This document shows, piece after piece, positions 1 to 64,000 of a stretch of DNA of 64,000 nt (within the stretch, counting starts at the first letter, position 1; each line of letters opens with the position of its first letter). A model generated the notes under the pieces. It was not told where the DNA came from, made no database searches, and saw only the letters and a program-made list of their open reading frames with translations. Both the position numbers and the translations under genes were made by a program. The DNA is from Ianthella basta (Eukaryota > Porifera > Demospongiae > Verongiida > Ianthellidae): assembly GCA_964019415.1 (NCBI GenBank), contig OZ025868.1, positions 10,826,623 to 10,890,622 on the forward strand, given 5' to 3'.

Positions 1-2544
1 ATGACACCGGAGGCAACATTGTTACTGTAAAGTGATGTTAGCGTTTGTTCAATGGCCACGTGGAAGACCATTAAAGGCTGGCATTTATATAGCTACGGCC
101 ACGTATTACATTTGAATGAGAACTAGAAATGATAATTACTACTTCATCCGTGGGCACGTATACCTCGACCTGAAGTAGTCTGAAGCAGAATGGCTACCAC
201 CACAACCTCCGTGATCTTCATGGCTACAGACACCAAGGCAAAATATGTCGAAGTTTCCTACGCTCCATTAACAAACTAGCTCCGCCTACTTTAATATGGT
301 TCCGTGCCCTTCTCCCTCACCTCCAGCCCCATCCATCCCTCTGTGGCTCAGGTGTAGCTATGCGGAGACAATTCATATGTAGCTACATTAGTCACCCACG
401 GAGGCGAGCTGCTGGTAGGAAATAATTATTATACAGATGTGGACCGAGAAAACGTTCTTGAGAGCTTTCAGTCAATGGCTATTCTTAATGTTGCCCAGGA
501 GTGAATGTGCTTTGTTAGCGGACTTAACCATTTGAATATCGCCATATATAGCTATTCTTGCAAACTGGGAATGGCATAGATCACCTTTATCATTATTTTG
601 AGGTACCACAGAAAGAGGTGCTAGCTATCATTTGACTGCACTGTGAAGACGAAGCCACCTGCACACTGTTTACTGCAGCAACATGCAACCATTGACAAAG
701 TATATCAGGCCAAACTTGGACAGCAATATATTTGTGTGCTATTGCTGTAATTAGTTGGTTGGTAAGTCAGAATTGTACATTCAATTATCATTTGATTTCA
801 GAATTGTGTTATCCAAGTATCTGTTAAAGTGAAATCGACAAAACACTTATATTTTACCTTGATCACATAATGTCTTAAGTGCTTACTACAGTGCATGGCA
901 GGTGGATGTTGCACATTCGGATAGCTCAGCACCAAAATGGCCATGTGTAAATGTGTGTATAGTATTATTTGAATATTTCGTGCAAATGATGTGTTATTTG
1001 CATGATACTGCAAATGAATGCGAGAGTTATATATTGCTTGTGTCTTGCCAAACTGATTCAGGTCAACAGCAAAATGTAAGATAAAATTATTATTGCCATG
1101 GATTAAGCTACGCTAGTTAGCTGTGGAGTATGTAATTGTGTTCCCATTTGTTGAATATGTTCTCTGTAGTATAACAACGGTAATATGCAGTACTAGTTCT
1201 GCTCATGCAAGTGGAACATGTGCGAGATGTAAGTTACATCTGAACACAATAGGACTACAGAACTGCAGACTGAATATAATATCAATGCTTTAGTTTGCCC
1301 CTCATATGGGTAAGAGGAAATTGGTCAGTCCAATATCAACAAACAGCTAGAAGAAGTGATATTGAGTGGCAGCATAGCACTGCATATGCAGTAATAGTTG
1401 CTGAGCTATAGAAAGACAGGTAGTCATGACTATGCATGACTTGTGGAGCTGACACCGGTACTATGTTATACATTGTAGTACCACAACATAATTATACTGA
1501 TGATTTATTGCAACTTGTACTGTGCGTTAATGGCGGTGCTGATCAATCCATGTGACATAACATCGAAAGGAATTTATAAGCAGCCCTTAACAGAGCTTTC
1601 CTTATTTGAGAACTTTAAATTTATAGAAGTGCAATGCTTTGTACCTGTGACTCAGCTAAAAGCAATAGTTTCATTCAAAAGAGATTTTCACAAAATATAA
1701 CAGTAATTCTTATTGCCATGGATATATAAGTCTACCCGTGTTATCCATGTAACCTAACGTCAAAAGGAAATTACTAACAGCCCCTAATAGAGCTTTCCTT
1801 ATTTGAAAGCTTTCAATAAATGCAAGCTTTTAACCTGTGACTCAGCTAAAAATAATAGTTTCACGTATACTTTGTTCTCTCTTTATGTTTCTTCTTCCAT
1901 TTCCACTTCTCACACACTTTCCTTGTAGGCCTCTCTGGTTTCATCTTTGTCAAGCCTAATGGTCATCTCAACTGGCTGTGTTGGGGTTTCTTGAAGAAGG
2001 CAATGGAGATTGAGACAAGCATTGCACAACTACAAGATATTCATCATATATATTTCTCTGTTCCTGTATGCATCTGTACAATTAAGCATATGTATGCACT
2101 ATAGATAATAATATCTAATCAAATTTGATTTAGAAATGGGCAGTGAAAAGCAGCATAGGACTCAATAGGAGTAAGTGATTTGCCTCAACCTAACACTTTG
2201 CTACACCTTGGTATGCTACACTGGACATAACTGCCATCTTCTTGTAGCTGAGAAACAGAAATGAAACTGTGCACTCAACTCATTCGTACCAATTCAATTG
2301 TGATTAGTTTATAATATGCATCCAAAGTTGGTGTCGAGTGCGTTTCCATTTTTAAAGGCATGAAAATAGCCTCTCTATGCCCTTCAACTTTTTTGATTCC
2401 TGCCATTTAGCTAGTGTTGCTGAAGTAACATAGTAACATATGAGTCAATGTGGCCACGTTTGCATCGTACATTCATAAGCATTACGTCTGTTACAGGGAT
2501 GAACTTCAGTACACTACAGCACAGAGCACCTTGACTGTACTCAC
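1..2544. other. Gene-free 3' flank of the GPCR gene
   Basis: I see no convincing coding exon, RNA gene or transposon protein in this stretch. It is AT-rich and its short open frames have no recognisable content. It may hold the 3' UTR of the minus-strand GPCR, whose last recognised exon ends at 2545. The only structure noted is the diverged duplication listed at 1549-1865. Confidence 0.6.
1549..1865 (+). repeat. Diverged tandem direct repeat (~195 bp offset)
   Basis: About 1549-1680 and 1744-1865 are related copies. Both contain the blocks AGAGCTTTCCTTATTTGA and CTGTGACTCAGCTAAAA in the same order and orientation, with scattered substitutions and small indels. The family is not recognised. 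It is probably an old tandem duplication of non-coding DNA. Confidence 0.7.
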
Positions 2545-5500
2545 CTGGGTAGGCTTTGACTGAGCTACCTCTGGTTGTCACTGATTCCTGCATACATTGG
2601 AAGACAATGCACTGAATCACAAACCCTGCCCTCATGATCAGGTAAACATGACACACACTGCATGAGAGAGTGCTTGTTATACTGCAATACACACAAGTTA
2701 TGTTAATAATGCTGACCCGCTTGCAGGTAGCTAGAAGCTTCTCTTTCATCTTGCCATACACCTTCTCATGCCTCAGGACATGAAGCAGGAATATGAACAT
2801 ACCCTGTGAGATGTTTTTAAAGTGGAGTGATTGAAGAATGAGAATTAGTATACACTAAACTTTAGTTCTGTTTGATGTGGTCCAAACTTTCACTTTCTCC
2901 TTCTCTCACCTGGAACACATTGGCAATGACAAAGAGATAGGCAAAGACCTTCCCCTCCTCTCCCACTGCAAACAGCCCAATGATCCAGGTGAAGCCCAGC
3001 ACAGGGACAAGGATGATGGTGGCTTTCAACAGATACCTGTACATAACAGACATCCTTATCATGTCTGATTCATTAATATTGTGTGATTACAGTCTCCACA
3101 GAGTTTAATGGGAAAGTTTTCCATAAGCAGGTTGCTGTGGCTCCTCTGTGGAGTCATGTTATATATTATGGCAATTAAACAAATCACATTTCTATTTCCA
3201 TTTCAGCATAATGGATTCGTAAGAATCTAGCAAGGAAATCAAACCCAATTGTTCACTTGCCCCCTTTTGCACTATGCACAAGGTAGGGCCATCTCTGTTC
3301 TCGGTCATGGTAAGCATGCATGTTTACAGATTCTGTACATCATTAGCCCAGTTTGGGGGCACTTGGCAAACACCCACCAATTTTAGTTTCTATAATTATA
3401 TTGCTATTGGGTACACTCTATTTCCTAGGAATACTAGGTATACTAGAGAGTGCTACTGCTATCAAACAGTACATTCTGATGTTTCTACAGAATACATAAT
3501 AGTTACAGTGAGAGGTATAGTGTATTCTAATCTGAGCTAGCATAATATATTATACCTCGCATAAGTGATCGGTGTACCAAATAATTATACAGAATGTCTG
3601 CTTCACCCACTTGCCCACTTTCAGGTACTTCTGCTTGTTCTCATCTTTAGAGCTTGTCTCAGATGTTCTCCCACACTTGAACTTGGCCAGTGACACCAAA
3701 CTGATGGTCAGCAATACAGCATTCACCTAAGTGCACATACAGGTATATACAGTCCATGCCTACAAGTACACTCATGAGGTAGCCACAAAAACAATATTAG
3801 GTGACTTGTAAGTAGCTGATAGTTACCAAATTCCTAGTTATTTGCGACGAAATTCTATCGACAGCTTAAAAGCAAATGTTATGCTGTGTACATGCTAAAA
3901 CAATTAGTGTAACTGGAGATATATTTAATGGTTAAGACATGGGCATGAAGGCATTATTGCTTATAATAGCATAATGCTATATATGAAGAACAAATAATGA
4001 CAGAATATGAAATGTAAGTTTGGATTGTCAAATAGTATATGATGCAATCAACACGCTAGGGTGCAAGTCACTGACATACATTAGTGTAGTACACAGTACC
4101 ATGTACATGCATTTCATTACATCAAAGTGGGAGACAGTAATTCAGCAGATGTGCATGTGAATGGTGGCAGTCTGTTGTAGTTTTCCTTACCACAATCATA
4201 GCAACCATTGGTCCAATGAAAGCGTAAATCACCCCCATTTCATTAGGCAACCAACACCTATGGATAGGTGTGCAAGTACATGCACAATTGCTAAAATCTT
4301 TTCACTCAGTTCCCACAACTCACGCCTTGATAACTTCATAGTGACGATGATTGGGATCAAAAGATGATCTAATCACATAATGGTCGTGTCTCACTCCTCC
4401 AGTTATCACCACAACAGGAACAGGGAGAGCTGATGAGAAACAGAGAAGAGATTTCCAACCCATAGGTAGCTGCTAGTTCAATGAAAACATAACATGATTG
4501 GACATGAGAATAGAAGTGGTTGACAAATTTGCAAATGATGTAGACGTGGCAAATAGTTACATGTGATTAAATGTAATGTACTGTGCATCACATTTCCTCC
4601 TTATCTGTGGAAGGAGTTAGTGAGCAAAGGTGGAACTATGCTAAAGGAGAACTGGGAGTGACAGGTGAAGTTAAAGTGATAAGAATGGCAGAATGAGCAA
4701 CACGGGCCACACTAAGGCACTTTATGTGTTGTTTAGAATAATAGCTGAACATTTGATGCTGTTATGTGGCATGCTGTTGAAATAGTGAATGAAACATAGA
4801 CAACGAATACACACACAAGCAATCAGAGACAATTATACAGTGTAAAATGGATGATATTGCTCACCCCATCCCAGTGCCAAGTAGAGATAAATCCACTTTC
4901 TGTCATTGGCTCCAAACACCTTCACTATAAGGATGTAAATGAGGACAGCTTCACAGAGTGTCCATGTGAAGGTAGCCAAGAAGAAGTAGTGCAGCAAGGC
5001 TGTCATAACCTTGCAGGCATACTAGTGGATGGAAGGAAGGAAATGTATTATTGACCAAGTCCTTTCTGATATTTGCATGGCTTCATAATGAAAGAAGTTT
5101 CTATATTACACAGTTGAGACAGCCATCAACCAGGCACTGTATCTGCACCACTGACGTAAGTTTTGATGCTTTGCAAAGTGTCTGACTAACATGCAGAGTG
5201 CAAAGTGTCTGAGAAACATGCACCCTTGCACAGTGAAGTAACACACTTCTGGAAAAAGTAATAATATCTCAATACCTCATTCAGTGGAGTTCACTCCATA
5301 TTTTACCTAGCTAATCATACACATTAGTGTACAAGTAAAAGGATAACGCTTATGACTGCGGAGTGAACTTCGCAGTAATGACGAGCATTTAAGCGCTGAG
5401 ATACTATTGCTTGTTCCTATGCTTTTCAGCTGGTCATTTATAAATTCCTTCTAATTCTCACCAATAGAAATTATTTCTATTATGCATGTTAGTATAAGTA

Positions 5501-8500
5501 CAGCCATGTTTTATCATGATCACTCCTAAATTCGTAGATGTCACAAGTATGACATGTGATAAGCTGAGCTTGATACAACATGATTAGGTTACAATGCTGG
5601 TAAACATAAAATCTGGTGATTGCATGGCTCTTTTTTCAACCTAGTCCTGTCCGTCTGTTACAGTGGCCTACTGTAATGAACCAACCTTTCATTATTAGGT
5701 TACCTAGCTGAGCAGTATACCCCATACAGTAGTCTTGTAAGCCAACCTTCCCCGGGCCCCTTGCAGAAGTGTCTGTTAGCACTGCATAAGCTGACAGAAA
5801 TGTAACTAGTGCATACTTGCAGCTAACCCTTGCACAATGTCATCCGTAAGGGGGCAGAGCGGCGAGTGAAGTATTAAGTACCCAAATTCACTTTGCTCTG
5901 CTTGTGCGACTCATTCTTGCTCTGCTTTCAGAGTGTACCCGAGCAAAGCCGTAGTGTGTCTCTAAAGTTCTAGGCTGATGTCATATAGCAATCAGTGAAT
6001 CTGATTGGCCAGGACAGGATATTGTCCTGGACACAAGACTATGTACACAATAATATCACACCCATCTGCAGGGGGGTCTGGCGCACCAGACTATCCCATA
6101 CAGCACACGTGATACAGAGCTCTTCAATTACAATATGTTATTAAGCAATTTCTGTGTGAGGTTACTGAATGGTCATAGAGAAGGTAAAGTTGTATTTATA
6201 CATTTACTATAGCACATCACACTGTGTTGACTGATGCATGTCTAGTACAAATTACAATAAAGACTGTGTCATCACTTACAATGTTGGCTGTGGCTGTCTG
6301 TATTCCAGTGAGGAACAGAAGCAGTCCCAAGGAAAGGGCAATGCACAGGTTGAGGTGGACAAAGTTGTGAAGTTTAGTGAGTAATTCCTTTCTGCAGTTG
6401 TGGGATGAAGGAATATATAGAGAACTTAGCCAAACATTAAGCAGACCACAGTACAACAAGTCACCTCAATGACAAAAAGAATATAATGGAGGCAAGCAAG
6501 CAGAGTAGAGAAATGCTGCACCCAATGTATGTGATGTAGTCCAAAGGAACCTGCAAGTAGAAGAGTTAAGGGTACAGTGACTGAACATAGTGTCAGTATG
6601 TGGATAGGCTAGCATTAAGAAACAAGCTCAATGTCACAATATCACAAGTTAGGCCATGATACTTACAGGGTCCTCCACTGCTGGTACAATGCTGACCAAA
6701 ATCATAAAACTTGTCAGATGATATGCACTGCAGCGAACATGAGTGTCATTGATGACTTCAGTCTCCACCCCTCTGTAGGACCACCCTCCAGTCTGGTTAG
6801 CCCCTCCAGTGAAATTAAAGAAGGCGCAACGGAACTGTTTCATTCTTCCTGATGGAGCTGTGAGGTTCTGTGCTCTCTCCTTCAGAACATGATCAATGAA
6901 CAGTGATTAACAAACATTACAATTGTCCAGAAATGCCATAATTATGAAATACTTCAGCTAGGTACAGGCTCATACTTTCCACACCATATATTGCTGTGTG
7001 AACTAATAATGTCACACATGTGATTACAGTTGTACAAAGTCACTCTCACTACTGTAACTTAACTGTTACTTAACATGTGGCACGAGCACATCATACACAC
7101 ATCCTTACATTTAGAGGGAATATCACTTTCACCATCTCATTGGTGTCCACCTCCCTTCCATCATAGCCAGCAATCTGACTGGAGAGTACACGACTAGCAG
7201 GAAGGGCATCCTCGGCCTCACCCTCACTGAGGAAGGTTTGCAGAGAATGTGTTTATGAAAGAAGTGAAGGCAGTATGAAGGCCACAGTAATTTGTGTTAT
7301 TATCAGACCTGAATGCCAGATATTCAATGGACAAATAGTGGGTAAAGGGCAGCAATTATGGAAGAATAGCAGTACTAAATACATCAGTGCTTCTTGTATC
7401 ACGATAATGTTTATACTTCCTTACATTCCATGTTAGTTCAGAATGTAGTGCATCCACTGGAGACTACAATATATGCACAGTAACAGTTACAAATTCAAAA
7501 GCTGAAAAATGACCTTTCAGAGTTACTTACTTTTCATTATATTGACTGACAACATCAGTGGGCAGATAGTTTTCAATATTGTTCATTACCACATTCACCA
7601 CCTCAACACTGTCATTATCTGCAACATTAGCCAAGTATGTACACTGAATGTATGGGGAAACAAACTAAACATACAAAATATTGTCATTTCATGGATAACG
7701 TGCCAGTAGGTGTTTTTATTCCTCTTGCAGCTAAAAGGAAGCCTTGAGGCAGCCGAATCTGCGGAAGACTCATTGGATTTCTGAATTTTGGCAGAGTGAC
7801 CCCCGGACCTGGGAATATTACAGGCGTCTGTAGACTATTGAATGATAGTTGCTGCCCATTCATTGCTGAATAGATGTATCAGAGAAGGGCAATAGCTGTA
7901 AAGACAAAACTTGCAATTGCTATTGATATCACTACTGCAGTCAGTGTGTACTTGTACCTAAATTTGGTCTTGGAACAGTGAATGAATCCTTCTCCTTGGT
8001 CAAAGTGGTTGTAATCACAACAGCCACTCGTTCTGTGCTCTGAAGAATGCTGGTTGCAGGACTTGAGGTTATGTCCTAAAATGGGTTACTGTCGGTTGTG
8101 ATACTATTCTGTGTAAGTACAGTGTGTGAATACCATTGTTACAGCTACGTACACTCAGGAATACTTATATCTTGGCAAACATAATGCAACAACATTACGC
8201 ACGCTGCATCTCAGCATTTTGTGTGAACTTGCTGCCCAAATGTGCAACTATGCATCGTGTCTGGCATGTCTTAGCTAACACATAACAATTGATGTATGCA
8301 AATCATTAAAGTCATTACCTGTGCAGTAGCTTCAAATGCTGGTGCATTACGTTCATCAAGTATGTTGCTCAAGATGTCAGCAACCACCTATATATATAGT
8401 GTTCATGAGATCAAATAATTTAGTAGTGTGTACATCCAACACACTCAATGCAGTGTGCATGCTCACTTCCTGAGTCTCATTGGATTCCTCAGTGAATAGT

Positions 8501-10295
8501 CCATAATTTTCACCAAGGCTGAATCAGGAAGAGAGTTTTGTGAGTGGATGACTATTTCTGTTCCTTTCATGCATAGTGTTATGTACATGATGCTAAAACA
8601 TAATATTATGCTTACTCTGCCACAACTTTCACAAATGCGGCTACTGTTTTCAAGTCTTGTGGAGGAATGGGCACTTTTTTCTCAGTTGCTGATTGCAAAG
8701 CCACATTCAAATCCTGTGAAATATTAAGAAATGCTCTCTTTTCACCATCAGTTAGGGAAGCATTAGCCAAACTTTCAACAAACGTTTCAGTCTGCAAATA
8801 AGCATGAATGAATTCCATCAATTCCAAAGACACCCTTAGAAGTACAGTATTAAATTTGTATGAAAGTGCCCACCCTATTCCTGATGGCAGTGACAGCCAC
8901 AGATGCACATTGTGAAGCATCAACAGAGCCCCACACACCACCAGCCAGACATCTCCTGTGGGCCATTCCCAACCCAGGTGTGTTCTCATTTCCTGGACAA
9001 GCAACAGACTGATTGGAATCTGGAGCAGTTGCAGGCCACTGGGTCCTCCACACACTGTCTTCTTCATTGGGACACCCACACTCACTACCACTGACAACTG
9101 GTGGAGGGAGTAATGTAACCATGCATAACTTAGTGGTCCAGGAGGAAGAAACTGTGCAGCATATGGTGCTACAGAAGTATTTGAAACAATCCAAGAGAAT
9201 CAGAAGAATTAAAGTTTTCCATTATCGAACCTTGTAACAATGGCACACTAGCACGTATATTATTATGTGTATATTACCAGTGACAAAGTGGCCATAATTT
9301 ATATATTATGTGTTCTTGCTTTGTTGAATGTGTCTGCAAATCAATTGTGCGACCGTGTCGTCTTCAGAAACGTCAAGCCTTGTCCCCAAAGGCCTGTTGG
9401 TGTTATGATTAGCACTAATGATTAGCAAAACAATGAACTTCACTATTAAGTCGATCATACATTTTGAAACCATACACAGAATAAAAATGAACATTTCAAT
9501 TAAGTGCACAATAGCAGCCAATTCACAGTTAACTACTACCCCCCACTACTATTGTATGGACCCTAATGAAGTCCATGAAGAGAACTGAGGAAACACGATT
9601 ACTAATAAGGTTAAAAGACCCAATATCGGACATAAACAATTGCTAATCCAACATCAGTGCAGAAATTGCACATGCAAAAGGTTTTTTGCACAGGCAAAAA
9701 TGTTCTATACATTGAGCTTGATAATTGATAAATTTGCACTGTCAATTCCTGGATTTTACAAAATGTTGCCGCAAAAATTGTAGCCTTACGGTGCCTACAT
9801 ACAACAAAATCATGTGAAGCAGCTAGTATGATATTGGTAGTGAAGAGTTATTTATTGAGCGTAATGATAGTGCCTGGATTTCACACTTAATCAAGCAATT
9901 TCCAATTGTTGAATAATTATGTTATTAGTTCATGAACTTTTTGCCAACTGTGTAGTTGGAATGTACATAATGGGGCATGCAGTTTCACTTACGTATGGAA
10001 AGAGTGACCTCTTCACTTAATGCTCCATTAGCAATGCCGCACTGCACTGTAGCTCCATTGTCAGCTGCTGTAACATTCAGTATCGTGATGGTGGATGGAT
10101 TGGGACCTAAAGACGTGTCTGGAGATGTGATCCTGTCAACTGTATTCAGAGTCATTCCAAACAGCTCATATGTAGACACAGTAACACCGGCAAGGTTATC
10201 AAGGTTCCACACAAGTAGTCCCATCTCTGTCGTGCTACAGTAAAAGGTAACATCATCTCCTGAACAGGTCTGCTCATTGACAAGGTGCAAATTGA
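2545..10295 (-). CDS. Adhesion G-protein-coupled receptor (Ig-HRM-GAIN-GPS-7TM), multi-exon
   Basis: This is a cell-surface receptor of class B2: a large extracellular region autoproteolysed at the GPS, followed by seven membrane segments that signal through G proteins. Exons read on the minus strand, with splice phases I could match: 9993-10295 (Ig), 8874-9097 (HRM), 8616-8791, 8467-8518, 8319-8387, 7958-8075, about 7700-7865, 7531-7618, 7109-7226 (GAIN), 6667-6879 (GPS), 6465-6550 (TM1), 6280-6391 (TM2), 4865-5021 (TM3-4), 4324-4429, 4191-4257 (ECL2/TM5), about 3605-3726, 2910-3036 (TM6-7), about 2717-2803 and 2545-2587. Diagnostic peptides are YACKVMTALLHYFFL in TM3, CWLPNEMGVIYAFIGPM in ECL2-TM5 and KATIILVPVLGFTWIIGLF in TM6. 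No stop interrupts the assembled frame. The 5' exon is unsettled (see the exons at 10570, 21520 and upstream). The C-terminal tail probably continues past the last exon listed. Confidence 0.93.
2910..6550 (-). CDS. Seven-transmembrane domain exons of the adhesion GPCR
   Basis: TM1 (PLDYITYIGCSISLLCLL) follows the GPS exon directly in phase. TM2 reads KLHNFVHLNLCIALSLGLLL. TM3 carries the conserved ACK cysteine and runs into LCEAVLIYIL. TM4 starts after a phase-1 junction as ALPVPVVVITGG. ECL2 has the class hallmark CWL. TM5 and the following loop are NAVLLTISLVSLAKFKCG, and TM6-TM7 ends AYLFVIANVFQ|GMFIFLLHVL. Both disulfide cysteines (TM3 and ECL2) are present. Introns of about 100-1400 bp split the domain, the largest lying between TM2 and TM3. 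The exact donor after the TM5 loop exon (about 3605) is uncertain. The domain looks functional. Confidence 0.93.
6667..8791 (-). CDS. GAIN domain and GPS autoproteolysis motif exons
   Basis: Eight small exons encode the GAIN fold. Helical subdomain A includes ADILSNILDERNAP. The beta subdomain includes LPASRVLSSQIAGYDGREV and MVKVIFPLN. The last exon holds the GPS, with cysteines in RCAFFNFTGG and VRCSAYHLTSFMILV. The cleavage tripeptide HLT and the tethered agonist beginning TSFMILV are intact. Two positions that are cysteines in a typical GPS are V (in WSYRGVE) and A (in RCSAY), so only two of the usual four remain. The motif joins TM1 in phase. Confidence 0.9.
8874..9097 (-). CDS. Hormone-receptor motif (HRM) exon of the adhesion GPCR
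   Basis: A single exon encodes a cysteine-rich extracellular module in the order GSECGCPNEEDSVW, TQWPATAPDS, VACPGN, RRCLAGGVWG, VDASQC. The WP.T, CPGN and C..GG.W spacing is the HRM signature of class B receptors. The acceptor after a pyrimidine-rich run (CTCCCTCCACCAG) joins the Ig exon in phase 1. The donor at 8873 leaves phase 0 into the first GAIN exon. HRM modules next to GAIN are common in adhesion GPCRs; ligand binding here is not implied. Confidence 0.9.
9993..10295 (-). CDS. Ig-like domain exon of the adhesion GPCR
   Basis: A phase 1-1 exon of 303 nt encodes about one immunoglobulin-like domain. The first cysteine is in DDVTFYCSTTE, followed by the core tryptophan in LLVWNLDN, and the second cysteine lies in the strand-F motif AADNGATVQCG. 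The exon is bounded by CATTCAG and GTAAGTG and splices in phase to the HRM exon. Its 5' partner needs a phase-1 donor. The microexon at 21520-21555 provides this, and so could an internal donor in the signal-peptide exon at 10.78 kb. Confidence 0.88.
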
Positions 10296-10569
10296 CTGAA
10301 TGGCACAGAAAAGAACATACACCTATAGTATGCTTTTAAAGATGCAGTGAACAAATTATCAAACACACACACTAGGCATGGTAACATGGGGTCTAGTACA
10401 CAGTAGTCTAGTACATACCTACAGAGTAATAGCTAAAATCCATTTCTGGGGCGCCAAAGGCGACCTTGTATTGTTTTCACTTTAGGTATTTGTATGGCTT
10501 CATGTTAATATATATATTATATATAAATGTGCCTGGTGCATAGAATGCTAGATAACATTGAGCTAGGGT

Positions 10570-10777
10570 ACGGGCGGTAAGCAGCCAACGTTTCGTTCGC
10601 GTAGTCTACCTCGCACTCGAAAGAGAAGGTAGTCGCTGCACCTATAAGCTTGCTTTTCTGTGAACAAGCGACAGAGCCAATTGTGGTCACTGGTGCCAAG
10701 TGTGCACAAGACACCGCGGGCCGGTGAACGCTGCAGCCTAGGACCGCAATCAACACTAGGTAACAGAGTGCGGCCAT
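10570..10777 (-). CDS. Candidate first exon with signal peptide (proximal start of the GPCR)
   Basis: An ATG at 10777 opens a frame starting MAALCYLVLIAVLGCSV, a short hydrophobic segment ending in small residues as in a secretory signal peptide. It continues into SCAHLAPVTTIGSVAC and ATTFSFECEVDYANET, which resembles the start of an Ig-like domain. It lies only 275 bp upstream of the Ig exon on the same strand, which makes it the simplest start for the receptor. I could not fix its donor; a phase-1 GT inside the exon (after KLI) would fit. It may be an alternative to the far-upstream start at 45.1 kb. Confidence 0.55.
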
Positions 10778-10859
10778 CTTGCACGACTAAATGGGAATTT
10801 GCAGCATGATGTACGACACACTTGGGCAGAACACGGTTCACATATAGTGCCCAAGTGCA

Positions 10860-11290
10860 AGTTGCATACCTGTTGCTGCATCCTGCTCCAACTTGTGCCG
10901 TTCAACTAGCACCAACACTGTACTTGCATTCATAGTGGTCCCCCACTGCATGCCAATCGATGCTGGTGCCTGGTCCCCCTGACCTTCAGCAACTTGCGAC
11001 TAGCGCAAACACTCTACTAGCACTCGGGGTGGTTACTCTCGGCAACTTGCACTGGTGGCCTTGTTCATAGAAGCACTGGCGCATATACTGCATGCGCAGA
11101 TTGCAACTTACACTGTGTGGTGGTGGTGGTGGTGGTGCATATATAGCACAAGCACTCTACCTGCACTTGGGGTGGTTACCCTTGGCAACTTGCAGCGGTG
11201 GTCTTGTTCCTAGTAGCACTTGCACATATACTGCATGCGTAGATTGCAACTTGCACTGTGATGATGGTGCATGGTGGTGGTAGTGGTGTC
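10860..11290 (-). repeat. CAC/GTG-rich repeat family, two tandem units
   Basis: Two related units start near 11021 and 11163. Each runs from CACT(C/T)GGGGTGGTTAC through CAACTTGCA and CATATACTGCATGCG to a GTGGTGGTGG run. The block ACTTGCACTGTGTGGTGG is the reverse complement of the CCACCACACAGTGCAAGT block in the copies at 12.4, 13.3 and 35.8 kb. It is non-coding; the open frames across it are low complexity. Confidence 0.75.
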
Positions 11291-11654
11291 ATGGAAGGGG
11301 TGCCATGGGATAGTAGCATGTAGTGGTTGTATATTAATATTATAATACTTGGGCACGTGACATTATAGGTGTATGGTGATGTTTGCTGTACATGTATTTG
11401 TATGTGGCAGTCAGTGCTGGCAGTTGTGCACTTGCACGCTAGCTTGCCTTTTGTGGCAGGATTCTGTACAAATACCATATCACCATTTGTCTCACCATAT
11501 GTGAATGTGTAAGTCAGTGGTGGTGCTGGAGCACTTGTAAGAAAGCTTGCCTTCAGTGGTGAGTGTGCCAGTGGGTAAGTGAAGAAATGCAAGGTGCACA
11601 CACGCTGAAAGTGTGTGGCGTCAATGCATATGGCTATATTTATGCATGTGAAAA

Positions 11655-12310
11655 GCCACCATAGCTAAAGTCTATGGTGCAATATACGCTACGGAAAGCT
11701 GTAGTGTACAGGAACATACACAATGAGTCGCATGGGAGTAAATTTCTTTCACTGAATCAGGCAAGCACAGTGTTAACCCAGAAAAGCCTTCATCCAGTCG
11801 AGCGCATTGACTCGCGGCAGGCCAACTTGTGCGCGAGCGCTCTCCTGCTTATCGTATACGCGTCCGGGTGGAAACATCCCACGTTTGACTAATGGTTGAA
11901 GAGTACGTTGTTGGCACTACGGCAGCGTTTCTCGGAACACTTCCTCAAGGCTTTGCCTCCACAAAGGCCGTGTGTCTTCCCAGTACCCACTGATTCGTTG
12001 TCTTCGTGCAGTAGGCACTCAGAAATCGTCTGGAAACTCTCTCACGCTCGCGTAACTCCCCAAATTCCGAGGCGCCCTTGGCGCTTGCGCACAGTTCCTA
12101 GCAATGGGTGCCCAAGAGAAGCGTGCGCGGTGGCCCATTCTTCCTGCCAGCCTCTTCAAGGGGGTCTTTGAGGTGCGAAAGGTGAAGTCGCGAAACGAAC
12201 CCTATATTTCTATAGACAGCAGTGTCTTTAATTACTAATCCCTGCTGAGTGCACAGCCTCATTGACCACTTGCACTTGGCACCACCTTGCACGTAAACAA
12301 AGGCCTAATT
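11655..12310 (+). repeat. Left copy of a ~650-bp inverted repeat
   Basis: This block recurs in opposite orientation at about 15815-16490. Matching landmarks are CCATAGCTAAAG near the outer end, TGTAGTGTACA, AGTGCCTAC, the AAGAGGCTGGCAGGAAGAA region read on the minus strand, and ACGTAAACAAAGGCCTAATTA at the inner end. Divergence is modest with several indels. The inner end also matches fragments at 34.7 and 35.1 kb, so this is a dispersed family. I recognise no protein in it. Confidence 0.75.
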
Positions 12311-12394
12311 AAAAATTCTGTCATATTTAAAATCGTTAAATTTCCCTTAAGTTCGACATCTTACCAATGGTCTATGCCACAGGGTGCCCAAAGT

Positions 12395-12445
12395 CCCCAA
12401 ACATTATATTATATTACATTATATTATATTATATTACATTACACC
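12395..12445 (+). repeat. ATATT/ACATT pentanucleotide microsatellite
   Basis: A run of 5-bp units (TATAT, TACAT) directly precedes the CAC-rich repeat copy at 12445. A similar run at 13728-13762 abuts the second copy and the LINE fragment. Confidence 0.85.
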
Positions 12446-12770
12446 ACCGCCACCACCACCACACAGTGCAAGTTACAATATCGCAGCCACCACCACCTGT
12501 GCCATTAGAGTATCTGCGCCAGTTAGTCATAGAAAAAGACCACCAGTGCAAGTTACAGTGGCCCCGGGCCAGCACACGCACCATTCACACCACCACATCT
12601 GCCAGAAAGTAAATGCGCTCAATGGTTGAAGAAAAAGACCACCAGCGCAAGCTACAGCCGGTCAGAACCTGCACCGCTGCCATTGGAGTGCACGCTGCAG
12701 CAAGCAAATGTAAGCTTGCCTAAGGGCATGCCATTGAATTGAGAGTGCATGGGAAGAAATTCAATGGCAT
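12445..12770 (+). repeat. CAC-rich repeat family, copy A
   Basis: This copy is nearly identical to 13360-13681. It contains CCACCACACAGTGCAAGTTACA, three spaced GCAAG(T/C)TACA motifs, the block CCATTGGAGTGCACGCTGCA and a terminal hairpin. The hairpin arms GCCATTGAATT (12730-12740) and AATTCAATGGC (12758-12768) flank GAGAGTGCATGGGAAG. In copy B the loop is inverted. The family is unclassified. Confidence 0.85.
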
Positions 12771-12787
12771 GGACCTAGCCAGATAAT

Positions 12788-12965
12788 CCAACTGTTCATG
12801 TCATTAGCAGGATTTCTTAATTAGTCGCAAAATGACCGAGAAAAGTGAGGTTCATTGCATATCCCACCAACCCGGCCCTGCTAAGTCGTGATACTAAGTG
12901 GACATAGTTAGATGGCCCATTTGTTCATGTCATTAGCAGGATTGCTTAATTAGTCACAAAATGGA
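12788..12965 (+). repeat. Short direct repeat pair (~130 bp offset)
   Basis: Two blocks at about 12791-12835 and 12920-12963 share TTCATGTCATTAGCAGGATT and CTTAATTAGTC plus AAAATG. They are non-coding. Confidence 0.75.
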
Positions 12966-13119
12966 GGAGGTGTTTGAACAATCACATTTTGACACCAATT
13001 TGTAGGCATTTGCCACTATGCTGGAGCAGAGAAGCACCCGGCCACATGTACACTTGCTCACAACTATCCAGCCACAATATCCAGCTACTATACCACCAAT
13101 AGATAAATACAACCACCAT

Positions 13120-13681
13120 CACCACCACCACAGTGGAAGTTGCAATGAGTAGTATATTATGTGCTACAGCTGCAAGAAAACAGACCACCACATCAGATGC
13201 TGCTACCACCTACTACTACCACCACCACACAGTGCAAGTTACAATATTATGACCACCACATGCATTCCTAGATGAAAATGACCACCACCACCACCACCAC
13301 ACTGTGCAAGTTTCAATGCATGCATTCAGTATATGTACCATTGCTCTAGAAAAAACACCACCGCCACCACCACCACACAGTACAAGTTACAATATCGCAG
13401 CCACCACCACCTGTGCCAGTAGAGTATCTGCGCCAGTTAGTCATAGAAAAAGACCACCAGTGCAAGTTACAGTGGCCCCGGGCCAGCACACGCACCATTC
13501 ACACCACCACATCTGCCAGAAAGTAAATGCGCTCAATGGTTGAAGAAAAAGACCACCAGCGCAAGCTACAGCCGGTCAGAACCTGCACTGCTGCCATTGG
13601 AGTGCACGCTGCAGCAAGCAAATGTAAGCTTGCCTAAGGGCATGCCATTGAATTTCTTCCCATGCACTCTCAATTAAAGCC
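13120..13681 (+). repeat. CAC-rich repeat family, partial units and copy B
   Basis: Partial units with CCACCACCACACAGTGCAAG-type cores lie at about 13210 and 13290, followed by a full copy at 13360-13681 that matches copy A almost base for base. The copy ends GCCATTGAATT then TCTTCCCATGCACTCTC then AATTAAAGCC. The middle piece is the exact reverse complement of the copy-A loop. Confidence 0.85.
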
Positions 13682-13769
13682 ATACCTAGCACATGCTCAT
13701 GAAGGCCGCCAATCCCCCTGGGAATTATTGATATTATATTATATTATATTATATTATATCATTTACTTT

Positions 13770-14975
13770 AGATTACAACCCCTAGGTAGGGGTTGTAACG
13801 ATCAGATCTTTACAGTGAGGCAGATTATGGAGAAGACCATTGAAAAGGACAAGGTGGTGTATATGGCATTTGTAGATTTAGAGAAGGCGTATGATAAAGT
13901 GAATAGGGAAAAGCTATGGAGAGTGCTGGAAGAATATGGTGTTGAGGGAAGATTATTACTAGCAATTCAGTCGCTGTATGAGGGTGGGAAGGCAAGTGTG
14001 AGGATTGGAGATATATAAAGAGTCACAGTGGTTTGGGGTGAATAGGGGTGTGAGACAAGGCTGCACACTATCGCCATGGTTGTTTAATGTATTTGTGGAT
14101 AAGGTGACAAGGGAAGCAAGAGAAGTGTTTGTGAGAGAGGTGAAGCTGTCTACAGGTGAGGTGGGAGTGCTACTCTATGCAGATGACATGGTGTTGATGG
14201 CAGAGTCGGAAGAGGGGCTGCAGAGCAATTTGCAGGTACTGAGTGAGGCAATGGTTAGATGGGACTTGAAGGTTAATTGGAGGAAGACAAAAGTGATGAA
14301 GGTAGCAAGGGAGAGAGGTGACTGTGAAGTAAGAGTTGGTGACCAGGCTATGGGCAGGTAAATGAAATGAAATATTTGGGGGTGATGTTAAGTAGTGATG
14401 GTAGGATGCAGAAGGAAATGGAGGCAAGAATTGGGAATGCTACGAGAATGATTGGAGGAATGAGTGAGGCAGTATTGAGGAGGAGAGAGTTAAGTAAGGG
14501 CACAAAGTTAAAAGTAGTCAATGCCACAATGATGCCATCTTTGTTGTATGGGTGTGAGGCATGGAGCTTCACAAAGCAGCAGCAGTCGAAAGTGCAGGCA
14601 ACGCAAATGAATGTTTTAAGAAGAGTACAAGGAGTAAGTAGAATGGAGAGAATAAGGAGTGAACAAATCAGACAGCATCTTGGGCAGGAAAGTGTATTAG
14701 AGGTGATAAGGAAAAAGCTGGAAAATTGGAAGGGCAAACTGAATGAGATGAGCAGCGACAGAGTGACAAAGAAGGTGTATGTAGGAGAGATTGAAGGAAG
14801 AAGGCCAAGAGGTAGACCAAGGATGAGATGGAGCAATAATTTTAAGTGATTTATGTACTGGTATGTAATGTTCGGACTGATGTATGTTGCCTTAAGACAG
14901 CTTGTTTATTAGGGATGACCTCCAGAAACGTGAGATATGTATCCTTCATGATCAGTGATTGATTGATTGATTGAT
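13770..14975 (+). pseudogene. Non-LTR retrotransposon reverse transcriptase, 5'-truncated and frameshifted
   Basis: Three consecutive frames (to about 14018, 14005-14361, 14367-14849) together make the C-terminal two thirds of a LINE RT. The order is FVDLEKAYDKVNREKLW, then NRGVRQGCTLSPWLFNVF, then the catalytic YADDMVLMAE, then KYLGVMLSSDGR, SLLYGCEAW and a basic GRRPRGRPRMRW end. The gap between the first two frames and the stop at 14359 are disabling. The 5' endonuclease is missing. A GATTGATTGATTGATTGAT tail (about 14957-14975) follows; short tetranucleotide tails are typical of RTE/CR1-like LINEs. Clade assignment is tentative. Confidence 0.88.
13772..13797. repeat. Perfect 12-bp hairpin at the LINE 5' breakpoint
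   Basis: The arms TTACAACCCCTA and TAGGGGTTGTAA flank a GG loop immediately before the truncated RT begins. It may be a remnant of inserted DNA or the edge of another repeat. Confidence 0.7.
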
Positions 14976-15591
<616 letters not shown>

Positions 15592-15679
15592 CTTTGACCT
15601 TTCCTTAGACTTCTAGCTGTTTCTTGCATCCTGGGGTCACCTTACTAATGCTGAGGTGATGCTAAATGGCATGATCAAT

Positions 15680-15778
15680 TAATTACCTTAAAATATTAAT
15701 TTGGCAAGTAGTTCGAGTTCAGGGGGAATTACTTACCTTAAAATATTAATTTGGCAAGTAGTTTGAGTTCAGGGGCGC
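15680..15778 (+). repeat. 50-bp tandem duplication
   Basis: Two adjacent copies share TTACCTTAAAATATTAATTT and GGCAAGTAGTT(C/T)GAGTTC with one or two substitutions. Confidence 0.9.
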
Positions 15779-15814
15779 CATCCGGTGCCCCATGAATTTT
15801 ATAACTCGAAATAC

Positions 15815-16490
15815 TTGTTAATTAGGCCTTTGTTTACGTGCAAGGTGGCACCAAATCCCAAATATAAATGTGCCATAGCCCCATATCATTGCTATGGCAC
15901 ATTTATACTGATAGTGGGTGTTATAATAATTTAATATGAAAACCCAGCAAAAGCTCACGAAACTTTGTAGGCAAGTGCAAGTAGTCAATGAGGCTATGCA
16001 CTCAGCAGGGATTAGTAATTAAAGACTCTGCTGTTCAATTAGAAGGCTGACAAATTAGTGATGTCATGGAACAGTGACATTTTATTGTGACGTCACGCAA
16101 ACGTCACACCCTAGTCAATCCAAAGTATACGGTTCGTTTCATGACGTCACCTTTCGCACCTCAAAGACCCCCTTGAAGCGGCTGGCAGGAAGAAAGGGCC
16201 ACCGCGCATGCTTCTCTTTGGCACCCATTGCCAGGAACTGTGTGCAAGCTCCAAAGGCACCTTGGAATTAGGTGGTTATGCGAGCGTGAGAGGGTTTCAG
16301 ATGATTCTGAGTGCCTACTGTGTGAAGACGTGGAAACAACAGGTACTGGGAAGACACACTGCCTTTGTGGAGGCAGAGCCTTGAGGAAGTGTTCTAAGAA
16401 ACATAAACTCCCAGCTCATTGTGTATGTGCTTGTACACTACAGCTTTCTGTAGTGTGTATTGCACCATAAACTTTAGCTATGGTTGCATT
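15815..16490 (-). repeat. Right copy of the ~650-bp inverted repeat
   Basis: This is the reverse complement of 11655-12310, starting from TAATTAGGCCTTTGTTTACG at its inner end. It differs by an extra block with a small palindrome at about 15863-15907 (TATAAATGTGCCATAGC / GCTATGGCACATTTATA). Open frames through it contain no family I recognise. Confidence 0.75.
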
Positions 16491-17567
16491 TCAGTGAGGA
16501 CGGGCAGCACCTTGCAGTCACAGGGGTGAACAAGGTCCACAACCATAACATCAGCAAGGTATGAATGAATGGTGCATTGAGCCCATTTAGATTTGTTACT
16601 GCATAGATCACGTGGCCATGATGTTCAAACTTTATATATTTTATATGTGCAGGCAATATATGATCATCTACCACTCCAACGTCAGCTAGGAGCTGACATC
16701 AGCACACAAACCGAGGGTCTGCTGAAGATGAAAGTGAACAAACAAGATGCTCCTTCAGCAGCATCTCACTGAAGTAACAGGCAAGGTAATGCCTAAATTG
16801 CCTCAGCTTGAGGAAGCCACCGAAGTGAAGAGTATGGTTCTGCAGATCGTGTTGTGCAGAATTTCCTGCACTACAGCGACACACACACACCGACATTCAA
16901 TTTACTTTCAAGTGCTTGTGTTTTATATAGTGCATACATACATATATACATTCCTCATATTGCCACATTTGTATTTGTACTATTGAGCTAGTTTGTTATA
17001 TGCACAAGTTTAGTTTAGGACTGTGTAAAGTTGAAATAGTAGGCGTGCTTATGTATAATGTGAATGGTAGGACATGCCAGTATGAACTCTGAGTTTATGT
17101 GAAATGAAACAGCCAAAGAATGGAGTGATCCAAAACAAGCAGTTGAGTTTAGAAACCTGTGGGGCTGCTGCCCCATCTCGACATATTATCGCTGCTTTGT
17201 AATTTTGTATTTTACTTCTGCCTATGCCGTGAACACACTCATGCACACAAATGAACACAAACCTAAAGAGAAGCACAAATAAACTTATGCACACATGTCA
17301 ACTGCACGGAACGCGCACAAACATATAGTCTCGCATCCAGCCCCTATTTACCGCAAATGTATTCTTGCACAGCAAGCCTATGGCACTTTTCTCTTACGTG
17401 TACTCCAGGCTGACTTTGGTTGCCCTGCCGTATTCAATACATCAAATGAAGCCCATTCATGGCCTTCAATTGCTCTTCACCGTCACGCTGTGGCTAGTTT
17501 CGCCTAAGTGCGCTAATACATTAAGATAGGAGACGCCATTTTGAACCGGGCACATTCCTAAATAGAC
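16491..17567. other. Gene-free stretch 5' of the Gypsy element
   Basis: This is where the 5' LTR and primer-binding site of the Gypsy element should lie. I could not match any part of it to the proposed 3' LTR at 21158-21463, so the 5' end is probably lost or strongly diverged. Confidence 0.4.
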
Positions 17568-18430
17568 GTGATGAGTGTGACATCTGATGAGAATATTAAT
17601 TTTTGGAAGGAGCAGGTGATTGGGAAGCTAACCGAACAAGTTGCAGCTCTGACAACAGCGTCACTTCGCACTACCAACCGGGAGCAGAGGCGCTGTTTTG
17701 CCTGCAACCGGGTCACATGCAACGCGACTGCCCTTTACACCACCAAGGCTCAGAGGTTGCCGGTGCTTCACATGTGGCAAACAAGGTCACTTGGCCAGAG
17801 AGTGCCACCAGGGAAACGACCAAGGGGCGTCTGTCAAGGCGCCCCCATCCTCCACAGTAAGCACTCACAGCAGCATGGTCACAGTGGTAGCTACAAAGTC
17901 AAGGGTAGCCACTGTGTGGGGTGAACTGGGAAGCACCAGAGTGGAGGTGATGTTGGACTCTGGCTCATCAGTGTCTCTGGTGCAGCAGCAGGTGTTGTCA
18001 AGGGCGGGAGGTGTTGAGCAAATCGAGGGTGAAAGACACCTGCAACTAGTGACCGCATCAGGAGCTCCCCTACCAATTCAACCATTGTAGAGGAGTATCG
18101 TGACCTCTTCTGAATGGCTCCTGGTGCGACAGACGTCACCTGCCACTTCATTCCCACTACAGGAAATCCTGTCAGGGTGCCGCCTGGACGCATCCCAGCC
18201 CAGTACCAAGAGGAAGTTCAGAGACAGCTGGAAGAGATGCTAAACCAAGGCGTCATTGAAGAAAGTAGCAGTCCATGGATGGCACCGGCGGTATGTACGT
18301 AAGAAGTCCGGTGAGCTGCGCATGTGTGTAGACTATTGTGAGCTCGAAGTGAGGGCTTCTCAGCTGGCTCAGGCATCAGAAAGGGTTGGTTCTCTAATAC
18401 CAGCTTCACAACAGGGTTGAAAACCTTGCC

Positions 18431-18463
18431 GACGTTTCGACCAGATGCTCTGGTCTTCTTCAG
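18431..18463 (-). ncRNA. Hammerhead ribozyme-like motif, minus-strand arm
   Basis: An exact reverse-complement copy of the motif at 18491-18523, lying in the left arm of the same palindrome with the same unpaired A. Confidence 0.6.
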
Positions 18464-18490
18464 GGCGAAGATGACCAGAGCATCTTCGCC

Positions 18491-18523
18491 CTGAAGAAGA
18501 CCAGAGCATCTGGTCGAAACGTC
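18491..18523 (+). ncRNA. Hammerhead ribozyme-like motif, plus-strand arm
   Basis: CTGAAGA (18491-18497) is followed by helix II, GACCAGA (18499-18505) paired with TCTGGTC (18509-18515), and then GAAA and ACGT with the expected cleavage after GTC at 18523. One unpaired A at 18498 departs from the canonical core. The very short self-complementary ACGT for helix III is what minimal, dimer-forming type I hammerheads show. Self-cleavage is inferred only. Confidence 0.6.
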
Positions 18524-21157
18524 GGCAAGGTTTTCAACCCTGTTGTGAAGCTGGTATTAGAGAACCAACCCTTTCTATTGTGAGCTCAATAAGCGTACAA
18601 CAAAGGATGCATACCCACTTCCATTGCCCGATGAAGTTCAAGATCAGTTGGCAAGTTCCGTGATCTTCTCCACATTAGACTTCAAGAGTGGGTACTGGCA
18701 ACTACCCATGCATCCAGAAGACCGTATGAAGACAGCCTTTTGCCTGGGCCAGGTCTAGGGCTGTACCAGTTTTGCAGGATGCCATTCGGTTTGTCAGGAG
18801 CACTCAGTTCCTTTCCAACGTCTTATGGACAAAGCGTTGCGAGGTCTGACTTTTGCCACCACCTACGTGGATGACATCTTGGTACACTCAGCAAGTGAAG
18901 AGGAATACAAACAACATCTCAGAGAAGTGTTTCAATGCCTGAAGGAGGCAGGCCTAACATTGAAGGGAAGGAAGTGCCACACTGGTCTGACCGAAGTGTC
19001 CTACTTGGGGCATGTGTTCTCAGATGTGGTTATGCTCCCTGACCCGCAGAAGGCCAAGCAGTGAAAGACTGGCCAACACCAACCAGCATCACAGAGGTGC
19101 AGAAATTTCTGGGCTTAGTATCGTACTATCGGAGATACACCTGTCAGTTTGCAGACATTGCAGCACCCATGTATGCCTTGACCCGGAAAGGTGCATCGTT
19201 TGTGTGGACCTCAGAGTGTGTACAAGCCTTTGCCACGCTAAAGGACAAATTGATGACTGCACCAATCCTGGGTTATCCTTGTTTTGACCAAGACGCTAGC
19301 CAATTCAAACTGCAAACGGATGCTAGTGCAGTGGGCTTGGGAGCCACTCTCAAGCAGGAGGGTCATGTGGTAGCCTGCACCAGCTGAGCACTGACAGGAC
19401 CAGAGCGCCAGTATAGCGTTATCCAAAAGGAGTGTCTAGCCGTGGTCTTTGCACTGAAACAATTTCGACACTACTTACTGGGGCATTCCTTTCAGCTCAT
19501 CACTGATCATGCACCTTTACAGTGGCTGTCAGCACAAAGATGGAAGGGATGTTGTGCCGTTGGGCTCTAGCTATGCAGGAGTATGACATGCAGATTTTGT
19601 ATCGCAAGGGAGCTGTCAACACCAACGCGGATGCCCTCTCTCGACGCAACTGGCCAGAAACAGACCCATGTGCAGTCACGTTAGCAATGCCACACACCCT
19701 CCCACAGGAGCTTCGCCAAGCTCAGCAAGCAGACAGTAACGTTTCTAAGTTGCTACAAGCTCGTTCCTAGTCCTCACTCCGCCCCACAGGGATAGAATTG
19801 TTGAAGCAACCTATGCAGCACTACAGACAATTGTGGTCTCAGCTGCAGGTGAAGGATGGTATTCTGTGCAGGTGCTACTCCCCAGAACTGACATCAGATT
19901 AGATCATGGTCCCCATCCACTCAGACAGTCTGCAGAAAGAAGCACTCCGACAGAATCATGATGCTTCAGGTGCGGGACATCAAGGTCCAGATTGCACATT
20001 GAAGTGACTTTGCCAAGAGGCATACTGTTTTAACATGGCACGAGATGTTGACCAGCACTGCAGGGAGTGTACCACATGCCAACAAACAAAGCCACCTGCA
20101 CCTCAGCATGTTCCCCTCACCAATGTGCCCATTGGGAGACCATGGTAAATGGTTGCCGTGGACATTCTCGAGGTTCCAGTGTCCTCCAGAAACCACCGAT
20201 ACCTATTGGTGGTGCAAGATTACTCCACCAAATGGACGGATGCCATTCTCTGCAGGACCAAACAGCTAGTCGAACAACAGAGTAGCTCGTGAAGTTGTTT
20301 GCAACGTATGGCTAACCAGAATCCCTCCATTCAGACCAAGGGCAAAATTTTGAGAGCACCATTTTGCGCCAAACATTGGAGGCATTCGGTACCAACAAGT
20401 CGCGCACCACAGCTTACCACCCGCAAGGAGATGGTCTCGTTGAATGTTTCAAGAGATCTCTCTTACAGATGTTGCAGGCATACATTGACAAGTACACAGA
20501 CTGGGAACAATATCTACCACTGATATTGTATGCATATCGCTCAGTGGCCCACTTATCCACAGGAGTCTCTCCATTTGTCCTCATGTTTGGGTGACAACCC
20601 AAAATCGCGGATCTCTCATGCCCAATGGCATTTGACAAAGAAACTTATCAAGCTCATGTTCCTGCTAGGTTTGCTGAGTTGCAAGACTTCGTGGAAGCCA
20701 ACATGGTCTCAGCAGCAGAGCACCAAAAGGCCACTTACGATCAACGAGGCACTCCAAGTTCACTCCAAACAGGAGACACAGTCTGGTTATCTTGGTCTAC
20801 AGCAGGCAAGTTAGAACCTCGGTGGGAAGGAGAATGGAGCGTCAAGTCAGTCAAGAGCCCCTGTACAATGGAGATTACAGATGGCCAGCGCACCAGGGTA
20901 GTTCACGCTGATCAGCTAAGACATTGAGTGCAGCTCAGTGTCACGGTAGATCCAAATAGGGCAGACTCAAGTCAAGGCTTGCAACAAGGCTGGCATCCTC
21001 CACAAGTTGATCACATAGTCTTTTCACCAGTGCAACCACCACTGCCACCTCCACCACCGCCACCACCTGAACAATCTGTCCTGCATTATCCTCAGAGAGA
21101 CAGACGACCCCAAACCGCTTGGTAAGCTCGGGGTCGAGCTTGAACTAAGGGGGAACG

Positions 21158-21463
21158 TGTGTAGAACTGTTACATATGTATGAACAGTGTGTGCATACTT
21201 ATCTTGTGCTTACCTTGTGTTGCTGTACTTTATTGGTCTTATGATGTCATAATAGGTTTTGTATACGCATGCGCAGTGGCTTTGACCTCATATTTGGAGG
21301 GAGCCAATAATTTTGTTCCATGTTACTGTTTGGCCTTTGTCCACCTTGCGAAATGCAGCGCACCAGTCACATATGCATGTACTATACTCATCTGAACACA
21401 AAGCCATACCATGGAAACTCAAAATGAAAAAATATAGGGGCTACCTGCAGCAGCCCCGTAACA
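21158..21463 (+). repeat. Candidate 3' LTR of the Gypsy element
   Basis: A purine-rich AAGGGGGAA tract just after the pol frame is followed by TGTGTAGAACTG. A matching CA end occurs at about 21463 after GCAGCCCCGTAACA. The position and the TG...CA ends fit an LTR. The upstream partner was not found, so this remains a proposal. Confidence 0.45.
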
Positions 21464-21519
21464 AATGATTATCTAAAAGTCATTATTATGTCCAAAACAA
21501 AGTGAGCATCAGCACTTAC

Positions 21520-21555
21520 TTGGTATATTAGTTGAAGGAGTGCTTGCATTCAGCT
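21520..21555 (-). CDS. 36-nt microexon, possible linker of the adhesion GPCR
   Basis: The acceptor ATGTGCAG and donor GTAAGT bound 36 nt that encode ELNASTPSTNIP when joined to a phase-1 exon, and leave phase 1 again. It can join the FN3 exon at 25948-26211 on its 5' side and the Ig exon at 9993-10295 on its 3' side without a frame break. The Ser/Thr/Pro content suits an extracellular linker. It is short, so chance is possible; the splice sites are good. Confidence 0.45.
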
Positions 21556-21652
21556 CTGCACATAAAGAAATGGAATTATAAAGACACAGAATATAGTAAA
21601 CTTCAGTCCTGAATGTCATTAATGTATGTACACAAATGTTTTTGTATCTTAC

Positions 21653-21716
21653 AGCACATCGATCACCAGATCAGCCACCAGATTGGGTTGATATGTGATA
21701 GTATAGTCACACTCTC
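21653..21716 (-). CDS. Possible extracellular exon of unknown domain
   Basis: The acceptor TTTCTCAG opens a phase-1 exon reading GECDYTITYQPNLVADLV, ending at a GTAAGA donor (phase 2) or at an in-frame TAA three codons on. It cannot join the microexon at 21520 in frame. It may therefore be an alternative or terminal exon, or a false positive. Confidence 0.3.
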
Positions 21717-22787
21717 CTGAGAAATGGTTTCAGACTTTTAGGTAGGCCGAAACTGTCACACGAAGTACAGACAGCACAGAAAAAGGTGTTCAACTAACAT
21801 ACTCCTAGCAGGCTAATTATGATGCACATATTGACATTAAAATAATCAAATGGTAAGCAGTGTTTTGAGTAAAAGCACAACTGTCAATAAAAAATTCAGG
21901 TGCAGGGGGTTAAGACTTGAGGGTTTTTGCTTACCGTTACAAATGATGATCTATGACATAATAGAAAAGCTTCCTACATTATGAACTTGTGATGCAACCC
22001 AAAGAAGCAAAAACACGTCGCCATTTTTCTAAAAGCCTGAGTGGCTAGGAAATTCAATCATGTCTTTGTACACACCAAACCACTAACTATAGTGTGTGTG
22101 ATGAAGTTTACTACTAGCTCAGTGTTAACTCTCACTTATTGTCGAGCCGAAAGGTGAGGCAAGTAATTGTGATGCGCAGTCGTCTCCCGTTTGTATATAT
22201 GTATATCCGTCCCAGTCAACCCATTACACCAAGATTGCGCAATAGCCCGGTCTTCTCCACAGGCGCTCATGACAACAAAAAGCTCTACTTGGCCACCACC
22301 GGCACAAAACTGCTCAATACTCCACTTCACTGCTTCACGCTGCATTTAGATTGCTGTTAACGTCGCCCATTGCTCCAGTGAGGGCTACACGCCTGTTAGC
22401 AATTCCACCATATTGGATGACGTCATTTTCCCGCGTGGCCAGGAACATTTCCACTTTCCCTCAGGTGAAGCACAAAATGCGCACTGTGTTGGCTAAGCAG
22501 GGACGGGCTTCCCTGCACAGCTCCAAATATGTAGGTGTCGAATGCACAGCACGCACACTTTAGCCGCAAGACAAAGAAGATATTCAGCCTCTATTCTTTC
22601 ATCGCTTCAGAGCGGCCATTTTGATGATGTCATCAGCGGATGCAGCGAGGCCTACTGCATACTTATGTATGCCCTAGTTATACTAGCCTAGAGGTCATTA
22701 GGGTATCAATCACATGTTTATAGTATATATGGGCTTACAGCTGTAGAGCGTTTGGTTGCTGCTGCTTAACATTGAAGTGAGTTGAAA
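21717..22787. other. Gene-free stretch
   Basis: No recognised exon or transposon protein. The region around 22140-22640 is less AT-rich with several short open frames on both strands; none resembles a known family. Confidence 0.4.
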
Positions 22788-24230
22788 TCAGTGAGTTGCG
22801 AGCAGTACTGTCATTTGTGTGTAGTGGAGTGCCTGAGGATCATAGGACCAAGAGTGGAGGACTTCGCAGCAAATGACAAGAAGTTCCGGACAGCAAAATC
22901 GCAGAGTACTGGATAAGTCGAAGAGAACGAGTAACAGTGGCTGAGTTCCCAATTTGGTGAAGGCGCTGTCAGAGGATAGGCAGCAGTAAGAGGATGAGGC
23001 GATGCGTAAGAATAGCAGGTGTAGTTGCGATGGAGACCTTGTTAAAGATTGTGCAAACGCCGAGCCCCCGAAGGGATGGAAACACAGCAACAGGCGTTGG
23101 GAGGTGGTTGTATAGCAGATACCTACATGATATTGCACTTGACCGATGCTGATGACATTGAGGTGCATCTGACGACATTTGAATGTGTCATGAGTGCATA
23201 CGTAGTGCCTAAGGAGAGATGGTCCATCCACCTTGTCCCCCAATTGACAGGAAATGCTCAGCAAGCAAATGCAGCAATGCTTAAGGACTCTGTCAGAGAC
23301 TATGTTCAACTCAAAACAGCTAACCTCTGCATTAGAGGTTTCGCACAACAACCCAAAGGGGGAGAGACATTCCACAAGCTGGCCACTAGGCTCACTTACT
23401 GCACGTGGAAGTGGACACGTGACTTTATGTACCATGGTGAACAAACTTTGGAAGCCATAGTGGAGGAACAGCTCATACTGACTCTACTATAAGAAATCTG
23501 GGTGTGGGTTCATGAATGGAAGCCCAATTTAAGCCAAGTGGTGGAACAGCTTGCTGATGATTAACAGCAGGCCCAAAGAACAGGACCTCTTGATGCTGGT
23601 GGGGAGCAGCACAGGCACCCGGGAAAGCAGCTGAGAGGTGAGCACATGGGCAAGTACTGCCATGTTTATGGTAAAGTGGGGCATGTGGTCAGGGACTGTG
23701 CGCAGGTGGGTACCATGAGTAGTGTAGCTAAGGAAGCCCCCTTCCCCAAAATGGTAGACCCACTGCTTGAATAAAATGCTGCAACTGCCAGCAGTAGGGG
23801 CATATTGCTGCCAAGTGCCTGGCCAAGGTAACCCTATTCGACATTAAGCAGGAATACAAGCAAGACACGACCAAGAGTGAAACCTAAGTGGAACCACCAG
23901 CCATTACAATTAAAGGGAGGTTTGCCAGCATCCCGGTAAGTGATATGAGCCTGGACACTGGTGCAGAACAGACGATGTTGCATAGGGTGGTAGTACCAGA
24001 AGAGAGCTTCACCGGAGAGCAGGTAGTGATCAGGTGTGCATATGGGAACACTAAACAGTACCCTTTTGCGCTGGTGATTGTGAAAGTGGCAGACAAGTCT
24101 GGGACCTGTATCATTTTAGCTGGCTGCATACCTTTGTAGGTTAGAAGGCAGCACAATTTAGTGTGGAAGATGGCTTTTGCCATAACTCCCCCGTGTTGCT
24201 GGCCAAGTGGGGCAGATGCCATTTTCAAAT
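22788..24230 (+). pseudogene. Second Gypsy-like element, gag-protease relic
   Basis: The frame 23049-23492 contains a SCAN/gag-like helical region (DIEVHLTTFECVMSAY, WSIHLVPQLTGNAQQA). About 160 bp later is a degenerate zinc knuckle YCHVYGKVGHVVRDCAQ, whose second cysteine has become Y. The frame 23888-24139 carries a retropepsin active-site motif, MSLDTGAEQTML. Stops separate the pieces and no RT follows. It differs in sequence from the element at 17.5 kb, so this is an independent relic. Confidence 0.78.
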
Positions 24231-24521
24231 TATGTATCCAATTCCACTGGATGAAACCGGCGTGACTAGTGCCATTGCGAGCAGCTGCATACTGCTTCTG
24301 GAGGCTCCTTTCCCGTTGTTTTACACCACAGTGGAATTCTTTGCCTTGCTCTACAACTTACTGTGGTATTTGGGTTGTGGAATGAGTTATTTACAGTGAC
24401 AATACAATTTCTCAATTGCAAATTGGAGCTAATTCTATCAATAGCTACCAAGGAAGTTAAAATAGCTAGTATATCGTGATCATAGCTCATGCTCCAAAAA
24501 ATGCAGAAACTAGACATATCG

Positions 24522-24711
24522 AAAATGTAAGGTGTAGGAATGGCATAAAAAGGACAGAAACAGGTAAGGGCTGTTACAGCATTGACCATCGTCCCTACAT
24601 TCAAGGGTGTAGGACTATACAGTGCAACATTATTGCATGTAGGGACCATGGTGTAACAGCCTTTACTTGTTTCTGTCCTTTTTATGCCATCCCTACATCC
24701 TTACTACTTTT
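24522..24711. mobile_element. MITE with long terminal inverted repeats
   Basis: Inverted ends read inward AAAATGTAAGGTGTAGGAAT then GGCATAAAAAGGACAGAAAC and TAAGGGCTGTTACA. The right end is the near-perfect reverse complement, so most of the 190 bp can fold. A further half end (CTGTTTCTGTCCTTTTTAAT) lies at about 24831. The same family forms the larger element at 54.7-55.7 kb. No coding capacity. Confidence 0.85.
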
Positions 24712-24869
24712 GTAGAGAATTTTTTTAATGTCTCGTCTTTACTCGAGACTATTAATATTGTTATCTACTAATATCGTTAGTACAACCAACAGCGAGTCCA
24801 CCAGGGCCTGGCATCGCCAATGTAGCTTTACCTGTTTCTGTCCTTTTTAATGTAGCTTCAGTGTGTATA

Positions 24870-25940
24870 TGCCAGTTGGTAGGACGCAACCATCATAGCT
24901 GTAGGGCAATCCATGCCATGCCAGCCTGTTGTTACCGTATGTGGCATGATGCAGACAAATAGTAAGAATTGCATGCAACATTTGGTTTATGCATGCACTG
25001 ACAATGCAAAATCATGCATTTGCTGTAAATTGCATGCAAACAGTTGCACAATTGGTAGGAAGGAAGGAAGGAGGAGCCTAGCTATATAAAGGTGAGGTGC
25101 ATAATCTCCTTTCTTCCTCTGCATTATTGGAGATGCAGCTTGCGCACTCCTAGCCAAGCTACGTATGTGCTACACGATCTAGTGCAATTCTCCTATTTCT
25201 ATACGCCGCGCATCTTCTTGACAATACAGTATGTTTTGGCAGCTGTAGCAGATGTCCAGTTGCACACCAGTGAATGCAAGCAGCTTCTCTTAAGGTGTGC
25301 CTTATATGTACATGGTGTCATAAGGTTGCTGATCTGCAGCAATTAGGTGCCATAGATATTGTTAGCTGCAGTTCTGTTGCTAAGCAAAGTGCAAGCACTC
25401 TCCCTTTAACATGGCGTCCCAATTTTTTGAAACCTTAAGAATGGAATTCCATATACACAGTCTTGAAATGCACAAAAAACATGGCGTCCTTTCCCACAAC
25501 GGAGGGAAAACGTGAGGTGCTCTTCGTGAGCACAGCGAATTGTCTTCTGTCTACTCCCCCTATGACCATCCCCACGTGGCACCCAGTAATACTTCCGATC
25601 GTGCGTGAGCTGTGTGAGGAGGTTGCAAACAAACAAATTCAGCTCTACCAAAGTATATATAGAGATGCCCATTCATGATGCTTTAATAAGCCATTTCAGA
25701 ATATGCTGTTATATGGGTGAGGAGACACTGTTGTATAGTCTTATCTCTTATGTAATCTAGCGAACAGAGAAACTGTGTCCTATTGCTTTGATGACAGCCA
25801 TGTGTTTCAAGTTAACAGCAGACACTAATACTTAATGTAGACTAAGTCTAAAACTCCAGGGTTAATTATAAGTGTGCACTCAGCATACCAACTGCTGAAG
25901 TCTCCACACAACTAGTTTCATTCACACAATTAGTTTCACT
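24870..25940. other. Gene-free stretch
   Basis: Holds AT-rich DNA with repeated GCATGCA words near 24960-25050 and a frame of 71 codons at 25463-25678 without recognisable content. No splice-bounded exon was convincing. Confidence 0.4.
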
Positions 25941-25947
25941 TACTTAC

Positions 25948-26211
25948 CTGCAATGATAGGTTGACTGCATCCTTCTTCAGTACAAGCTACTTCATTCACC
26001 ACATTAGAGCTGCAAACTCTAATGCTGTAGTTGCCATGTTCTGGAATTCCAGTAATGATAAAGGAGGTGCAGCCAAAGCAGCTGGTCTGTTCAGGGCACA
26101 TTACTGTGCCTACGAGACACACTATTATCCTGTGACTGAAATTAGAAGCTGCTGGTGACCAAGAAATTGCAGAACCACTGTTTATCACAGAAGTAGGAGC
26201 TACTGGTGGAG
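25948..26211 (-). CDS. Fibronectin type III domain exon
   Basis: A 264-nt phase 1-1 exon between CTATAG and GTAAGTAAG. The translated domain starts APPVAPTSVINSGSAISWSP, with the usual FN3 strand-B tryptophan, and contains HGNYSIRVCSSN, the strand-F Y.I.V motif. Several cysteines are added (CPEQTSCFGC). The exon has no stop and is on the same strand and phase as the receptor exons below 10.3 kb. It is probably part of that receptor or of a separate secreted protein. Confidence 0.7.
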
Positions 26212-26344
26212 CTATAGAGAAAAGAACAGTAACACATCAACAATAAAGCAATATACGCAAAGTAAGTAATTATCCACAAAAATGAAACACAGTTCAGGTT
26301 TCTTCTATGGATGATAAAATTTAGAATAAAGGTAGAAGCAATCA

Positions 26345-27240
26345 GTACAAGCACGAGTACCATTGGAGTGCCCGATGCAGCAAGCTAAGCAATTAATGTT
26401 ACTTGCACAAGGGCAGCCCATTTAATGTCTATAATTATACAAAAGTGCGCTTGTGCAAGTAACAATTGCTTGCTGCATTGGGCACTCCAATGGTGCTCGT
26501 GCTTGTCCTGACCCTCTGTAACTTGCGCTGGTAGTCTTTTCCACCATCAACTAATTGGGTGGGGTTTGGGGTGCTGGTGGGCTAGAGTACAAGGTACAAG
26601 GTTCAAGGTTCAAGAGCTAGAGATTATGGGATGTCAATAGATCATGCCCAGGCCATGGTGGCAAGATTATCAGTGACTGCATGCACCCCTTAATAACAAA
26701 CATTGCCCACTGAACACAAACCGATTTACTTACTGAAATGCTTGTGCAAGTCTGTGTGTATTGTGGGCTGCTGGAAGAGTAGCCTTCTGCATGGCTAAAA
26801 GGATTCCCTACATGCATGGTAATAACATTTCTGATTCCAATTCCAATTTGTTTACTCTAAGGGCATATGTGGTCCAGACCCTCTGTTGCTTGTGTTGGTG
26901 GTCTTTTCTGCCACCAACTAGTGCATTTACTCCAGTGGTGCATGTGGTTTTGACCCTCTGTTACTTGCACTGGTGGTCTTTTCTACCTCCAGCTACTGCA
27001 TTTACTCTACTGCCTCATGTGGTGGCCACATTGTTACTTGCACTGTGTGGTGGTGGTGGTGGTTTTGTGCACGGAGGAGGTGGGTGGATGTGATATAGTG
27101 ATGTTATATATAGTGGAGGTAGCGATCATAATGTGGTGGTGCATGATGGGTGGATGCAGTGCTGTGGGTGCATGGAGGTGATAGTGGTCATATGTTTGTG
27201 CATGGTGGGGGTGGTCATATACAGCCATTTTATTAATTAT
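26345..27240 (-). repeat. CAC/GTG-rich repeat family, inverted cluster
   Basis: At 26345-26510 a palindrome pairs CCATTGGAGTGCCCGATGCA with its complement (TGCATTGGGCACTCCAATGG) around TTACTTGCACAAGGG. Then come units with CTTGCACTGGTGGTCTTTTC (near 26965) and CTTGCACTGTGTGGTGGTGG (near 27040), then GTGG-rich DNA. These are the same motifs as copies A and B at 12.4 and 13.4 kb, in the opposite orientation. Confidence 0.8.
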
Positions 27241-27384
27241 TGCTCGCATGACTTCCGGTTGTCAGATGGTTTGATTCGCTGTTGTCCAACCATCGAATTT
27301 AAACTCAGCCGTCATTATAGCAGCTACCTTCCGTTGCTACCGGCTTACATACATCAAAACTGGCTGGGGCCAACTCACTGTAGC

Positions 27385-27422
27385 AGAAGCCCACCAAAGG
27401 CGGGCGCCCTGCTAGTATTATA
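27385..27422 (-). repeat. CCCGCC hairpin terminus, copy 1
   Basis: Read on the minus strand: TAATACTAGCAGGGCGCCCG then CCTTTGGTGGG. It matches termini at 36931 and 43903, which share ACTAG, a short spacer and a CCCGCC...GG(C/T)GGG hairpin. Likely the end of an interspersed element extending to lower coordinates. Confidence 0.6.
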
Positions 27423-27542
27423 TGTACATATACACATACCTTAATACCACAAAGACTTAGACACATCTAACAGTATATGCACGTGTTTTCAATTAGGTGA
27501 GTCCAAGGTCCCCATAGTTCATGTAGACAGCACCTTAACACA

Positions 27543-27930
<388 letters not shown>

Positions 27931-27943
27931 TTGCAATTGATAA

Positions 27944-28670
27944 TACACCATATTTCTATCTGTACAAATATCTCACACATTATGTGCTAACCTATGGGAA
28001 TTTGTATTAGCCTTTGGACATCACTTTGTATGAGAACAAAAGCATAATTAATTTGTGTCCAAGTGTAATTAATGTGTGTCCAATTTAAAATCCACTCAAT
28101 TTCTTCTAGTTCATAGTTATGTTGACTATATACTATAGCATTAGATAGTTGTGGAGGGTTGCTGGATTACATGCACCCACCATGTCATGTTATTGATGCA
28201 GAAAAAGCATGTGGCAATGCTGAAGACTGGTAAGCAAACAACCAATTAAGAAAAAAGCAAAAAGTGACTGTAATAGGATTTGAACCTGGAACTTTGGATT
28301 GTTGGGCAACCACACTAGACTTTGTGGGCCTTTGCTAATGCATAGGTGACACATTCCTGCTAATTGGGTGTCATCATTTGATTCTTACCCTGTATCTCTA
28401 GCATTCTGGCACTAATTAAGAAATGCTGCCAATGACATGGACCACCTGGGCAAGTCTGCCAAGTTGCATGACCATGCGTACCCTTTCATACTTGAATTGA
28501 TAACTACACTATCTATCTGTACAAATGTCTTACACATTATATGTTATTCTATGGGAATTAATATTAGTTTTTGGACGTCACTTTGTATGAGGACGAAAGC
28601 TTAAATTAAAAAATCTGTCCAATTTAAAATCCACTAAATTTCTCCTAGTTCATAGTTTTGCTGAGTACTT
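27944..28670 (-). repeat. Direct-repeat-flanked segment with a tRNA-like core
   Basis: About 27946-28128 and 28505-28668 are diverged direct repeats, sharing TCTATCTGTACAAAT, ACTTTGTATGAG and TGTCCAATTTAAAATCCACT. Between them, on the minus strand, GGTTCAAATCC (28277-28287) is a good polymerase III B box, with a weaker A-box-like GTCTAGTGTGGTTG about 30 bp 5' of it. The arrangement could be a tRNA-derived SINE caught in a tandem duplication. Confidence 0.55.
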
Positions 28671-28962
28671 ATCTACTGCAGCCTCCATAGCCTCCCTGAA
28701 TTATAAATATAGATGCAATATATTGTTACTTGCACTGTATTGCTTATTGCAATAATTATATTGTTACTTGCACTGTATTCAGGGCTGATGTCAACAGTAT
28801 ATAATTATAGGAATAACATACAAGTGATATATAATTATAGGTAAGCAGTGCCACTGAGGAATTACTGCTTTGCATTTTATGTAGTGGTAAACCAAGTAAC
28901 TTGCAAGAATGCTTGACTTCACGCCAAGAAAAACTGATTTCCTTGAAAATCGCGTATATATA

Positions 28963-30756
28963 CAGTGCATTCCGCTTTATCCGCCACTGCTTTATCCACC
29001 GGCTTTTATCGTACACCAATTCGAATGTATGGCATAACTATTGACATAATCTGCCAACCCGGAAATCTGCCATCCGCCATTGTTTTGTGACATCATTTCC
29101 GAATAGTGAATGTGTTACATAAAACACTTAATCCACCAATCTCTGGTGTGGCCATGGACTCCAAACGTTCCTGAACAAATTTAACTACGGCACAGAAGAA
29201 GGAGATTTGTGACTACACGGAGAAGAACCTAAAAGCAACTCAGGACCAAATCGCTGAGCATTTTCTACATATTTGGAGCACATCAATAGCCACGAGAACG
29301 GTTAGAGACATTATGAAGAGGAAGGCTGATTAGAATATAGCAGAGGCACACCAGTTGAAGACAAATAGTTTTAGAACGCCTAAATTTGCAATGGTCAAGG
29401 AAGCGCTCACTATGTGTTTTGCCGGAATGCAGACAAAGAAAGGCATCATAACGGCGCTATCTTGCTCTAGAATGAAAGATTCTTTGCTGAGTGTCTGAGC
29501 TACCCAGATTTTATAGCTTCAGCAGGTTGGTTTAGTTGCTTCAAAAGTAGGTATGGTATTTCCTTAAGATTGCTACATGGAGAAGCTGCCTCTGTCGATG
29601 CAGGTGCTGTTTCAGCTGCTCGTGCTCAGCTACATGCAAGAGGTCATCAGTGCCTTTGCACAATGCAATGTTAACAATATTGATGAAACTGGTCTCTTTT
29701 ATAGGATGCCACCAAGCAAATCGTTGTCACAGGGACCTCGCCATGACACGAAAACAGTTTAAGGATTGTATAACTGTAGCTTTGTGTACCAATGCCGATG
29801 GATCAGACAGAATCAAGCCATTCGTTATTGGTAAGAGTGCACAACCCCAGGGCTTCAAAGATATTGCTGTGAGTACGTATGTTACCAAAACAACACAAAA
29901 GCATGGATGACTGGCTACTTATTTTCGGAGTGGCTACATCACTTTGATCAATACATCAAAAAAGAAAGAACAGACAAGTTTTAGTTGCTGGAATGCGTTA
30001 AGTTGCATTACTTCCCACCCAACACCACAAGCCACTTGCAACCTCTTGATGCTGGCATAGTTAGAGCTTTCAAGGCTTGGTATTGTGAGTCACAAGTGAA
30101 GAGACTAATTGAATTGCTAGAGAAAGATAAGAAACCAGACATCAATTTAAAGGAAGCATTTGCCATATTGCTTTAGCATGGAAGTCTATCACATCTTTTA
30201 CAATACAGAACTGCTGGAGGCATACCGGTATAATGCCTGGCATCAATTTTGTCCTAGAAGCCGTAAGTGACCCAGCAGGTGGTCTTCAGACACTCCTGAG
30301 CACTCACACTCTGCTGTCTGCCGCTTGCCAGTTAGCTTCAGATTATTTGGCCGTTGATGAAGAGTTGGAAACTGGGGAATTGCCAACACAGGAGGACATT
30401 ATTGCATTGGTGGAAGGAGATGATCAGACTGATGACACTGCAGATGACCAAGACAACCTTATTCCTCCTCCTTCCCATAAGCAGGCCATTGAGGCTGTCA
30501 GAATATTACAGAGCTTCTTTGACAGCAAAGAAGATTAGGAAAGCAGCTGGGCGACAGTCAGTTTGCAGAAAAAATTGATGACATTGCTGCAAGGCAGAAA
30601 GTGCCTTTGTGATACACTTGCATTTATCGACTAAGTTCACTTATGTATATAACAGATGTTGGTGTAAACTTAGTGATGGATAATCCGCCAAACTCATTAA
30701 TCTGCCATGAATTTGTTGCAGGGAACCAATTGAGGTGGATTCCATGGAGTGCACTG
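28963..30756 (+). mobile_element. Tigger/pogo DNA transposon, complete ends
   Basis: The element is 1,794 bp and starts CAGTGCATTCCGC. It ends with the reverse complement of CAGTGCACTCC, with TA on both sides (28961-28962 and 30757-30758), the target duplication of the Tc1/mariner-pogo superfamily. Near the ends are repeated TTTATCCGCC/TAATCCGCC blocks. It contains the transposase pseudogene listed separately. Confidence 0.88.
29155..30540 (+). pseudogene. Tigger/pogo transposase, inactivated
   Basis: An N-terminal helix-turn-helix region (TTAQKKEICDYTEKNLKA, near 29185) is followed by the first catalytic part NVNNIDETGLFYRMPPSKS (about 29670-29725), then FKDCITVALCTNADGSDR, then LHYFPPNTTSHLQPLDAGIV (about 30006) and an acidic C-terminus. 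Stops occur at about 29173, 29331, 29497 and 29908, with frame changes near 29758 and 29910. The segment that normally carries the second catalytic aspartate is missing between 29910 and 29985. The element cannot move itself. Confidence 0.88.
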
Positions 30757-30758
30757 TA

Positions 30759-31418
30759 TATATTATTCATTGTACAATGACCTGATACATCAAAGCACCA
30801 TCTAGCCCCCCCCCCCCCCCCCCTCTTTACATGCAGTGATTTTGTGGTACTGCAGTCCTAGGTAGTAACCCGTAACACCTCATTATCTCCTTAATTGTGT
30901 CAACCAACACCTCTGTAAAGTAAACAAAGAGAATCAATTCAGCCTGCACATATCAGTTTGGGGAAAGTGCACTCCTTGCTCAGAAAAAGGAGTCTGCACA
31001 TGTTCACACGTTCCCCAAAGATGCATTTGCTTCAGAGAAATGAGTGGAAATGCAATTGGCGCCAATGCATGGCATTCATTGCTTGCCCCTTTGCTTCTGT
31101 TGTGATAGCCAGGCTTTCTGAGCATGTGCAATCCAGCTGAGAGAAAGCAATGTAGTAGCCTTTGTGATGTTTCTGTGCATTTGTGTGTTGCTCATGGCGT
31201 TGCATACCATGACCACAGGTCTGTGATCTACTTGAATGTCCCTGGTCAGCGTGAATGGCTGCAAAAGAAGTCGGCATTACCACTACATAGCACTCGAAAG
31301 TACTACTGCGGCAGTAAGATTAGGATAAGAAGCAACTTTAGCTCGGTCCTATGGCAAGATTACCACCAATTCCACTGTAGCTTCCCAGCGACACACACCA
31401 AAATGCACATAGTAACTA
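30759..31418. other. Gene-free stretch with poly-C run
   Basis: A run of 17 C at about 30807-30823 is the only feature. No exon recognised. Confidence 0.45.
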
Positions 31419-31993
31419 CAGTGGAACCCCTATAATGCGGACACCCTTCGGAACAAGAGTAGTGTCCTGATTATAGGGGTGTCTGCATTTCAGAGGTACG
31501 GCTTATAAGCCCATACGTTAAAACAATCATCTAGTATGCATGAAAAGTATCAAAATAAGATGAATTTATAAAGATAGAGGTGGTTTGCTCAAGTAATCGA
31601 ATCACGCACCATTTCTGAAGATGATTCTAAGTGGTAGTTGTTCACGCTGAAATTTCCCATGTTAAAGACACTTTTAAAACCCTTAGTATAGACAATTTGT
31701 GGAACTCGTCAACTTCTATGCTGTTCCTGTCACTTGTCAGAGGTAGCCATGCAAATTAGGGAGCGGTCATTTTCTGACAGCTGATTGAAATGTTCGGATT
31801 ATTGGGTGGGGTTTATACAGAGTTGTATAGGGCGCTACACAGGGCACTGTCCGCAATACAGAATAACGGGGTGTCCACATTTCAAGAGGAAATTTATACA
31901 GGTAGAATAGGGCCAATTGTTGGGACTTTAGAAAGTGTCCGCATAATCGATGTGTCCGCTTTTCAGGGGTGTCCACAAGGCCGGGTTCCACTG
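31419..31993. mobile_element. Non-autonomous Tigger-like MITE
   Basis: Starts CAGTGGAACCCC and ends GGGTTCCACTG, flanked by TA on both sides. Subterminal inverted motifs such as TGCGGACACC and GTGTCCGC recur, typical of pogo/Tigger derivatives. No open frame resembles transposase. Confidence 0.88.
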
Positions 31994-32129
31994 TAGTATA
32001 TATAAGTATAAAAAAGACTGCAACCATTGGTCTTGCTTTGCTTGCTACGCTTGCCACTCAGCACTGATGTTGCATTCTGGGAACCAAACTTGAAAAGGCC
32101 TGAGTGGCTAGGTAGATCAGAAGTTGTAG

Positions 32130-33545
32130 AGATTCGTAGAAAGTAGCCAATGGACAATTGTTTCCACCTTTCGGCAGCATACAGCTACCTTCATCAGGGT
32201 AATGACAGCTGGAGCACTCATGCATTTATATAGGTTACGGTGACAGTGGATGATATGATGACAGGTGTAAGTGAATGATGTGGCAATAAATAACGTTGCA
32301 AGTAAATGCAACTCAGATTATGGTAGGTTAAGAAAATGCAGTTCCAAATAATTTTAAAGTGCAGTGGTGAGCATGTGTAGTTAAGTTGTTAGGCTAGTCC
32401 AACATAGCTGTGTAATCCCTGGGTAGTGTCCTCCTCTCACTCTTGTATGGATTGCCAAAGGTGTATAAGCAGGATGTTTCTCTTTGTTCCATTGTTTCCT
32501 TTGTGTCCTCACCTACATACAGGCTGTCTAGATTACTGGCAGGCTTGCTGGCACCGGTGGTAGGATAGGCAAGCTTGTATGTGCATAACTCAAAGGAGTT
32601 CATAACAAAGCAGACCCTGACCAAGGATGAGATGATGATATCCTTCAATGTTGTGTCCCTATTCACATGCGTTCTGACTGACCTGGCGATTAGGGTTGCA
32701 TGCAGCAGACTGGAGAATGACCCACCCTCTAGAGAGGATGAACCTACAGTTGGATGACATTGTGGACCTCCTAACCTTGTGCCTCAATGCAACCTATCTG
32801 AAATTTAGAGGCAAAGTGTATTAATAGGTCCATGGCATAGCAATGGTGTCTCCATAGTGAATATCAGTCTAGTGATGGAGGATGTTGATGAGTAAACCTT
32901 GGCTACCTTTCATTCCCCTCTCCATTTTTGTAAACACTACATGGATGACACCTTCACAACCCTCACTCTCAACTTGGTACACGAGTTCCTAAGCCACCTC
33001 AATGGCATTGTTGCATGCATCCAGTTCACCGTTGAGAAAGAATCAGATGATGGGAAACTACCTTACGTGGATGTCTGTCTTTGCAGGGAGGCCAATAGAT
33101 CTGTGACTATACATCAGTGCACATGAAAGCATCACACACCAACCAGTACCTGTCCTTTCATTCACACCATCCTATGGTGCATAAGGCAGCAACATGAGGG
33201 CATTGATGAGCAGAGGCAGTGCACTATCATCCAATGGTGTCGAATGTGTGGCAGAGGAGAAGAGGGTTGTGGAGACAGCAAAGGAGAATGAATACCCGCT
33301 GAATTTCATCAACAGGCATGCTGTAAGTAGACCTCCCGCACCAGCAGAAGGTTACCAGAGACCCCCAAGGACCAGCCTGACTCTTCCCTACATTGGCGGT
33401 CTGTCTGATGCAATCAGAATGTTCCTTGCACCTCTGGACATCAAGGTAGCCTTGGGAGTGATGTGTGGCCAGCAAGTGGGTACATGTTTCTTCATTTGGG
33501 ATACTATGCAACTGCCTGGTGATGCAGAAGTAGTTGTGAGATAAG
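32130..33545 (+). pseudogene. Penelope-like element: reverse transcriptase remnant
   Basis: Pieces in order: VHNSKEFITKQTL and ISFNVVSLFTCVLTDLAI (32575-32757), then KHYMDDTFTTL (about 32930, the RT YxDD position as YMDD), FLSHLNGIVACIQFTVEKES, GKLPYVDVCLCRE, then RALMSRGSALSSNGVE and EEKRVVETAKENEYP (33194-33300). This order and wording are those of Penelope-family RTs. Stops and frameshifts at about 32757, 32823 and 33124 disable it. No GIY-YIG endonuclease could be read. Upstream, on the opposite strand, lies a hammerhead-like terminal repeat (32169-32197). Confidence 0.85.
32169..32197 (-). ncRNA. Degraded hammerhead-like motif of the Penelope-like element
   Basis: On the minus strand, CTGATGA is followed by one extra A, a 6-bp stem GGTAGC/GCTGCC around TGTAT, then GAAA. 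The bases after GAAA are GGT rather than the CGT of the copy at 18.5 kb, so the cleavage part has decayed. Its presence next to a Penelope RT supports the identity of both. Confidence 0.55.
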
Positions 33546-34117
33546 AGGGGGTAGGAATAGGTCATGATGAGAGAGCCACATTAGCTTGGTAGAATGTGAG
33601 AGAAGTTTGGAAAGTTGTTAGCTCTAGGATAGTAGTAACAAAGCTGAAATGTTCTACATGGAAGAAACATAAGTGGTCCTGTTGTATGGTTTGCCAGTGG
33701 TAACCTAAGCAACAAGATAGAGCTGCCAAGTTGTACCCACTGGGGTTGGCCAATGGCAATCAAAGCAACAGAGCAGCCTACGCAGAGCATGACAAAGGGC
33801 AGCTAACACCCACATTGGGTACCCATTGGTGGGCTGCCATAAAATACACCTTTCCTTCTGCCAATATTGGGAGAAGCCAATGGGCTTCTCTGAATTTCAA
33901 GCATGCATCTCCTTGCCCCCACATTTTGTATGATAGGTTAGGTTTAGTAAATAGGATGTAGGGGCATATGGTCACAATATGTGCTACTTCCCAGACTATT
34001 TTCAGTCATGAAATTAATTTCTGACATTACACACATTTCCTTTCACGATGTTATTAATTTGCATAGCATTTCATAAATTGTCCCCCTCACTCTTCAGTCA
34101 TTCAGTTGACACATCAC
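33546..34117. other. Probable 3' tail of the Penelope-like element, no clear gene
   Basis: No recognisable protein; repeated AATGG-type words and short open frames on both strands. The region could be the decayed endonuclease part of the neighbouring element, but I cannot show it. Confidence 0.35.
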
Positions 34118-34306
34118 TGGATGCTGTTGGGTAGTAAAACGGTCCCTGAGTAGTTCCTGAAACAATGCTACGTGAGCCCACACTGGGTATGCCTGTCACC
34201 TCCCAAACTAGAGCAGCTGGAGTTACACTTGCTGTACATGTGAGGGTGAAGGCAGTTGGGAGGTTATCTGTGTCACATACTGCAATTTCTTGAGACACTG
34301 TGATGA
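34118..34306 (-). CDS. Ig-like half-domain exon
   Basis: The acceptor TACCTGCAG is followed by VITVSQEIAVCDTDN, the first-cysteine region FTLTCTASVTP and the core tryptophan in ALVWEVTGI. The Ig strand-F cysteine is absent, so the second half must lie in another exon. A GTGATG donor after PTAS gives a symmetric phase 1-1 exon of 189 nt. Read-through would add a few residues before a stop. Same strand and phase as the FN3 exon at 26 kb and the GPCR exons. Confidence 0.5.
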
Positions 34307-34715
34307 CTGCAGGTACAGAAAGGCAAATCAGTGATGTTACATGCATCACTTTAATTACACAGTGTGTACAAAAATGGAGAGCTCAGAAAAATGTTGCACC
34401 AACATATAAGTGACTTAACAATCAGTATTGGCTGACTTTGGGTTATACAACCTCATCGGTAATTGGTATTTTCAGACAGTCTATACTTCCTGATGGCCAT
34501 AACAAGCATGTGACATTCTGTAGTAGTGCAATACTGAGATTTAATAGTATTATAAATTTAATATTAACTCTAAGCGCAGCATCTGAGGACCAAACTTACT
34601 TTATTGTGCAAAGAGTTCGAACAAAACTCCACCACACAAAAGGTAGCAGTATTATCGAATAGAGTACAGAACCTCTGTACAAAGCTCTCATCATTTGGAG
34701 CTTACCAAATAATCA

Positions 34716-35290
34716 TTTTTCTCGATTAGGCCTTTGTTTTTGTGGGAGGGAGGCTGAAAGATCGCATATAAATGCCCATAAGAGAATACTGAATGTACTG
34801 TGCAGATATACTGATACATAGTAATGCCTACTATTGGAAAAAAAGTGCCATATACAGTCATGAACCATAGCAGCCATGGCCAGGCGGTCCATCTGACTTG
34901 TGCCATAGGCAAAATTGTGCAATGCGGCTCATGCGGCCCATGCTATAGACAGGCAAACAGAGAAAAACTGCCTTAATTCCTGTTTGAGTACCTGGGATGG
35001 CCTCGCGGTAAAGTGCACACCACAATATTAAAGCACACAACTTTTGCAGATATACATTTCTTTATTTTTTCAGTAGGCCTTTGTTCTTGTGTACAGCGAG
35101 CTGAAAGTGCACATATAAATGTACATAAGAGAACACTGCATGTACTGTGCATTTATATTGCGACATGGTCACGTGTAGCATTCCAAACAACACTGGTGCA
35201 TACAGTCACGAACTGTGTCAGCTGTGCTCAGGTGGTCCAGCTCACCCAAGGCATGGGTGTGATTGCTTAATGCGCCTCAAGATGGCTGCG
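34716..35290 (+). repeat. Two diverged direct copies of a dispersed repeat
   Basis: The copies start at about 34726 and 35068 with (T)AGGCCTTTGTT. Both contain GCTGAAAG, CATATAAATG, CATAAGAGAA and TGTACTGTGCA in order. The starting block matches the inner ends of the inverted repeats at 12.3 and 15.8 kb. Unclassified. Confidence 0.7.
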
Positions 35291-35344
35291 ATAAAGGGGG
35301 TAATCTAATTATAGCACCAATCAGCATCAATTGGCATCAACATC

Positions 35345-35412
35345 TATGCAGTAGCCCAGCCCTTAGCACCGTTGCCTGACAATCCCTATGGTGCAGGGTC
35401 CAAATCCTACTT
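35345..35412 (+). ncRNA. tRNA-like SINE head
   Basis: GTAGCCCAGCCCTTAGCACC (35351-35370) resembles an A box. GGGTCCAAATCC (35396-35407) resembles a B box at a suitable distance. The flanks do not fold into a clear cloverleaf, so this is more likely a SINE promoter than a working tRNA gene. Confidence 0.45.
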
Positions 35413-35449
35413 CACCCATTCCCCCCCATTTTCGCTTGACTTTATCTAT

Positions 35450-36420
35450 ACATAAAGTACAAGTTACAATATACTAGGGTGAAGCTGTACAAGGAATGAA
35501 CCCAAAATGTGTACCACACCACACGTGCATGCCCTGTGCTGCATATCTAGCCCAGATATGTGGTCGCCCATACTAGGGAAAACATCACAAGTACAAATTC
35601 CACATAATATACCCACAACCAGCACATGTGGACTAGCTGCTCAAATTGCTCGAAGGCAAACAGCAACACAGCCACTTCCACACCACACAGTACAAGCTAC
35701 AGCATGGAGCTCCACTACGGGCATATATACACCAGTACTACTACCCACCATGGCCAGTACCACCACCAGCACCACATGCACACTGTGCAAGTTGCAAAAA
35801 CCAGCTCTAGCATATGCGCCAACGCTACACAAACAACACTCACCACCACCACCACTTCCACCACCACGCCCATCACCACCACTATCACGACACAGTCCAA
35901 CTTACAATCCTAGACTTCACCTTCTCCCCTTCTTTTTTGCTTGACTTTCGCTGCCCCTACCTGCCCCACCAGCATGCCCACCATTAGCACCAGCAACACC
36001 ACCACCACCACCGCCACCACCACCACACAGTACAAGTTACAATCGCTGAAGCCAGTATATGCGGCAGAACTTACTAGGAGAAACACCACCAGTATAAGTT
36101 ACACAGGGTCACCACCACCAGTGCATGTAAAGAAGTTGGGAACATTGCTGTAAGATCACCACGTACCACCAGTGCATGTTGCTGATGGTACCCACCATAA
36201 GTGCCAGTAGAGTATTTGGGCTTGTTGGCCACACTGCAAGTTACAGGGGTGAAGGACTAAAGGCGCACATAGACTGCTTGCAAATTGCAGAGGGCCAGGA
36301 CCATCACGGGCACCATTGGAGAGCATCATGTGGCAAGCAAATGTAACTTGTACCCATTTGCTTGCCGCATGATGCTCTCCAATGTTCATGGCTTTCATAT
36401 GTATCACTAGCTGCAAGGCC
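35450..36420 (+). repeat. CAC-rich repeat family, large cluster
   Basis: Many units with CCACCACCACACAGTACAAG and GTGCA(A/T)GTT cores. The cluster ends in a palindrome at about 36315-36383, whose arms CATTGGAGAGCATCATG and CATGATGCTCTCCAATG flank a CAAGCAAATG core (one mismatched base inside each arm). The layout matches copies A and B at 12.4 and 13.4 kb. Open frames here are His/Thr/Pro-rich by composition only. Confidence 0.8.
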
Positions 36421-36479
36421 CCTGCCTATAGGAGGGTCCAGTGTATACTACAAAGTGGTCGAGGGCTTCCTGTAGAGGG

Positions 36480-36910
36480 ATTCTGTATGTTTTTCGCAGA
36501 TCCTAGATGGCCACCCATCGGTTCAGCATAGGGTTTCATCCGCACGCTCCTTGGCAGCAGTTTATCAGCGCACATAGACCCCCTTAGATTGAGATGAGGT
36601 ACAGCGTGTGATGGCTGGGAATGTTGGGTCGCAATTGGTCGATGCTCGCGGGAGGAGTTCATGAACAATGGTTGGAGTTCTTCTTTTGTACTGGCAGCAT
36701 AGGAGCGCGCACAGAAAACTGTATGTTTTCAATTGTAAATCTAAGATGGCGGACTGTCGTTTGGAGGTTTTTGCCAGCACTCCTCGGCAGTGGCTTTTTT
36801 GTGCACATTGCCCCCCTTAGATTGAGACCGGGTGTGGCATCCGTAATCTGAGAAAGGTTGATGTTGATGCGATGTTGCTTGCGGGAAAGGTCCGCTGACA
36901 ACTGTTCTGC
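36480..36910 (+). repeat. ~235-bp tandem duplication
   Basis: Two copies, at about 36485-36665 and 36720-36910, share GTATGTTTT, TAGATGGC/AAGATGGC, CCCCTTAGATTGAGA and GCTCGCGGGA/GCTTGCGGGA in the same order. Non-coding, unclassified. Confidence 0.65.
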
Positions 36911-36930
36911 TCAACTCCTCTTTATATAAA

Positions 36931-36966
36931 ACTAGAAGACAGACCCGCCCTTTGGGCGGGTCTCTC
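36931..36966 (+). repeat. CCCGCC hairpin terminus, copy 2
   Basis: AACTAGAAGACAGACCCGCC followed by CTTTGGGCGGGT, forming a strong GC hairpin. Related to the termini at 27385 and 43903. Confidence 0.6.
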
Positions 36967-37089
36967 CACGTGCTCAGCATATGCCAGCTGGTCAGACAAT
37001 TCGAAGGCTGGTAATGCCATTGCTACTCAGGCCCCAGCTAGTAATGCACTGGCTGGTCATGCATGCTCTGGCAAAGGATAGTCGAGGCT

Positions 37090-38000
37090 GGCTTGGTGAT
37101 CTTAACGACCACTCTCTTGTAACTTAATCAGACCCCTGTTTTATTAACAGCAATATCCCTGGGGTGAAGAAGAGCAGTGGTGTTGGCTGGTAGCAAGCCG
37201 GCATGGACATTGTTGGCCACGAGGAGGCTGGTGACAGCCTCTGTGATTTGCCCTTGAATTGGTAAATAATTGCTACCACCGGTTGATAATCAGTCTTTCA
37301 CACACTTGATTTACATAAGGCAGAATGATGTATTAAATGTACTGCAGCACAGTCTGCTCTGTTGACCAATGAATGGGAGAGTGAGTGATGTGCTATCCTG
37401 AAGGGACCTCAAAGGAGGGTAGAAGCATGGTATCTTCCCTTGTAAACTAATTGCACTGGAAGGAAATCACCAGTTAGGGCACCACAGAAAAAGGCTGTGA
37501 TCTGGCACTTGTCATTCACACCATCATGTGTCATTCACATCTGAACACGGTTTGCACCCCTTTGCTCATTTGTCTATGTGGAGGATGGCACAATCTTGAT
37601 TGACACAGTACCAACCATATCATCAAGGAAGGTCTCCTTCAGTGCTGCAAAGTCTGCAGGAGCATGCTTGCTTTTGGCAGTGGTTGCTTTCCGCTGGACG
37701 AACTCCATTTGCTTCAGCAGTGCATAAGCCCAGTATATGTCCACCAAATTCTGCTAACTTTTTGTTTTGTCACAACTCAGCAAACACACCTTGCAGCTGC
37801 CATCACAATCCTAGCAGTCATGGCTCCACCTCCATCTCTCAACTTCTTTAGATACGACTGAACCATCAAATCAATGCCAGAGGCAAGCAAAACTGGTCCA
37901 TCGCACTTCTGCAAGGGAAGCATGCATTGTTTCGTCTCCACCCAGTTCACCACTCCTCTTCCGTTGTACTTAAAAAATGTACGCATTATTGATCAATCGT
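37090..38000 (-). pseudogene. pogo-like DDE transposase, dead copy A
   Basis: On the minus strand the pieces are VQSYLKKLRDGGGAMTARIV (near 37870), FVQRKATTAKSKHAP, then IKIVPSST (near 37580), GVNDKCQITAFFCGALTGDF, ILPYVNQVCERLIINRW and FKGQITEAVTSLLVANNVH. This order is that of DDE_1-type transposases found in cnidarian and sponge genomes. The region before IKIVPSST that usually bears the first aspartate is deleted, the position before FKGQ that usually carries the second is not D, and several stops occur. Confidence 0.72.
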
Positions 38001-39030
38001 ACAGTTGCTTCTCGTACAGTTCTCTTCAACTTTCATGAAAAGAACTTTGCTGCTGCAGTGCAATGCCGTGTTGAGAAGCATACCTGTCAATGACAGCGTC
38101 CTGGGACTGTAATGGTTGTATGCACCACGTCGCTCTTTTATCTCTTTCTACTTTTTACCACCAAATCCATGACTGCCTGCACATCGTGGTTTGCACAAGC
38201 AATTGCTTGACGTGGTGCTGTGGCCGAAAGTAAGCTTTTGGGTTCCGGTAAACCATCTGCATGCTGCAGGTACTGCAGTTGGGCCATTTTAACCCATTAT
38301 TGCCAAATTATTTGTTTGTGCATAAGTCCGGATAATGCCTGTAGGCGTCATAACCGAAGGCACGCATTAAACTTTGTCTATTTCTCACTACGAGCCTTGC
38401 AAGGACACACCACTTTCGAAGGATAGATAGCAATCCTGTAGCTTTGAACAGCCGCGTTGTCCCGTCCCTTAGTTGCGTCCAAGGCCCGCACACGAGCGCC
38501 AAAATTTGCACTTAGTACACAACGAAGAAGGTGAGTTTATTACACTGTGTAGCGCAAATGTAAGGCAATGATATCGCCACCAATACAAGGTAAATTACTC
38601 TTCCATCTTTCCGACTGACATCGGCAACAGGGCACTTCTCTTCCTACCGTCTCGGCCGCAAATAAAGTTCAAACCCATGGTACACCAAATTGCTCACATG
38701 TGTCACCATTTCAATTTTGGCACTAAGTGCACGGCGCGACTTTTAAACTTCAGCGCTAATGGGTTAACCAGCGCTCGGCTGTTCGCATGACTGTTTTCTA
38801 CGTATAAAGTAACCCATTGTTGAAAATATTTTGTGTGATACATTTTTGTGGTTTGAGCCAACCACAAAATATTTTAGCAACGAAAATGTCCCGTAGTATG
38901 GTAATACAAAAATTGTATCAGAGAAAAGTTACTGTAGCAATGAAAGCAAGGGCATACTAGCGTATACAAAATAATAAAATAGCAAGGTACTCAATGTGTT
39001 TCTGATATCCTACAATGTGATTTAACTTCT
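38001..39030. other. Gene-free stretch between two dead transposases
   Basis: No family recognised. It may include decayed N-terminal parts of the flanking transposases. Confidence 0.4.
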
Positions 39031-40600
39031 TAAATTTCTTATACTATTTTACAAGCTTCTCCAGGTCTGCACCACCAGCTAGGCCTTCACGGTATGCAAA
39101 CATATTGTGTTGAATCTTCTGAAGGTGCTTATGGATGCTTTCTAAGGATCACAACTCCAAAGCTAGATGCATGTTCTTTCGAAGGGAGACATTACTGCAA
39201 TTGCGGTAAGCCTTGGTATACCATTTCGCCTGGCATCCATAAAGTCAGGATGGCTGCCAAGAACTCTTCTCAACTCCTCCTGCAACGTGCCACGTGTGTT
39301 GACATCCTGTTCATTCTATGTGCGGAGACCATTTGGAACAGCTTGAGACTCCATGGGATGCGGTTTCCCTCCCCACCAGCCCTCTCGCATCAAATGTTGC
39401 TCCCCTCCTGGATTGACGCTCATCTTGCTGACATCCAGAGCATCATCCGCCTTTGTACCATGGCAGTTGCTGTGGTCAAAGATCCAGAATGCTTCCAGCC
39501 TTCTGCCTTAGTATACTTCAGCTCTGCAATTCTCACCACCATCTTCATTTACCTCATGAATCTGTCAGATTTCCAATATCCTTCCCTTGCCTCTCAATAC
39601 TCCAAGTATACTCTACTATGCACCCAGATGGTTGGGTCATTCACCTACGTCCTGTCATATTCTCCCTGAGTCAGTGCCAGTTACCCATTCTTCTCATCAA
39701 AGAAGTCTGACACCATTATGCCAGCACCATTGCTCTTAAGCTTCATCCCTTTGGCTCCCCAAAAGACTGGCTTGTCTTCATTGCACTGGAATGTTGATTT
39801 GTTGTGGAAGAATACAACTGCCTTGTCTACAACAGCTTGTGGGGGTCATTCAATGTCTGCTGGAAGGGCATTCTTGGCTGATTCTGAAGGGGCATTAACA
39901 ACACTTACGTATCCCAGTGCAACCAAGCGACGCTGGAATTGTTCCCGTACTCTACCACTTCACTGCGCTCATGGTCATTGACATAAAAATTCTTCTTGTC
40001 AGATAGAACAATGAAGCCCAATTTATGCATCCACTTCCTCGCTGTCTCTACTGCAACCTTTCTTGGAAAACCTGATCCAAAGGCAATAAAGTTTCATTTC
40101 ACCTACTGACAGAAGGTGGAGACAGTGTGGTTGGCTTTCCCCTTCACAGAAGCATGCTCACAAATGCACTGGGCTGCTTTCTTGGTTAGCTTTTTCATTC
40201 TACTACAGTATTCCTGTTTTATGGTGGTGTCCCTGCTTGCTTTCTGGGAATTCACTTCCGTTTTTCATAAACTTGGTCCTCTAAGAGCGATATTGGACTT
40301 CCCAGACATCAACCCAGCTAATTCTGCAGCCTCTGTCTCACCCTATCTTAGTACAGTAGTCAACCGAATGCAAAAGAAAAGGTCAAGCAAGGTTTTGTCT
40401 TCCCGGGAAAGGTGAGTGACCCAGTCCTCGCAAGATTTCTCCATCATGTGTTCACTATCTGACGTCATGCTGGAATCCAAATCAAATCTGGATCTGTTTC
40501 TTCATCTTCTGTATCCAGAGCATCGTGAAACAGGTTCAGCATATCAGTAAGCACTTCAGGTTCGCTTCTGGTGCTGTACACACTGGATACAGAAGACAAA
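39031..40600 (-). pseudogene. DDE transposase of IS630/Tc1-mariner-like type, dead copy B
   Basis: On the minus strand: FPRKVAVETARKWMHKLGF (near 40050), FYVNDHERSEVVEY, VFFHNKSTFQCNEDKPVFW (near 39800), KSNGAGIMVSDFFDEKNG, FWIFDHSNCHGTKADDALDV (near 39470), LQEELRRVLGSHPDFM and a C-terminal GLAGGADLEKLVK (near 39070). The first-D position in FHNKST is N, and the stretch that normally holds the NPIE-type glutamate is lost after HPDFM. Stops are frequent. Order and motifs match a widespread invertebrate transposase family; the superfamily call is inference. Confidence 0.75.
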
Positions 40601-41160
40601 AGGGTGTGGCTTTATGGTTTATGGCTGATACATGAGAATTTATATTTGTCAACTGTAGCATGCGCAGTAAGACATGACTGAAGCTCCACTAGCTACTGGG
40701 TTTGCCTTCTTCCTACTGACAGCTCCATTTGCTGTCTTGTGCAGTCTCCAGGCTTGACTCGAGTTCTCTTTGTCTCTTGGACTTGTGTGTCATTGTACAC
40801 ATTCAGTGAGAAGCGAAAACAATCGACTGCAGATACAGAAACAGTTGTGGTCGGCAAAACAGCGAATATGGCCATATGAGGCCAATCAATTATGGAAAAC
40901 CTGGTTCAAAGGCTAATTAGGCAATAACGTCTCAATATGATTCATTATGACATCATAACCCACAAAAATTAAGTATTAACATTGGCGTAACATAAAATCA
41001 GACGAGTAAAAGTGAAAAAGCACTTAGAAACAGCTGGATTTGAGAAAAATAGCTGCTAAATAAAATAAATATAAATAAAATAAAATAGTACATAGCGAGT
41101 GGTGGAAAATAGTGTAAGGATTGTGTCTAGGCTATACAGCATGAAGAAATGCCCTGTAGA
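40601..41160. other. Gene-free stretch
   Basis: No gene recognised; includes an AT-rich AATAAAATAAATATAAATAA run near 41060. Confidence 0.45.
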
Positions 41161-41759
41161 TTACCATATAATTTCTAATATAGGTGCAGCCCCAATTAAA
41201 GTGCTTCCTAGGGCGTACCCTATTTTTCCCGTTCCAATTGTAAGCGCCCTCGGTCATTGGAAATAATATCAGGCGGCGCCTAATTTATTGGAGCGGAATA
41301 TGATATTTTGCCCTATACCGCTGTGCTGAAAGTGAGACAGCGACATGACGGCCCTGATGGATTACTTTAACCGTGTTGCTGCTTCATTCATGTCCACAGA
41401 ATGTGGGAAGAAGATGGTTGATCAGGTCAAATGACCTATGGGGAGACCAAAGAAGCGCCCACTGGAACTGAATGGCACAAGCTGACAAAGAAGACGTCCA
41501 GGTGGCACCTGTATTTGCTGATTGCGAGGAACCCACAAGTGCCAAGTCCAGTCGATGACAGTACACTGCGAAACAAAAGCAGCGCGCTGTTCTGTATGCA
41601 GGCGCTCAAAGGTACTATTCTGCTCTAATACACGTGCTAGGCGCCCTTCTAATTGAAGCACCTCTTGGTCATTGCATATTTTTGGCCGTTCTAGTAAGAA
41701 GTGCCTTTCAGCACTGGAATTATTTTTAAGGGGCGCCTATATTAGAAACTATACGGTAA
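41161..41759. mobile_element. ~600-bp MITE with ~31-bp terminal inverted repeats
   Basis: The left end ATTACCATATAATTTCTAAT then ATAGGTGCAGCCCC pairs with the right end GGGGCGCCTATATTAGAAAC then TATACGGTAAT. GGCGC-type motifs are spaced through the interior. Internal open frames (for example 41422-41661, minus) resemble no transposase. Superfamily unassigned. Confidence 0.8.
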
Positions 41760-42054
41760 TATGAAAGTACAGGTTTGGATGCTGAAACATGCCAATGCAT
41801 AAAAACAGAAGTGCCATTTTTATTCATATTCCCAAAAAGACATTATGTGAAATTAGGGAAAAGTATTTACCAGAAAAACCTGTACTTTAGGTGAAAGGTG
41901 TGGATTAACAATTTCGGAGGGAGATACTTAAAGATGTAACAAATGGAGCTGGAGCTTACACAATAGACAGTGCTCACAAAAAGTCTTTGCCCAATGAAGT
42001 TATTCTCTGTGTTCCAGTATTGGTCTACAGCAATAATTGAGCTGATACTGAGTA

Positions 42055-42490
42055 CATGTGGAGCGAGACAGCGTGTGGAATGAGAAAGCGTTTGTGGAGC
42101 GAAGCAGCGTGTTGAATGACACTGTGTTAAATTATTAGCTATGTACGTAGCGCGTAGAGTGAGACAGCACGTGGAGAGAAGCAGTGTGTTGAGTGAGGCC
42201 GCGTGCGGAGTGAGGCAGTATGTGGAGTGTGACAGTGCATGGACTGACAGTGCTTGTACTGAGGCAGTGTGTGGAGTGTGACAGCGCATGGACTGACAGC
42301 GCTTGGACTGAGGCAGTGTGTGGAGTGTGACAGCGCGTGGACTGACAGCGCTTGGACTGAGGCAGTGTGTGGAGTGTGACAGTGCATGGACTGACAGCGC
42401 TTGGACCGAGGCTGGGTGTGGAGTTAGGCAGTGCAAGGAGTGAGACAACGTGTGAATTGAAGCTGTGCAATGACTTAGGCAGCGTGTAGT
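42055..42490 (+). repeat. 49-bp minisatellite
   Basis: Tandem copies of a unit containing TGAGGCAGTGTGTGGAGTGT and GACAGCGC(A/G)TGGACTGACAG, with starts at about 42260, 42309 and 42358 and more degenerate units on both sides. Because 49 is not a multiple of three, the repeat appears in three overlapping His/Ser/Leu-rich frames; none is taken as a gene. Confidence 0.93.
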
Positions 42491-42523
42491 GTAGCACACA
42501 TAAATGCACCCCAACGTACCTTC

Positions 42524-42895
42524 ACTAAATCATAAGTTACTCTACCAGTTCTGTGAGTCTGACAACAATAACAGTTACAGCCCTCGATCTGCTGTGCTTT
42601 GGTTGACAAGCCGCATCCTGATTTTCCTTTACACATTGCTATTCAATAACATACAGTGACGTTTGTTGATGTCATCACAATCCCGGCCAGCTTGTTGTTC
42701 AAAGAAGTTTGAATAAAAAACGGGCATAATTAGAGCCCCTTCTTGGTGAGTGTGCTGCTTATCATTGTGTTTAGAAGTAAATATACCTTCACATTCGACT
42801 GAGAACTGAAGTGTACTGTAGTCTGTTTTAGAGTAAATAGCATTTGAACATGTGAATTGTGACAAAATTACTAACAAGAAGGCGAACAGATGCAT
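42524..42895 (-). CDS. Possible two-exon start of a Cys-rich secreted protein
   Basis: An ATG at 42895 opens MHLFAFLLVILSQFTCSNA, a good signal peptide, then AIYSKTDYSTLQFSVECE up to a GTATAT donor (about 42786). An acceptor TTATTGAATAG (about 42640) continues in phase with AMCKGKSGCGLSTKAQQIEG, then CNCYCCQTHRTGRVTYDLVK up to a GTACGT donor near 42524. The cysteine density and hydrophobic leader suggest a secreted or membrane protein of unknown family. Downstream exons were not found. It could also be another alternative 5' end of the receptor gene. Confidence 0.4.
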
Positions 42896-43902
42896 ATATG
42901 CCCAGTTCTCAGTTGATTCAGAAACTTGACATTTCCCTACACCTAACCAGCGCAACTAAGTGTATTTCAGGCGTCATCTAGATATGCCTGTTTTGCTCTT
43001 AATGTCGGCGAGTATGCCGTTTTCAACACCTTCAAACATCTTTAGTCAAGCTTTCTCCATTGCGCTGGTTGACTTTTCTGATAAAGCTAAGATCATACTT
43101 CCTCGCAGAGTCATTCAAAGAGCGAAGATATAATGTTTCAAAAAGGTGCAAATTTAGCAGCCATGTTAGTGGTTTCCAGGTATAACTACCCTGTGTTAGC
43201 AGTTGGGACAAATTATCAGAGAACCTACGGAAATAGCGCTATAGAAGAGCAATTGAGGTCCATGCATTATGCTTTACAATTAGCTTCTAAATCAAATACT
43301 TGCATAGGGTAGATGAAATGAGTTTGGATGTGCACACTACAGTATTCTTACACTTCATCTTCTTACTGTGCAAAGCAGGTACCGTATAGTGGGAAACGTT
43401 TGTGGAAGAATATTTACAAGACTTCTGTCGATAGATTCTGATTCGTAAAAATATTCCTTGTAAACATTTTACATTAACCCTATGTTATTAATGTTTGGTG
43501 GTATATCATAAATATTCTAAACATTCGTGAACTTCTCTGCATTTCAAATCTAACCTATTGAAATTTATGAGGCCTTATGATCTTCTTAGCTGTCTTGTTG
43601 CAAAAATTACAGTCTTCTTGCAAAATTGGAGCGCTCTCTGCCACCATTTTTAGGATAGGTCTGTATATAAAATGGACACTGCTGGTGCTTTCTTCTCAGT
43701 ATCGTGCATTCATGGATATTATGTCTACAAGGATGTGTGGAATCCCAGTATTGGAGAAGCGTTTGTGTTCATTAACCATGGAGACAAAAGTGTGAAAATG
43801 ATGCCCTTGCCAAAATTAGAGGTTTTCCTGAACTTTAGAGATGGCCAATAAATTCAATTTTTAGAGCAGGAATTTTAGATGTTCAATCTTTTGGAATACT
43901 AG

Positions 43903-44382
43903 CTGAATGCCCGCCCTTCGGGTGGGTTCCCAGCATATCGTTTGAAAGTTGAGCGTTTAACCAATCAGAACCGTCCATTTAATTGGGAGCATTCTGTAGA
44001 CTCGCTCCGTAAAACTCCATGCGTACAGAATTTGCTTATGTTAATCCATTTCGCCTAAAGAAGTTCAGCAGCCAAGGCGCTACCCACCTTAGATCACCCC
44101 CCGTATTGCCGTGATATACTCTTCCAAGTTTGGCAAAGATTGGTGGAAAATTGAAGAAGTTTCTGGAAAACGAAACACAATCTTTTCCCTATCTCTTAGA
44201 TATGGCGGCGACTGTAAAAGTGGCAAGAACTTGGACGGTGCAACTTAAACCAAAATTTGGCTCGGCAAGGATACTCACAGTAATCCTACTTCGTAATCCT
44301 ACTAAGTTTCGTGACGTTTCATCCAGAATTGAAGGAGATTATCCCGAACAACGAAAATGTGTGTTACGTTTATTATAATAAG
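43903..44382 (+). repeat. Interspersed repeat starting with the CCCGCC hairpin, copy 3
   Basis: Begins AATACTAGCTGAATGCCCGC then CCTTCGGGTGGG and runs to about 44382, ending TTTATTATAATAAGATT. The only long frame (44130-44378) has no family resemblance and crosses the repeat. It is the most complete of three copies sharing this terminus. Confidence 0.5.
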
Positions 44383-45060
44383 ATTTATGGTAATTAGGCA
44401 AGATGACGACTTTATGTCCTCATTTCAGCGACCTGCAACTATAAAGCAGCAGCAGCTGGGTGCACTCAGAAGGCACAGTGCCTCATGCTTGCGCTGCCTC
44501 CTTGCAAACAATTATAAGATAGCCTGTGACCGAGGCCACTATACAACTGCTTCAAGAGAACCAGTTCAGAGCTTCCTACGGCAGACAGCTCAATATTAAC
44601 AGTAATACCATATCTTACTATCGCAGGTGCCAATGAAGCAGTGAAGAATGTAATTGTCAGTAATACGGGCGAAGAGGAGACTACTGGTAGTTTGCTTGGC
44701 ACAGAGAGTACTAGCACTATACCCCAACGAGACATCCTCATATTTATAAGAGGGTGACGGAGTAGGGTGTAACTTTAGCTGAACCTTTCCATCTCCAAAG
44801 TGTTCCTTGGCACTGCAGTCTCATGTTTTAAGAAGCGTGGCTAATCTGCTCAACAAAATGCACAAATATTCATGTGAAAATACCAGTTGGGCCAGGTTTT
44901 GCAATTTTGCAAAAATATTCTCCCACAAAATCCCACTATACTGAATGTTTCATGTATTATGAGCCCCACAGATTCCTGATTTGCCCTAGATAACAGACAC
45001 TACTCAGGAATCAGTGGAAGGGGTTTATGGACAAGAGTACAGAGATTAATAATGGCCAGT
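44383..45060. other. Gene-free stretch
   Basis: A frame at 44466-44741 (minus) and a plus-strand splice-like start near 44627 were examined; neither shows recognisable domains. Confidence 0.35.
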
Positions 45061-45066
45061 ACTTAC

Positions 45067-45133
45067 CTAGAACTTGAGAATTCACTGTGGACAAAACTGC
45101 AATAGGCAGCAGAATACCAATCAAGGCAACCAT
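45067..45133 (-). CDS. Candidate distal first exon with signal peptide
   Basis: An ATG at 45133 gives MVALIGILLPIAVLSTVNSQ, then VLG and a strong GTAAGT donor in phase 1. The hydrophobic core followed by small and polar residues is a textbook signal peptide. Phase-1 first exons feeding phase 1-1 Ig and FN3 exons are the norm for modular receptors. The next exons on this strand with matching phase are the Ig half exon (34.3 kb) and the FN3 exon (26.2 kb). Assignment to the GPCR gene is inference. Confidence 0.5.
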
Positions 45134-45978
45134 TCCGTCTACTCTGATCTGGAAGCAGATATAAGCAAGCCATGTGTACAATGGACGAATTATAACCTCA
45201 GAAAATAAAATACAGGTTTGCACAAAGAATGACCTAGTTTGAGGAGTAAGACACCCAATACACAAACAAAACATTGCACAGTTGAACAAACACACAAGAA
45301 CGACCATTTCGTCGATTGCTAACAAATATTCAGGTTGACAGATATGTGGAGATACATATGCAAGAAAGGTAAGGAGTATAAAATATCGAATTTGTCGTAT
45401 CTATACAAACTTAATCCTAGTCTAGCAACATTCAGGTAAAGTGAAGTTAGGTCCAATAAAAATGTGAAACACACAGATGTCCACTGAAACAACACAACTT
45501 ACACAAGGGCACTACTGTAAACCTTGTCGGTGCCCATGCGCAAGTTGCATTTATGCTGCAGTCCATGTCCATTGTAGCTTGTGCTACTGCCTGCACCTAG
45601 TCCACATGGCCCCAAGCAACTGCACAGGTAGTGCTTTGCGTTCATCAGTAGCATGCATATCCTATTTGCAACTGCACCTTATGCTGGTGGCCTTCCTTGC
45701 AGGACTATCACAAACGAATATGAAAAATAAAAATTAAATTAAATTGGACCCCCTCCCTTATCTTATGATCCCTGCCAGACGATAAACAAGTATTATATTT
45801 ACTTGGCCTTACAATATGATTAGAAAAAATCGGGCATTCTGGTATCCGCGGGTCTATGGGCTAAGCAAGTAAATGCTGATCACGGTTGTTGCCTGGAACG
45901 GGCCCCTTCCTTAAGCTTGTTCCTAAGGGGTTTCCAACAGCTGGCTTATCATGCTATTTGTAAACACACTGCTCCCCC

Positions 45979-46009
<31 letters not shown>

Positions 46010-46603
46010 ATCTGCCCTGCTTCTGAGGGAAAAACATCTACAACCGTAAGCTTAGCTGCGCAGACGGCCCAAATCTAAGCGGTTATAGGCCTACTCTAAA
46101 GACAGCCGTGTCTATATATTATACATGTTCAAAATACTCCTAAACGTCCACCAAAACTAAAGCGACTTACGAGAAAATGTCCTCACGGATCTCAAGTCCT
46201 CCGCCCTTGGGGGAGTGACCAGATGCGAACATGATGCACGACGAAGATGGTTCCGGGCAAGGAAGAAGTGGAAAGACCGGAAACGGAAACATAGTAGAGA
46301 TATATATACAGGAAATAGCAGAGATGATTTGAAGTTTAATCACGGGGCGGTTAAACAAGGTTAATAGACGTAATGTTGCGTCACTGTTTTTCACAGTATT
46401 TCCGCCATTATGGCGGAACTTTGGCCGGCGCCGAGTCCGAAATATTCAAATGCGCTAGATCCAATCCTCGTCGGTTTAGGGGGGATATGAGCCTCAGCCC
46501 TTCACGACAGTGTCATTCGGTTAGTAACAACCGTTACCTGAAGAGTCTGCCTGCGTCTCCCGCTCGCTCGTCTGGTGCTCGCCTTTGCTACGGTCCTTAC
46601 GGC
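45134..46603. other. Gene-free stretch with poly-C/(CA)n tract
   Basis: A poly-C run (about 45974-45995) continues into (CA)n. The plus-strand frame at 45477-45737 is Cys/His-rich but resembles the CAC-rich repeat family, so it is not annotated. The last ~250 bp, including a CCGCCATTATGGCGGAA palindrome near 46400, may be the 5' end of the DIRS-type element. Confidence 0.4.
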
Positions 46604-49251
46604 ATGGCCGAAGAAAACGCCTCCTCTGCTTCCGAAACTGGAGTGGCAGCCGCCCTCAAGTCCCTGCAGGAGCAGCTGAAGGAGCAGCAGCGGACGCAGG
46701 CATCCTGCAGCAACTAGGCGCTCTTCAGCAAGCCTCGGTCTCCGCCTCCGCCTCTTCCCCTACCCCCACCCCCGCTGCGTCGGGGCTTCCGCTGGCGACC
46801 GGTCTTGAAGTTCCTTCCGGTGAGTTCTTATCACGCACTATTTTATCACTCCGTGCTCTCGCTTCCTCTCTATTTACTTGCCCTGCATGCATGTTACTGG
46901 GTAGTTGTGCTTGCGGGTGTGTAGGAACATTCTTGTGTCGGTTTGGAACGGGGTTACCATTACCAGTGTGTGTGTGTGTGTGCGCGTGTGCATGTGGGTG
47001 TGTATGCATGCATGAGTGTAGGGTCAAGGGGGAGTTCTCAGTATCTGTTGCTGCTCTTAGTGGGACTCCATAGGCTTCATTGGCACGTTAGGGGTAGGTC
47101 ATTTAGGTGGGCCTATTTTGGCTTACGGGGGTCTACGGGCTCCACCTATGGTGGAGCATACTTACTTGGTTACTTGGTATAGTGGTTAGGGGCCAGAGTC
47201 CCTTGGCCTGCTCTACGTAGTTACGTCTTGTTCGGTGGGCACATTTGTAGGGCAGCAAGTGGTCGGCTGCTGGGCTACGGGGAATGCCATGGCCAGCAGG
47301 CAATGGCATCTGTATAGGGTGGCTTCCTGGCGGTAGTTCAGAAGGGTTTTTTGGGCTGCTGGCTTGTAGGGCAGCAGAATAGCTGGGTCAGCTTGCTAGT
47401 GGAGCAGTTGGCCTATTTACTAGTGGGGCAGCCAAATAGTATTGGTCGGTTTGCTAGTTATTGGTGCAACTATAGGGCTTAATCTGGGTACTACTGGTTC
47501 AGCAAAATGGTTGGGTCTGCATGCTATGAGCAGCAGAATGGTTCAGTCTGCTTGCCTTTGGTGCGGCAGAATGTTAGGGTCTGCTTGCTATTGGGGCAGC
47601 AGAATGGTCGGGTCTGCTTGCTATTGGGGCAGCAGAATAGTTGGGTCTGCTCGCTATTGGGGCAGCAGAATGGTCTGGTCTGCTTGCTTTTGGGGCAGCA
47701 GAATGGTCTGGTCTGCTTGCTATTGGTGAAGCAGAATGGTCTGGTCTGCTTGCTATTGGGGCAGCAGAATGGTTTGGTCTGCTTGCCTTTGGTGCAGCAG
47801 AATGGTCGGGTCTGCTTGCTATTGGGGCAGCAGAATGGTCTGGTCTGCTTGCTTTTGGGGCAGCAGAATGGTCTGGTCTGCTTGCTATTGGTGAAGCAGA
47901 ATTGTCTGGTCTGCTTGCTATTGGGGCAGCAGAATGGTTTGGTCTGCTTGCCTTTGGTGCAGCAGAATGGTCGGGTCTGCTTGCTATTGGGGCAGCAGAA
48001 TGGTCGGGTCTGCTTGCTATTGGGGCAGCAGAATGGTCGGGTCTGCTTGCTATTGGGGCAGCAGAATGGTTGGGTCTGCTCGCTATTGGGGCAGCAGAAT
48101 GGTCTGGTCTGCTTGCTATTGGTGAAGCAGAATGGTCGGGTCTGCTTGCTATTGGTGCAGCAGAATAGTTTGGTCTGCTTGCTATTGGGGCAACAGAATG
48201 GTCTGGTCTGCTTGCTTTTGGGGCAGCAGAATGGCTCTAGGCTGCTTGCTATTGGGGCAGCTTAATGGTTTGGTATGCTTGCTGTTAAAGCAGTGAATGG
48301 TTTGGTCGGTTGTCATTGGCAAAGCAATCTGAATAGGTTGGGCCGACTGCCCCCCACCCCCTCCTTTTTGTGGGGAGAGGCAACAGTAAGGTCTGGGCTG
48401 CTTGCTTTGGTGGTTTAGTAGGCAGTTGTGGTCACATCTGGGGTATAGGGTACCAGGGTGCATACCAGTCGGGCAAGTTCAGGGGTATAGCCAGTCCGGT
48501 CACTGGCTAAATTGGTGCCTTGTTCTTGTCCTTTGTTTTGTTTCACCCAGCGGCCCAAGATGTTGGGGTCAGTGCCAAAGACATGGTCCCAGTGGCTTCG
48601 GTGGTAAAAGGGGCTTCAGGTGAACCAGCCAAGCAGAAGTCAGGTCTCGTGCTGGGGGGAGGTCTTCCTGCTATCCCTGCAGACATCCTGAAAAAAGTGG
48701 CTGATAATTCTTATATTGAATTATCTGAGTTTCTGCCTGAAAAGATTCAGGAAGCCAGCCTTTACCCAGAGGGCAAAAACAAAAAGAAGGCCCAGCCAAT
48801 TGACAAATTTGTTGACTGGGTGCTGGCGTTTTCGGTGTTCAGCCAGGCGCTTCTGACTAGGGACCCAAGTATCGCCAGTGATTTGTTGGTCTTTGTGGGG
48901 ACTGTAGCTAGGTTGGCCTGGGATCACCCAGGGGCTGCTTGGGCTTCGTATGAGAGCAATTTCCGGGCAAACGCTGTGGCAGATCCATCCACTAAGTGGA
49001 ACAAGCTAAACCAGGAGGTGTGGGCTCTGAGTAAGGTTAGCAAATCGACTCAGAGCTCCAGCACGTCATCAGCTCAGCCCCCACCAAAGCGGAGGGCCCT
49101 GGCATGCCACAAGTGGAATGAGGGGGTATTTTGCCCATTCAAGGCTTGTAAATTCGTGCATGCGTGCTCACACTGCTTGAGCCCCCAGCATCAGGCTTCA
49201 ACATGTCCAGGGGCACCCAGCTCCTCACCAGCTTCAAGAAAGGCCAATTAA
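46604..49251 (+). CDS. DIRS-type gag-like protein, intron-containing
   Basis: Exon 1 (46604-46819) starts MAEENASSASETGVAAALK and is Gln- and Ser-rich. A 1-nt frame change is needed near 46700 to reach GLPLATGLEVPS before the GTGAGT donor at 46820. Exon 2 begins at 48551 after a pyrimidine-rich TTTGTTTTGTTTCACCCAG acceptor in the matching phase 1 and continues AAQDVGVSAKDMVPVASV. It carries a helical core (YIELSEFLPEKIQEASLYPE, WVLAFSVFSQALLTRD) and ends in a cysteine-rich cluster, CHKWNEGVFCPFKACKFVH (C-x8-C-x4-C-x3-H), followed by CSHCLSPQHQASTCP. Likely the nucleic-acid-binding structural protein. The 1-nt shift in exon 1 may disable it. Confidence 0.75.
46820..48550 (+). other. Proposed spliceosomal intron inside the retroelement gag
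   Basis: CCG|GTGAGT at the 5' end and CACCCAG|CG at the 3' end fit GT-AG rules and keep phase 1 on both sides. The intron is about 1.73 kb, GT-rich at first, with the 33-bp minisatellite filling its second half. Splicing is inferred from sequence only. Confidence 0.6.
47400..48300 (+). repeat. 33-bp minisatellite, about 24 units
   Basis: Consensus unit GGTCTGCTTGCTATTGGGGC then AGCAGAATGGTCG, 33 bp long, so all three forward frames stay open for most of the array (repeats of GLLAIGAAEWS, VCLLLGQQNGR and a Trp/Cys-rich frame). Units alternate between CTATTGGGGC, CTTTTGGGGC, CCTTTGGTGC and CTATTGGTGA variants in higher-order patterns. It lies within the proposed gag intron, so translation is not expected. 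Confidence 0.95.
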
Positions 49252-49590
49252 GGCATCATCTGTACTGCTGTACTAGTATAGTTGTATCTGGTAGCATGCT
49301 GGAATTCATATTGGCTCAGCTGTAGCAGCTTACATACACTCCTTGTGCGTGTTTCCTGTTCCAATCATTTATGATCTCCCCAGCATGCCCAAGGTCATTG
49401 GTGGCATACCTTCAGTCAGTGGTAGGCTGAGGGCTATATATATATATATGTGAAAATAAACATAATAATAACATTAAGGAGAAGAAATTACGCAGGTACA
49501 GGGGCTGTAATTAAAATATACATATTATATAATTATTTTATAGTAACAATAGTAATTCTTCATATTCCCTGCTACCCTTAGATGGCATGC
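49252..49590. other. Spacer between gag and RT of the DIRS-type element
   Basis: Contains a short (AT)n run (about 49436-49450) and AT-rich DNA; no coding content. Confidence 0.6.
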
Positions 49591-50536
49591 TTAGCCAGCG
49601 TGCTCTACCTACCTCTCAAAGGGCGGCACCTTTGTTGGCAGACCGTTTTTGTCGGCTGCAGGCAGTAAAGGGGACCCAATCTCCTTGGATTCCTGAGGCA
49701 GCTCGGGGGATCCATACCCAATTAAATATTGATGCCTGGGTTCAGGCTTTGCAGGATCACCCCAACAAGACTTGGGTGGACAGTCGTTTGTCAGGTTTAA
49801 CCCTAATGCGTCTTGTGGCTCGGCTAAAACTAATATGCAGTCGGCCATGGCTCACCCCGCCATCGTGGAGCAGTATTTACACAAGGAAGTAGCAGCTGGC
49901 AACGTGGCTGGTCCTTTCCCTCTTGACTCTCTGAGGGATGCAGTCATCTTGAATCGCTTTGATGTCATCCCAAAAGCACACAAATCCGGTAGTTGGAGGC
50001 TGATTGTGGATCTGTCATTCCCCCATGGGTGCAGTGTCAATGAGGGCATTTCCGCCAATGATGCCAGCATGGCTTATTCTTCAGTCGAAGACGCAGCCCA
50101 GGTAGTCACAAAATTGGGAAAAAATACCTTGCTGGCAAAAATCGACATTGCCAGTGCCTTTCGCATAATTCCAGTCCACCCTGATGATCGCCATCTACTG
50201 GGCATGAAGTGGAAGAACGAGGTGTTTATCGATAAACAGCTTCCTTTCGGCTTGAGATCAGCCCCAGTCCTGTTCAATGCTGTGGCTGATGCCCTTGAAT
50301 GGATCCTGAGGAAGAGGGGTATCTCCCACGTGATCCACTACCTGGATGATTTTTTAGTCTTTGGCACTCCGGGTTCCGAGGAATGTTCACAGTTCCTGGA
50401 GTGCATGAGGGAAACCTGCGAAGAGCTAGGTATCCCACTGGCACTGGAGAAGGTTGCTGGTCCTTGCACCCAGTTAACATTTCTAGGCATAGAATTGGAC
50501 ACTGAAAAGATGCAGAAGAAAAGCTGCTTCGTTTAA
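49590..50536 (+). pseudogene. DIRS-type reverse transcriptase, two frameshifts
   Basis: The upstream frame contains HTQLNIDAWVQALQDHPNKT. After a shift near 49790 the main frame reads FNPNASCGSAKTNMQSAMAH, SGSWRLIVDLSFPHG, TLLAKIDIASAFRIIPVHP and LPFGLRSAPVLFNAVADAL, then the catalytic HYLDDFLVFG (about 50330-50360) and ELGIPLALEKV. A second shift near 50510 is needed to continue into EEKLLRLKAELHAWL at the start of the RNase H frame. The catalytic core is complete, so the damage is slight and probably recent. Confidence 0.88.
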
Positions 50537-51321
50537 AGGCTGAGCTGCATGCCTGGCTGGACAAAAAATCCTGCACCAGGAGGGAGCTGGAACATTTAAT
50601 CGGGGTGCTTCAGTTCGCATCAAAGGTAGTCCCCCAAGGCCGGCCCTTTGTCAGGAGGATGATAAACCTCCTTTCAGTAGCAAAAGGCCATCACCATATC
50701 CGCCTCAATGCCGAATTTCGTTCAGATTTGGCTTGGTGGTGGTCATTTGCGGAAGCATGGAATGGCATCTCATTCCTCCAACTGTGTAATGCGCTGGTAC
50801 CCTCATGCAATGTGTTCACCGATTCTTCGGGTTCATTTGGGTGCGGGGCTTGTTGGGGCACTCTATGGCTGCAGGGTCAGTGGCCTGCTGAGTGGGCTAC
50901 CATGAACATCATGGTCAAGGAATTGGTTCCTGTGGTATTGGCATGTGCCATTTGGGGCCCTCATTGGTCTGGGCGTCATGTCCGCTTCCATATTGACAAC
51001 ATGTCAGTGGTACAGGTGCTGCAAAAAGGGGCTTCTAAAGAGCCCTCAGGAGTTGTCATGCACCTCTTGCGGTGTCTGTCATTCTTCACTGCCATCTTCC
51101 ACTTTACAATTTCTTCAAGCCACATTGCCGGGGCCCTAAACAGTATTGCTGACAACATTTCCAGAAACAATCTAGGTTCTCTCCCGGTGCAGGTTCCGGG
51201 CATTCAACCCCATCCATCAGCAATTCCAGCCTCTCTCTGGTCACTCCTAGTCCTGGAGTGGCCAGATTGGACCTCCAAAAGGTGGAGAAGGCTCTTCATG
51301 GATTTTATTTATCTGGTCTAG
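50510..51321 (+). CDS. DIRS-type RNase H region
   Basis: After the RT thumb (KLLRLKAELHAWLDKKSC, LEHLIGVLQFASKVV) comes an RNase H-like fold with the first acid in VFTDSSGSFGCGACW, the glutamate in NIMVKELVPVVLA and the next acid in FHIDNMSVVQVLQ. It ends SIADNISRNN, a usual ending for these enzymes, then extends until it overlaps the recombinase ATG by 64 nt in another frame. No stop interrupts it. Confidence 0.85.
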
Positions 51322-52232
51322 CAGTTTCTACTCAGAGGGCATACTCTTCTGGGCAAAGGCGTTTCTTGGCCTTCTGCACCAAGTTTAACCTCCCAGCACT
51401 GCCTCCATCTGAGCACACCATCATGTTATTTATTTCTCAACTAGGCTTGGATGGTCTATCTCTATCTACTATCAAGAGCTACTTGGCATCTATTCGCAAT
51501 TTACTCATTAATCATGGTTTTCAAATCACTAACATTTATACCCCTCGGGTGGATCTGGTATTGAGAGGGATAAAGTGTGTAAAGTGTAATGTGGCAAGTT
51601 CCAAAGTTCGGCTCCCAATCACCCCTGCTATTTTGGGGGACCTAAAGAAAGTTTGGAGGAGCAACACTTCGGACAACCGCATGCTTTGGGCTGCAGCTTG
51701 CCTGGGCTTCTTTGGGTTCCTACGTTGCGCGGAGTTGACCATCGCCACAGTCAATGCCTTCGACCCATCTAAGCACTTAACTCTGGGGGATGTGTTGGTA
51801 ACACCTGACCTTCAGTGTTCAACGTTGGCAGTAAAAATCAAGATGTCTAAAACCGACCAATTTGGGAAAGGGGTGTGGATATATTTCCAGCGTACCGGTG
51901 TCGCCCTATGCCCAGTGGAAGCTATGTTAGAATACATCAAGCTGCGCGGGACAAAGGAAGGTCCACTGTTTCTTACCAGCGAGGGTCAACCACTTACGCG
52001 CAGCTATTTCGTGGGCAGTCTCAGAAAAGCTCTCGCCCTGGCTGATATCAATGACTCCAATTATGCAGGACACAGCTTCCGCATTGGGGCAGCAACCACA
52101 GCTCTCCGGGCAGGAGTTTCTGATGCCAAGATAAAGATGCTTGGAAGATGGGAAAGCTCAGCCTATCAGTTGTATTTACAAACCCCACGTCAGGAGTTGG
52201 CGGCTATTTCACCCATCTTAGCTAAATCCTAA
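51258..52232 (+). CDS. Tyrosine recombinase of the DIRS/Ngaro-type element, intact
   Basis: 324 residues. An N-terminal SAM-like DNA-binding domain (AVSTQRAYSSGQRRFLAFC, LSTIKSYLASIRNLL) is followed by the catalytic domain. It has the first arginine at residue 156 (GFFGFLRCAEL), the lysine region in KIKMSKTDQFGKG, the HxxR box HSFRIGAATTAL (about residue 273) and the C-terminal GRWESSAYQLY with the nucleophilic tyrosine (about 300). It would integrate circular cDNA without a target duplication. There are no stops or frameshifts, and it overlaps the RNase H frame. The best-preserved mobile-element gene in the window. Confidence 0.93.
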   Translation: MARLDLQKVEKALHGFYLSGLAVSTQRAYSSGQRRFLAFCTKFNLPALPPSEHTIMLFISQLGLDGLSLSTIKSYLASIRNLLINHGFQITNIYTPRVDLVLRGIKCVKCNVASSKVRLPITPAILGDLKKVWRSNTSDNRMLWAAACLGFFGFLRCAELTIATVNAFDPSKHLTLGDVLVTPDLQCSTLAVKIKMSKTDQFGKGVWIYFQRTGVALCPVEAMLEYIKLRGTKEGPLFLTSEGQPLTRSYFVGSLRKALALADINDSNYAGHSFRIGAATTALRAGVSDAKIKMLGRWESSAYQLYLQTPRQELAAISPILAKS

Positions 52233-52617
52233 CAATGGTTATGCAACAGATAAGTTGTTTTTGGTATGGCCCATCCAATGTTATGGTGTAATGTGTGGGT
52301 TAATTTGCCCATTATTCTTCAATTCTGCTTGCTTATGTCGTTTTTTTGGGGGAGTGCTAATTCTCTGCTTATGGCAGTTCACTAGCCCTCGTGGCAGTAT
52401 GTGGCTAAAAATCCCCATTCCAAAAAACACGTGCGTAGAATTGAAGTGGGTGTCGTTTCAGGTTCCTTTGGGTTTCCACTTCCGGAAGGTGCACATCGGA
52501 TGTCGCACGCTTCAAATTAGGCAAGGGGGTCGCACACATTTACATGGTGGGCCAACAGGGGCCATTACGGCTACCTTAATCCGACAGGCACCTGTCAGGT
52601 TGGTTTAGTAAAGGTGA

Positions 52618-52653
52618 GTTGTGAGGGGGGTGTTATCCCCTGGCCCTCACAAC
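52618..52653. repeat. GC-rich hairpin 3' of the recombinase
   Basis: GTTGTGAGGG and CCCTCACAAC flank a loop that itself contains GGGG...CCCC. It may belong to the terminal repeats of the DIRS-type element or act in RNA 3'-end formation. Confidence 0.6.
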
Positions 52654-53446
52654 ATTAAAAATATCTCGGCTGCATACCCGGGCCTTCCGCCAACTCATTG
52701 TTTCCTTGGAAGCAAGGGTTGAAAAGATATTGTACACGACCCCCAAGCAGCGGAAGACCCTAGAGGAACCGGGTTGACGGTAGGTGCTTAGCAGGGGGAG
52801 GAAGTGTAGTCGGTGGTATAGGGGTGACCCAGTGGAGGACATTAACGATCGTTCATTATCCTACTTGTATCTGACCCAGACCACGCTTCCGGCCGCTGGA
52901 CCCGCCTAAGCGTTTAAGCGCCCGCAGGGCGGGAATTAAGGGAATTTAAAAGATCGAGGGTCCAGCACCAGTCGCTAATGTATACATTATAATAAAACCT
53001 CTTTGACTACCCGCATGCAAAGCTGCAATTGTATACATAATTAACCTCAAAAATGTTGGCCATTTGTATGAAGGTGCCTGCGTGATCAATGCTGCAGTAT
53101 CTTTGGGCCGTTATATATAATAGCCTTTCGCTTGTTCGATCCTTATAAATTAAGACCGGGTCACTGTCACAATTGCAACATGGAGAGTGACAATATATAA
53201 ATATATGGGAAAACTGCATGGAGCTATATAATCATGATGAAGAGGGGATTGTGTTAATATGGTGTATTGAATATTTATATGTGGCAGCTAACTGCATGCA
53301 TGTGCAATAATCATCATACATTACTGTTAAACACTACATTACAGTTGTAAACAGTAAATGGATCGACACCATTTATAAACACTTATAATGCAAGTGCTGC
53401 AGCTGTCATCTGTACTGAAGGCTGGTGTACGTACTGGACACTGAGC
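52654..53446. other. Gene-free stretch
   Basis: Contains a GCGCCCGCAGGGCGGGAA motif near 52917 reminiscent of the CCCGCC hairpin termini. Otherwise nothing recognised before the terminal exon at 53447. Confidence 0.4.
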
Positions 53447-53750
53447 TCAGTCAGGTGGACCAGCTCTGCTGGAGTGTGAGCGGCTGTAGGTGTCTGGTTC
53501 TTTGGTAGGGAGGGGGAGGGGCTGGATCAGTTTGGTTTGGATTGTGGCATATCTTGTAGATAGTGGGATGCGGCTAGGTGGGTGTGTCACATGTCTTGAG
53601 GAATTCAGAAGGTGCTTGGGAGGGCGGGGTGTATTTCGCGAGGAAGCTAGGAAGTGATTGATTTGGAGGGGTCCATGTCGAATGGGGATAAGGCTGGCTG
53701 GGTGTGTCCCACATTTGCATCTGGTGTGCTCACCCTGTCTTCCTGGTCCT
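53447..53750 (-). CDS. Probable terminal exon of the minus-strand NLR-region gene
   Basis: The acceptor CTCCTTGCTTGCAG opens a phase-1 frame reading RPGRQGEHTRCKCGTHP, then a basic Ser/Thr/Pro-rich stretch (SSRNTPRPPKHLLNSS, TYSRSHSSRAGPPD) to a TGA at 53447. The preceding exon at 54128-54226 ends in phase 1, so they can be joined. It looks like a disordered, basic C-terminal tail. No family is recognised and compositional bias tempers confidence. Confidence 0.4.
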
Positions 53751-54127
53751 GCAAGCAAGGAGAGGGCAGCAAAGGAGTAAGTGGTGGTGGGGGGAAGGGG
53801 ACTAAAGAGGTCGAACAAAGGCATGCCAAGCATGGGTGAGTGGGTAGTTAGGTGGACTTGAAGCAACTGATATGACAACCACAGTACATCGAATAGGTAA
53901 CTAGCACTGCATGTGAATGTATGTGTGTGTGTCCCATGCATGGTAAATGCTCAGGTGAGACAGTCCACACAGTGCAGTATGGAATAGATAAGGTATTACA
54001 AGCTACTTATGAACACATCCCACACAAAATAGCCCCACTTATAGGTGTCTATGGACACCACATGTGTCTACACCAAACTACCAACACACTGTTGTGTTAC
54101 ACCAAGTGCTCACTTGATGGAGAGAGG

Positions 54128-54226
54128 GGAGAGATGCTATCATCATCACTGAATGCAATAGGAGGAACATCAGTGGTAATGCTATTGCCACCACCATCAA
54201 TAGCACTGTCACTTACTATTGAGAAG
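54128..54226 (-). CDS. Acidic Ser-rich exon of the minus-strand gene
   Basis: The acceptor CTTCTCAATAG and a GTGAGC donor bound a phase 1-1 exon reading ISDSAIDGGGNSITTDVPP then IAFSDDDSISPLSPS. The string SPSS followed by a donor also ends the neighbouring exon at 54425, which suggests these two exon ends are duplicates. Serine/acid stretches suit a phosphorylated disordered region. Confidence 0.4.
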
Positions 54227-54424
54227 CAGAGGGAGAAGATGAGAGAAGAAGTGAAGGAGGTGCCCTCCAGCTAGTGAAGCCATACAAGGGGCAGGGGACT
54301 GGAGTGAACACCACTAAAATGTATTGTGGTGTGACCTACAGTACAAGTGTACAGTGAAGGGTGTGTGTACAAAACAATACTGTGTACCGTGCAGACAACA
54401 ATATTGTCAGTACTCACTTGATGG

Positions 54425-54636
54425 AGAGAAGCGGATACAGGGGCAGATGTAACCATATTCATCAGAGTACCTCCCTGTTGTGAACATGTCTCTCTCAACA
54501 GGTGGTAGTCGTGATAGCATGTCCTGGAGCAGGTGTTCTCTCTTACCACAGTCGTACAGTACAAACTCTACTATGCTCTGCTGCTTTGAAATACTTGTCA
54601 ATACTGACATTCCAAATCTCACTATCAGTGAGTTCG
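54425..54636 (-). CDS. Exon of the minus-strand gene, frame ambiguous
   Basis: CTTGCTAG and CAA|GTGAGT bound a block open in more than one frame. The frame starting MTNSLIVRFGMSVLTS leads to SDEYGYICPCIRFSPSS and exits in phase 1, fitting the exon at 54226. The frame entered in phase 1 from the exon at 56.8 kb reads DDELTDSEIWNVSIDKYF but stops after VRLW unless a GTAAGAG donor is used. Alternative splicing or a missing exon could reconcile these. Confidence 0.35.
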
Positions 54637-54704
54637 TCATCTAGCAAGGAGGATCAGTGTAATTCCAATGTGAACGGACACAAAACATGAAGTAAATTAA
54701 TACA

Positions 54705-55710
54705 AAACTAGAAATAATAAAAATTTTCTACAAAAAATAGCAAGAATGTAGGGATGGCACAACAAGTACAGAAACGAGTAAAGGCTGTTACACAGTGGAG
54801 CATTAACCATGGTCCCTACATGCAAGAATGTCGCACCTTATAGTTTTACACCCTTGAATGTAGGGACGATGGTTAATGCTCCACTGTGTAACGAGCCTTT
54901 ACTTGTTTCTGTACTTATTAGAGACATTTAGATTTGTGTAATTTGACCAACGCGTAACCTGTAACGTGTGGGAAAGTCACGTGCGCGACCGCAAACCGCA
55001 AGTCACCGGTACGCGCTACACGTTTTCAACCTGTAGACCAGCTTCTACGCGTATACGATTTACCTGTGCGTGTAGACGGCGGATAACACAGCGTTCCCAC
55101 GTACCGTCTTTCTTATAGTACAACCCAACCTCTGCTCTGACACCTCGATTGGAGAAAGGGCTTTCAGATCCCTTCTGCAACTTGTTCAGCTGTTTTTTTA
55201 AAGAAGACTTGGAACATGCCTCTATTTTGGTGGCCAGAACTGAAGCACAACCTGGCTCTCGCCTGTGAAGTGATCTCCTGCCGTCGCAGCAAGCTTCAAA
55301 ACTGGGCAAATATAGCGGCACCAAGATTTAGGAGGGAAAAAGAGTTTCGTTTGGCGGGACCCTGGGCGCGTACAAGGCATTCCAAAAACGTCCTCCTCGT
55401 CGCTGCTGTCTCCTTTAATCGTACTTGGAGTACTTGCAACTTGTTTTCTACATCTCATCTGCAAGAGATACTCCTAGATTAGCTTTGTAAGCTAAGTAAA
55501 CAAAAGCTTCTTACACGTTACAGGTTGCGCGTGCGTGAAATCTAAAGCGAACTTATCTTCATATTCGCGGAAACGTGTGACCTGTGACTGCGGTTACAGG
55601 TTACGCGTTACAAGTAAAATAAATCTAAAAGTCTCTATTGTGCCATCCCTACATCCTTGCTATTTTTGTAGAAAATTATTATTTCTAGTTTCTGTACTTT
55701 TTATGCAGTA
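54705..55710. mobile_element. ~1-kb TIR element of the GTAGGGATGGCA MITE family
   Basis: The left end ACTAGAAATAATAAAAATTT then CTACAAAAAATAGCAAGAAT and GTAGGGATGGCACAA is mirrored at 55640-55690. A second inverted pair lies inside (54785-54905). TTACACAGTGGAGCATTAAC pairs with GTTAATGCTCCACTGTGTAA, next to GTAAAGG/CCTTTAC ends. Core motifs match the 190-bp copy at 24.5 kb. The interior 54960-55600 is unrelated and less AT-rich, and it contains the open frames listed at 55016-55464. Confidence 0.8.
55016..55464 (-). CDS. Open reading region carried inside the TIR element
   Basis: Two overlapping minus-strand frames look protein-like rather than random. One (55222-55464) reads STPSTIKGDSSDEEDVFGMP. 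The other (55016-55324) reads SSLKKQLNKLQKGSESPF then VRAEVGLYYKKDGTWERC and VIRRLHAQVNRIRVEAG. A frame change or a splice would be needed to join them. No family recognised. It may be a captured host gene fragment or a decayed transposon gene. Confidence 0.35.
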
Positions 55711-56790
55711 GTTTCGTCTTCGAATTAGTTCAATAGCTAATTCTGTTCCTCAGTTACAGCTGGCGAAGAAGAATATGAAGCAGAAGAAGAATATGAAAAA
55801 TATGAAGACGAAAATGGATGTTCTTGAGTGTCATTTTCTTGCTGACAGACCACGTTCACTTGCCTTACAGGTCAGTTTAGTGCATGAATATTTGTATGTG
55901 GCCCTACAAAGCCTTGTTTTGGTGGTTTTTGATGCTTTTCGCAATTTCGTCCCTATGCCAATGTATTGTGAATTAGAAACACCCTGTACAATCCAGGCCT
56001 GGCGGAAGGAAATTTAAGGTGGTCAGGCCAAGGAGAAAATTTTTCGCTCGCTTTGCTCGCAATATCTCTTCACATGCACTTGAAACACTACCACTGTTGA
56101 ACAGTTCCTTCAGTCATCACTTCCCACAATTCTGTTCAGAGAGAGCAATAAAATATATTATTATCACAATTTCAGTAGCTGAATGAAGTTGGGAATCATT
56201 CTCATCTCCATCGCCACACCAGAGAGCTATACAAAGAACCTAATATTTGACAATACCCTTAGTAGGCACTGCCCGTTGTCCTTCTTCTGATCAGCATGCT
56301 CCATGGGATAGCATCTCATCCACATCCAGGCAATATGCTGGTAGAACCACAACCAATTACAAAGCCTCTTTGTAGCAAGCAGAATATTTGTGCTTGTCCA
56401 AAACTTACACTTTGGGAACTTAAAATAGGAAGGGGTTGATAAGTATGATTCAGAAAATTGGGCAAGGGAGTAGTCGCTGCTAGTTTTGAGAAAGCCATTT
56501 TTGAACATATGCTCAATCGATTAATAACATTGACAATGTACTCAAAACATTTAATCGACTTTGTTTACTTTCAGAGATCATTTAGAGTAGGGCCCGCCAT
56601 TTTATCGTTTCCGCTGAAAATGGCCGTTGTGATCACATGAACAGCCTTCAGTTCTGCATTGCTGTAGGGTGATTCTTGGTCATGTCCGACATGGTGACCA
56701 AGATTAGGAGCACATTTGGTAGGATAATTGTATCCATCAATTAATACTATATTTAGAAGAGCAAATTTTCAGGTAAGTTTGGGGAATTAG
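55711..56790. other. Intronic/intergenic stretch
   Basis: Several short frames were examined on both strands without recognisable domains or good splice borders. Confidence 0.4.
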
Positions 56791-56794
56791 GTAG

Positions 56795-57285
56795 ACACTT
56801 TACCTAATTCCTCTAAAGTTATTTCCAGTTCTTTCTGTAAAGTTGCTCCGGCCATGGCCTGAGCAACTGGACTGGTTCCACCGGGCCTGATAGAGAGTAC
56901 TATCGTACTCTCTGATAAATGCACACACAGATTACACTAACCCTCTACTATGTATGTACCTGTGTCTGGTCCCCACTCTGCACAATACCTTCCTCTGCCC
57001 TCCCTCCATTCCATTCATTTACCACTTCCTTCCCTGCTCTTCCAACTCTCATCCACACACGCACACACATACTCAATCACAGTGAACACGTCTGGTGCAT
57101 AGTTTTGTCCGAGAACACAAACCAGGTTGATCAATGAAACATATCATTTGACTTAGCTAGTGCTTTAGAGGGATCTCCACGACTACTTACATATATTTCT
57201 CTGCCTTCCAGTCCCCCTCATGTCTACTCCTCACAATTCCCCTACTAGCCACCTTGCCTTCACCTCCCCTATCCGACACACGAAC
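56795..57285 (-). CDS. Two small linked exons of the minus-strand gene
   Basis: The exon ending at 57192 reads VASRGIVRSRHEGDWKAEKY and leaves phase 2 at a GTAAGT donor; its own acceptor lies in GT-rich DNA and is unsure. The exon at about 56797-56878 (acceptor CTCTATCAG, donor GTAAAG) restores a methionine codon at the junction and reads PGGTSPVAQAMAGATLQKEL then EITLEEL. The phase match supports joining them. Function unknown; a helical segment is likely. Confidence 0.4.
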
Positions 57286-57294
57286 ACATACGCA

Positions 57295-57392
57295 CACACA
57301 CACAACGCACACAGCACACACACACATCATGACATGCACGCACACACACAGCACACGCATGCCCGCAAACAAACACAAACACACACACACAC
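57295..57392 (+). repeat. (CA)n-rich low-complexity tract
   Basis: Imperfect CACACA with GCA and ACG interruptions. Frames through it are artefacts. Confidence 0.9.
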
Positions 57393-57630
57393 CACACACA
57401 ATCAGTGGTTGGTTGGTTGATGTGTCGGTCAGATGGCATAACTTCCTTGTGGCATGTGGGAGGAGCTCAGATTCACCCCACAAAAGAGTGTGACAGAAGG
57501 AGTGACACATTATACTGACGTACCCATACAAACACTAGCTGGAACTCGGATCAACACATCACATTAACATGCCTTGTGCACTAAGCATTCAACAACAATT
57601 CACTCAAGTGTAATGCCACCCCAAACTTAC

Positions 57631-57726
57631 ACCATACTCTATTCCCAGCACCAACGTGTCTAATGTACTCATCCCAGCCAGATGCCGGTTCAATTCATCC
57701 AACTTCAATTCTCCTCTCATTCCATG
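57631..57726 (-). CDS. LRR-like exon of the NLR gene
   Basis: The acceptor TTCTTCATGCAG and donor GTAAGT bound 96 nt (phase 0-0) reading HGMRGELKLDELNRHLAGMS then TLDTLVLGIEYG. The spacing of leucines resembles one leucine-rich repeat. The previous exon at 58602 ends in phase 0, so the two join cleanly. Confidence 0.55.
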
Positions 57727-58601
57727 CTGCATGAAGAAGCAACTCCGGTCAGAAACATGCTACAGACACACTAACACAATTTCTCAAATGTGCCGATTGA
57801 GCAAGGACAATGTCAACGCAATATTCTGCTCTAGAGACCAGTGCCACACCAACCAACTCACTGACAACAAGTCAATGTCCCATGCCCTCCTGGTCACACA
57901 GCACACTCTAACACACAAATATGCAGGGCACACACAACACACAACAAAAAACGCTAATGTACACACAACACATGCAAGAACACAAATGACATACACTAGC
58001 ACCACCAGTGGCTCAACAGCACCCTTTCAAAGGGCAGGGGGCAAATGGACAGAAGATGTGAACCCAGTGAACATGAACAAACATGCGTCAAAGAAGATGG
58101 ACTCCTGAGGCACCACGATGAGTAAGGCTGGTAGGCTAACAATTCAGTGATTAGCTGTTTTCTCAACCTAACCAGGCCTGTCCGTTACAGTGGCCTACTG
58201 TAATGACTGACTTTTCAACCATGTATTACTTTCACTTGATAATAATTGAGCACCGTTGAAGGTATGAGTGTCTCCTGGGGAGGATCTACTACAATCATCT
58301 CTCATGCACATACCTTTGGGCTGCAACCCACTTACCTTCTCAGGTGACTATTACTGCCAATATGAGTAAACTGTTGCCATCAGTGGTCATTATCTAAGCT
58401 GTTACATATATCTGTATACATCTGCTACTGAACTACCCCCAAAAGCGAGGTTACTTTACACATGCCGTGATACTGAACAACAGAACAGTTGTCTGTACAC
58501 AAGTTGCTATGTTACAATGTCCATAATTAAAAACTGTCAAATAGTGATTGGTACAAAAGCCTTGTGCATCCCAACCTACACTGTACATGTGCACACTGTA
58601 C

Positions 58602-59109
58602 CTTGTGCGGGGGATGGATGGAATGACACTTCAGTTCTTTCACTTTACTATGGAAGGACAACAACTTTGTGAGGACATCCACTGGAACACTACACAGAGT
58701 AAGACGTTGCACACTCCCTTGATAACCTGCAGGCACTGGGTAGGGAAACAGGTGTAAAGTGAACATGTAGATACAATACCCATGTTCATTATGTTATACA
58801 CTTAATTTCACATAGACATCCTCACCATTGCCTGCTTACACACCATACACACTACACCCAACTGAGCCGCACAATATGTGACTGACATGCATACACCAAC
58901 CTACCATCACCAGGACAACACCAGTTCTCTGGGTGAAAACGCAGGTACACATCAGTTAACAATTTCTTTCTACCGATTCCAAGGAGAAGGTAATGACAGA
59001 ACTGCTTGGGTAGACCCATCCCACGATCATCACTCAATGTCAGCTTGTTCATGGTCTTGTTTCCAGAGAACGACCTTTCCATGTCCTTCAGGACCTCATG
59101 GTCCCTTGC
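58602..59109 (-). CDS. LRR exon pair, copy 2 (duplicate)
   Basis: Exon a (58905-59109, also 205 nt) starts ARDHEVLKDMERSFSGNKTM. Exon b (58602-58735) reads VPAGYQGSVQRLTLCSVPVD and KELKCHSIHPPHK. The offset from copy 1 is 2,634 bp for exon a and 2,638 bp for exon b. Exon b differs in length at its donor end. Both copies keep open frames and the same phases. Confidence 0.78.
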
Positions 59110-60292
59110 CTGTAGAATAAGACATCAACACAGTCCATTGTGCAGTTGGATGGGGACAAACATCTTTGACACTGTTACTACTGTCTGCTGTCAGTGGTCT
59201 ATATATAAGCTATCATAGATCCCGTTGCCATGGTAATGTGTATCAAACGATTACCCCTTTCACAAGGACTGCTCGAATCCGGGTTCTACCCCTGCTTGCG
59301 AGGTGGGTTCAACCCAGATATATTCAGGTTAAAAATGGCGATGTGTGAGTAGACTTGGCAAATGAATAGTCAAGGCTATTTTGGGTAGATAGTAGGACGT
59401 AACCATCTGCGCAGGGCTTTTAGGATTGTATGGAAATCATATCCTCGTCAGTAAGATCGAGGGTGAGCCGGGCGATTCACAGATGGGTTGGATGCCACTT
59501 AGAACCTGCTGATTGTGCTTGTACGCATTGCGCTACTGCTGTCAGTCGTCTTCTAGCTTGGTCAGGCATAGGCCCTCCAGTGCAGTGAGAAAAAGGCGAT
59601 AAAAATGTGGTGATTGTCTGCCGTTTTTAAAACTCGAGTTTGGTACCCAATCGTGAGGTCGCCAAGTGAATGCTAATCTATGTCAAACCCGGATTCAATC
59701 TGGGTCACTATTCTATATGTAGTGAAATCACACACTGTCATGTCATGTGCACAATAAAATCTGATTCCTAAACACATTTTCATAGCAATGTACCTTCTCT
59801 AGTGATTGGAGTGGGTATAATGGCCACTAATTGCAGCAGAAGTGCTAGCTAGCTGGGACAGAGGCAACCGCATGGTACAGTTGCCAGTGCCTGCACCGGA
59901 CTGCTGAGAGAGTGCACGGCCCTAACCAGCCTGAGGAACCCGTCGACACAGTTCCAACAATAGTCACTAGCACACGAACTAAGTCTGAGGTTACAAATTC
60001 GCCGCCAGCTGCCATTTTCAGTTGAACAGTCACGTGCCGTTCGCACAGGTTGCTGGTTTATAAATCATTGCCATGATTTACAAATCACAATACTGGTTTA
60101 TAAATCATGCTAAGATTCATAAATCATGGGTATCATTTGTAAATCATGGCTATGATTTGTAAATCATGGCTATATGATTTGCAAATCATGTCTTATGATT
60201 TACAAAGTAGGGCCATGATTTATTTAGTTGCATTGGTATGATTTATAGAGTAATATTATGATATATAAAGTATTGTCATGATTTATATATAA

Positions 60293-60329
<37 letters not shown>

Positions 60330-63300
60330 ATGAGTTTTGAGACAAACGGCGCCCCATAGGCTTAGGCCGTGGTCTATAACAGAGAAACTGCAGCTGTGAT
60401 AGCTAACAATAGTGTCTAAAGCCACAACATACGCACAGGTTGCCCGGCTTACTTATTTCGTTGAGAAACAGGGTAAAGCAACAATCTGGCTACGAACCAA
60501 AGCCGAGAAAGGAAATGGCTACGAGCTGGGAGCGAACAAGTTTTGGATACACTTCATAGGACGCCGCTATGGAAATGCTGTGGCTGAGATGTCTGACAGT
60601 GAGCAAGCTTATGCTTAGCTGATGCACCACATCCACTGCCAACCTGTAGGAAACGTCTACTGCGAGATGACCAACCCAAGTTGAGACCGAACCAAATGCT
60701 GTTTTTCGGCCATTGTCAGAAATAGCTAACTACTTCTGGAAGATGCATGATGACGCAAGAACAAGCAGGTAAACTGATTCGCTGCCAGCTCCTTGCCCAA
60801 TCATTGGGATCTATAACACTTAAATGCCTGCCAATTGGTGTCTCTGAAGATTTAGAGCACTCGGCACTCGTGGGCTTCGTGCAATTGTGCCGAGTGCTCT
60901 ACATCTCAGAGACACCTCTTAGTCAGCATTTAACTATTATATAATGAAATTATTATACCACACTTGAGGGGATGCATTAGAGGATCCCAAGGTTGAAGGT
61001 CGAGGGATATACCATGCACCAATACATCTCATATAAGTGTAGTATGCATGTATAGACTTTTGTCACAGATGGAAAGCATGGTTTTCATGATCACAGAAGA
61101 GACATCTCCAAAGATGTGAAATGACCTTATGCATGCCAGTACACAGAAAGGTCATTCTCATATGAGTTGCTATGATATAACGTCCATAATCAGAAATCTG
61201 ACAAATAGTGATTGGTACAAAAGAAGTGCCTCTTAAGCCACACTGTACCTCTCGAATGTCATGACACTTCAGTTCTTTCACTGCACTAAAGAAGGACAAC
61301 ATGTTCATGAAGACATCCACTGGAACACAACTCAGTGTAAGATGTTGTACACTAACTTGATCACCTGCAGGCACTGGGCAGGGAAACAGGTGTAGAGTTG
61401 AACATGTAAATACAATATACCTACATAGCTATACATACTTAACTTCACATAGACGCCCTCACTATTGCTTGTTACACACTATACACTACATCCAACTGCA
61501 TGAGTCACACAATATGTGATTGACAAACCTCAACCTACCATTATCAGGAAAATACCAGGACTGTAAGTTAAAAGACAAGAACACTTCAGATAATGATTTG
61601 TTTCCTATGATTCCAAGGAGGAGGTGATGGCAGAACTGCTTGGGTAGAGTCACACCAGCACCATCACTTAGTGTCAGCTTGTTCATGGTCTTGTTACTCG
61701 AGAGTGACCTTTCCATCTCCATCAGGTCATCACGGTCCATTGCCTGTATAGAATAATACATCAACACAGTCCATCATGCAGTGGGATGGGGACAAACACC
61801 ATTGGACACTGTCACTACTGTTTGCTATCAGTGGACATTATCTAGGCTGTCACATGTAATAAATATACCACACTTGAGGGAATGTATTAGGGGATATTCC
61901 CAAGTTGAAGGTCGAGGGAATAATAAATATGTACCAATACATCACCTAAATGTATAGTAGGCATGAACGTACTTTCTGTCACAATGGAAACCATGTATTA
62001 GAGAGAATTTCAGGTACAAAACATTGAGTCCATGGTAATGGTATAGCTACATATCTGTGCACATCTGCTACTGAACTATCCCCAAAATGTGAGGTGGCTT
62101 TACATATGTGCAGCTGGCTAAAGTTGGGATGAAATCATCATTGCATCTAACACTCATGCTTACCTCACATCCTTGTATGGACAGACACTCAATCTCAGTG
62201 ACATATTGTAGACACAGCAACTTCACTACTGTGCTGAGGGGAGGAGTCTCCAAGTACGCTTTGCCAAAGTGTCCTTTGAAGGAACCATCTGTGAAAAGAA
62301 ACACTACAACATGCCATGCACTCAGTGAACCCTGAACATGGAAGACACATTCTGCAGCTCACAAGGACATTCATTGCCATCATCACACCACAATAGTGGC
62401 TATAAGTAGTACAGTGTCAGAGCTACTCATGCAGTCACAGAGCTCTAAACACCAACGCCATCTATAAATCTACACAATTATGCAGGTTTCCGTAAAACAC
62501 AACACTGGCACTCTTGCCAAAACATGAGGATTACCACTCATGTGAGCACCACATAAGCTCTCAGCTAAAGGAGCTGAACTACCATTGATAGAACTGTGAA
62601 TGCATGTGTCCAACTCTACACATGTTCCATCTGTAGATGTGGTGCGTAACATGCTATTGCTTCCACTCCGTCTCTCTGAGTCACATACATCCATGCACTC
62701 CGTACATGCACAGAATGAAAGTGAATGTGGATATTTTTCTGGCTGTCACCTGTAGAAGCTTCCCTCTCCAGTAATACTAGTCTGTCCAAGGCAACGTCTA
62801 GCTCTCTCCAGTCAGTGTCTAAAAACAGCACAGCATAACATATGCATGGTTACTTCAATACATGGGATGTGTAAAGTGAGGCAACATACTGTTGTACATG
62901 CAACAAACTGTCATGCTGTGAAAAGCTTAATAACATGCCTAGCTACACACCTTACTTAAGTATAGGGCAGTAGTTATGTACAATGTCTACCCATACGAGA
63001 GACAAGTTAGTAAATACAATACGTATGCGCTCAAGAATTCATGAAGGCTGGAAACAAGCTCTTAACCAGATTCACAACACTGCCATACACATAGTAAATT
63101 TATAAACTGCATATACATGTAACACATGAGTAAGGCAATGCTATGTCAACATATAACTATATGAAAAACACACAACTATACTAGTATAAATTACAACAAA
63201 TGAATCCTGTATTGATATGAATGCATTAAAATTTTACACAATGCCAAACAGAATGCTAACATCTGATGACACTACATCTCACCACTATGTCTTTGGTCCA

Positions 63301-63999
63301 ATGTCTGCAGTGTCCCACTGGCATAGACTGGCCAAAGCAAGCGATGGATTTCGGCAGAGCCTGCACCTTTCTCAATGGTGAGGCGTTTCAAAAAAGGGAG
63401 TACAGAGAGACAATATCCGTAGGCTGTGGAGTCATAAGCAGTGTTGGGCTTCACTTTAACGTCTTCTCTTACAATACATGGCAATTTCCGATGAACCAAA
63501 GAAATGTCCTGGGTCTCGAACAGACATTGCATCTGAAAATCTATGTGATATGAGTTTATCATATTTTGAAAGCGACCAAAGTGCTGTAATTTAGTCAATC
63601 CACAATAAAAGCGCCACACCTGTGCCATGTGGGGCTCACCAAGATACCTGGCCCAGATTTTGCACTGCCTGTCTGCTGATAGGAGAGACACATAAACAGC
63701 AGCTAGGAATTCCTGCACAGTCAAGTGGATGAAGAAGAAGCTTTCAATGGCACCTTTCCTGGACCTTGGATCACAGCGAATGGGCCTAGCTGTCAAAACA
63801 CCACACCCTCTGTTACGATCTGAGAACCACTCACGAAGACCCTGAAGATCAGATGAATCAAACACTATCTTTTGGTTCCGAATACAGGTATAAGCAATTT
63901 CTCCGAGTTTATAGATGTCATGGTCTTTTGGAATATCTAGGATGGATTTCAGTTCAGGCAAGTCTTCGCTGTACTTTAGTACCTTCACACACAAGTAGT
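58602..63999 (-). CDS. NLR-type receptor (NACHT C-terminus plus LRR exons), 5' end outside the window
   Basis: A cytosolic pattern-recognition-type protein. The first visible exon (to 63283) has the post-NACHT helical signature FFFIHLTVQEFLAAVYVSLL. Phase-matched exons follow: 62750-62818, 62535-62675, 62164-62288, 61539-61743, 61249-61373, 58905-59109 and 58602-58735. LRR-like strings include MNKLTLSDGAGVTLPKQFCH, VSVQHLTLSCVPVDVFMNML and KLLCLQYVTEIECLSIQGC. The nucleotide-binding Walker motifs must lie to the right of 64000. No stop breaks the joined frame. Probable further 3' exons lie at 57.7-53.4 kb. Confidence 0.82.
59110..60050. other. Intron between duplicated LRR exon pairs, no firm gene
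   Basis: A minus-strand ATG frame at about 60018 (MAAGGEFVTSDLVRVLVTIV) has a start-like context and GC-richer sequence, but I found no good donor. It could be a first exon of a separate LRR gene; not annotated as such. Confidence 0.35.
60052..60325 (+). repeat. Palindromic AAATCAT/ATGATTT tandem repeat and (AT)n
   Basis: About ten irregular units of 20-25 bp built from ATGATTTATAAATCAT-type palindromes, followed by an (AT)n run (about 60297-60322). Any unit can pair with itself or its neighbours. Confidence 0.88.
60412..60618 (+). CDS. Unrecognised plus-strand open frame
   Basis: A 68-codon frame with ordinary amino-acid composition (TYAQVARLTYFVEKQGKATI, LGANKFWIHFIGRRYGNAVA) ending in TAG at 60618. 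It lies antisense within the NLR intron, just after the AT-rich repeat. No family recognised. It may be a fragment of an unlisted transposon. Confidence 0.25.
   Translation: MSKATTYAQVARLTYFVEKQGKATIWLRTKAEKGNGYELGANKFWIHFIGRRYGNAVAEMSDSEQAYA
60836..60918. repeat. Long imperfect hairpin
   Basis: GGTGTCTCTGA and AGAGCACTCGGCAC pair with GTGCCGAGTGCTCT and TCAGAGACACC around a loop of about 20 bp. It lies in the NLR intron between the two duplicated exon pairs. Confidence 0.85.
61249..61743 (-). CDS. LRR exon pair, copy 1
   Basis: Exon a (61539-61743, 205 nt) starts AMDRDDLMEMERSLSSNKTM and ends in phase 1. Exon b (61249-61373) reads VPAGDQVSVQHLTLSCVPVD and KELKCHDIRE. The pair is nearly matched by 58602-59109, including intron sequence such as CACTGGG(C/T)AGGGAAACAGGT. 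Confidence 0.8.
63283..63999 (-). CDS. NACHT-associated (winged-helix/HD2) exon
   Basis: 239 residues run from DYLCVKVLKYSEDLPELKSI to LDQRHS at a GTGAGA donor (phase 1). GEIAYTCIRNQKIVFDSSDL and FFFIHLTVQEFLAAVYV match the helical regions that follow the NACHT ATPase in animal NLRs. QVWRFYCGLTKLQHFGRF corresponds to the usual V..F..GL segment that leads into the LRRs. The exon continues past the window edge. Confidence 0.85.
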
Positions 64000-64000
64000 C

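What the first reader, a model, noticed from the sequence alone, without database searches (positions are those of the whole stretch)
18346..18587. Perfect hammerhead palindrome inserted into a dead Gypsy RT with a 13-bp target duplication
Seen: two identical 96-bp inverted arms, each with a hammerhead-like core (CTGAAGA, a 7-bp stem, GAAACGTC), duplicated target CTATTGTGAGCTC on both sides, and an RT codon string that resumes exactly after the insert. Known: Penelope-like elements carry minimal hammerhead ribozymes in terminal repeats, which may be inverted. Inference: a tiny non-autonomous Penelope derivative made only of two head-to-head ribozyme arms, inserted recently, since the arms are identical while the host RT has decayed. 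Opposed ribozymes in one transcript could pair with each other rather than cleave.
Basis: partly seen in the sequence, partly recalled or inferred. Interest (0 to 1): 0.85.

Follow-up and report, generated by a model that had tools for sequence, protein, structure and literature searches.

The report
Two-sided Penelope insertion leaving ribozyme palindrome
A small perfect palindrome in an old jumping gene is one of many short, abortive insertions of a Penelope retroelement, and together they look like a fossil record of how that poorly understood element copies itself onto both ends of broken DNA, and perhaps of its ribozyme cutting RNA in the animal.

Summary
In detail: 96-bp identical inverted arms, a hammerhead-like core in each, a 13-bp target duplication, inside a broken Ty3/Gypsy RT; three Gypsy paralogues show the empty site. 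The arms are the 5' end (+1 to about +96) of a Penelope-like element (PLE) of this genome (RT and GIY-YIG domains). The left end also carries the PLE 'tail'. It is not a unit that spreads as such: 80 aligned copies have 66 different centres. Each insertion joins two cDNAs head to head, one starting at RNA site A (tail end), the other at site B, 32 nt upstream: 28 of 29 distinct head-to-head pairs are A+B. Many arms run off at +1 (inferred cap site). A second class ends at +43, the predicted hammerhead product end. A template variant at +78 agrees between arms (8 GG, 68 AA, 2 mixed). Best explanation: two-sided target-primed reverse transcription, both arms from the same RNA or source copy, joined by microhomology or templated filler. 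Inverted pLTRs and tails in PLEs are known; strict A+B pairing, shared template and a ribozyme-site end class were not seen in the papers searched. No cleavage or expression assay; one family, one genome.

The parts
18333..18345 (.). left copy of target site duplication CTATTGTGAGCTC
   Evidence: empty sites in three Gypsy paralogues
18346..18376 (-). antisense PLE 'tail' (+127 to +97 of the PLE RNA, ATGCCTGAGCC.., first codons of the ORF); cDNA start at site A
   Evidence: corresponds to the tail described in PMC11167929 and PMC3846280
18377..18472 (-). antisense pLTR arm, +96 to +1 of the PLE RNA; holds the hammerhead-like motif on the minus strand (predicted cut between 18431 and 18430)
18473..18481 (.). 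9-nt filler GACCAGAGC between the arms, identical to +18..+26 of the unit (templated filler)
18482..18576 (+). sense pLTR arm, +1 to +95, ending at site B (just before the ORF ATG)
18491..18523 (+). hammerhead-like core: CTGAAGA 18491-18497, extra A 18498, stem II 18499-18505/18509-18515, GAAACGTC 18516-18523; predicted cut between 18523 and 18524 (+42/+43)
   Evidence: fold; +43 end class
18575..18587 (.). right copy of target site duplication
17653..20594 (+). broken Ty3/Gypsy retrotransposon that received the insertion (zinc knuckle/protease, RT, RNase H, integrase fragments)

Best explanation
The palindrome is one short product of integration by a Penelope-like element. Its RT/GIY-YIG protein makes a staggered double-strand cut with 3' overhangs of about 12-13 nt. 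Both 3' ends prime reverse transcription inside the element RNA: one at site A, about 128 nt from the RNA 5' end, the other at site B, about 96 nt. Both copies run towards the RNA 5' end, which is either the transcription start (+1) or, in a minority, the hammerhead-cut end (+43), and the two cDNAs are joined head to head by microhomology or short templated filler. Filling the overhangs gives the target duplication. Both arms come from the same RNA molecule, or at least the same source copy. Because the start sites lie so near the 5' end of any transcript that begins in the pLTR, many insertions are such strong-stop products; longer ones need longer upstream template. Shown by sequence: ends, duplications, A+B pairing, varying joins, end classes, shared variant. 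Inferred: priming on both strands in vivo, +1 as cap site, ribozyme cleavage as the cause of +43, one RNA for both arms.
For: Duplication of 10-16 bp (mostly 12-13) by the tail in 94 of 121 distinct tail places. A+B in 28 of 29 distinct head-to-head pairs, the 29th ambiguous (listing capped at 100 exact matches on C1). Genome counts agree: 2280 pLTR 3' ends, 1172 tails, 10 of them running on into the ORF (the two patterns differ in length, so the ratio is rough). 66 distinct joins in 80 copies. Position +78: 68 AA, 8 GG, 2 mixed of 78 scorable copies, Fisher p 3e-9; variants shared by both arms 13 against 2.5 +- 1.5 in 2000 shuffles, maximum 8. +1 lies about 30 nt below TATAAATA. +43: at 25 loci found by a pattern that asks both arms to end in that zone, 26 of 50 arms end at +43 exactly, 15 more at 44-45; in the next zone 0 of 44 arms at 22 loci pass +43. 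Four of four kilobase insertions checked have A and B ends with a shared duplication, one of them only 8-9 bp of purine-rich sequence. Purified PAc Poseidon protein cuts and extends both strands from two internal sites in vitro (PMC11167929, main text).
Against: PMC11167929 saw no strand difference in start site in vitro, whereas pairing here is strict. In the tail-list set, not chosen by likeness to the window copy, only 7 of 48 classified copies have both arms at or below +4, and 13 of 48 T arms and 22 of 48 N arms stop at 0-2; the 35 of 35 in the other set reflect BLAST selection. Two loci (4 of 121 places, L035 and L060) have tails on both arms. 27 of 121 places show no duplication within 460 nt; only 4 of them were followed further. 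Arm-to-arm gene conversion could also make arms share variants. +1 is not mapped by RNA data. The extra A, the lost stem I in the longer fold and the missing Rfam match leave ribozyme activity unproven.
Confidence: 0.82

Rival explanations
1. Self-priming: one cDNA folds back and copies itself, giving the inverted arms (proposed for Penelope in Adineta vaga, PMC3846280, on an antisense template).
For: Arms share template variants and many joins are near-palindromic; the authors argued from palindromes at inverted junctions (passages).
Against: A fold-back copy would carry the same far end as its template, yet one arm ends at A and the other at B in 28 of 29 distinct pairs. Copying a target-attached cDNA would run into the flank and not leave a direct duplication. 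Very short unequal arms on both sides occur (L055, L136).
Confidence: 0.07
2. A non-autonomous family (tiny Penelope derivative) that is transcribed and inserted as a whole palindromic unit.
For: Many short, highly alike copies; some joins recur, two kinds 5 times each.
Against: 66 distinct joins in 80 copies, the commonest on microhomology; four ORF-bearing insertions show the same ends. I did not test whether copies with the same join share private variants.
Confidence: 0.07
3. Two-sided priming as in the best explanation, but each arm is templated by a different RNA molecule, e.g. an RNA dimer from one locus (a variant of the best explanation, not an alternative to it).
For: Minimal PLE hammerheads are reported to cut as dimers (a title in reference lists, and a sentence in PMC7761336), which could give two RNAs cut together; ACGT is self-complementary.
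Against: Nothing excludes it here; the +78 concordance demands only the same source copy.
Confidence: 0.35
4. The +43 end class is RT pausing at folded RNA, not ribozyme cleavage.
For: The position is the foot of a stem in the short fold; in the longer fold stem I is not formed; Rfam does not score the motif as a hammerhead. The 25-locus pattern selects for both arms ending there, so its concordance is by design.
Against: Ends pile up on the predicted cut (26 of 50 arms exactly) and do not pass it in the next zone (0 of 44). In 83 classified copies not chosen by this site, both arms fall in +43..+49 in 3 and one arm only in 3 (Fisher p 4e-4), which independent pauses would not give. Palindromic GC at the join may add to concordance.
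Confidence: 0.28

Closest known systems
Penelope-like elements with inverted pLTRs and an optional tail (Adineta vaga Pen2a and others, PMC3846280; passages read)
   Same: RT+GIY-YIG ORF, inverted pLTRs, 31-bp tail on one of them, short target duplications, palindromes at the inverted junction.
   Different: The copies described there mostly carry ORF parts and are few (solo pLTRs are noted too); here many insertions consist of little beyond the two arms, and about a hundred were read, which gives statistics on ends and joins.
Poseidon of Anolis carolinensis, PAc (PMC11167929; main text read)
   Same: Internal start of reverse transcription at two sites that bound the tail; both strands cut and extended; hammerhead by the ORF start.
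   Different: In vitro no difference between strands, and no reads ending at the ribozyme cut; here one-A-one-B genomic insertions and an end class at the predicted cut.
Non-LTR retrozymes of animals (PMC7229834; passages read)
   Same: Short non-coding repeats with type I hammerheads.
   Different: Direct tandem repeats with canonical hammerheads and circular RNAs; here head-to-head arms, no tandem array in the window copy.
Minus-strand strong-stop DNA of retroviruses (recalled)
   Same: Priming near the RNA 5' end with a short run-off cDNA.
   Different: Here, by inference, primed by both cut target strands and joined in place.

Membership tests
Penelope-like element insertion | Same-family ORF with RT and GIY-YIG endonuclease next to the pLTR | tested here: met
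   L053: RVT_1 E 3e-7 and GIY-YIG E 2.4e-5, both above cut-off, on a linked inverted copy; an ORF follows the pLTR and tail, its N-terminal part has no Pfam match
Penelope-like element insertion | pLTR with 30-40 nt tail on one of the inverted copies | tested here: met
Penelope-like element insertion | Short target site duplication | tested here: met
   94 of 121 distinct tail places within 460 nt; 4 of 4 long ones checked
Minimal type I hammerhead ribozyme | Core CUGANGA / GAA / UH with stems I and II | tested here: inconclusive
   all present in sequence and in the +1..+60 fold; stem I not in the +1..+128 fold; core rules recalled
Minimal type I hammerhead ribozyme | No extra base between A9 and stem II (recalled) | tested here: not met
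   one extra A (18498); effect unknown
Minimal type I hammerhead ribozyme | Match to an Rfam hammerhead model | tested here: not met
   PLE motifs are described as lacking helix III (PMC7761336)
Minimal type I hammerhead ribozyme | Self-cleavage at GTC/ | not testable with these tools
   only indirect: end class at +43
Animal retrozyme | Direct tandem repeats with hammerhead | tested here: not met
   head-to-head arms only
Foldback/MITE DNA transposon | Ends that are inverted copies of each other, fixed interior, fixed duplication length (recalled) | tested here: not met
   ends differ (A and B), joins vary, duplications 10-16 bp

The most novel reading that the evidence does not exclude
The basic PLE integration product is a head-to-head pair of cDNAs made by a dimeric enzyme that copies one RNA twice from two tandem start sites, one for each cut target strand; inverted pLTRs, tails and palindromes all follow from this, and the hammerhead trims a fraction of the templates in the living animal.
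Probability: 0.48. Interest if true: 0.82.

Novelty: new variant of a known kind. Interest (0 to 1): 0.7.

Why it matters
How Penelope-like elements integrate, and whether their ribozymes cut in vivo, are stated as open in the papers read (PMC11167929: additional steps yet to be validated; PMC7761336: in vivo activity and role still a mystery). A genome with hundreds of short, complete insertions (extrapolated: 56 of 82 tail-list places were short, of 1172 tails) records both template ends and both primer ends of each event. It points away from self-priming and towards two-sided priming, and gives a base-exact prediction for RNA 5' ends (+1, +43) that one RNA experiment can check.

Tried and rejected
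Rfam on the whole window and on the insert: no match at gathering score; at lax thresholds hairpin-driven microRNA and other matches far below their cut-offs. Retrozyme and MITE readings: rejected on structure. PDB search with the PLE RT: two weak hits, E 0.49. Cervera 2014 and Lunse 2017 are not held; I know them only through other papers' text and reference lists, and recall. Literature searches for a prior two-sided PLE model or pLTR-only palindromes; none seen in the listings; opened in part were PMC11167929, PMC3846280, PMC7229834, PMC6155905, PMC7761336 and PMC6466107. The zone searched was meant as a control for +43, but it holds nearly as many loci (22 against 25) and 16 of its 22 have an arm at +43..+46, so it is no empty background.

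Rows dropped: of 121 distinct tail places, 27 without a duplication of 9 bp or more within 460 nt; of the other 94, 2 repeats of the same duplication; of the 92, 9 with one arm not alignable, leaving 83 for the end classes; 80 passed the stricter cut for arm comparison. The window copy is not among the 94. Ten of the 100 places listed were not fetched for themselves, and the places beyond that list were not read. Two of the 31 head-to-head pairs were left out as apparent repeats of a third (same join). In two of the 28 A+B pairs the tail is altered (L142, L143).

Full report
What is there. The window holds, at 18346-18576, a 231-bp insert flanked by CTATTGTGAGCTC on both sides. Read in the sense of the element it is: an antisense 'tail' (18346-18376), an antisense arm +96 to +1 (18377-18472), a 9-nt filler (18473-18481) and a sense arm +1 to +95 (18482-18576), where +1 is the A of ATCTTCGCCC. 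The host is a broken Ty3/Gypsy element. The two flanks abut exactly in three paralogues at 91-96% identity, so the site before insertion is known.

Where it comes from. The genome (209 Mb, 96 contigs; species not known to me) has 1172 matches to the tail (35 bases) and 2280 to the pLTR 3' end (22 bases) at up to 3 mismatches, with 0 and 1 in the reversed controls. In L053 the same pLTR and tail run on into an ORF (MPEPAEKPSLH...), and a linked inverted copy carries RVT_1 and GIY-YIG domains: a Penelope-like element. Matches get rarer towards the ORF start: 174 near the ORF end, 81 in the RT, 10 at the ORF start.

Not a unit that spreads. In 94 copies with a duplication of at least 9 bp (92 distinct) the outer ends are nearly constant but the middle is not. 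80 copies with two alignable arms show 66 distinct joins. Joins show microhomology (27 of 94 rows) or filler; fillers of 5-25 nt match the unit more than shuffled ones do (mean longest match 0.67 of length against 0.52, maximum of 300 shuffles 0.57; n=31). The window filler GACCAGAGC equals +18..+26.

Two start sites. One end of each insertion is the tail end (A), the other stops just before the ORF ATG (B). To avoid choosing by tail I took the head-to-head pairs within 400 bp in the listing of exact pLTR ends (capped at 100, all on C1): 31 pairs, 29 distinct. 18 have an exact tail on one arm, and in these the other arm runs straight into the duplication. Of the other 11, nine were fetched: eight have a tail on one arm only, two of these altered (L142, L143), and one is ambiguous (L144, six tail bases); L033 and the window copy are also A+B. 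That makes 28 of 29. If each arm took A or B independently at equal odds, about half would be mixed. Two loci have tails on both arms (L035, L060). Four kilobase insertions also have A and B ends with a shared duplication, in one case only 8-9 bp. PMC11167929 (main text read) found both-strand cleavage and extension by a purified PLE protein and two internal start sites bounding the tail, without a strand difference in vitro.

Same template for both arms. Position +78 is A or G among copies. Among 80 copies it is AA in 68, GG in 8, mixed in 2, not scorable in 2; the eight GG copies have different duplications and joins. Variants shared by both arms number 13, against 2.5 +- 1.5 when arms are shuffled between copies (2000 shuffles, maximum 8). 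One-arm variants are more common (110) and include CpG positions, as expected of later decay; 37 of 80 copies have no difference between arms. Gene conversion between arms is an alternative that I could not test.

Template 5' ends. Arms often stop at +1, about 30 nt below TATAAATA, which I read as the transcription start. The 35 classified copies found by likeness to the window palindrome all have both arms at or below +4, by selection. In the 48 classified copies of the tail list, 35 have at least one arm at or below +4 but only 7 have both; partner arms near +12 sit on a 5-nt microhomology. A genome-wide exact pattern for pairs of arms ending at or below +8 gives 136 loci. A second class ends at +43. 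A pattern that asks both arms to end between about +48 and +18 gives 25 loci; of 50 arms, 26 end exactly at +43, 8 at 44, 7 at 45; four pass it, three of these by 1-2 nt; at 18 of 25 loci both arms lie at 43-45. In the next zone (+46..+61), 22 loci show no arm past +43, though one could have reached about +31 if its partner stopped early; six arms lie exactly on +43. +42/+43 is the predicted hammerhead cut (GTC/G). In the 83 classified copies, not chosen by this site, both arms are in the +43..+49 class in 3 and one arm only in 3 (Fisher p 4e-4).

Ribozyme. RNAfold of +1..+60 gives stems I and II (7 bp) around an open core; in +1..+128 stem I gives way to another hairpin. There is an extra A beside stem II and no stem III, and Rfam does not match. 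PLE hammerheads are described as minimal, often without helix III (PMC6155905, PMC7761336; passages). In the palindrome the arms pair with each other, so an inserted copy is not expected to cut.

Mechanism and standing. The data fit a staggered cut with 3' overhangs, priming on both strands from A and B, run-off at the RNA 5' end, and end joining. Self-priming, proposed in PMC3846280 (passages), does not predict the A+B rule or direct duplications. Whether one RNA or two of one source serve both arms is open. In the papers searched (listings, and the six papers opened in part) I saw no report of strict A+B pairing, shared arm templates or a ribozyme-site end class in PLE insertions. The claim rests on one family in one genome and about 10% of its tail places (121 of 1172).

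Noticed in passing
window 48511-52232: Looks like a DIRS-type retroelement: ORFs with an RT motif (YLDDFLVFG) and a tyrosine-recombinase-like end (HSFRIGAATTALRAG); judged by eye, not scanned.
   Followed up: no
window 47500-48283: 33-bp tandem array, 23.8 copies, open in three reading frames.
   Followed up: no
window 42207-42443: 49-bp tandem array, 4.8 copies.
   Followed up: no
L035 and L046 (C1:5368513 and C1:4388920): Compound insertion: an A+A palindrome followed by a further sense pLTR with a B end; the two loci look like a segmental duplication. One of the few exceptions to A+B.
   Followed up: partly
L088 and L089 (C1:8152621 and C1:8208137): Two single tailed arms with the same flank repeat TTGAAGATAT, probably a duplicated locus; second arm not alignable.
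   Followed up: no
L051 and L098: Arms that read through +1 upstream, presumably from longer or tandem transcripts.
   Followed up: partly
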